Positions 1-34,576 of a DNA stretch of 34,576 nucleotides are shown here, piece by piece. This DNA is from Chloroflexota bacterium (GTDB lineage Bacteria; Chloroflexota; UBA6077; FW602-bin22; CADDYW01). A model generated the notes under the pieces. That model did no database searches, was not told the DNA's origin, and worked only from the letters and a program-made list of their open reading frames with translations. Made by a program: the position numbers and the translations under genes. Where the stretch lies: positions 1 through 34,576 of the forward strand of contig JAJPKB010000635.1 of NCBI GenBank assembly GCA_021323915.1, given 5' to 3'. Numbering within the stretch: the first letter of the stretch is position 1; each line of letters begins with the position of its first letter.

Positions 1-764
1 CCGTCGTCGAGCGACAAACCGCCGACGAGATCGAGACCCTGGTCGGCATGGCCGGCGGGGTGGCGATGCCGGTCCGGGCCCAGGGCAAGCAAGTCGGCGC
101 CTTTCTCTTCGTTCTGACGAAGCCGGTCCCCGAGATCACCGTGCTCGAGCGCGAGCTGATGCGGGACTTCGTCGACACGATCGGCATCGCGCTGGAAAAC
201 GTTCGCCTCTACTCCGAGGCGGCGCAGCTGATGGTGACCGACAGTCTGACCGGCATCGCGAATCGGCGGCGCTTCGAGCAGGCGCTGGGCGAGGAGATCA
301 CCCGGGCCCGCCGACTCGGGTATCCGGTCGGTCTGCTGCTGATCGACGTGGATCACTTCAAGGACTTCAACGACCGCTACGGTCATCAAGTCGGGGATCG
401 GGTGCTCGAGGCGATCGCCCGACGCCTGTCGACGAGCGTTCGCCAGACCGATCTGGTGGCGCGTTACGGTGGGGAGGAGTTCACCGTGATCCTCCCCGGT
501 ACGCCGGTCCAGGGCCTGACGGCGATTGCCGAGAAGCTTCGCCAGTCGGTCCACTCGCTCGACCTGGATGGCGTCCCCGCGACCCCGCCGGTGACGCTGA
601 GCATCGGCGCCACCTCGGCCGAGCCGCCCGGTCTCTCGGCCGAATCGCTGATTCGCGACGCCGACGCGGCGATGTACCTGGCCAAGGTCACCCACGACTG
701 CGTGCGCGTTGTCGATCGCGGCGGGAGCGGGCCCGGGGCTACTGGCTCAGCCGGACTTCGGTGA
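1..764 (+). CDS. GAF-GGDEF diguanylate cyclase, 5' partial
   Basis: Predicted diguanylate cyclase making cyclic di-GMP from two GTP. The frame is open from base 3, so the gene starts before the window and the ATG at 48 is internal. The first ~60 visible residues look like the end of a GAF sensor domain (ending in a helix of the type IGIALENVRLYSEA). The GGDEF domain follows. It has the metal-binding segment DVDHFKDFNDRYGH, the active-site GGEEF, and an RxxD (RQTD) five residues before it, which is the usual allosteric inhibition site. The cyclase should therefore be active and product-inhibited. The last 26 bases overlap the end of the convergent HD-domain gene. The signal sensed cannot be told from this fragment. 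Confidence 0.9.
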   Translation, partial: VVERQTADEIETLVGMAGGVAMPVRAQGKQVGAFLFVLTKPVPEITVLERELMRDFVDTIGIALENVRLYSEAAQLMVTDSLTGIANRRRFEQALGEEITRARRLGYPVGLLLIDVDHFKDFNDRYGHQVGDRVLEAIARRLSTSVRQTDLVARYGGEEFTVILPGTPVQGLTAIAEKLRQSVHSLDLDGVPATPPVTLSIGATSAEPPGLSAESLIRDADAAMYLAKVTHDCVRVVDRGGSGPGATGSAGLR

Positions 765-1611
765 TCAGGCGTCGCTCGGCCTCGCCCTCGGTCGTCGCCA
801 GGACTTCCACGTAGGGCTCGAGCCCGGACCCGCGCAGCTTTTCCTTCAAGAGCCCGTCGAGCTGGAAGATGCCGGCCGAGTTGTTGAGATAAATCGTGAT
901 TCGGATCGGACGAGTCTCGCCCGCTCCGATCGCCACTCGGTCGACCGCCGCTGCCGAGACCGAATGGATGTTTACCTTGCCGGCCTCGAACGGGATGCGC
1001 GAACGTCCCTTGGCCATATCCAGCGCGTCGGCGACGCGAACGATGCCCGCTTCCAGGGTGAGCGGCCGCCCGTCGGCGCGGTGGGCGATGATCGCGTGGA
1101 GGATCTCCGAGATCATCACCCGCCGGGTAGCCGTCGGATAGAAGTCGCCCAGCAGCTCGCGCAGCTTGTCCTGGGCGATGAACAGGCTGTACCGCTCGTG
1201 GTCGTCGCGGTGAATCGACATGCCCACGTCGTGAAGCAGGCAGGCGAGCACGACGACGACTTCGGCGTCCTCGACCGCGAGCTGGTAGTCGCGGACGATG
1301 CTCGGGACGATCTCGCGGTTGATCAGCAGGCGAAAGAGGCGCAGGCCGATGTTGGCGACGATCTGAACGTGAACCGGTCCGTGGTCGCTCATGCCAAGGC
1401 GATCGACGGCGTTGACGTTCGCGCAGCGCCAGATGGTGTAGAGATCGTCGTCGGCGTTGACGCGCTCGACGATCGCCTGGAGGGTCGCGTTGTGGCGAGC
1501 TGGCACCTGAATCTGCACGCGCCGGTGCTCCTCGACCGGCGCCGCGACCTCCACGTCCTCCGGAGCCGGCACGGCGAAGTCGCCGGGCCGGGGTGGTTGA
1601 ATCGATTCCAT
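739..1611 (-). CDS. HD-domain phosphohydrolase
   Basis: A 290-residue soluble protein with an HD-type metal phosphohydrolase core. The visible motifs are the early His in SDHGPVHV, the central HDVG (in LACLLHDVGMSIH), a later HAIIAHR and a distal Asp in RVADALDMAKG; together these fit the H...HD...H...D metal ligands. The first ~55 residues are proline-rich and probably disordered. A C-terminal ~80-residue segment follows the HD core. The start is chosen for an AAGGAA ribosome site just upstream. It lies 32 bases after ilvD on the same strand, so the two are probably cotranscribed. HD proteins act on nucleotides or cyclic (di)nucleotides; the substrate here is unknown, and no HD-GYP signature is present. 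Confidence 0.85.
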   Translation of the reverse strand: MESIQPPRPGDFAVPAPEDVEVAAPVEEHRRVQIQVPARHNATLQAIVERVNADDDLYTIWRCANVNAVDRLGMSDHGPVHVQIVANIGLRLFRLLINREIVPSIVRDYQLAVEDAEVVVVLACLLHDVGMSIHRDDHERYSLFIAQDKLRELLGDFYPTATRRVMISEILHAIIAHRADGRPLTLEAGIVRVADALDMAKGRSRIPFEAGKVNIHSVSAAAVDRVAIGAGETRPIRITIYLNNSAGIFQLDGLLKEKLRGSGLEPYVEVLATTEGEAERRLITEVRLSQ

Positions 1612-1643
1612 GGGTTCCTTTTCCAGGGGGTGAGGCCGCGCTC

Positions 1644-3332
1644 CTATTCCCCGCTCGCGCTCGTGATCGCACCGCGCGCGGCGGACGAGACGAGCGCGGC
1701 GTACTTGGCGAAGACGCCGCCGGTGTAGCGCGGCGCCGGCGGCCGCCAGTCGGCCAGGCGGCCGGCGATCTCGGCGTCGGATAGCTCGACGTCCAGGCGC
1801 CGCTTTTCGACGTCGATAACCACCGAATCGCCTTCCCGAACCGCGGCGATCGGACCTCGGCGGGCGGCCTCGGGCGCGACGTGGGCGACCATGAAGCCAT
1901 GGGTCGCACCGCTGAATCGGCCGTCGGTGATCAGCGCGACGCTGTCGCTCAGCCCGGCGCCGACGATCGCCCCGGTCACGCCGAGCATCTCGCGCATGCC
2001 CGGCCCGCCGCGCGGCCCTTCGTAGCGGATGATCACCACGTCGCCGGCCTGGATCTTTCCTCCGGTCACCGCCGCCATCGCGTCTTCCTCACGGTCGAAG
2101 AGGCGCGCCGGACCGCGGTGGAAGGTGCGATCGTGGCCGGCCAGCTTCACGACGCAGCCCTCCGGCGCCAGGTTTCCCTTCAAGATCGCCAACCCGCCGA
2201 TCGGCTTCAGTGGCTCGGACAGGGGGCGCACTACCTTCTGGCCGGGCGTCTCGACCGCGAGCGCGGCTTCCTCGGCGATGGTGCGGCCGGTGACCGTCTG
2301 CTGACTACCGTCGAGGTAGCCACCCTCGAGCATGCGCTGGGCGACCAACTGGATGCCGCCCGCCCGGTCCAGGTCCACCGCGACGTAGCGGCCGCCGGGC
2401 CGCAGATCGGCGAGGATCGGCGTGCGCTGGTTCACCGGATCGAAGTCCTCGATCGAGAGGTCGATGCCGGCCTCGTGGGCGATGGCGAGCAGGTGGAGCA
2501 CGGCGTTGGTCGAGCCGCCGGAGGCGGCAACGCCGGCCATCGCGTTCTCCAGCGACTGGCGGGTGACGATCTCGCGCGGCCGAACGCCCCGGCGCAAGAG
2601 GTCCATGACCAGGCTGCCACAGCGCCTCGCGACGTCGGCCTTGCGCGGATCAACCGCCGGCACGCTGCCGCTCCCCATCGGGGCGATGCCCAGGAACTCC
2701 AGCGCCATCGCCATGGTGTTGGCGGTGTACTGGCCGCCGCAGGCGCCGGCCCCCGGGCAGGCGAAGTTCTCGATCTGACGCAGCTCGTCGTCGTCGATCT
2801 TGCCCGCGGCGTGGGCGCCTACCGCCTCGAAGACTTCCATGATCGTCAGGTCGCGCCCGCACCAGTGGCCCGGCATGATCGAGCCGCCGTAGAGCGCGAG
2901 ACCGGGCAGGTTCAGGCGCAGAAGGGCCATCGCGCCCGCGGGAATCGTCTTGTCGCAGCCCACCAGGACGACGAGCGCGTCGAGCCCTTCGCCCCGACCA
3001 ACCAGCTCGATCGAGTCGGTGATCACCTCGCGGCTGATCAGCGACGCCTTCATCGCCTCGGTGCCCATGGTGATGCCGTCGCTGATCGAGACGGTGTTGA
3101 TCTCGATCGGGGTGCCGCCGGCCGCGCGAACCCCTTCCTTGATGTGGACGGCGAGATCGCGCATGTGATAGTTGCAGGGACCGTACTCGATCCAGCTGTG
3201 GGCAACGCCGACGAGTGGCCGCGAAAGATCCTCGTCGGTGAAACCCACCGCTTTGAGCATTGCTCGAGCCGGCGCCCGATCGCGCCCCTCGAGGATCGTG
3301 CGGCTGTTTTGCCGGGGGTCGAAGGTAGCCAC
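1644..3332 (-). CDS. ilvD: Dihydroxy-acid dehydratase (IlvD)
   Basis: Dehydrates 2,3-dihydroxyisovalerate and 2,3-dihydroxy-3-methylvalerate, the third common step of valine and isoleucine synthesis; an Fe-S enzyme of the cytoplasm. The protein matches the family end to end: cysteine-bearing [16 protein letters not shown] and [16 protein letters not shown] (cluster ligands), and the C-terminal TDGRFSG motif. At ~562 residues it is of normal length. The ORF track begins at a GTG at 3350, but a perfect AGGAGG sits eight bases before the GTG at 3332, giving an N-terminus V(M)ATFDPRQN, so I prefer 3332. The HD gene follows on the same strand. A 14-bp perfect palindrome lies about 130 bases upstream of the start. 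Confidence 0.95.
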
Positions 3333-3464
3333 CTGGGTGTCCTCCTGCACGGGAAGGCAAGTCGCGAAGAACGCGCGCCGACGGGGCGTCGAGGATCCGA
3401 TCGGATGAAGATCTCTCGGTCACTCGGCGGTGAACGTCTTCCCAGCCTCGCTTCACCGTCGTCT

Positions 3465-3478
3465 ACTTTGGCCAAAGT
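3465..3478. promoter_or_regulatory. 14-bp perfect palindrome, candidate operator
   Basis: ACTTTGGCCAAAGT is exactly self-complementary and stands in the 227-base gap between divergent ilvD and the BON-domain gene. Such a site suits a dimeric regulator. No convincing -35/-10 pair could be fixed around it, so the assignment rests on symmetry and position only. Confidence 0.35.
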
Positions 3479-3559
3479 GTATCACAGGCACTCCGGTTCT
3501 GGTACGTATGTTGCGCCGGGGCACGTTCTCACGGACGCTATGCAATAGGGAGACGTGCG

Positions 3560-4225
3560 ATGGCAACAGCAGTCAGCGACGCGCAGATCCGCCAGGACGT
3601 CCTGGACGAGATTCGTCACGACGTGCGGATCGACTCGAGCAACGTGACCGTCGACGTGAGCAACGGCGTCGTCCACCTCCTCGGGACGGTTCCGACCTAC
3701 TTTCAGAAGATCACCGCTGGCGACGATGCCCGACGGATCAAGGGCGTGCGCAACATCACCAACGACCTGGTCGTGACGCTCGTCGCGCCGTGGACCGACG
3801 AGGAGATCGCCAACACGGTGCGGGCGAACCTGGCGCGCGACGTTCGGATCGCCAACCCGGGTCAGATCCAGGTGACGGTCGTCAACGGCGTGGCGACCCT
3901 TTCGGGGACGGTTGGCACCTACGCCGAGAAGTCCGACGCCGCCGACGACGTCTGGACGGCGCCCGGCATCGTCGACGTGGTGAACGACCTCACCGTCGTG
4001 CCGCCGTTCACCCGTACCGACGCGGACATCGCCGCCGACGTCCGCAACGCGCTGACGACCGATCCGACGGTCGACGCCCGAAACATTCAGGTCAGCGTGG
4101 TGAACGGGACGGTCTACCTCCGCGGCACCGTGCCCACCTACTACCAGGCCCAGCAGGCCGGCAACGACGCCTGGGGCGTTCTCGGCGTTCTCAACGTGGT
4201 CAACGAGCTGGGCGTATCGTTCTAG
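3560..4225 (+). CDS. Triple BON-domain protein
   Basis: A 221-residue protein made almost entirely of three tandem BON domains (about residues 5-72, 79-148 and 153-221). Each shows the pattern of an acidic amphipathic helix (DxxIxxDVxxxL), a strand ending VxVxNGxVxLxGTV, a second helix and a closing V..V.N.L strand. There is no signal peptide or membrane segment, so it should be cytoplasmic, unlike OsmY-type periplasmic members. BON domains are thought to bind membranes or other hydrophobic surfaces, often in osmotic or general stress; the exact role is unknown. An AGGGAG site precedes the ATG. The stop overlaps that of convergent mutL by four bases (CTAG). Confidence 0.85.
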   Translation: MATAVSDAQIRQDVLDEIRHDVRIDSSNVTVDVSNGVVHLLGTVPTYFQKITAGDDARRIKGVRNITNDLVVTLVAPWTDEEIANTVRANLARDVRIANPGQIQVTVVNGVATLSGTVGTYAEKSDAADDVWTAPGIVDVVNDLTVVPPFTRTDADIAADVRNALTTDPTVDARNIQVSVVNGTVYLRGTVPTYYQAQQAGNDAWGVLGVLNVVNELGVSF

Positions 4226-6009
4226 CGTCGGTGGAAGTCGCGCTCGAGCTGGGTCACCGAGAGGTGGACGACGACCGGGCGGCCGTGCGGGCAGTACCGG
4301 CTGACGTCGGTCTCCTCGAGTCGAGCCAGCAGCACGGTGATCTCCTCCATCGTCAGGGAATCGCCGGCTCGGACGGCGCCGTGACAGGCGAGGGTGGCGG
4401 ACAGGCGATCGGTGCCGTCGGCCGCCGTCGCGTCGCCGGTCAGCACGTCGGCGGCGTCGCGGAGCGCCCCGGCGAGGTCGGCGCGGGCCAGTCGGGGCGG
4501 CACCGCGCGCAGGACGTACGCGTCGGGACCAAACGCTTCGAACCGGAAGCCGAGCCGGCTGAGCGCTTCACCGCGCTCCTCCAGCGCGGCCCGCTGGGGA
4601 GCGCTGAGCGGAACGACGACCGGGGTGAGCAGCGCCTGGGAGGGCCCGTCCGGCACGTTCCGCTGGGCGACGATCTCCTCGTAGAGGACGCGCTCGTGGG
4701 CGGTGTGCTGGTCGATGAAATAGACCCCCCCGGCTCCCTCGGCGACGATGTAAGTATTCTGCACCTGACCGACCGGGCGCAGGGTGGTCGGGCGGAAGGG
4801 AGAGGGCGTCACCCCCTGCCCCTCTCCACCTCCGGTGGAGAGGGGAGACGGACCGGGCGCGCCAGGCGCGCCATCAACCCCTTCTCCATTTCCAATGGAG
4901 AAGGGGCGCGGGGGTGAGGCGACGTCGGTTGGAGGCAATGCGGTTGCTTGCTCGAACCAGTCGCCGGCTCCCCGCCACGCCGCGGGCGCGAGCGGCGCGC
5001 CGACCTCGGGGAGCGGCGCGACGTCCAGGAGGGCGGCGCGGACGGCCCGGTGGGCGGCGCCGTGAACCTGGCGCTCGTTGACGATTCGGACCTCGGCCTT
5101 GGTCGGATGAACGTTGCAGTCGACGTCGCTCGCCGGTAGCTCGAGGTGCAGCGCGACGATCGGGTGGCGGCCGGGAAGCAACGCCGGCCGATAAGCCTCC
5201 TCGACGGCGTAGCCGAGGGAGAGACTGTTGATCCATCGCCGGTTGATGAAGAACGACAGCCCCGCTCGATTGGCCCGGGTCAGGTTCGGCGGGCCGATCA
5301 GGCCCCAGATCCGGACGTGGGACGATTCCGACTCCTCGTCGATCGCGACCATCGCGTCGGCGATCGACGTTCCGTAGACCTGGCGCAGGGCCTCGCGCAG
5401 GTCGCCCGAGCCGGGGGTTTCGAGGACGCGGCGGCCTTCGTTGACGAACCGGAAGCGTACCTCCGGGTGGCCGAGGGCGAACTGCTCGACCAGGTGGCCG
5501 ATCTGGCCGGCCTCGCTCGTCGCCGAGCGGAGGAACTTGAGCCGAGCCGGCACGTTGAAGAACAGGTTGCGGACGAGGATCGCCGTCCCGCGGGGACCGG
5601 CCCACGGCTTCTGCTCGACGATCTGGCCGGCTTCGAGGGTGAGCGAGGCGCCGGTCTCCTCGTCGCGGTGACGGGTGTAGAGAACGATCTGCGAAACCGC
5701 GGCGATGCTGGCGAGCGCTTCGCCGCGAAACCCCAGGGTTTGGATCGAGGAAAGGTCAGCGGCGGTGCTCAGCTTGCTCGTCGCGTGGCGCTGGAAGGCG
5801 AGCGCGACCTCGGCGGAGGGTATCCCCTCACCGTCGTCGGCCACCCGGATCAACCCGAGTCCACCCGAGCGGATCTCGATCTGGACCTGGCTGGCGCCGG
5901 CGTCCAGCGCGTTTTCCACCAGTTCTTTGACCGCCGAGGATGGCCGCTCGACGACCTCACCCGCGGCGATCTTCTGGGCTACCTCGGGATCCAGCACACG
6001 TATCGGCAT
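4222..6009 (-). CDS. mutL: DNA mismatch repair protein MutL
   Basis: Couples MutS mismatch recognition to strand incision. The N-terminal GHKL ATPase is complete: VAQKIAAGEVVERP, ELVENALDAGA (catalytic Glu and Mg Asn), DDGEGI, TLGFRGEAL. The C-terminal half carries the nicking endonuclease site of MutH-less bacteria, DQHTAHERVLYEE (consensus DQHAxxExxxxE, with Thr for Ala), then ACHGAVRA and CPHGRPV. It therefore probably nicks DNA itself. The linker (about residues 360-405) is unusual: it is built from two DNA palindromic repeats read in frame as Pro/Gly/Ser-rich peptide (see the repeat entry). 595 residues, with the start at the canonical MPIRVLDPEVAQKIAAGE. No mutS is in the window. Confidence 0.95.
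   Translation of the reverse strand: MPIRVLDPEVAQKIAAGEVVERPSSAVKELVENALDAGASQVQIEIRSGGLGLIRVADDGEGIPSAEVALAFQRHATSKLSTAADLSSIQTLGFRGEALASIAAVSQIVLYTRHRDEETGASLTLEAGQIVEQKPWAGPRGTAILVRNLFFNVPARLKFLRSATSEAGQIGHLVEQFALGHPEVRFRFVNEGRRVLETPGSGDLREALRQVYGTSIADAMVAIDEESESSHVRIWGLIGPPNLTRANRAGLSFFINRRWINSLSLGYAVEEAYRPALLPGRHPIVALHLELPASDVDCNVHPTKAEVRIVNERQVHGAAHRAVRAALLDVAPLPEVGAPLAPAAWRGAGDWFEQATALPPTDVASPPRPFSIGNGEGVDGAPGAPGPSPLSTGGGEGQGVTPSPFRPTTLRPVGQVQNTYIVAEGAGGVYFIDQHTAHERVLYEEIVAQRNVPDGPSQALLTPVVVPLSAPQRAALEERGEALSRLGFRFEAFGPDAYVLRAVPPRLARADLAGALRDAADVLTGDATAADGTDRLSATLACHGAVRAGDSLTMEEITVLLARLEETDVSRYCPHGRPVVVHLSVTQLERDFHRR
4819..4906. repeat. Pair of palindromic repeats inside mutL
   Basis: Two long hairpins in head-to-head arrangement: CCCCTCTCCACC-TCC-GGTGGAGAGGGG (4819-4845, 12-bp arms) and CCCCTTCTCCATT-TCC-AATGGAGAAGGGG (4878-4906, 13-bp arms). 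Both have the same TCC spacer and related arms. They flank two GGCGCGCC octamers. Outside them, TCACCCCCTGCC on the left mirrors GCGCGGGGGTGA on the right, so the block is one larger inverted repeat, as in paired REP/BIME elements. The arms and unit lengths keep the mutL frame open. They look like mobile, REP-like sequences, normally intergenic, that settled in a linker-coding region. Confidence 0.8.
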
Positions 6010-6048
6010 GGCACGCTACAACACCCAGTATCTCTTTAACACGATCCT

Positions 6049-6525
6049 CTATTCGTTGACGATAAGACAACCCGGGGCCCCTGCCGCGCGGCGTCGCAGG
6101 GCCTGGTCCAGGTAGTCGGCCAGGTTGGTGGTGGTGGGGAGTTGACGGATCTCGTCCAGGGTGAACCAGCCGACGGCGGTCGCATCGGAGGCGGCCCGGG
6201 CGTGCTCGCTAGCGGCGGTTGCCCAGAAGTCGACGATGAGGTAGCGCGAAGTCAGGGTGCCATCCGGGCGGCGGCTGATCCGATCGAGAAGAATCGCGAT
6301 GTCGCCGACCGTCACCTCCAGGCAGCACTCCTCCTGAATCTCGCGGCGGAGCGCCGCCGGCAGGGTCTCGCCGATCTCGACCCGGCCGCCCGGGATGCTC
6401 CAGGCCCCCTCGGCCGGCGGGTGGCCGCGCCGGGCAAGCAGGACCCGGTCGCCCCGGGTGATGATCGCGCCAACGCCGACGACGATGCGGTCGGGAGACG
6501 GCGAGGGGGTTGGACCGTCAGCCAT
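6049..6525 (-). CDS. Nudix hydrolase
   Basis: A 158-residue Nudix protein, expected to cleave a nucleoside diphosphate linked to another group (oxidised dNTP, ADP-ribose, sugar nucleotide; substrate not predictable). The Nudix box is GGRVEIGETLPAALRREIQEECCL, which keeps the catalytic REIQEE but has Cys where the consensus GU has Gly. The preceding SIPGG is normal. The ATG overlaps the end of the monooxygenase gene by eight bases (ATGGCTGA), so translation of the two is probably coupled. The DNA after the stop leads into the mutL promoter region. Possible role: nucleotide-pool cleaning, given mutL next to it, but this is only contextual. Confidence 0.85.
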   Translation of the reverse strand: MADGPTPSPSPDRIVVGVGAIITRGDRVLLARRGHPPAEGAWSIPGGRVEIGETLPAALRREIQEECCLEVTVGDIAILLDRISRRPDGTLTSRYLIVDFWATAASEHARAASDATAVGWFTLDEIRQLPTTTNLADYLDQALRRRAAGAPGCLIVNE

Positions 6526-6850
6526 TCTTGATCGGCGGCTTGACCCAGGCCTGGTCGCTCGGGAAAACGCTGCGGCAGTTGCTAACCTGGGTCGGAGCGG
6601 CGTACCAGTCCTTCACCGTATCCCGCCAGCGGATAAAGTGCGGCGCTTTCAGGTGCTCCTGGAACGCGGCCTCGTCGCGGTAGGCTTCGTACAGGTAGAT
6701 CGTGTTCGGATCCTTCGCGTCCTGTAAGACGTCGAAGCGCAGGCAGCCGGGCTCGTCGGCGACGGAGCCGCGGGCATCGTCGAGCATCGACTTCATGAAG
6801 TCCTCGCGGTGCTCTGGCTGGATGTGCATGGTGACGAGAAGCACGTTCAC
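6518..6850 (-). CDS. ABM-fold monooxygenase-like protein
   Basis: A 110-residue protein of the antibiotic-biosynthesis monooxygenase (ABM, dimeric alpha-beta barrel) family, like YgiN/LsrG. The core pattern is clear: a first strand with VTMHIQPEHREDFM, DEPGCLRFDVLQDAKDPNTIYLYEAYRDEAAFQEHLKAPHF, then a short C-terminal tail. Members act on quinones, small ketones or are of unknown activity; none can be assigned here. The tail (PTQVSNCRSVFPSDQAW) is longer than in minimal members. It is the first gene of a two-gene unit with the Nudix hydrolase and lies 59 bases downstream of gyrA on the same strand, so transcription through from gyrA is possible. Confidence 0.8.
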   Translation of the reverse strand: MNVLLVTMHIQPEHREDFMKSMLDDARGSVADEPGCLRFDVLQDAKDPNTIYLYEAYRDEAAFQEHLKAPHFIRWRDTVKDWYAAPTQVSNCRSVFPSDQAWVKPPIKNG

Positions 6851-6909
6851 GGGTTACCTCGATTCGTCTATCTCACCGTCGGTCACCATACCCGATCACA
6901 AAGCGCGCG

Positions 6910-9630
6910 TCAATTCTCGTCGCTCGGCGGGGTCAGGACGCTCGTGTGCCCGTTCGCGTGACCGTTGGTGCGTTCCAGGGAGCCGCGAAGAACCGCGACC
7001 GCGGCCACCCGATCGCCCTTGTCCAGGTTCATCAAGATCACGCCCTGACCCGCGCGTCCGACCTTCGAGATGCCCTCGACCGGCGTTCGGAGGACCAGCC
7101 CGTCGGCCGAGATGACCATGACCTCGTCGCTCAGCCGAACCACCCGCGCCGTCGTGACCGGACCGTTCTTCGGCGCCAGGGTCACCGCGCGCACGCCGCT
7201 GCCGCCCCGCCCGTGGGTCGAAAACTCGACCAGATCGGTGCGTTTGGCGTATCCCCGTTCGTTCACGACGAGCAGCTCGGCGCCCGGCTCGACGACGTCC
7301 GCCGCGACGACCTGATCGCCGGGGACGATCCGCATCCCGCGCATGCCACCGCTGGCCCGGCTGGTGGCCCGCACGTCCTGTTCGTTGAAACGGATCGCCT
7401 GGCCCTGCTTGCTCACCAGCAGCACGTCCTGTTTGCCGCTCGTCCGACGGACCGCGACGAGCTCATCGCCATCGTCGAGCAGCATGGCGATCAGGCCATT
7501 CGAGCGAACCGCGGCGAACTCCTTGAGCTGGACGCGCTTGACGTCGCCCTTCCGGGTCACCAGCACGAAGAAGCCGCCCCGGGCGAAATCGGAGACCGGC
7601 AGCGCCGCGGTGACCGTCTCCTCGGGCGAGACCTTGATGAAGTTGATCAGCGGCATCCCGCGGGCCGAGCGACCGGCGTCCGGCAGCTCGTGGGCCTTGG
7701 TCTGGAAGACCCGCCCGCGGTTGGTGAAGAACAGCACGTCGTGATGGGTGCTGGTGACCAGCAGGTGCTGGACGCCGTCGTCTTCCTTCGTCACCGTCGA
7801 CATCGAGCCCTTGGCGCCGCGGCCGTGCGGACGGTAGGTGTCGCTCGGCAGGCGCTTGACGTAGTCGCGGCGGGTGACGATGATGACGACCTCTTGCTCG
7901 GGGATCAGATCGTCGAGGGTCAGATCGACCGCTTCCTTGACCGAGATCTGGGTACGGCGGGCGTCGCCGTACCTGGTCTTGAGGTCGACCAGGTCCTCGC
8001 GAACCAGGCGCAGAATCTTCAGCGGATTCGCGAGCAAGTTTTCCAGCTTGCCGATCAGCGTCTGAACGTCCTTGAGCTCCTGGAGGATCTTCTGACGCTC
8101 GAGGGCGGCGAGCCGGCGGAGCTGCATGTCCAGGATCGCCTGGGACTGGACGTCGGTGAGCTTGAACCGCGCGATCAGGCTCGCCCGGGCCGTCTCGGCG
8201 TCCGCCGCCTGACGAATCGTCTGGATGACGGCGTCGAGGTTGTCCAGCGCGATCTTCAAGCCTTCGAGGATGTGGGCGCGCTGGCGGGCCTTTTCCAGCT
8301 CGAACTCGGTGCGTCGGGTGAGCACGGTCTTGCGGTAGTTCAAATACTGCAGAAGCGCCATCTTCAGGGTCAGCGTCCGTGGCTGGCCGTCGACCAGCGC
8401 CAGCATGTTGACCGAGAACGAGCTGCGCATCGCGGTGTGCTTGCTGAGGATATTGATGATCTGCTGGGGGATGGCGTCGCGCTTCAGCTCGATCACGACG
8501 CGCATGCCCTCGCGGTCGGATTCGTCGCGCAGGTCGCTGATCCCGTCGATGCCCGGAATCTTGCGCTCTTTGGCCAGCTCGGCGATGCGCTCGATCAGAC
8601 TGGCCTTGTTCACCTGGTAGGGCAGCTCGCGGATGATGATCTGGTATCGTCCGTTCCGGACCTCGTCGATCTCGACGCGCGAGCCGACGACGATCCGGCC
8701 GTGGCCGGTGGTGTACGCCTGCTTGATTCCCTCGATGCCGTGGATGATGCCGCCGGTCGGGAAGTCGGGCCCGCGCACGAGCTCCATGAGCTTGTCGGGC
8801 GTGATGTCGATCATCCCGTTTACGTATTCGAGGAGGGCGTGCGCCAAATCAGACGGGACGCCCGGCTGCTGGACGGGCGTCCGGACCAGGTTCTTCGCCT
8901 CGGCGCGGATCTGCGCCTGGAGGGCGCGCGGCAGCTTCTCAAAGCTGGCGATCAGCGTTGCCTCGTCGACGGTCAGGCCCATCACCCGCGACCAGACCAG
9001 ATCGAACGGGATGCCCTTGCTGATGCAGGCGTCGTAGTGGTCGATGATGTAGATTGCCGCGTCGCAGATCTCGCTGAGGTTGTGGGGAGGGATGTTCGTC
9101 GCCATGCCGACGGCGATGCCCGCCGAGCCGTTCACCAGCAGGTTCGGCAGCTTGCCGGGCAAGACCTTCGGCTGCTTGAGCGTCTCGTCGAAATTCGGCT
9201 CGAAGTCGACGGTGTTCTTGTCGATGTCGACCAGCAGCTCCTCGGCGAGCTGGGTCAGGCGGGCCTCGGTGTAGCGCATAGCGGCCGGGGGATCGCCGTC
9301 CACGCTGCCGAAGTTTCCTTGCCCATCCACCAGCGGGTAGCGCATGGAAAAGTCCTGGGCCAGGCGGACCATCGTGTCGTAGACCGGGGCGTCGCCGTGC
9401 GGGTGGTAGCGGCCCATGGTGTCGCCGACGATGCGGGCGCTTTTCTTGTACGCGGCGTTGTGGCGGACGCCGAGCTCGTCCATCGTGTAGAGGATCCGCC
9501 GCTGAACCGGCTTGAGCCCGTCGCGCACGTCGGGGAGGGCGCGCGCGGTGATGACGCTCATCGCGTAGTCGAGGTACGCGCCGCGCATCTCCTCTTCGAT
9601 TTTCACCAGCCGCACGTTTCCGATGTCCAC
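6910..9630 (-). CDS. gyrA: DNA gyrase subunit A
   Basis: The breakage-reunion subunit of DNA gyrase. The catalytic Tyr is Tyr120 in [10 protein letters not shown]. The quinolone region reads [13 protein letters not shown], with Ala81 at the E. coli Ser83 position and Asp85 at Asp87. After [10 protein letters not shown] there is about 70 residues of extra sequence ([14 protein letters not shown] to [10 protein letters not shown]) before [20 protein letters not shown], where E. coli has a short turn. The C-terminal domain carries a GyrA-box-like HGRGAKG in place of QRRGGKG and six repeated blade-like segments, supporting GyrA over ParC. 906 residues; the tail after the last blade is short and polar ([10 protein letters not shown]). 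It ends in TGA, so TGA is a normal stop in this genome. gyrB is not in the window. Confidence 0.93.
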
Positions 9631-9866
9631 GCTTTGCCCCTTTTGCGAAGAATCCAGACGTCAGGAGTTAGCAGCAAGAAGAAGCAGCCACGAATGGAAG
9701 GCCTGCGTCGTGGCCGATCGTGTCTCAGTTCGCCATAAGAATAAGATTATGTGCTACTTTGGTAATTTTAGCGGATTTGGCGTCAGAATGCCATAACGAA
9801 GTGGTGAGAACGGAATGCCTCCAGGCCGCCCGACGCCTCGACACGTGACGTGAGCTCGATAAGCGC

Positions 9867-10376
9867 TCATGCACTGCCGGGTCTGCTCTTCGCCCGCACG
9901 ACCCAATCAGCAGCCCAACCGATTTGCTGACCCAGAATAAAGCTCAGTTGGGCCGCATGCTCCTGGGCGTGGCGCATGTTGTACAGCAGTAGCTCCAAGA
10001 AGCTGATCTCACCCCACGGGAACCGACAGCTTCGATCCGCCGTCTCATCGGTCAGGGCTTCAACCGTCGCTCGGCACTTCTGGCGACAATGCTCGTGAAA
10101 GGAGTGAAGCTCGTCCTTCGTATACGGCCGCTCGGGAAGCAGACCCGCTGGATCCAGCTCCTCGAGGCCGAATGGAGCGGGAGGGGTAAATCCCTCGGCC
10201 GAGCCGGACAGGTACAGATCGAGCCAGAAGAGCGTGTGGTAGGCGACGTACCAGAACTCCGGTTGCCGCGACCGATCGGCCCATAACGTGTCGGGACAGG
10301 CGAGCAAGACGTTGTCCAGCATATCGATCGCGGCCCCGAATTGCTGCCAAATGATCGTTCTCCAGGCGGCGTTCAT
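9867..10376 (-). CDS. DinB-family protein
   Basis: A ~169-residue four-helix protein resembling the DinB/YfiT superfamily. The likely metal-binding histidines are in AYHTLFWLDLY and in the pair MRHAQEHAAQL (HxxxH). Members include thiol-dependent transferases (bacillithiol, mycothiol) and many proteins of unknown activity. The ORF track starts at an ATG at 10382, but the GAGG ribosome site is better spaced (seven bases) for the ATG six bases further in, so 10376 is preferred. It lies 44 bases past the alpha/beta-hydrolase gene on the same strand and may be the last gene of the tyrS transcript. The 236 bases between it and gyrA hold no gene that I can see. Confidence 0.7.
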   Translation of the reverse strand: MNAAWRTIIWQQFGAAIDMLDNVLLACPDTLWADRSRQPEFWYVAYHTLFWLDLYLSGSAEGFTPPAPFGLEELDPAGLLPERPYTKDELHSFHEHCRQKCRATVEALTDETADRSCRFPWGEISFLELLLYNMRHAQEHAAQLSFILGQQIGWAADWVVRAKSRPGSA

Positions 10377-10426
10377 TAGCATACCTCAGGAGTATCGCTT
10401 CGTTGGCACGAACATTTCGGGATGCT

Positions 10427-11380
10427 TCAGGTGATCACATTTTGCGCCAGCTCGAGAAACTCCTCCGGGCGCTCGTCGTGGGGCAGCAGGCCGCAGCGGT
10501 CGAAGACCTTCAGGCGGGTCTGGGGGCGCGCCCGGATGAACAGGTTGGCATCGCTGACCGGCGTGACCTTCGCCTCGCGGCCCCAGACGATCTGAACCGG
10601 TTGCTCGAGCGCTGGATAGGTATCGCGAACGCTCTGGTTCAGGGCGCCGGCGATGAACCGGGCCGGGGCGAAGCGCGCGCCGTCTTGGTGCGTCGTGCGG
10701 TAATAGGCGTCGAGCAGCTTGTCGGTGACCTGCGACGGATCGGCGTAGGTCCGCTCGCCGAGAAAGTAGCGCAGGCTCGGGCGCGAGACGAGCAGGTTGA
10801 ACAGCGCGCTGCCGAGGATCGGCGTGCGCAGGATCGTCCCGATCTGTTGCTGCCGGGGATCGGGCGGATCGGCCAGGCGCTCGAGGCCGGTCGGGCAGAT
10901 CAACAGGAGACTGGTTACCCGCTCGGGCGCGCGCGCCGCGACCTCGACCGCGTAGGCCGCGCTGAGCGAGGTGGCGACAATCGCCGCCGGTTGCTGAACG
11001 ACATCGCGCAGGAAGTCGTCGATCAGGTCGACGTAGTCCGCCGCGGTGTAGGCCCGGCCGGGCCGATCCGACAGGCCGAAGCCGAGCAGGTCGACGGCGT
11101 AGACCCGGTGCGACTGGCTCAGCCCGGCGAACGGCTTGCGCATCTCGAAGCTGGACGCCGCCGCGTCGATTCCGTGGACGAGGAGGACCGGCGATCCTTC
11201 ACCCGTGACTTTGTAGAAGATGTTATAAACTTCGTGGTCGCGAATCCAGTGGTAGAAACGAGCGTTGCCGGGCAGGTCGCTCTCCAGGGGCCCGACCTGC
11301 CAGCTCAGCCAGGTATTCAGCGCCCCGAGGCCGGCCACCAGGCCCCCGGCCAGCGCCAGCGCTTTCGTCAATCGTCCCAT
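10427..11380 (-). CDS. Alpha/beta-hydrolase fold protein, altered triad
   Basis: A 317-residue alpha/beta-hydrolase with an N-terminal hydrophobic stretch (ALALAGGLVAGLGALNTWL) that could anchor it in the membrane or act as a signal. VLLVHGIDAAASSFEM (oxyanion HG) and YAVDLLGFGLSDRP are typical. The nucleophile elbow is ATSLSAA rather than GxSxG but keeps Ser. At the usual acid position WGxxD there is WGREA, and at the usual GH of the catalytic His there is CGLLPHDERPEEF, i.e. Leu for His. Two triad residues therefore seem changed, as in some cyanobacterial/plant-like relatives I recall. It may be non-catalytic or use other residues. The start is the ATG behind AGGAAGGA; the ORF-track start lies inside tyrS. 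It follows tyrS by 16 bases. Confidence 0.8.
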   Translation of the reverse strand: MGRLTKALALAGGLVAGLGALNTWLSWQVGPLESDLPGNARFYHWIRDHEVYNIFYKVTGEGSPVLLVHGIDAAASSFEMRKPFAGLSQSHRVYAVDLLGFGLSDRPGRAYTAADYVDLIDDFLRDVVQQPAAIVATSLSAAYAVEVAARAPERVTSLLLICPTGLERLADPPDPRQQQIGTILRTPILGSALFNLLVSRPSLRYFLGERTYADPSQVTDKLLDAYYRTTHQDGARFAPARFIAGALNQSVRDTYPALEQPVQIVWGREAKVTPVSDANLFIRARPQTRLKVFDRCGLLPHDERPEEFLELAQNVIT

Positions 11381-11396
11381 GCGTCCTTCCTGTTGA

Positions 11397-13355
11397 TTAC
11401 GGAGTGCCGACCGCCGAGGGCACGGCGATGCGCACGTACTGGCGGCGGCGGCCACGAACGACCATACCGGGCGAGACGGCGATCGTCGCCCGGGGATCGG
11501 AGACCTTCTCCCCGTCGATCGACACGCTGCCCTGTTCGACCAGTCGTCTCGCGTCGCTCTTGCTCGACGCCAGGCCCAGCGCGACCAGCAGATCGGCGAT
11601 CGACCAGTCGCCGGCTCGGGGAAGCGCGACCTCCGGAACCTCGGCGGGCACCTCGTGACGCTGAACCTCCCGGGCGAAGCGCTCCGCCGCCACGCGCGCC
11701 AGCTCGGGCGAATGGAACTGGCTGACGACGTCGAACGCCAGCCGCTTCTTCAGATCCATCGGGTTCACCGTGCCGAGGGCGATCCGCTCAACCATCACGC
11801 GAAGCTCGCTCTCCGGCACGTCGGTCAGCAGCTCGAAGTAGCGCACGATCAGATCGTCTTTGAGCGACATCACTTTGCCGTACATCTCGTACGGCGGCTC
11901 AGCGATGCCGATCACGTTGTGGTAGCTCTTGCTCATTTTACGCCCGTCGGTTCCTTCGAGCAGCGGCACGGTGATGACGAACTTTTCCCGGTTCTGCAGC
12001 ACCCGAACGAGGGTACGACCGACGAGCATGTTGAAGGTCTGATCGGTCCCGCCGATCTCGGCGTCGACCTCGAGCGCGACGCTGTCGTAGCCCTGGAGGA
12101 GCGGATACAGGAACTCGTGCAGGCCGATCGGCTTGTTCTCTTCGAGCCGACGCTGGAACATGTCGCGCTGGAGCATCTGCTGGGCGGTGAAGTTGGCGGC
12201 CAGCTCGATCATGTCGCGGGTGGTCATCTTGTCCCACCACTCGCCGTTGTAGCGGATTTCCACCGGATTTGTCGGCGACTTGACGTCGAGAATGCGCGAT
12301 GCCTGCTCGATGTAGCTAGCGGCGTTTTCGAGCACCTCGGCGTGGGTGAGCTGAACGCGCATGGCGCTCTTGTCGGTGGGGTCGCCGATGCGGCCGGTGA
12401 AGTCGCCGATCAGAAAGACAATCTTGTTTCCCAGGTCCTGGAGCTGGCGGAGCTTCCGCAGGGCGACGGCGTGGCCCAGGTGGATGACCGGGCTGGTCGG
12501 ATCGACGCCCAGGTAGATGCGGATCGGCTGGCTGGCTCGCAGGCGGCGCTCCAGCTCCTCGCGCCCGACGATCTCGACGATGCCCCGTTCGAGGACGCGC
12601 TCGACAGGATCGGGCCCGCTGCGGACCGGCACCGGCAGGTCGACGACCGGATTATTCTTATCGACGAATGCCGTCCAGACCTTCGCGCCGAGGAGGGATT
12701 CGAGCGCGCGAGAAAGCTCGGCCGCCGCCTGGCGCACCGCGTCGTCGGTGAGGCCGACGAATCCGTCGATCGGGAAAAAGACGCCGCGGCTGGCGCCAGT
12801 CACTTTACCGCGCTCGCCCAGGCGCCAGACCCAGCGCCGGGTGCGCACGGCCTGCTCGTCGGCAAAGACGATCTCACCCGGCGGCACCGGCTCGCTCTCC
12901 GACTGCCCGAGGGGCGTGAAGCGATCGCCCTCCCGACTCTCCCGCACCCAGAAATCACCGCTCAGTCGATCGAGGTCGTGAGCGCCGACCGGCACCAGGA
13001 ATCCCAGACTCGCGGCGTTGGCGAGATCGACGGCCGGATTGATCCGGGGCGCTCCTTCGCCTTCGATCGCCCGCCGGGCAAGGGCCGCGATCGAGGGAGG
13101 GAACTCGACCGGGTTGATTCCGGCCCGACGAAACGCGTCGAGCCATGCCTTGATCCGCGGATTCGCGTCGAGCGGCTGGCCGTCGACCGTCTGGCGAAGC
13201 GCGCTGGCGGCGCGAGCGAGGAGTTCCTCGGCCTCCGGCGCCGGCCCGGCGTTGTCGAGGCCGGTGGCGACGACCACGCCCACGCAGTAACTCGGGAAGG
13301 ACGCGAGCACCTCGGGCGCGATTCCAAAGCGCATTGGCCTGCTGGCATCAGCCAT
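11397..13355 (-). CDS. tyrS: Tyrosyl-tRNA synthetase with N-terminal B3/4 domain
   Basis: Charges tRNA(Tyr) with tyrosine. The 652-residue protein is ~240 longer than a usual bacterial TyrRS. Residues ~1-225 form a B3/4 domain, as in free-standing B3/4 proteins and the editing module of PheRS beta: GVVVATGLDN, IKAWLDAFRRAGINPVEFPPSI, RINPAVDLANAASLGFLVPVGAHDLD, GEIVFAD and RGVFFPIDGF. The TyrRS core (about 235-560) has the class I motifs HLGH (~291) and KMSKS (~470) plus GGTDQTFN. An S4 RNA-binding domain ends the chain (SIADLLVALGLASSKSDARRLV). The frame is unbroken across the join, and no internal start with a ribosome site was found. AGGAGG precedes the ATG at 13355. A Tyr T-box lies upstream; the alpha/beta-hydrolase gene follows. 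Confidence 0.92.
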   Translation of the reverse strand: MADASRPMRFGIAPEVLASFPSYCVGVVVATGLDNAGPAPEAEELLARAASALRQTVDGQPLDANPRIKAWLDAFRRAGINPVEFPPSIAALARRAIEGEGAPRINPAVDLANAASLGFLVPVGAHDLDRLSGDFWVRESREGDRFTPLGQSESEPVPPGEIVFADEQAVRTRRWVWRLGERGKVTGASRGVFFPIDGFVGLTDDAVRQAAAELSRALESLLGAKVWTAFVDKNNPVVDLPVPVRSGPDPVERVLERGIVEIVGREELERRLRASQPIRIYLGVDPTSPVIHLGHAVALRKLRQLQDLGNKIVFLIGDFTGRIGDPTDKSAMRVQLTHAEVLENAASYIEQASRILDVKSPTNPVEIRYNGEWWDKMTTRDMIELAANFTAQQMLQRDMFQRRLEENKPIGLHEFLYPLLQGYDSVALEVDAEIGGTDQTFNMLVGRTLVRVLQNREKFVITVPLLEGTDGRKMSKSYHNVIGIAEPPYEMYGKVMSLKDDLIVRYFELLTDVPESELRVMVERIALGTVNPMDLKKRLAFDVVSQFHSPELARVAAERFAREVQRHEVPAEVPEVALPRAGDWSIADLLVALGLASSKSDARRLVEQGSVSIDGEKVSDPRATIAVSPGMVVRGRRRQYVRIAVPSAVGTP

Positions 13356-13390
13356 TCATGCACCTCCTGTCGGATTCCTGCGTGACAACG

Positions 13391-13420
13391 AAAAAACCTC
13401 TCGCCCACACGGGCGAGAGG
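13391..13420 (-). terminator. T-box attenuator terminator of tyrS
   Basis: Ten-base perfect stem CCTCTCGCCC / GGGCGAGAGG with a four-base loop, followed on the minus strand by TTTTTT. It competes with the antiterminator that contains the T-box sequence just upstream. Confidence 0.93.
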
Positions 13421-13672
13421 CTCGATAGCCTTCGCGGTACCACCGCGTTTTGTCGGCCACGGAACGCGGCCAACCTCGAAGCGCGGTAACGGGCGCGAAC
13501 CGGCGCACGCCTACTAGCTTGACGACCTCACCGTGGAGCGAAGTGGCACGATCGAGCGTTCGGGCGGCGACTCCGGAGGGTAATCACGACGTCGTTCACC
13601 GCGGGTCTCACACCAGCCGCCCGCTCTCTGAAGAGAACCTCGACGCCGCGCGTGTCTCCATCATCGTCTTTC
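13391..13672 (-). promoter_or_regulatory. T-box leader of tyrS (Tyr specifier UAC)
   Basis: The transcript upstream of tyrS has the marks of a transcriptional T-box. Stem I contains AGAGAGCGGGCGGCTGGTG; a candidate specifier TAC (13582-13580) lies in a loop followed by CCTCCGGAGTCGCC; the antiterminator contains GGTGGTACCGCG (13448-13433); and a terminator with a U run follows at once. Uncharged tRNA(Tyr) should pair with the UAC specifier and the T-box bulge and allow read-through into tyrS. The codon after which purine is usual is followed here by C, so the specifier assignment leans partly on the downstream gene. The 5' end is set from the -10 box at 13679-13684. Confidence 0.92.
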
Positions 13673-13678
13673 ACGCAT

Positions 13679-13687
13679 ATTGTAGCA
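13679..13687 (-). promoter_or_regulatory. Extended -10 promoter of tyrS leader
   Basis: Minus-strand TGCTACAAT is a TGn-extended -10 box (TACAAT). No good -35 is seen at the usual distance. It places the transcript start just before the T-box stem I. Confidence 0.55.
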
Positions 13688-13820
13688 CGCGGAGACGCGA
13701 CGACGGGAACCCGGGCAAGGCCCCGACCACGGTCAGCGCCGGGCCGAACGGAAACGGGCGACACTCCGACGAGGCACGGTCGCGGAGCGGGCTCTCGCGC
13801 GGCGTTCCCAGGCGAGCATT

Positions 13821-13826
13821 TATAAT
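13821..13826 (+). promoter_or_regulatory. -10 box of ABC exporter genes, near-leaderless
   Basis: A consensus TATAAT lies seven bases before the ATG at 13834, so the transcript would begin at or next to the start codon. No -35 consensus is seen 17 bases upstream. Confidence 0.5.
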
Positions 13827-13833
13827 GGAGGAA

Positions 13834-14829
13834 ATGATTACAGCACGTTGCTTGACCCGTCGATTCCGGAACGTCGTGGCCGTCGACCGGCTTTCGCTGA
13901 GGGTGCCAGATGGCGCGATCCTGGCGCTGCTGGGGCCAAACGGCGCGGGCAAGACCACGACGGTCCGCATGCTGGCAGGCCTGCTCGCCCCGAGCGACGG
14001 CGAGGCCACCGTCGCCGGTCGCGACGTTCGGACCGACCCGGCCGGCGTTCGCGCCCGGGTTGGGCTGGTCACCGACACGCCCGGCCTGTACGAGCAGATG
14101 ACGCTACCGGCGTACCTCGACTTCTTCGGCGCCCTGTATGGAATGCCGGTTGCCGGGCGCGCTCGGCGGATCGACGAGCTGATCTCGTTCTTCGATCTGT
14201 CCGAGCACCGCTCCGAACGGATGACTGGCTTCTCCAAGGGCATGAAGCAGAAAGTGGCGCTCGCGCGTGCGCTGCTGCACGAGCCATCGGCGCTCTTCCT
14301 CGACGAGCCGACCGCCGGCCTGGATCCGCTCGGCGCGAAGGCGGTGCGCGATCTCATCGTCGGGTTGAAGCAGGCGAACCGCAGCATCATCCTCTGTACC
14401 CACGACCTGGACGAGGCCGAGCGGCTCGCCGACGAGATCGCGATCCTCCGACACGGTCGGATCGTCGCGTCCGATGCTCCGGGCGCGCTGCGAGCGCGCG
14501 CCTCCCTCGATACGGTCGTGAGTGTCGAGCTGGCCGAGCCATGTCCGAACGCGCTGGCCGCGGTGGCCGGGCTGGACGGGGTGGAAGATACGACGATGTT
14601 AGCGGACTCGCCCCTGGTAGCGGGCGGCGTCTTGAGGTATCGCACGCGCCGGACGCCCGAGGTCAACCCCGCGGTGATCGCCGCCCTGGTCGGAGCGGGA
14701 GCACGGATCGTCAACGTCGTCTCGGAGAACCGGTCGCTCGAGGACGTGTACGCGATGGCGCTGAGCGACCCGGGGACGTCCGGATCATCCCAAGATGGGG
14801 CCATTACGTCGAATGGTGAGGTCAGGTGA
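13834..14829 (+). CDS. ABC transporter ATP-binding protein
   Basis: A 331-residue ATPase of an ABC-2 type exporter, resembling NatA/CcmA-like proteins. Visible are Walker A GPNGAGKTT, signature FSKGMKQK (LSGGQ position), Walker B ALFLDEPTAGLD and the switch His in LCTHDLDEAE. A ~90-residue C-terminal extension follows the nucleotide-binding domain, as is common in this group. The ORF track begins at 13450 inside the T-box region; the ATG at 13834 gives the normal family N-terminus MITARCLTRRF. A GGAGG two bases before that ATG is too close for a normal Shine-Dalgarno, while TATAAT seven bases before it suggests a leaderless message. The stop overlaps the permease start by four bases (GTGA). 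Confidence 0.9.
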   Translation: MITARCLTRRFRNVVAVDRLSLRVPDGAILALLGPNGAGKTTTVRMLAGLLAPSDGEATVAGRDVRTDPAGVRARVGLVTDTPGLYEQMTLPAYLDFFGALYGMPVAGRARRIDELISFFDLSEHRSERMTGFSKGMKQKVALARALLHEPSALFLDEPTAGLDPLGAKAVRDLIVGLKQANRSIILCTHDLDEAERLADEIAILRHGRIVASDAPGALRARASLDTVVSVELAEPCPNALAAVAGLDGVEDTTMLADSPLVAGGVLRYRTRRTPEVNPAVIAALVGAGARIVNVVSENRSLEDVYAMALSDPGTSGSSQDGAITSNGEVR

Positions 14830-15635
14830 GGATCAACGCCAGTGCGCCGTTCGGATCGACGGACCGAGCGTCGGCGCGGCCGACGTCCCTCCAGCCGCCG
14901 GGCGAGCTCAGGTCGACGCTTTTGATCGCGCGGCGAGGAGCGATGGAAGCCTTGCGCGACCGAATGACGGTGCTTATGAGCATCCTGTTCAGCGTGATAA
15001 TTCCGCTCTTCATGGCGCTGGCGATGACTCCGGCGACCTTCAGCCTGGTCAGGGGGCCCTTCGCCAGTGACGGTCGAGTCTCGACGCTGGCGATCTATCT
15101 CCTGATCGTCGGGTTGTTGCCGTCGGCCTCGGCGGTTGGCATCGCGTCCGGCCAGTTCGCGGGCGAGCGGGAGCAGGGAAATCTCCAGCCCTTACTCGTC
15201 TCACCCGCGTCGAACGCGGCGATTTTCGGCGGCAAAGTCCTCGGCGCGATGATACCGGCGATGCTATTCGCGGCGATCGCCGAGGTGGCCTACCTGGGCG
15301 GGGTGGTGTTGGCGTTCGGGTTCGGTACCCTTCACCAGGTGCCGGCCGCCATGGCGCTGGCAATGGTGGGACTCGTACCGGGGGTAACGCTGTTCGCGGC
15401 GACGGTAGCCAGCCTGATCTCCTCGCGGGTACGCACCTACAACGCCGCCCAGCAGATCGGCAGCTTCGTGCTGCTGCCGCTGTGGGGAGGACTGTTCTTC
15501 GTCGTCAACCGGCTGATGGCTCGGGGAGTCTGGGTGCTCCTGGCGGCAGTGGTCGCTCTGCTTCTGGTCGACCTGATTCTGGCTCGGTTTGCCGCCCTGA
15601 CCTGGCGGCGAGAGGAGGTCCTCGCGCAGCGGTAG
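14826..15635 (+). CDS. ABC-2 type transporter permease
   Basis: A 269-residue membrane protein, partner of the preceding ATPase. After a ~40-residue cytoplasmic start come six likely membrane segments: ILFSVIIPLFMALAM, LAIYLLIVGLLPSASAVGI, a pair around VLGAMIPAMLFAAIAEVAYLGGVVLAF, AMALAMVGLVPGVTLFAATVASLI, and a C-terminal pair including VWVLLAAVVALLLVDLIL. The loop ageREQGNLQPLLVSPAS is the hallmark coupling motif of ABC-2 permeases (ER..GTLE.LL.SP). The start is a GTG overlapping the ATPase stop. Substrate unknown; NatB-like sodium export or multidrug/lipid export are possibilities. Confidence 0.88.
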   Translation: MRINASAPFGSTDRASARPTSLQPPGELRSTLLIARRGAMEALRDRMTVLMSILFSVIIPLFMALAMTPATFSLVRGPFASDGRVSTLAIYLLIVGLLPSASAVGIASGQFAGEREQGNLQPLLVSPASNAAIFGGKVLGAMIPAMLFAAIAEVAYLGGVVLAFGFGTLHQVPAAMALAMVGLVPGVTLFAATVASLISSRVRTYNAAQQIGSFVLLPLWGGLFFVVNRLMARGVWVLLAAVVALLLVDLILARFAALTWRREEVLAQR

Positions 15636-15666
15636 CCGTCGCGTATTGAATGGTGCGCGGGACGAT

Positions 15667-15833
15667 CATCGCGAAGGCGTGAAGGCGGCGAGGCGAGAAT
15701 CGAGAATGCAGAATCTAGAATTGAGAAGGTCTACGACGACGGGCCGTTTACCATTTCTATTTTCGCTCCCAGATTCGATATGGGAGCTTCTCTGATCCAT
15801 CGTTCACTTCGCGTCCTTGGCGCCTTCGCGGTG
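15667..15833. repeat. Intergenic inverted-repeat element
   Basis: The 240-base gap between two convergent genes holds imperfect terminal inverted repeats: CATCGCGAAGGCGTGAAGGC (15667 on) matches the complement of the right arm GCGTCCTTGGCGCCTTCGCGGTG (15811-15833). The core has AT-richer, tandem-like text (GAGAATCGAGAATGCAGAAT) and a hairpin GCTCCCA-N9-TGGGAGC (15765-15787) that may serve as terminator. No coding frame is seen. It may be a remnant of a small non-autonomous element; this is a weak call. Confidence 0.4.
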
Positions 15834-15875
15834 TCGGTCGTCCGTTACTGATCGGTCAGGATGTCCGTCGATTTC

Positions 15876-16901
15876 TTATTCGACGGTCACCCCGAGGCTC
15901 TTGCCGGTCTCGACGATGGCGTTCCAGGTGGCCTCGGCGACCGGGATTCCGTCGCGCAGACGGTCCTCTTTGCTGCGACGCTCTGGCTCGCCGGGGAGCA
16001 TGACTGCCGAGAAGCCCGGCGCCGGGGGGATTTCCTTGATCCGGCCCAGGTGGTAGTCGGCAGACTTCCTGTAGTCGGCGAGGGGATGGAAAGTAGACGC
16101 GTCGACCGCGATGATGACCGCGCCACCGCGGCGCCCCGCGCCGTTGAACTTTTCGCCGGGCGCCAGCGCGCCGCCGAGCAGCTCCACCACCATCGCCAGG
16201 CCGTAGCCCTTGTGGCCGCCGAAGGGCAGGAGCATGCCGCCGGCGTAGAGATCCTCCGGATTGGTGCTCGGATTGCCGTTCTTATCGAGGATGCAGCCCG
16301 GTGGCAACTGCGCGCCCTTCGCGCGCGCGGCCTGGACCTTCCCCTCCGCGATCATCGTCGTCGCGAAGTCGACGAGCATATCGGGCAGCTCGCCGCCGGG
16401 GATACCGATGCTGATCGGGTTGGTGCTGAGGGCTCGCGCCGCGCCGCCGAACGGCGCGGCGATTCCGGGGCCGCCGCTGCCGCCGACGCAGACGAACGCG
16501 ACGACGTCCTTCGCTGCCGCGCGGCTCGCCCATTCTCCCAGCCGACCGATGTGATTGCAGCGGACGATCGAGACGACCACGGCCTTGGATTCCTTCGCCT
16601 TGCGCACCGCGACCTCGGTGGCGAACGCCGCGGCGATGTGTCCGAACGCGTACTTGCCGTCGACCAGAGCGCTGCCGGCGGTCTCCTCGACAACCTCCGG
16701 ACGGGCGTCAGGCACGATTCCGCCCCGACGGATCGATTCGACGTACGCGGGAATTCGGAGAACGCCGTGGGAGTCGTGGCCGACGAGGTTGCTCTCGACC
16801 AGGACGTCGGCCATCTGCCCGGCAAGGTCGGGAGGGGTTCCGGCCGCGACGAAGATCCGTTTGGTCGCGTCGTGAAGGCGCTTGGCGGTGAGCGTTAACA
16901 T
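15876..16901 (-). CDS. Malate/L-lactate dehydrogenase-family oxidoreductase
   Basis: A 341-residue NAD(P)-dependent dehydrogenase of the Ldh_2 family (malate, L-sulfolactate, ureidoglycolate, imine reductases), not related to ordinary Rossmann LDH/MDH. The hallmark VGHDSHGVLRIP is near residue 40; CNHIGRLGEWA and LSTNPISIGIPGG in the middle and GGHKGYGLAMVVELL near the C-terminus fit throughout. The start is the ATG behind AGGAGAGGA; the longer ORF-track start runs into the rraA-like gene. It follows the RraA-like gene by 14 bases, so the two form an operon and may serve one 2-hydroxy-/2-oxo-acid pathway. The substrate cannot be chosen from sequence. Confidence 0.88.
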   Translation of the reverse strand: MLTLTAKRLHDATKRIFVAAGTPPDLAGQMADVLVESNLVGHDSHGVLRIPAYVESIRRGGIVPDARPEVVEETAGSALVDGKYAFGHIAAAFATEVAVRKAKESKAVVVSIVRCNHIGRLGEWASRAAAKDVVAFVCVGGSGGPGIAAPFGGAARALSTNPISIGIPGGELPDMLVDFATTMIAEGKVQAARAKGAQLPPGCILDKNGNPSTNPEDLYAGGMLLPFGGHKGYGLAMVVELLGGALAPGEKFNGAGRRGGAVIIAVDASTFHPLADYRKSADYHLGRIKEIPPAPGFSAVMLPGEPERRSKEDRLRDGIPVAEATWNAIVETGKSLGVTVE

Positions 16902-16915
16902 CGGCTTGTCCTCTC

Positions 16916-17647
16916 CTAAAATGGGTTCTGCTTGCGGTATTCTTCGTATTCTCGTAGGACCTCTTCGCTGGGCGGGTAGCACTCGTCGATGGTTCTGAAG
17001 CCCTTCTGGAGGGTCGCGCGAAGGAAGTTCTCCTTGTGCTCGGTGGCGTAGGCGCGATCGGCGACCTCACGGGCAATGGCCCGGGGAATCACCAGCACTC
17101 CCTGGGCATCGCCGAGCAACAGATCCCCGGGCACCACCGCGACGCCGCCGCAGCGAACGATCTCGTTTAACCCGACCCCGATGATCCGTCGCCCGCTTCC
17201 GGCCGCGTGGGCTCCTCGAATGTAGATGGGCAGGTCGACGGTGCGGAGGTAGTGCAGATCGCGAATCGCGCCGTCGACGACCATGCCTGCCCCGCCGCGG
17301 ACGATAAAGCGGGTCGCGATCACGTCGCCGATGAAGCCGGCTCCGGTCTCGCCACCGGAGTCGACCACGAGCACGTCGCCCGGACCGCTGAGCTCGACGG
17401 CCCGTTTGTTGATCGCGCTGCCCAGGGCGGTTTGCTGGTCGCGTACGTCGGGTCGGATCGGGACGTAGCGCAGGGTGATCGCGCGCCCGACCATCTTTCG
17501 GTCGGGTCGGACCGCGGTCAGTCCCTCGATGAAGCTATTGGGGTAGCCGAGACTCGAGCACACCGCCCAGGCCGAATCAGTCGACACCGTGAGTAATCGC
17601 TCGAAGATCTCGCGCTCTTCCGGGTCTTGGGCGCCGTTTGGTGGCAT
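16916..17647 (-). CDS. RraA-like / HMG aldolase-family protein
   Basis: A 243-residue member of the RraA/HMG (4-hydroxy-4-methyl-2-oxoglutarate) aldolase superfamily. The active-site signature is complete: GAGFIGDVIATRFIVRGGAGMVVDGAIRDLHYL, with the Asp/Arg-Asp used for metal and pyruvate binding in the aldolases. A C-terminal helical tail rich in Glu/Arg (EEVLREYEEYRKQNPF) is present. GGGAGGAA precedes the ATG. As the first gene of a pair with an Ldh_2 dehydrogenase, an aldolase/decarboxylase role in 2-oxoacid breakdown is more likely than RNase E inhibition, but the substrate is not known. Confidence 0.82.
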   Translation of the reverse strand: MPPNGAQDPEEREIFERLLTVSTDSAWAVCSSLGYPNSFIEGLTAVRPDRKMVGRAITLRYVPIRPDVRDQQTALGSAINKRAVELSGPGDVLVVDSGGETGAGFIGDVIATRFIVRGGAGMVVDGAIRDLHYLRTVDLPIYIRGAHAAGSGRRIIGVGLNEIVRCGGVAVVPGDLLLGDAQGVLVIPRAIAREVADRAYATEHKENFLRATLQKGFRTIDECYPPSEEVLREYEEYRKQNPF

Positions 17648-17763
17648 GGTCGTTCCTCCCGCTCAACTGTCACTCGGTCTGGCTGCCGCCGAGGGCGATT
17701 CTATCAGATTTGATCCTGAGGAAAGACAAACCGGGGAGAGATGGGGGAGCAGTCGGTCAGGGC

Positions 17764-17779
17764 CGTTTCACGTGAAACA
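17764..17779. promoter_or_regulatory. parS-like centromere site
   Basis: CGTTTCACGTGAAACA matches the bacterial consensus TGTTTCACGTGAAACA at 15 of 16 bases and contains a perfect 14-bp palindrome. It lies in the gap between two genes, about 4 kb from parB. ParB would load here as a CTP-dependent clamp. Confidence 0.85.
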
Positions 17780-17794
17780 ATCGAGGCAGGTCGT

Positions 17795-18484
17795 CTACCG
17801 ACGGAATATGTCGAGGAAGCGATCTTCGTACTCGTCGAAAAGGCCCCAGCGGTCGAGCTCGGTCTTCAGTTGGACCGGCTCCACTTCGCCCGCGGCGACG
17901 CCGGCGAACATCTCGTCGATTCGGGCCCGGGCGGCGCGCGGCACGCCGCGATCGGTCCCGAGCAAGCCACGTCGTCCGAGATCACCGAGCGTCTGGCCGA
18001 GCGAGCCGATCGTCAGATCGTGGATGAACTTCATCAGCGACACGTCCCAGTAGTGGTCGACGCCACGGATCACCGCGGCGTGAACCTGGTTTTCGCGATC
18101 GAGCTGATCGGCGAGCCGCTGGGCCACAACGTCCGGGGGATCCGAGAGGATCGTCGTCTCCTTCAGCTCGTTGCGGTAGGTATAGAGCAGGCCGGGCGCG
18201 TTGGGCCCGTACGACGTGAGCAGGTAGCGAGCGAACTCGACCCCGTGCTCGAAGCCATCGAACAAGTTCAGCAAGTACGACGGCGTGACAAGCTGCGGTC
18301 GGTTCGCGGTCACCGCGCCGGTGCGAATCACCGCCTCTTCCGACGGACGATCGGCATCGGCCAGGACCGGCGCGGTGACCAGGTGATAGGTCACCGTCGT
18401 GATGCCAAAGGTGGCCAGAGGTTGGCCCGGCGCCCGCACGACCGTCGTCTGTTCGGCGATAGCCTGGATGTCGCTCGGATCCAT
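17795..18484 (-). CDS. Conserved-looking protein of unknown function
   Basis: A 229-residue soluble, mostly helical protein that I do not recognise. No signal peptide, membrane segment or nucleotide-binding loop is seen. It opens with MDPSDIQAIAEQTTVV, contains a conserved-looking central block (TPSYLLNLFDGFEHGVEFARYLLTSYGPNAPGLLY), a run DVSLMKFIHDLTIGSLGQ, and an acidic C-terminus ending DEYEDRFLDIFRR. The ORF-track start at 18577 is upstream of the promoter; the ATG at 18484 follows AAGGAAG and lies 35 bases after a good -10 box. Codon use is like its neighbours. The parS-like site stands 15 bases past its stop. Confidence 0.6.
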   Translation of the reverse strand: MDPSDIQAIAEQTTVVRAPGQPLATFGITTVTYHLVTAPVLADADRPSEEAVIRTGAVTANRPQLVTPSYLLNLFDGFEHGVEFARYLLTSYGPNAPGLLYTYRNELKETTILSDPPDVVAQRLADQLDRENQVHAAVIRGVDHYWDVSLMKFIHDLTIGSLGQTLGDLGRRGLLGTDRGVPRAARARIDEMFAGVAAGEVEPVQLKTELDRWGLFDEYEDRFLDIFRR

Positions 18485-18518
18485 CGGCTGCTTCCTTCGT
18501 TGAGTCGTTTGATGAGGA

Positions 18519-18548
18519 AGTATACGGTACGCGGGAGATTGACGCCAA
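18519..18548 (-). promoter_or_regulatory. Promoter of the 229-residue unknown gene
   Basis: Minus strand TTGGCG, 18 bases, TATACT, then about 35 bases to the ATG at 18484. Both boxes are close to the sigma-70 consensus. Confidence 0.6.
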
Positions 18549-18631
18549 CCCGATCGACGTTTATGATGGTCACACAAACGTATATATGTACGTCAATCCA
18601 TTCCGTTGGCACCCTTCCTCGGCGACGGCGA

Positions 18632-20296
18632 TCACGTCTCCGCGCTTCCCCGTGGCCACCGTAGACGTGCCACCAGATCCGGTCGGCTAGCCGCGATCAT
18701 TCTTTCCCGGGGGGTCTGCCCATCGGCGTTCCGAGCTTCGATGTCGGCCCCTCGGGAGATCAGGAGATCGATGACCTCTCCGGCCTCGGGCGTCTCCGGC
18801 TTCAGGCAGTGGAGCGGGGTCTCGCCAAGCTCGTCGCGGACGTTGACGAGCGAGGGATCGCCGTCGAGCAGACGGCGCAACCGGTCCGTCAGGCCAAACC
18901 GCGCGGCGTCGTGAACGCCCGCGCGCGGACGGAGCACCTCGACCACGCGCTCGGCGTTGTGGTGATAGGCCCAGCCCAACGGGGTGGCATGGAACCGTGA
19001 GTCTCGCAGGGTGACGCGGGCGCCGTGCTTCAGGAGCAGCTCGATCACCGGCAGCCGACGCTCGTCGTACCGGTGCGGATCGCCACCCGCGCCCAGCGGA
19101 ACCCCTGCCGCCAGAAAGTGCAGCACCGCGCCGCCCGGTCGATTGACCCCGGGGACCTCCTGGTTTACCGCGGCCCCCAGCCCGAGCAGGAATTCGACTG
19201 TCTCCAGCCGAGAGTGCAGACACGCGAAATAAAGCGCCTGACTCAGGATGTTCGCGCGCGTCCGCTCGCAGCGGAACCGATTCTCGTAGGGGTCCGCCAG
19301 GCGACCGGCATCCGACGTCAGGCTCCCGTCGGGATTGACGAAGCGCTTGACCACCTCGAGCCTGCCGAGTCCGGCGGCGAAACGCATGTCGAGCGTGGCG
19401 CCGAAACGGGCCAGGAGCTCGGCCAGGTCGGTGAAGCCGAAGCACAGGGCATAGGCCATCGGCATGCCGCTCCCATCAGGCCCGTCCACCGCCGCGCCGC
19501 CCTCGAGCAGCGCACGGGCCACGCCGACAGCGTTGTAGCTGACCGCGGACTTGAGAGGAGTTCCGTTGTCGACGTCCACGTCCGCGCCGGCCTGGATGAG
19601 CGCGCGGGCGAGCTGGTAATCGTTACGGTGCGGATTGCTGCCGTTGAACACCGCCTCTGCCAGGCAGTGAAGCGGGATCGAGTCATTCGGAATCGTGGTC
19701 GGCGTGACGTCAGCACGCACCCAGCGCGGGTTCGCCGCGGTGGGATCCGCGCGAAGCAGCGCGCGGAGACTGTTCAGATCGCCGGACCGAACGGTGGCGA
19801 TCACTTTCTGAACGCCAGGATCGAGATACAAATAGCTTTCGTACTTCCGCCAGAACGCGTAGCCTTGCTCGTTGGCGACGACCAGGCGCGCATCTTCCTC
19901 GGAGAGCGTATTCGCGTCCGGGTCGTAGTGCTGGAATCGCTCCTTAGTGTGGACGCACGAGAGCAGCCGCACTCTGGTATCCCGATCGGCCGCGGCGAAC
20001 GCCGCGCGAAGCCAGGCGACGCGCTTCTCGACGCGTTCGATGCCCTCGACGTGCGATTTGAGCTTCGGCCAGGAGGCGAAGCCATACTCCCGGGCGACGA
20101 CAAGCTGCGCGTCGCTCAGCGACAGCCTCGCGTCGCGAGCGTTTACCGCGGAAAAGGGGGAGAGCCGCGGGTGCACCGCGCAGCGAGCGATCGCTTCGGA
20201 ATCCCCGGCCTGAAGGCGTCTCAGAAGATCCTTTGCCTGACGGCGGAGCTGAAGCAGATTGGGACGAGGAGGCAAGGTAGCGCTCACGACGAACAT
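18632..20296 (-). CDS. Ankyrin-repeat protein
   Basis: A 554-residue ankyrin protein. The N-terminus (LRRQAKDLLRRLQAGD, HPRLSPF, LSDAQLVVAREYGFASWPKLKSHVEG) is the short helical module often found before bacterial ankyrin repeats and is partly repeated at ~130-155 (ARLVVANEQGYAFWRKYESYL). From ~165 on come repeats with typical cores such as ALIQAGADVDVDNGTPLKSAV, ELLLKHGARVTLRDSRFHATPLGWAYHH and DLLISRGADIEARNADGQTPRE. These repeats mediate protein binding; the partner is unknown. No signal peptide or enzymatic domain. Downstream of it (minus sense) is the promoter region of the 229-residue unknown gene. The 221 bases upstream show nothing clear. Confidence 0.85.
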   Translation of the reverse strand: MFVVSATLPPRPNLLQLRRQAKDLLRRLQAGDSEAIARCAVHPRLSPFSAVNARDARLSLSDAQLVVAREYGFASWPKLKSHVEGIERVEKRVAWLRAAFAAADRDTRVRLLSCVHTKERFQHYDPDANTLSEEDARLVVANEQGYAFWRKYESYLYLDPGVQKVIATVRSGDLNSLRALLRADPTAANPRWVRADVTPTTIPNDSIPLHCLAEAVFNGSNPHRNDYQLARALIQAGADVDVDNGTPLKSAVSYNAVGVARALLEGGAAVDGPDGSGMPMAYALCFGFTDLAELLARFGATLDMRFAAGLGRLEVVKRFVNPDGSLTSDAGRLADPYENRFRCERTRANILSQALYFACLHSRLETVEFLLGLGAAVNQEVPGVNRPGGAVLHFLAAGVPLGAGGDPHRYDERRLPVIELLLKHGARVTLRDSRFHATPLGWAYHHNAERVVEVLRPRAGVHDAARFGLTDRLRRLLDGDPSLVNVRDELGETPLHCLKPETPEAGEVIDLLISRGADIEARNADGQTPRERMIAASRPDLVARLRWPRGSAET

Positions 20297-20517
20297 CCTT
20301 GAACAGGCCGATCGAGCCGAGCCACATCGCCATGGCGTCCATCGAGGTCGACTGCTGGACCCGCGCGTTCAAGCGGAGCGCACCTCGACCACGGCCCGGA
20401 GCCAGGAGATTATCCCGCACCGCGGCTGCGCGGTCGGTCCCACCTGGTCAGTCTAGAGATTCATCGCCGGGGGAGAGGGACGGCGGGTATAGCCTGGCGG
20501 ATCGTCGATGGTTCGGA

Positions 20518-21849
20518 TCAGCCGCATGCCTCGTTGAAGACGAGGGGAAAGAAGATCCGGTACGACAATTTCGCGTTGGTGTGGCTTTCCATGCTGGCGA
20601 TTCTCCGCGCGGCGGCGAGTGCCCCGGACGCGTCGACCCGCCCGTAGGCGACGGACGAGCTGGGACAGCCTCCTCCGATGGCGACCGAGCCCTGCTCGAT
20701 CGCCTGGTCGACTTGGGAGTTGGAGAGGCCCGTATCCACCGACCAGACGAGCGCGGCGACTGCCGAGACGTACGGCGCGGCCATCGAAGTGCCGCTCTCC
20801 GACGCGTAGCCGGTGGAGCTCACGAAGCTCGGGACGGTGCTCCAGATACCGACGCCCGGCGCCGCGACGGCGATGTCCGACCCGCGATTCGAAAACGACG
20901 CGATAGCATCGTTCTGATCGGTCGCCGCGACGGATAGCACGTCGGGAATCGAGGCCGGATAGAACGGCTGGCTCGAGCCGTCGTTCCCCGCCGCGGCGAC
21001 CAGCACCGCCCCTTTGTTCCAGGCGTATTGGACCGCCTGGCTCAGGACTGGGTCCGGCGCGGTTCCTCCGAAGCTCAGATTGATGACGTTCGCGCCCGAA
21101 TCGGCCGCGTAGTGGATGGATTGGGCGATGTCGCTATCCGCCAGATTTCCGGTGCAGTCCGCTGCCTTAATCACGAGAATCGTGGCTCCGGGTGCCAGTC
21201 CGGCGACGCCGATGCCGTTGTCGAACGCCGCAGCGACGATGCCGCCGACGTGGGTTCCGTGCCCCTCGTCGTCCTGCACACCATTGATCGGCGGACACGT
21301 CGAGCTTGGCGAGCTGACGAAGGTCTTGCCGGCGATCAGGTGGATTGGCCGGTCGGGATGGCTGAAATCGTACCCGGTGTCGATAACCGCCACCGTCACG
21401 CTCGGCGAGCCGAGCGTCGTCTGCCAGGCGGTGGGAGCGTCGATTTTCGGCAATGCCCACTGCTCGGGATAATACGGGTCGTCGGGGATCATCAAGACGT
21501 GCCGAACGTAATCCGGCGACGCCACGTCAACGAGCCCGCTCTGCCGCAGTCGCCCGGCCGCGGCCTCCTCCTGCCCGGCTGCGACTCGAATCTTCAGGAT
21601 GCCCAGCTGCTGAATCGGTACCGGAGCTGCCAGCGCCCCAGCCACGCCGAGGATCCGCGCCTGATCGGCTCCCGGCTTGGCCTCGACCAGCACGATTCCG
21701 CTGACGAGGGGTTGGGTAGCCGTGGAGCCGGCGGGAGGGGTGGCGCGGCCAGCCGAAGCAGAGGACTGCCAGCCCGCGAGCCCGAGCGCCGTGGCGAGTA
21801 GCAGACCGATCAACAGCCGTCGCCAATTCCGGCGTTCCACGTGAAACAC
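20518..21849 (-). CDS. Exported S8 (subtilisin-family) serine protease
   Basis: A 443-residue subtilase. An Arg-rich start and hydrophobic LLIGLLLATALGLAG look like a signal peptide. A ~95-residue propeptide-like region (SGIVLVEAKPGADQARIL...) precedes the catalytic domain with Asp in AVIDTGYDFSHP, His in DDEGHGTHVGG, the oxyanion Asn in AAAGNDGSS and Ser in SGTSMAAPY. The chain ends YRIFFPLVFNEACG, close to the short hydrophobic PLV ending I recall on exported Chloroflexota proteins. The start is a GTG whose first codons (MFHVER) are encoded by a parS-like site, and no strong ribosome site precedes it, so the true start is uncertain. It lies 15 bases after parB on the same strand. Confidence 0.88.
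   Translation of the reverse strand: MFHVERRNWRRLLIGLLLATALGLAGWQSSASAGRATPPAGSTATQPLVSGIVLVEAKPGADQARILGVAGALAAPVPIQQLGILKIRVAAGQEEAAAGRLRQSGLVDVASPDYVRHVLMIPDDPYYPEQWALPKIDAPTAWQTTLGSPSVTVAVIDTGYDFSHPDRPIHLIAGKTFVSSPSSTCPPINGVQDDEGHGTHVGGIVAAAFDNGIGVAGLAPGATILVIKAADCTGNLADSDIAQSIHYAADSGANVINLSFGGTAPDPVLSQAVQYAWNKGAVLVAAAGNDGSSQPFYPASIPDVLSVAATDQNDAIASFSNRGSDIAVAAPGVGIWSTVPSFVSSTGYASESGTSMAAPYVSAVAALVWSVDTGLSNSQVDQAIEQGSVAIGGGCPSSSVAYGRVDASGALAAARRIASMESHTNAKLSYRIFFPLVFNEACG
21833..21848. promoter_or_regulatory. parS-like site inside protease start region
   Basis: Minus strand TGTTTCACGTGGAACG matches TGTTTCACGTGAAACA at 14 of 16 bases. It coincides with the first codons of the S8 protease gene and stands 16 bases downstream of the parB stop. 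Confidence 0.65.
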
Positions 21850-21864
21850 CCCCGCGTGTGGCGC

Positions 21865-22722
21865 CTACGACCGAGTCATTGCCTCGTAGAGCCCCTGAAG
21901 CTGCTCGTCGTTATAGAAGTGGATGATCAAGCGACCACCGTTCCCGCGTCGGACGACTTCGACCCGGGTGCCCAGCGCCTCCCGGAAAAGCTCTTCGATC
22001 TGGCGCGCCTCCGGATCCGGCGTCGGCGCCGCGCGCTCGCGCGTTCCGGACGGATTGTCGCGCCGCTGTCGGACGAGCTCTTCGGTTTGACGGACCGATA
22101 GCTGCCTCGCGACAACCTCGAGAAAGAGCGCCAGCACCTCGTCCGCCTCGCTCGCCCCGAGCAGGGCGCGAGCGTGCCCCTCGGAGATCTCTCCCCGCGC
22201 CAGCGCCTGGCGCACCGAGTCCGGCAATCCCAGCAGCCGCAGGCTGTTGGCGATCGTCGGCCGGCTCCGGCCCACGCGCCGCGCGACCTGTTCCTGAGTG
22301 AGGCCGAAGTCGGCCACCAGCTGCTGGTACGCCGCCGCCTCTTCGAGCGGGTTCAGGTCGGCTCGCTGAAGGTTCTCGACGAGCGCAAGCTCGAGCATCC
22401 CTTCCGGCGTCACGTCTTTGATCGCCGCCGGAATCCGCTCCAAACCCGCCTGCTTCGCCGCCGTCCACCGCCGCTCGCCCGCGATCAGGATGAACCCTTC
22501 ACCGCCTTCGGCCCGGGTCACGACGATCGGCTGGAGCACACCGTGGTCGCGGATGGAGCTGGCGAGCTCGGACAACTCTTCCGGGTCCATACGCTGACGG
22601 GGCTGCCGCGGATTCGGTCGGATCTCGTCGACCGGAATCTCGGCGACCCCCGTCCCGGCAGTTGGAATCAGCGCGCCCAGTCCTCGCCCAAGTCCACCTC
22701 TTCCCGCGACCACGTTCGACAC
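21865..22722 (-). CDS. parB: Chromosome-partitioning protein ParB
   Basis: A 285-residue ParB/Spo0J. In order: the N-terminal GLGRGLGALIP (ParA-stimulating tail type); the CTP-binding/ParB-N domain with RPNPRQPRQRM, GVLQPIVV, AGERRWTAAKQAG (GERRxRA box) and ENLQRADLNPLEEA; a helix-turn-helix (LTQEQVARRVGRSRPTIANSLRLL); a linker; and a C-terminal dimer domain (RLIIHFYNDEQLQGLYEAM). It starts at GTG 22722, but a second GTG four codons later is better spaced from AGGAG. Binding sites of parS type lie just downstream and ~4 kb away. The usual parA partner is not directly upstream, where a pseudogene stands instead. Confidence 0.93.
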   Translation of the reverse strand: MSNVVAGRGGLGRGLGALIPTAGTGVAEIPVDEIRPNPRQPRQRMDPEELSELASSIRDHGVLQPIVVTRAEGGEGFILIAGERRWTAAKQAGLERIPAAIKDVTPEGMLELALVENLQRADLNPLEEAAAYQQLVADFGLTQEQVARRVGRSRPTIANSLRLLGLPDSVRQALARGEISEGHARALLGASEADEVLALFLEVVARQLSVRQTEELVRQRRDNPSGTRERAAPTPDPEARQIEELFREALGTRVEVVRRGNGGRLIIHFYNDEQLQGLYEAMTRS

Positions 22723-22837
22723 TCCTCATTCGTACGCCCGGACCTTGCTCGACCGAGCTGACGGTCGCGTTTTATCACAACGACCCGTTGGTGGCAAGCC
22801 GCGAAGACCGTTGTATCCCCTCAGGCAGCACCGTTCG

Positions 22838-23347
22838 TCAACGGGCGTTTCGCGGCGCAATCACCGCTGGGCGCCGTCGACGGACAAACACCCGGCCGGC
22901 AAGTGGGACCAATGCGAAAACGCACCGATGGGCGAACGCATCGCCGATCCGGCCATAGATCGTAGTAACGCCGCGCGTCGGGATGCGCGCCAGCAAAATG
23001 CCGCTCTCGCCGGCGCGGCCACGCTGACAGGCGCGAGCCAATGAGGCGGTCAGCACCGTAGGGCAGGGTGTAATGGATTCCCCGGAGCAGCGGCAACGCG
23101 ATCAGACCGACGATCAAATCAAAGAGAGTGCCTTCACCCCCGCGCCTGCCGACGAGGATGCTCACAGCACAAGCGACGAAGACCGATAGCAGCGCGACCC
23201 GCGCGTGCGGCGTGGTGTGGACAAAGCGCAAAAGGAAGATCGGGGCAATCCACGCCGCCAGGGGACGACCGATTGGTACGCCACGAAGGGCAGGAGCAGA
23301 AGTCCGATCAGCGGCCAGAGCCACTTCACACAATCGGCTCTGCCCAT
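22838..23347 (-). pseudogene. Decayed apolipoprotein N-acyltransferase-like gene
   Basis: Three reading frames together read as one protein with the middle lost. Frame 1 from an ATG behind GAGGAG at 23347 gives MGRADCVKWLWPLIGLLLLPFVAYQSVVP. A one-base loss near 23261-23264 shifts to frame 2, LAAWIAPIFLLRFVHTTPHARVALLSVFV ... IHYTLPYGADRLIG, typical multi-span membrane text. Near 23040 it moves to frame 3, ILLARIPTRGVTTIYGRIGDAFAHRCVFALV, which looks like the end of the nitrilase domain of Lnt-like proteins (…TIYxRIGDxFAxLC). The catalytic Glu-Lys-Cys part and some transmembrane helices are missing. The family name rests on recalled motifs. Confidence 0.6.
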
Positions 23348-23663
23348 CGCACCGTCTCCTCGTCGCCCGCCCCAGGAGACAACGTAACCACGAAAAGTCG
23401 CCGGCCGCGTCGCGGACGGTCAATCGCGGGTCAAAGCACGCTCATGATTTGGAGATTTGGCGCACCTTCACCTGACCCCGGTGCAGCCGGCGCGGCGGGT
23501 CGGTGCAGACTTTGGTGACACGGCTCGGTGACCCACGCAAGCGGTCGCTCGTCATGGACGCCGCGATGGGCGACGACTTCAGCCCATGCGTTCATCCTTT
23601 CACATCCACCAATTGGAATGGCAGCGCCGGACAAGGCATTAGCCACTCGCCTCGGGCCGCGCT
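23348..23663. other. 316-base gap with no supported gene
   Basis: Between the pseudogene start and the methyltransferase stop. A 54-codon minus-strand frame (MNAWAEVVAHRGV...) exists, but neither its start context nor its composition supports it. No promoter or hairpin of note was seen; it may be further remnant DNA. Confidence 0.5.
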
Positions 23664-24386
23664 TCAGTCCCCCTTCCGGCAGCGGCCGAAGAACAGCCAG
23701 GGAACTTCCCGGTTTCCCGGATGGAGACGTCCGCGCTCGCCGGTTTCTGGCGGCTCGATCGTTCGCTCGATCTGTAGACCGGCCGCGACCAGCGCATTGA
23801 GGTAGGTGCTCAGCATGCGGTGATGGGCTCCGACCTTGCCACGAACCCCGGCGAGATTCTCCGAGCGCCAGAACCTCTCGACGAAGTATCCACTGACTCC
23901 GCGACAAGCCTTTCCGTCGGAATGAACGAGCCACTCCGAGCCTGGCGTCTGAAAGCAAGGGTGGACGATCGAGAAGGCGAACCAGCCGCCGGTCCTCAGA
24001 ATCCGGTGGACCGTCTGAACCACGGCGTCGAGATCCGGAATGTCCATCAAGGCCAGGTGGCAGGCGACGCCGTCGAAAGATTCGTCGCGCACCGCGTCGA
24101 GAGTTTGCGCGTCCCCGTAGAGATAGCCGACGCCAAGCGGCTCGTCGCGCTCGTAGCGCCGGGCGATCTCGAGCATTCGGCGCGAGAGGTCGATCCCGAC
24201 TACGCTGGCTCCGCGCCGCGCGAGCGCCCGCGCCAGAATTCCCTGGCCGCAGGCGAGGTCGCAGAGCCGCTGCCCGGCCACGTCTCCGACGATCACCAGA
24301 AAAGGAGACAGCGTGGCATCGTTTGAGATCGCTGGCGCGATCTCATCGTACCAGTCGGCGATGTCGTCGTACGGGGTCGCCTGCAT
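23664..24386 (-). CDS. Class I SAM-dependent methyltransferase
   Basis: A 240-residue Rossmann-type methyltransferase. Motif I is LCDLACGQGILARALARRGA, followed by the acidic strand end VVGIDLSRRML that holds the ribose of SAM, then YLYGDAQTLD and FDGVACHLALMDIPDLDAVV (motif II-IV), and RILRTGGWFAFSIVHPCFQTPG. The acceptor cannot be predicted; the start TPYDDIADWYDEIA is common in small-molecule methyltransferases of this group. It lies 33 bases downstream of metH, so it may be cotranscribed with methionine synthase. Confidence 0.87.
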   Translation of the reverse strand: MQATPYDDIADWYDEIAPAISNDATLSPFLVIVGDVAGQRLCDLACGQGILARALARRGASVVGIDLSRRMLEIARRYERDEPLGVGYLYGDAQTLDAVRDESFDGVACHLALMDIPDLDAVVQTVHRILRTGGWFAFSIVHPCFQTPGSEWLVHSDGKACRGVSGYFVERFWRSENLAGVRGKVGAHHRMLSTYLNALVAAGLQIERTIEPPETGERGRLHPGNREVPWLFFGRCRKGD

Positions 24387-24419
24387 GCCCCCTGCTCTCC
24401 GGGTGACCCGGCGGCCGAC

Positions 24420-27400
24420 TCAGGTCGAGTAGTACTTCGCCTCGGGGTGGTGCGCGACCAGCGCCGCGGTCGACTGCTCCGGCATGAACTGCCAGCCGTC
24501 GGTGAGGCGCATGCCGGCCTGCTCGATGCGCAGGAGGCGTGCGAGCTTCTCGTGCTCGCTCAGCTCCGGACACGCCGGATAGCCCCAGGAGTAGCGGCGC
24601 CCCTGCTCCGCCGGAATACCAAGCTCCTGACGCACCCGCGCGTGGACGTACTCCGCGAGCGCCTCGGCGCACTGGGTCGCGAAGCCGTGGAGGTAGTAGC
24701 TCTCGGTGTACTTGCCCTGGCGGTTCAGCTCGTCGCACAGCTCGTCGGCGCAGCGACCGACCGTTACCGCCTGGAGCGGCAGAACGTCGACGCGGCCCGA
24801 GCCAACCTCCGCGAAATAGTCGGCGAGACAAAGCCGCTCGTTCGCCGGTTGGCGCGGGAAGCTGAACCGCTCGAGCACGCGCGCCGCGTCGGATCCCGCG
24901 CCGGTGCGCAGCCGGGCCAGCCCCTCGCCATCGTTCGGATCGTAGACGAGAACGTCGTTACCATCCGCCTGGGCCGGGAAGTATCCGTAGACCGCTTCGG
25001 GCTGGATGTCGCCGCGGTCGCGCGCCGCGCGCTTCAGCTCTTCGAGGCGTGGATAGTACTCTTCTTCGAGTAGCTTTTCCCAGGCGCTGCCTTCGCGGTT
25101 CTTCGCTCCCCAGTGCAGGCGGAAAAGCGTCTTGAGGTCCAGGTGCTTGAACACGTCGTCGAGCGGAATCGGCGCGCGGGCCTCCGCCGCGGTCGCTCCC
25201 CGGCGCGCCCGCGCGCGGATCGATCCACCCAGCAGACGGACGCCCCAGAACGGGGGCGTCGGAATCGGCACCGCGCGGCTCACCTTGGAGCGCGCCACGA
25301 GCCGCGCGGCCGGATCCACCACCGAGCGGTCCGGACGGTTCTTTCCGAGATCGATCCTGGCTTTTTCGCTGAGCCGGGCGCGGAGCTCGCCTCGTCGGTC
25401 CGGGTCGGTGAGCTTGTCCACCGTCTCCAAACCCTCGAAGGCATCCTTACAATAGAAGACGCCGGGCTCGTACTCGGTGCCCTCGTCGACGTAGAGCGCC
25501 CGATAACCAAATCCGCGGTTGATCGCCGCGCCGCCGATCAGGACCGGATAGTTCAGCCCGCGCCGGTGCAGCTCCTGAACGCAGAGCGGCATCTGCTTCG
25601 AGGTGGTGACGAGCAGCGCGGACAGGCCAATCGCCGTCGCCTGGACCTCCTGGGCCTTGTCGATAATCGTGTTCAACGGCACCTGCTTGCCGAGATCGTA
25701 GACGGTGTAGCCGTTGTTGCTCAGAATCGTGCAGACCAGGTTCTTGCCGATGTCGTGAACGTCTCCGAAAACCGTCGCGACGACTACCTTCCCTTTGGTG
25801 TAGCCCTCTTTCTTCTCCAGGAACTGCTCCAGGTGGGCGACCGATCGCTTCATCACCTCGGCCGACTGGAGCACGAACGGCAGGATCAGCTCGCCCGCCC
25901 CGAAGCGGTCTCCGACGTCCTTCATCGCCGGCAGCAAGATCTCGTTGAGGACCTCGACCGGCGAGTGTCGGGTCAGTGCCTCGTCGATCAGCGCTTCGAT
26001 GTTGTCTTTTTTACGATGGAGGATCTGCTGGTGAATCCGCTGCTCGGCCGGCAGATCGGCAAAGGGATCTCCGGCTTGCCCCCGGTCGGCCTGATCGGGC
26101 TGCTTGGCTTCGAAGTAGTTGATGTACCGGGCAAGCGCGTCCGGTCGTCGGTTGTAGATCAGATCCTCGGCCAGCCCGCGCTCCTCGGCGGGAATATCGG
26201 CGTAAGGCGTGACGTGATTGGGATTGACGATCGCCAGGTCGAGCCCGTGCTTGACGGCGTGATAGAGAAACACGCTGTTCAGCACCGCTCTGGCCTGCTG
26301 ACCAACGCCGAACGACACGTTCGACACGCCCAGGATCGTCAGAACGCCCGGTAAGCGCTCCTTGATCAGCCGAATCCCCTCGAGGGTCTGGATGCCGGAG
26401 TCGACGAGATCCTCCTGGCCGGTCACCAGGGGGAAGGTCTGCACGTCGAAAATCAGCGAATCAGGGGCGAGGCCGTACTCGTCGCGGGCGATGTCGTGGA
26501 TCCGGCGGGCGATCTCGTACTTCCGCTCGGCGGTCTTGGCCATGCCCTGCTCGTCGATCGTCATCGCCACGACGCAGGCGCCGTGCTCGACGGCGAGCGG
26601 CAGGATCGTATCCACGCGCTCGGCGCGGTTCTCAAGGTTGATGGAATTGAGGATGGCGCGGCCGGGATACTGCTTCAGCGCCGTCTCCATCACCTTCCAC
26701 TCGGTGGAGTCGATCACCAGCGGCGCTTCGACGCCCATCGCCAGCTTCTTCACCAGCGCGCGCATCTGGTCGGCCTCGTCGGTCCGCTCGGTCATGGCCA
26801 CACAGACGTCGAGGGCGTGTGCGCCGCCCTCGACCTGGTCGCGCGCGACCTGGAGCACGCCGTCGTAGTCGTCCTTGATCAGCATGCGCTTGACCGCCCG
26901 GGACCCCACCGAGTTCACCCGCTCGCCAACCAGCATCGGCGCGGGCTCCTGGCGAAGCGGAATGGCACGCATGCCACTCGACACCATCGGCGCCGAGGCG
27001 ACCTCGCGGCGCCGGGGCTTCCGACCGCCGATCCGCTCGACGACCCGGGCCAGGTGGGCCGGGGTGGTGCCGCAGCAGCCGCCGACGACCGACACCCCCA
27101 GGTCGACGACGAACTCGTAAAGCGCATCCGCGAGCTCAGCCGGCTGCAGAGGGTAGCACTCGCCGGTCGGCGTGTTGAGAGGCAGGCCCGCGTTGGGGAT
27201 GACCGAGATCGGCAGGCGGCTCCGCTCGCAGAGGTAGCGGACCGGCTCGCGCATGTGCTCCGGACCGGTCGAGCAGTTGAGGCCGATGATCTGAATCGGA
27301 AGCGCCTGCAGCGTCGCCAGCACCGCGCCGATGTCCGTCCCGAGGAGCATGCGTCCGGTCAGGTCCAGCGTCACCTGGGCCTGGATCGGCACCCGGCGCC

Positions 27401-27962
27401 CGGTACGCTTGAACGTCCGCACGATTCCAGCGATCGCCGCCCTGGTCTCGAGGATATCCTGCTGGGTCTCGATCAGCAGCAGGTCGACGCCGGCTTCGAT
27501 CAGCGCCCGCGCCTGCTCGCCGTAGACGTTCGCCAGCTCATCGAACGTGACGTTGCCGAGGGTCGGATCGTCGGATGACGGCAGCATACCCGTCGGTCCG
27601 AGCGAGCCGGCCACGAAGATCGGGTGCGTTGGGGTCGCGAAGGCGGCGGCGGCTCGGCGTGCGATCTCGACCGCGGCGCGATTGATCTCGTCGTGGCGGT
27701 CTTGCAGCCCGTACTCGGCGAGCTTGAGCCGGCTCGCTTGAAACGTGTTCGTTTCCAGCACGTCCACGCCCACCGTGCAGAAACCGGCGTGAATCCGCTC
27801 GATCACGTCGGGGCGGGTGACGCTCAGGAAGTCGTTACAACCGACCTTGCCGCCAAAGTCCTCCGCGCCCAGGTTGAAGGTCTGGATCGACGACCCCATC
27901 GCGCCGTCGAAGATGACGACGCGCTCGGCCAGGACGTCCAAGAAGCTCGGGTGCTTTTCCAT
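24420..27962 (-). CDS. metH: Cobalamin-dependent methionine synthase MetH
   Basis: Methylates homocysteine to methionine with methyl-tetrahydrofolate via B12. At 1180 residues it has all modules: homocysteine domain (FDGAMGSSIQ; zinc ligands in GLNCSTGP and VGGCCGTTP); pterin domain (LVGERVNSVGSRAVKRML, FDVQTFPLVTGQED); cap and B12 domain with the cobalt-binding DVHDIGKNL and GLSALLVTTSKQM; and the activation domain ending in RYSWGYPACPEL. The ATG at 27962 gives the family start MEKHPSFLDVL; the longer ORF-track start runs into the divergent promoter. A TGCTATACT box only 10 bases upstream implies almost no leader, so no riboswitch can sit on metH itself. A methyltransferase gene follows. Confidence 0.95.
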   Translation of the reverse strand: MEKHPSFLDVLAERVVIFDGAMGSSIQTFNLGAEDFGGKVGCNDFLSVTRPDVIERIHAGFCTVGVDVLETNTFQASRLKLAEYGLQDRHDEINRAAVEIARRAAAAFATPTHPIFVAGSLGPTGMLPSSDDPTLGNVTFDELANVYGEQARALIEAGVDLLLIETQQDILETRAAIAGIVRTFKRTGRRVPIQAQVTLDLTGRMLLGTDIGAVLATLQALPIQIIGLNCSTGPEHMREPVRYLCERSRLPISVIPNAGLPLNTPTGECYPLQPAELADALYEFVVDLGVSVVGGCCGTTPAHLARVVERIGGRKPRRREVASAPMVSSGMRAIPLRQEPAPMLVGERVNSVGSRAVKRMLIKDDYDGVLQVARDQVEGGAHALDVCVAMTERTDEADQMRALVKKLAMGVEAPLVIDSTEWKVMETALKQYPGRAILNSINLENRAERVDTILPLAVEHGACVVAMTIDEQGMAKTAERKYEIARRIHDIARDEYGLAPDSLIFDVQTFPLVTGQEDLVDSGIQTLEGIRLIKERLPGVLTILGVSNVSFGVGQQARAVLNSVFLYHAVKHGLDLAIVNPNHVTPYADIPAEERGLAEDLIYNRRPDALARYINYFEAKQPDQADRGQAGDPFADLPAEQRIHQQILHRKKDNIEALIDEALTRHSPVEVLNEILLPAMKDVGDRFGAGELILPFVLQSAEVMKRSVAHLEQFLEKKEGYTKGKVVVATVFGDVHDIGKNLVCTILSNNGYTVYDLGKQVPLNTIIDKAQEVQATAIGLSALLVTTSKQMPLCVQELHRRGLNYPVLIGGAAINRGFGYRALYVDEGTEYEPGVFYCKDAFEGLETVDKLTDPDRRGELRARLSEKARIDLGKNRPDRSVVDPAARLVARSKVSRAVPIPTPPFWGVRLLGGSIRARARRGATAAEARAPIPLDDVFKHLDLKTLFRLHWGAKNREGSAWEKLLEEEYYPRLEELKRAARDRGDIQPEAVYGYFPAQADGNDVLVYDPNDGEGLARLRTGAGSDAARVLERFSFPRQPANERLCLADYFAEVGSGRVDVLPLQAVTVGRCADELCDELNRQGKYTESYYLHGFATQCAEALAEYVHARVRQELGIPAEQGRRYSWGYPACPELSEHEKLARLLRIEQAGMRLTDGWQFMPEQSTAALVAHHPEAKYYST

Positions 27963-27972
27963 TGGCGTTTCA

Positions 27973-27981
27973 AGTATAGCA
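27973..27981 (-). promoter_or_regulatory. Extended -10 promoter of metH
   Basis: Minus strand TGCTATACT, inside TATGCTATACTT, ten bases before the metH ATG. It is identical over those 12 bases to the box at 30947-30958. The transcript would start 2-4 bases before the ATG. Confidence 0.6.
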
Positions 27982-28005
27982 TACCGCAAACGGCGCGCCG
28001 AATCG

Positions 28006-28034
28006 TTGACAACCGGACGACGGCATGGTAGAGT
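28006..28034 (+). promoter_or_regulatory. Sigma-70 promoter of the methionine leader
   Basis: TTGACA, 17 bases, TAGAGT: a perfect -35 and a near-consensus -10. The expected start is about 28041, just before the SAM-I aptamer. It is back to back with the metH promoter, about 28 bases apart. Confidence 0.85.
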
Positions 28035-28054
28035 ACGGCAACAATCGAATAGCA

Positions 28055-28168
28055 CGCGCTCTTATCCAGAGTGGCGGAGGGAAACGGCCCGACGAAGCCC
28101 GGCAACCGGTGGCGCTTCGAGCAGCACACGGTGCCAACTCCGGCAGAGCAATTCTGCGAGATAAGGGG
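28055..28168 (+). promoter_or_regulatory. SAM-I (S-box) riboswitch
   Basis: A full S-box core: P1 CTTATC (28061-28066) pairs with GATAAG (28160-28165). Between are GAGGGAAACGGCCCGACGAAG, CCCGGCAACC, GGTGCCAACTCCGGCAGAG and GCGAGATAAG, in the order and spacing of the SAM-I consensus. Binding of S-adenosylmethionine should favour the terminator that follows. Class members control methionine and SAM genes. Confidence 0.95.
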
Positions 28169-28182
28169 AGCGGTAAAGCAGA

Positions 28183-28210
28183 CGCCCCTGCCATCGCGGG
28201 GGCGATTTTG
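28183..28210 (+). terminator. SAM-I expression-platform terminator
   Basis: CGCCCC (28183-28188) pairs with GGGGCG (28199-28204) around a ten-base loop, then ATTTTGTT. The U run is short, so termination may be partial. Confidence 0.65.
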
Positions 28211-28261
28211 TTATCGCGAGCTGGAAAAAGAGAGAGCGGCGCACAATTACATAATGTACCG

Positions 28262-28560
28262 GCTGAGACGAGGACGAGTATGCGAGGATACCAGCCACAG
28301 AGAGCCGCGCGAGCTGAGATGCGGCGCCTGGCGTCCCGCTGAAAATGACCTCCGAGCCGCCGACCCAACGACTTCGGTCCAGTAGGATCGGCCGGGTTGC
28401 CCAACCGGGCAGACCAGCGCCCGTTATTGCCGCTGGGGTATCGGGTTCGCGTGCGCGCTGAGCCCCGTACCCGCCAAGGCTGTCGTCGCGAGGCGGCAGT
28501 AAATGAGGGTGGTACCACGAGAAAAAGCCTCTCGTCCCTGTCCAGGGCGAGAGCTTTTTT
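28262..28560 (+). promoter_or_regulatory. T-box leader with Met (AUG) specifier
   Basis: A second regulator on the same transcript. Stem I begins GAGACGAGGACGAGTA and has AGAGAGCCGCGCGAGCTGAGAT. The antiterminator holds the classic AGGGTGGTACCACG (28506-28519), followed by a terminator. The specifier is taken as ATG (28345-28347). The tyrS leader in this window reads TAC, five bases, GGAG(T)CGCC, and this one reads ATG, five bases, CGAG(C)CGCC, so ATG is in register. The Thr codon ACC next to it is not. Uncharged initiator/elongator tRNA(Met) should therefore allow read-through. Confidence 0.9.
28528..28560 (+). terminator. Met T-box attenuator terminator
   Basis: CTCTCGTCCCT pairs with AGGGCGAGAG (one bulged T), followed by TTTTTT, directly after the T-box sequence and 14 bases before the GTG start of the next gene. 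Confidence 0.9.
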
Positions 28561-28573
28561 ATCGGAGGATATC

Positions 28574-29815
28574 GTGTCACGCATCCGTGGTTTGAAGTGT
28601 CGAGAGTGCGGCCGCCTCTACCCCGTCGAAGCGATCCACGTCTGTGAGGACTGCTTCGGCCCCCTCGAAGTCGATTACGACTACGAGCTTATCCGGACCC
28701 GAATTTCCCGCGAATCGATCGCCGCCGGCCCGCGCGGCCTCTGGCGCTACCGAGACCTGCTTCCGATCGAGGGCGAGCGCGTCGTGGACATCGGCGCCGG
28801 CCTCACCCCCCTCGTGCGGGCGGATAACCTGGCCCGGGAGCTCGGCCTGCGCGAGCTCTACATTAAGAACGATAGCGTCAACCCGTCGTACTCGTTCAAA
28901 GATCGACCGGTGTCGGTCGCAAGCTCGAAGGCGATCCAGTTCGGCTTCGACACCCTCGCCTGCGCGTCGACCGGCAACCTGGCCTGCTCGGTCGCCGCCC
29001 ACGCCGCCCGGGCCGGGCTGCGGGCCTGCGTCTTCATCCCCGCCGATCTGGAGCAGGGGAAGATCCTGGGTGCCGCCATTTACGAGCCGACCTTCTTCGC
29101 CGTCGACGGAAACTACGACGACGTCAATCGCCTCTGCTCCGAGGTCGTCGACCAGTACAACTGGGCCTTCGTCAACATCAATCTCCGCCCGTACTATTCG
29201 GAGGGCAGCAAGACCCTGGCGTTCGAGGTTGCCGAGCAGCTGGGGTGGCGCGCCCCCGATCACGTCGTCGCGCCGATCGCCTCCGGCTCGCTGTTCACCA
29301 AGCTCTGGAAGGGCTTCAACGAGCTCCGCAAGGTCGGCTTGATCGATTCGCTCGACGTCCGCATGAGCGCGGCCCAGCCACTGGGCTGCTCGCCGGTCTA
29401 CACCGCGTTCGTCGACGGGACTGAGACCGTCCGACCGGTCCGCCCCAACACGATCGCCAAGTCGTTGGCGATCGGCAATCCAGCGGACGGCTACTACTGC
29501 CTGAAGATTGTCGCCGAATCGCGGGGAAGCTGCGAGGCCGCGAGCGACCCCGAGATCGTGGAGGGCATCAAGCTCCTCGCCCGGACCGAGGGCATCTTCA
29601 CCGAAACCGCCGGGGGGGTGACGATCGCGTGCTTGAAGAAGCTGGTCGCGGCGGGTAAGATCGACCCGGACGAGGTGACCGTCGCCTACATCACCGGTAA
29701 CGGCCTGAAGACCCAGGAAGCGATCGCCGATCACGTCGTCCAACCGGTGCGCATCGCGCCGACGATCGAATCGTTCCAGGCGGCGTTGCGCGAGCGAGAG
29801 CCCGCGCTGGCTTGA
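28574..29815 (+). CDS. Threonine-synthase-like PLP enzyme, probable homocysteine synthase
   Basis: A 413-residue fold-type II PLP enzyme that similarity searches would name threonine synthase. An N-terminal zinc ribbon (LKCRECG...HVCEDCFGP) precedes the PLP domain. The PLP Lys is in NPSYSFKDRPVSVAS, where true threonine synthases usually have PTGSFKDRG. CASTGNLACSVAAHAARAG and IASGSLFTK follow. The ORF track extends the frame back through the T-box; the real start is the GTG at 28574 behind GGAGG. Control by SAM-I and a Met T-box, plus a sulfur-carrier gene 53 bases downstream, point to homocysteine formation from O-phosphohomoserine and a thiocarboxylated carrier. I recall a Streptomyces pair of this kind (MetM/MetO) but cannot check it. 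Plain threonine synthase is the alternative. Confidence 0.85.
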   Translation: MSRIRGLKCRECGRLYPVEAIHVCEDCFGPLEVDYDYELIRTRISRESIAAGPRGLWRYRDLLPIEGERVVDIGAGLTPLVRADNLARELGLRELYIKNDSVNPSYSFKDRPVSVASSKAIQFGFDTLACASTGNLACSVAAHAARAGLRACVFIPADLEQGKILGAAIYEPTFFAVDGNYDDVNRLCSEVVDQYNWAFVNINLRPYYSEGSKTLAFEVAEQLGWRAPDHVVAPIASGSLFTKLWKGFNELRKVGLIDSLDVRMSAAQPLGCSPVYTAFVDGTETVRPVRPNTIAKSLAIGNPADGYYCLKIVAESRGSCEAASDPEIVEGIKLLARTEGIFTETAGGVTIACLKKLVAAGKIDPDEVTVAYITGNGLKTQEAIADHVVQPVRIAPTIESFQAALREREPALA

Positions 29816-29868
29816 AAGAGGTTGCGAGCGACCGTGCCTGACCACCAGGAGAAGAGGAAGAACTCGAG

Positions 29869-30144
29869 ATGGCAGTCACCGTGAAAATTCCGGCGCCCCT
29901 GCGCCGGCTCACCGACGGACAGCGCGAGGTGTCGACCGATGCCGCCACCGTTGGCGAGTGTATCGAGCGTCTGGGACAGGCGTTCCCCGGGCTGAAGGAT
30001 CGCATCTGCGAGGAGGATGGATCCGTCCGCCGCTTCGTGAACATCTACGTGCGGGGCGAGGATATCCGCTTCAGCAGTGGTCTGGCCACCGCTCTGCGCG
30101 ATGGCGACGACGTGTCGATCGTGCCCGCCGCCTCCGGCGGGTAG
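29869..30144 (+). CDS. MoaD/ThiS-type sulfur-carrier protein
   Basis: A 91-residue ubiquitin-fold protein: VTVKIPAPLRRLTDGQREV, a central helix (TVGECIERLGQAFPGLKDRI), RRFVNIYVRGEDIRFSSGL and LRDGDDVSIVPAASGG. It ends exactly in Gly-Gly, the residue pair that is adenylated and thiocarboxylated by an E1-like enzyme. It resembles CysO-type carriers more than MoaD proper (RRFVNIYV block). As the second gene of the SAM-I/Met T-box transcript, it probably donates sulfur to the PLP enzyme encoded before it. No ThiF/MoeB-like activating enzyme or JAMM protease is in the window. A good AGGA-rich ribosome site precedes the ATG. Confidence 0.9.
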   Translation: MAVTVKIPAPLRRLTDGQREVSTDAATVGECIERLGQAFPGLKDRICEEDGSVRRFVNIYVRGEDIRFSSGLATALRDGDDVSIVPAASGG

Positions 30145-30155
30145 GGTATAGCAAG

Positions 30156-30199
30156 CGCTCTCCCTTCCCTACGTCAGTAACGATCGGGAAGGGAGAGCG
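30156..30199. terminator. Bidirectional terminator hairpin
   Basis: CGCTCTCCCTTCCC (30156-30169) and GGGAAGGGAGAGCG (30186-30199) form a perfect 14-bp stem with a 16-base loop between convergent genes. No U run; it could serve both strands. Confidence 0.75.
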
Positions 30200-30206
30200 G
30201 CGGGCT

Positions 30207-30635
30207 CTAGCGTCGCCGCTTTCCTCGTTTCCGCTCGGGGGCGTACCGTCGACGGATCTCGGCCGCCCGGACCTCCGCTAGGCGCGACGGATAGCGTCGG
30301 ACCAGGTAGTAGATCAGGAATCCGACGTAGCCGATCGCCGCCAGCATGGTCAGGTAGAGGAGAAAGCGGACCGAGATATACGGTATCCCGAGGTAGCGCA
30401 TCGCGAGGAGAAACAGGCCGATCACGCCGATCGCGATCGCGTAGGGGCCGAACTTGGTGGCCATGCCGATCAGGGCGCCATTGCCGGCAAAGACCTTGCG
30501 ACGGAAGTAGTAAACGTACAAGCTCGCGGAGGTCCAGATCAGAAAGACCACCGCGGCGACGAGATAAATCGGGCTCGGCGGACCGGGAAAGCTATCGAGC
30601 AAGTGGCCGATGTCGAGGAGCTCTTGAAGGTGCAC
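30207..30635 (-). CDS. Small membrane protein, unknown function
   Basis: A 142-residue membrane protein with three or four hydrophobic segments: IYLVAAVVFLIWTSASLYVYYF, FGPYAIAIGVIGLFLLAMRYL and FLLYLTMLAAIGYVGFLIYYLV. A strongly basic tail follows (RRRYAPERKRGKRRR), so the C-terminus should be cytoplasmic. I do not recognise a family. It is 13 bases downstream of another small membrane-protein gene with which it forms a unit, and convergent to the methionine genes. Confidence 0.7.
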   Translation of the reverse strand: MHLQELLDIGHLLDSFPGPPSPIYLVAAVVFLIWTSASLYVYYFRRKVFAGNGALIGMATKFGPYAIAIGVIGLFLLAMRYLGIPYISVRFLLYLTMLAAIGYVGFLIYYLVRRYPSRLAEVRAAEIRRRYAPERKRGKRRR

Positions 30636-30648
30636 CGATGGGGTCTCC

Positions 30649-30921
30649 TTAACGCGGGCCGTACCAGTAGCGGTACATCGCGACTATCTGGAGAACGCCC
30701 AGGACGAGCAACGCCGAGAGGACTGCCGGCATCGCATAGAAGACCAGCCGAACGAGCGTGGGCAGCTGGCTCAGCACTCCTGCCAGGCCAGCCAGCACCG
30801 GAACCCCGATCGCCGCGGTCCCGATCAACCAGATGATGAAGTAGAGGAAGTACAGCCAGACGCGGTAACGTGAGCGTTTCACGGGAACCTGGTCGATACT
30901 CCGAACAGTGGTAGTTCTCAA
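30649..30921 (-). CDS. Small two-span membrane protein, unknown
   Basis: A protein of up to 90 residues with two clear membrane segments (VWLYFLYFIIWLIGTAAIGVPVLAGLAG and LVFYAMPAVLSALLVLGVLQIVAMYRYW) and a basic N-terminus. The ORF-track start is a TTG; a GTG 13 codons in (VKRSRYRVW), behind an AGG, is an alternative start. A -10 box TATACT 29 bases upstream of the TTG shows the gene is transcribed. First gene of a two-gene unit; function not known. Confidence 0.6.
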   Translation of the reverse strand: MRTTTVRSIDQVPVKRSRYRVWLYFLYFIIWLIGTAAIGVPVLAGLAGVLSQLPTLVRLVFYAMPAVLSALLVLGVLQIVAMYRYWYGPR

Positions 30922-30949
30922 CCCGCCATCTTTTCAAAGAAGCGGCAGA

Positions 30950-30958
30950 AGTATAGCA
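30950..30958 (-). promoter_or_regulatory. Extended -10 promoter of the membrane-protein pair
   Basis: Minus strand TGCTATACT within TATGCTATACTT, the same 12 bases as the metH promoter. No -35 consensus is seen. Confidence 0.55.
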
Positions 30959-31035
30959 TACCAGTGATTCGGCATGCCTTTTACAACTATTTTACACTTG
31001 AGGCGCAGAATTGGCTGTCTGACGGACCGTTTCAA

Positions 31036-31064
31036 TTGACCCTACTCTACTGGCGTGCTAGAAT
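31036..31064 (+). promoter_or_regulatory. Sigma-70 promoter of the FtsH-like operon
   Basis: TTGACC, 17 bases, TAGAAT, with a TGC before the -10. It lies about 44 bases before the ATG at 31109. Confidence 0.8.
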
Positions 31065-31108
31065 TTCTTTACGTAAGCCGATCCATCCGCGGGTGAGGAA
31101 AGAGCACG

Positions 31109-31675
31109 ATGCTGTGGAGAGTTATCCGTCGCCTGCTGGCAGTTGGTATCCGGGCGCTCATCTGGCGCCCGATTGTCAGTTTCACGGTGGTCGCGCTTGC
31201 TTTGGGAGCTATCGGGCTCGTGATCGGCGGACCCCAGGGCGCCCAGCTTCTCCAGGGTAGCGTGACCTCCGGCGCGACCGTGCCGACGTCTACCTCTACC
31301 TCCGCGATCATCCCCGTCACCGCGGCGCAATCAGCTTCGTCGACCACGCCGCCACCGGCCGTCGACGAATACATCAAGGGCATGACGAGCTTCAACGCGC
31401 AGATGATGTGGGATGCCCTCGATCCGCAGGCCGTCCAGGCGATGCAAAGCCAGGGCGGGTCCGAGCAGCAGCTTCAACAGCGACTGAACGACGCCAAGCA
31501 GAAGGGTGCCAGCTACGAGGGCGTCGTCTACATCGGCGGGTATCCTCTGAACAACGGCGACCGATTCCTGTTCTACGTCGTCTCGCGCCGGGGCTTCGCC
31601 GGGCCCGGCGTGGCCGATCAGGTCTTCTTCGTGTTCACCGTCGGACCCAACGGCAAGATCCTCCGGATCGAGTAA
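31109..31675 (+). CDS. Membrane-anchored protein of unknown function
   Basis: A 188-residue protein with one N-terminal membrane segment (IVSFTVVALALGAIGLVIGG) preceded by Arg residues. Next comes a Ser/Thr/Pro-rich linker (residues ~50-83) and a ~100-residue domain (YIKGMTSFNAQMMWDALDPQAVQAM ... GDRFLFYVVSRRG ... VFFVFTVGPNGKILRIE) whose helix-then-strands order recalls NTF2-like folds; this is a guess. The domain should face outside the cell. It is the first gene after a strong promoter and lies 54 bases before the FtsH-like protease gene, so it may be a partner or adaptor of that protease. Confidence 0.7.
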   Translation: MLWRVIRRLLAVGIRALIWRPIVSFTVVALALGAIGLVIGGPQGAQLLQGSVTSGATVPTSTSTSAIIPVTAAQSASSTTPPPAVDEYIKGMTSFNAQMMWDALDPQAVQAMQSQGGSEQQLQQRLNDAKQKGASYEGVVYIGGYPLNNGDRFLFYVVSRRGFAGPGVADQVFFVFTVGPNGKILRIE

Positions 31676-31729
31676 GCCAGGGCCCGGGCGTGGCTCAGGC
31701 CGCGCCACCAGTGAGAGAGGGGTGTGTCC

Positions 31730-33541
31730 ATGAGCACCACGACCGAGCGCCCAAAGCCACAGGTTGACGAGATCGAAAAGTCGATCGACAGTTTCATGGG
31801 ACGACTCGCGCGTTCCTGGAAGAAGCTGCTGATCCTGGCGATCGTCCTCGCCATCATCTGGTTCGGCATCGCGCCGAACATCGGCGGCTGGCTGCAGTAT
31901 ATCGCCTACGGCTTCTTCATGCTCTTCCAGCTGCTCTTCGCCGTCCTCTTCATGGTGGTCCAGTTCGGAGCGCTCTTCTGGTTCCTGGCTCGCGGTCGTA
32001 CGTACTGGGTCAAGCCGGGTGAGACCGGAGTTGGTTTCCAAGACTACCGTGGGAATCCCGAGGTCCTCGAAGTTGCCACGCGCGTGGTGACGCTGCTCAA
32101 GGGAGTCAAAGAGTTCAAGCAGATGGGCGGCGAGGTTACCCGCGGCATCCTGCTGGTCGGCCCTCCCGGCACTGGCAAGTCCTACCTCGCTCAGTGCATC
32201 TCGACCGAGGCCGGCGTTCCCTTCGGTTACGCCTCGGCGCCAAGCTTCCAGAACATGTTCATGGGCATCAGCAACCTGACGGTTATGATGCTTTACCGTA
32301 AGGCCCGGAAGCTGGCCTTGAAGCATGGCGCGTGCATCCTGTTCATCGACGAGATCGATGCCATCGGTCAGTCGCGCATGGCCAACGGCATGGGCGGCAT
32401 GGGTGGCGCGATGGGCGGCTTGTTTGGCGGTGGCGGCAGCGGCCTGCTCAACGAGCTTCTTCTCCAGATGGACCCGCCCCCACACGAAGACGGCTGGTGG
32501 GCCAAGTTCAAGCGAAACATCGGTCTCCGCAAGAAGAAGGTCGAGCGCCCGCTCGTCCTGACGATGGGCGCGACCAACATCGCCGAGACCCTCGATCCGG
32601 CCCTCCTACGACCGGGCCGATTCGACCGAAAGATCTTCGTCGACGCCCCCGACTTCGATGGTCGCAAAGAGATCATCAAGTATTACCTGGACAAGGTCGC
32701 CCACGAAGACATGGATCTGGATCGCCTGTCGTCGGAGACGATCGGCCAGACCCCGGCCGCCCTGAAGTTCATCATCAACGAGGCGGTGATCAACGCCCAC
32801 TTCAACGGGCGCGTCAAGATCGGCTACCAGGACTTCACCGTCGCTCTGGACAACCACGAGGTCGGTCTGCGGCACCCGATTCGCAACATGCTCGAGGAAG
32901 AGCGGCGTGCCCTTGCCTATCACGAGGCCGGCCACGCGGTCGCGATGCTCAAGCTCTACCGGCGCGAGCGGGTCACCCGGGTCACCATCATCCGCCACGA
33001 GGGCGGCATCATGGGTTTCGCGATGACCAAGCCGGTCCAGGAGACCTACACGACCGATCGCGCCGAGATCCTCTCGCGCATCCAGGTCGCCCTCGCGGCG
33101 CGTGCCTCCGAAGAATTGTTCCTTGGCACCCAGCTCAGCGGCGTGTTCGCCGACCTGCAGCAGGCGACCCGGGCAGCGGCCGCCTACATCGGTTACCTTG
33201 GCATGAACGGCAGCCTCTACTCAACGGCCGCCTTTGGCGAAGGCGTCGACACAGGGATGCGGCGCGAGATCGACAAGCTACTTCACGACCAGTTCCTGAA
33301 GGTGAAGAATCTCCTGAACATGAACCGCGATCTGGTCGTGGCGATCGCCGAGACTCTCCTCCAGCGGCTCGAGTTGAGCGGCGACGACGTCGTTCGCATC
33401 GCCGAGGAGGTCGAGCGCCGCAAGCTGCGCGGCGAAGTGCTGCCACAAGAACCGGAGCTCGACGGGCCGGTCAGCGTGCTCGATCTGCTTCCGACGGACT
33501 CGGCCATCGCGGCCGCCTACACCGAGCCGCGCAAGGATTAG
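31730..33541 (+). CDS. FtsH-like AAA+ / M41 membrane metalloprotease
   Basis: A 603-residue ATP-dependent membrane protease, FtsH-related but atypical. Two or three membrane segments lie close together (~33-88) with no room for the usual extracytoplasmic FtsH domain. The AAA module has Walker A GPPGTGKS (~144), pore loop NMFMGISN (FVG type), Walker B ILFIDEID (~205) and the SRH RPGRFDRKIFVDAP. Between Walker B and sensor 1 is a ~45-residue insert: a Gly/Met run (MGGMGGAMGGLFGGGGSG) and a basic WWAKFKRNIGLRKKKVE part. The M41 domain keeps HEAGH (~398) and a later Asp (SGVFADLQQAT), so it should be proteolytic. ATG 31730 is preferred over the GTG two codons before. A normal ftsH may exist elsewhere. 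Confidence 0.88.
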   Translation: MSTTTERPKPQVDEIEKSIDSFMGRLARSWKKLLILAIVLAIIWFGIAPNIGGWLQYIAYGFFMLFQLLFAVLFMVVQFGALFWFLARGRTYWVKPGETGVGFQDYRGNPEVLEVATRVVTLLKGVKEFKQMGGEVTRGILLVGPPGTGKSYLAQCISTEAGVPFGYASAPSFQNMFMGISNLTVMMLYRKARKLALKHGACILFIDEIDAIGQSRMANGMGGMGGAMGGLFGGGGSGLLNELLLQMDPPPHEDGWWAKFKRNIGLRKKKVERPLVLTMGATNIAETLDPALLRPGRFDRKIFVDAPDFDGRKEIIKYYLDKVAHEDMDLDRLSSETIGQTPAALKFIINEAVINAHFNGRVKIGYQDFTVALDNHEVGLRHPIRNMLEEERRALAYHEAGHAVAMLKLYRRERVTRVTIIRHEGGIMGFAMTKPVQETYTTDRAEILSRIQVALAARASEELFLGTQLSGVFADLQQATRAAAAYIGYLGMNGSLYSTAAFGEGVDTGMRREIDKLLHDQFLKVKNLLNMNRDLVVAIAETLLQRLELSGDDVVRIAEEVERRKLRGEVLPQEPELDGPVSVLDLLPTDSAIAAAYTEPRKD

Positions 33542-33577
33542 TAACGGCGCTCGACGAATACGCCGATCCGCGCGAGC

Positions 33578-33611
33578 AACGAGGTGAGATCCTCCGGGAC
33601 CCCACCTCGTT
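33578..33611 (+). terminator. Hairpin after the FtsH-like gene
   Basis: AACGAGGTG (33578-33586) pairs with CACCTCGTT (33603-33611) over 16 bases; 37 bases after the stop. No U run, so weak as an intrinsic terminator. Confidence 0.5.
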
Positions 33612-33668
33612 CCATCAAATCGCCGTCCGCGTTTTCCGGAGCGGCGTCGCACTGGGAGAGGCCAGGAT

Positions 33669-34235
33669 ATGGTTCAGCAAAAGACCCGTCTGACCGCGGA
33701 TGACTTGCTCAAGCTGCCCGATGACGATCATCGCTACGATCTGGTCGAAGGAGAATTGCGACGGAAGGCACCGGCTGGGGGAGAACACGGCGGCCTGGCC
33801 GCCGACTTCTGCGCTGACCTTATCTCGCAGGTCCGCGAGCATCGCCTGGGGCGCGTCTTCGCCGCGGAGACCGGATTCCGATTGCATGCGGATCCCGATA
33901 CCGTCCGCGCGCCCGACGTGTCCTTCGTTCGCCGGGAGCGCCTGGCCGGTGGGAAGGCCCCGGTTGGCTTCCTCCCGTTCGCCCCCGACCTGGCCGTGGA
34001 AGTCGTTTGCCCCGCTGATACCGCCGAGGAGGTGCAGGAGAAGATCCGCGATTATCTCGAGGCCGGCACCCGCATGGTGGTGACCGTCTACCCCCGGATC
34101 AAGACGCTCGCCGTCCACTTGCCGTCCGGCGAGATCCGCACCCTCGGCGCCGCTGACACCTTCGACGCGGGCGACGTCGTCCCCGGTTTCCGCTATTCAC
34201 TCGCCGATCTCTTCGGACTCGCCGAGGAGGCGTAG
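33669..34235 (+). CDS. Uma2-family (DUF820) nuclease-like protein
   Basis: A 188-residue Uma2/DUF820 protein of the PD-(D/E)XK nuclease superfamily. Typical marks: LTADDLLKLPDDDHRYDLVEGELRRKAPAG at the start, TVRAPDVSFV (catalytic Asp), LAVEVVCPADTAEEVQEKIRDYLEAGTRMV (Glu ... Lys), and the C-terminal PGFRYSLADLFG. The usual EVxSPSD is VVCPAD here, but the acidic/Lys core is kept. Such genes are plentiful in Chloroflexota and Cyanobacteria and are of unknown biological role. Probably its own unit after the hairpin at 33578. Confidence 0.85.
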   Translation: MVQQKTRLTADDLLKLPDDDHRYDLVEGELRRKAPAGGEHGGLAADFCADLISQVREHRLGRVFAAETGFRLHADPDTVRAPDVSFVRRERLAGGKAPVGFLPFAPDLAVEVVCPADTAEEVQEKIRDYLEAGTRMVVTVYPRIKTLAVHLPSGEIRTLGAADTFDAGDVVPGFRYSLADLFGLAEEA

Positions 34236-34279
34236 TCCTCACTCCTCATCCGGCGCCCTGGCATTCACCTTGCCCCGAT

Positions 34280-34304
34280 CCTCGTCCCGAATCCCAGGAC
34301 GAGG
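34280..34304 (+). promoter_or_regulatory. Hairpin overlapping the rhodanese ribosome site
   Basis: CCTCGTCC (34280-34287) pairs with GGACGAGG (34297-34304). The 3' arm takes up the first half of the GAGGAGG ribosome-binding site of the GTG at 34313, so folding could limit translation. Otherwise it may be a terminator for the preceding gene. Confidence 0.4.
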
Positions 34305-34312
34305 AGGACACC

Positions 34313-34576
34313 GTGGCGCGTGAAGGTCCGAATCGCGCTCCCGCTTCGCGGATCAGCCCATCCGAGACCGCGGCTTTGCTGAGCCGTGGGCAGGCGGTCG
34401 CCGTGGACGTGCGCTCGCCGACCGATTACGCGAACGGCCACATTCCGGGCGCCATCTCTGCCCCGATCAACCGACTGGCCCGGCTGTTGCCAACCCTGCC
34501 CAACGATAAAACGCTCGTCTTCTACTGAACCTGACCGGAGGAGCACTCCAGCGCCCGTGCGGCGCAGATCGTCTCG
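34313..34576 (+). CDS. Rhodanese with two in-frame TGA codons, candidate selenoprotein, 3' partial
   Basis: A single-domain rhodanese (sulfurtransferase). Visible are ISPSETAALLSRGQ, VDVRSPTDYANGHIPGAISAPINRL and NDKTLVFY, the strand leading into the active-site loop. The ORF track stops at TGA 34526, but the same frame continues Y-TGA-T-TGA-PEEHSSARAAQIVS to the window end. This is the catalytic loop and following helix of CxCP-type rhodaneses, with both Cys replaced by TGA. Two small hairpins follow (GGAG-GAGCA-CTCC at 34537-34549; GCGCC-CGTGC-GGCGC at 34551-34565) and could act as bacterial SECIS elements. The start is the GTG behind GAGGAGG. A pseudogene or sequencing error is the alternative; the 71-residue stopped form would lack an active site. 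Confidence 0.75.

Follow-up and report, generated by a model that had tools for sequence, protein, structure and literature searches.

A natural tyrosyl-tRNA synthetase fused to a CtdA-like B3/4 domain in Chloroflexota: a candidate for editing of tRNA(Tyr) in cis

Introduction

Tyrosyl-tRNA synthetase (TyrRS) is generally considered accurate enough without an editing domain. A 2024 review (PMC11295145) describes appended editing domains for LeuRS, ValRS, IleRS, ThrRS, AlaRS, ProRS and PheRS, and TyrRS is not among them. In PheRS, editing is done by a B3/4 domain, in which Glu334 and Gly315 recognize the para-hydroxyl group of Tyr, while His261, Asn250 and Glu323 lie near the ester bond (all in Thermus numbering; PMC3275996). 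A G318W substitution in E. coli PheRS abolishes editing (PMC4066437). The B3/4 protein CtdA is a proven deacylase that hydrolyses canavanyl-tRNA(Arg) (PMC10018355, Hauth et al. 2023). An engineered combination is also on record: in work by Oki from 2008, an iodo-TyrRS carrying the B3/B4 module of an archaeal PheRS edited Tyr-tRNA(Tyr) (described in PMC3275996; cited in PMC6412442).

Here, we describe a gene from a Chloroflexota bacterium in which a B3/4 domain is joined in frame to the front of a TyrRS, as an earlier note on this DNA had proposed. The whole stretch of DNA analyzed, 34,576 nt in length, is called the window throughout.

Results

Organization and spread of the fusion gene

The tyrS fusion gene spans positions 11397–13355 of the window, stop codon included, and is a single open frame of 652 codons on the minus strand; the earlier note had the coordinates right and gave no strand. 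The features described below are on the same strand unless stated otherwise. A Shine–Dalgarno sequence, AGGAGG (13363–13368), lies 7 nt 5' of the start codon (ATG at 13355). According to the open frame and its domain matches, the 652-aa product consists of a B3/4 tRNA-deacylase-type domain (residues 8–236; 12648–13334), a short linker of about 16 residues (237–252; 12600–12647), the TyrRS catalytic region (253–560; 11676–12599) and an S4 RNA-binding domain (588–623; 11487–11594). The genes surrounding the fusion (alpha/beta hydrolase, DinB_2, gyrA, NUDIX, mutL and ilvD) gave no clue to a substrate. Elsewhere in the window, a SAM riboswitch match (28059–28167, plus strand) adjoins an ORF for B12-dependent methionine synthase (24420–28055, minus strand).

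The fusion was found as one uninterrupted frame in 14 Chloroflexota species from six family-level groups: four species in the source's own family (f1), two in f2, one each in f8, f16 and f93, and five in f80, where all five listed members carry it. Because the fusion recurs in this way, both an assembly artefact and chance were ruled out, and the proposed in-frame arrangement is borne out by the open frame, by the Pfam and NCBIfam domains and by this taxonomic spread. A contig scan with strict patterns found fusions only in Chloroflexi (L004 and L005 are named Chloroflexi MAG contigs), and no fusion was found on plasmids. The same order and phylum also include TyrRS enzymes of this type that are unfused, and many Chloroflexota have free-standing B3/4 proteins. 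In TyrRS trees, which have a weak backbone, the fused enzymes cluster; in B3/4 trees, the nearest relatives of the fused domains are the free-standing proteins of family f52, which group with them. A single clade of fused B3/4 domains was not rejected (p-AU 0.39), and at least two changes are needed on each tree. A related TyrRS without the B3/4 domain is found in genome G076 (L040:1342–2739). It starts with a FLDAEHP stretch resembling the last B3/4 strand, which would fit a later loss of the domain, a resemblance that is only suggestive.

The TyrRS part and its T-box leader

Pfam tRNA-synt_1b matched residues 276–561 (E 1.5e-71), NCBIfam tyrS matched residues 252–644 (366.9 bits against a cut-off of 113.8) and Pfam S4 matched the C-terminal domain (E 6.5e-9); together, the TyrRS and S4 part spans residues ~252–645. 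When this part of the AlphaFold (AF2) model was searched with Foldseek, the best match was the T. thermophilus TyrRS–tRNA complex 9sfq. The hallmarks of a bacterial TyrRS are all present: the HIGH motif, here HLGH (residues 292–295; 12471–12482), and the KMSKS motif (residues 473–477; 11925–11939) are intact, and the S4 domain is C-terminal to them. Apart from the fusion, the source genome, whose assembly is 94% complete, yielded no TyrRS and no comparable B3/4 match. The gene also lies behind a T-box leader whose specifier is probably UAC, and so the fusion is, by all sequence indications, the housekeeping TyrRS of the source bacterium.

The T-box leader riboswitch (13406–13673) matched the full Rfam RF00230 model (1–219) with 67.1 bits (E 2.1e-14). 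The gathering score of 93 was not reached, and routine annotation would therefore miss the leader. In the Rfam consensus alignment, the probable specifier codon UAC (Tyr) falls in stem I at 13580–13582. The T-box sequence CGCGGTGGTACCGCG lies at 13433–13447, and a terminator hairpin followed by a T run, constituting the attenuator, lies at 13394–13423 between the T-box and the ATG. A leader with the same UUACCCUC (UUAC) also precedes the fusions in L009, L010, L011, L012 and L113, and no T-box was found upstream of the f2, f16 and f80 fusions.

Residue 281 of the fusion (codon at ~12513–12515) is a Tyr, whereas Thermus TyrRS has Lys41 there; we take the position to be equivalent to Tyr34 of B. 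stearothermophilus TyrRS. Tyr occupies it in 7/7 fusions of f1, f2 and f8, and Lys in 7/7 of the other fusions and in 23/23 unfused TyrRS of the same type. The amino-acid pocket of the TyrRS is predicted to be changed in this f1/f2/f8 subgroup, which is the source's own. In fusions of f16, f80 and f93 (L038, L039, L111, L112, L113, L119 and L120), HIGH is replaced by HIGR, HVGR or HLGR, and KMSKS by KMSTS or KMSSS; in genome G287, no other TyrRS was seen despite the altered motifs of its fusion.

Identity and fold of the B3/4 domain

Pfam B3_4 matched residues 71–201 (E 5.3e-23), covering profile positions 2–129 of 174. The best phmmer matches of the fused domain were the CtdA sequences 9f7e (E 1.2e-21) and 9mkl (E 1.3e-20), whereas similarity to PheRS was at E 0.016 or weaker. 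A domain-only AF2 model, generated from an alignment of four rows, had a pLDDT of 80.8 and a pTM of 0.81. Its best PDB matches were again CtdA, over the whole length (TM 0.77–0.82, 225–230 columns), while Foldseek matched many PheRS beta chains with E values down to 3e-12 and TMq of 0.53–0.58, with 0.58 as the maximum. The full-length AF2 model was good for the TyrRS and had low confidence in the B3/4 core, because only three B3/4 rows were usable. A search of viral contigs for B3/4 homologues that might deepen the alignment found none.

The earlier note had described a complete B3/4 domain. "Complete" holds for the free-standing type, because the predicted domain aligns over its whole length with the CtdA structures. 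The homology to PheRS also stands at the level of fold, but membership in the PheRS editing domain does not, given the much stronger matches to CtdA; the domain sits on a TyrRS, and the genome has a separate, complete pheT. With CtdA-like proteins it shares whole-domain similarity in sequence and fold, though it is not a separate, single-domain protein. By its matches and its predicted fold, the fused domain is a member of the free-standing (CtdA-like) B3/4 family and not a PheRS editing domain.

Pocket residues and selection

The earlier note had named loss of the residues lining the PheRS editing pocket as evidence against its proposal, and in the fusion this pocket is in large part replaced. 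PheRS Asn254 (Tth Asn250) corresponds to Asn113 in 14/14 fusions and Pro263 to Pro122 in 13/14, while His265 (Tth His261) is replaced by Gly124 and Glu334 by Pro195, both in 14/14. Gly318 is replaced by Leu in the source fusion and by Gln or Glu in the others. In the alignment, CtdA likewise lacks the PheRS His and Glu. Because CtdA is active without them, the PheRS pocket is no test for a CtdA-like family, and the loss of these two residues is no argument against catalysis in the fused domain. What the replacements do argue against, on sequence grounds, is a PheRS-like preference for Tyr.

Invariant in all 14 fusions are Asn113, Gly124, His126, Asp127, Arg171, Thr172, Arg173, Trp175, Arg178, Phe194, Pro195 and Asp197, although the B3/4 domains of distant fusions are only ~41–46% identical to that of the source; this is a pattern expected of a working active site. 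No pocket residue of the fusions was absent from every free-standing relative, and the f52 proteins have most of them. The His126/Arg171/FPID signature is not specific to the fusion, since free-standing f52 proteins encoded away from tyrS carry it too. In 4/4 genomes read, the f52 gene lies directly 3' of a glycosyltransferase gene, whose best NCBIfam match, below cut-off, is MshA (L125:2745–4771, L126:4045–6176, L127:1827–4032 and L128:4065–6119; selA is nearby in two). These neighbors gave no clue to a substrate.

Among the four f1 species, dN/dS was 0.12–0.21 for the B3/4 domain, 0.12–0.20 for S4, 0.09–0.16 for the TyrRS core and 0.14–0.55 for the linker, which was less constrained than the domains in most pairs. 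Purifying selection therefore acts on the B3/4 domain, much as it does on S4.

Discussion

We rate it as slightly better than an even bet that the protein is a housekeeping TyrRS with a CtdA-like deacylase that clears tRNA(Tyr) charged with a tyrosine analogue in cis and spares Tyr, the substrate being arrived at by exclusion. Once charged, tRNA(Tyr) would move its 3' end from the TyrRS active site to the B3/4 pocket, where a tyrosine-like wrong amino acid attached by the same TyrRS would be hydrolyzed off. The engineered iodo-TyrRS chimera edits Tyr-tRNA(Tyr) (PMC3275996), so the tRNA 3' end is within reach of a B3/4 domain placed on a TyrRS. Candidate targets would be Phe, ring-substituted Tyr, and oxidized or natural-product analogues such as DOPA, meta-Tyr and azatyrosine; an azatyrosine-type antimetabolite is suggested by analogy with canavanine and CtdA. 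Tyr-tRNA(Tyr) itself would be left intact, because the PheRS residue that reads the para-hydroxyl, Glu334, is Pro here. The fused domain would thus proofread tRNA(Tyr) in cis much as CtdA proofreads tRNA(Arg) in trans. Counting against this reading are the low confidence of the B3/4 core in the full-length model, by which the domain could be placed relative to the TyrRS, the pocket signature shared with free-standing f52 proteins, and the related TyrRS of G076 that has no B3/4 domain. Under the T-box leader, editing would also generate more uncharged tRNA(Tyr) and thus raise expression of the fusion, a feedback that may be expected from the arrangement.

It is improbable, though worth keeping in view, that the B3/4 domain acts in trans on another tRNA, such as canavanyl-tRNA(Arg), with the TyrRS only setting its level and location. 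The closest solved and characterized relatives of the domain are indeed CtdA proteins, and the substrate of the free-standing f52 sister group, which is not near tyrS, need not involve tRNA(Tyr). However, CtdA is on a long separate branch of the tree, its pocket differs (PVGGEN/FILE against PVGAHD/FPID in the fusion), and the attachment of the fused domain to the cell's one TyrRS, in a gene headed by a Tyr T-box, speaks for tRNA(Tyr). A canavanine operon or a guanidine riboswitch is a frequent, if not strictly defining, context of CtdA; the fusion locus does not have this context, and no guanidine riboswitch was found within the 34,576-nt window.

Improbable to a similar degree is a non-catalytic role, in which the B3/4 domain would be kept as structure, as an extra tRNA-binding or dimer-stabilizing module. 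Many synthetases carry appended domains without a catalytic function, and the catalytic-site residues His265 and Glu334 of PheRS are missing here. On the other hand, domain-specific polar residues are invariant in 14/14 fusions, and CtdA is active without the same two PheRS residues (PMC10018355).

Removal of D-Tyr from tRNA(Tyr) seems quite unlikely. TyrRS enzymes do charge D-Tyr, but DTD is present in the source genome, separate from the fusion, and in 6/7 fused genomes of the class, as often as in unfused ones (those without a match were G004, fused, and G008, G024 and G026, unfused). The fusion showed no correlation with the absence of DTD.

Very unlikely, too, is that the domain keeps the PheRS task of removing Tyr or meta-Tyr, in trans, from tRNA(Phe). 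The homologous fold speaks for it, but Glu334 and His265 are lost, and specificity for Tyr would turn the domain against the correctly charged Tyr-tRNA(Tyr) that its own synthetase makes; this would be futile, and where the cell has no other TyrRS it would be lethal or a waste. The genome has a separate PheRS, and its PheT has the Asn, His and Glu editing residues intact, so that clearing of Tyr-tRNA(Phe) by the fusion is unlikely to be needed; for the same reason, lost PheRS editing was rejected as the reason for the fusion. With intact PheRS editing and DTD in place, both duties would be redundant for the fused domain. Among the uses listed in the earlier note, several still stand, while these two are disfavored.

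Least likely of all is an internal start that would yield two proteins, the fusion as such having no function, a concern raised by the earlier note: in the relative L039, whose linker is longer, an in-frame ATG (codon 281) follows AGCAGG within the linker and might let the TyrRS be made alone, but in the source gene no ATG, GTG or TTG with a 5/6 ribosome-site match was found in the junction stretch (~residues 206–263).

Editing of analogue-charged tRNA(Tyr) in cis is, then, the reading that we carry forward. In its widest form, it holds that a naturally occurring TyrRS carries a domain for post-transfer editing in cis, drawn from a free-standing B3/4 family of antimetabolite defence and tuned to an analogue while sparing Tyr; we put the chances of this at just about even. 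If true, one more synthetase would have an appended editing domain. That several lineages retain a conserved domain of editing type on their only TyrRS suggests that these cells encounter a look-alike of tyrosine which the synthetase fails to discriminate against, and the question of what the fused domain rejects is directly testable. The fusion could also serve as a natural part for genetic-code engineering, as an editing module for tRNA(Tyr) that would not entail loss of Tyr-tRNA(Tyr).

Comparison with known systems

No report of a natural TyrRS with an editing-type domain was found in the open-access literature searched; the parts are known, and their combination as a natural protein is undescribed in that literature. 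The catalytic, linker and S4 part is the same as in TyrRS of the Thermus thermophilus/Acinetobacter type (PDB 1h3e, 9sfq and 6bqy), which, unlike the fusion, has no editing domain. The B3/4 domain of the bacterial PheRS beta subunit has a homologous fold and the equivalents of Asn254 and Pro263 in common with the fused domain, but lies within PheT, edits Tyr- and meta-Tyr-tRNA(Phe), and has His265, Gly318 and Glu334 where the fusion has replacements. CtdA (PDB 9f7e and 9mkl) shares the whole-domain fold together with the Asn and Pro of that fold; it is, however, free-standing rather than attached to a TyrRS, acts on tRNA(Arg), carries GGEN/FILE motifs and is distant in the tree. The free-standing f52 proteins have the same FPID, His126 and Arg171 signature but, unlike the fused domain, are encoded by separate genes not near tyrS. 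Lastly, the 2008 chimera has a B3/4 module joined to a TyrRS just as the natural protein has, but it is man-made and destroys Tyr-tRNA(Tyr) deliberately, whereas the natural fusion must spare Tyr-tRNA(Tyr); with this difference, the natural fusion looks like the counterpart of that engineered enzyme.
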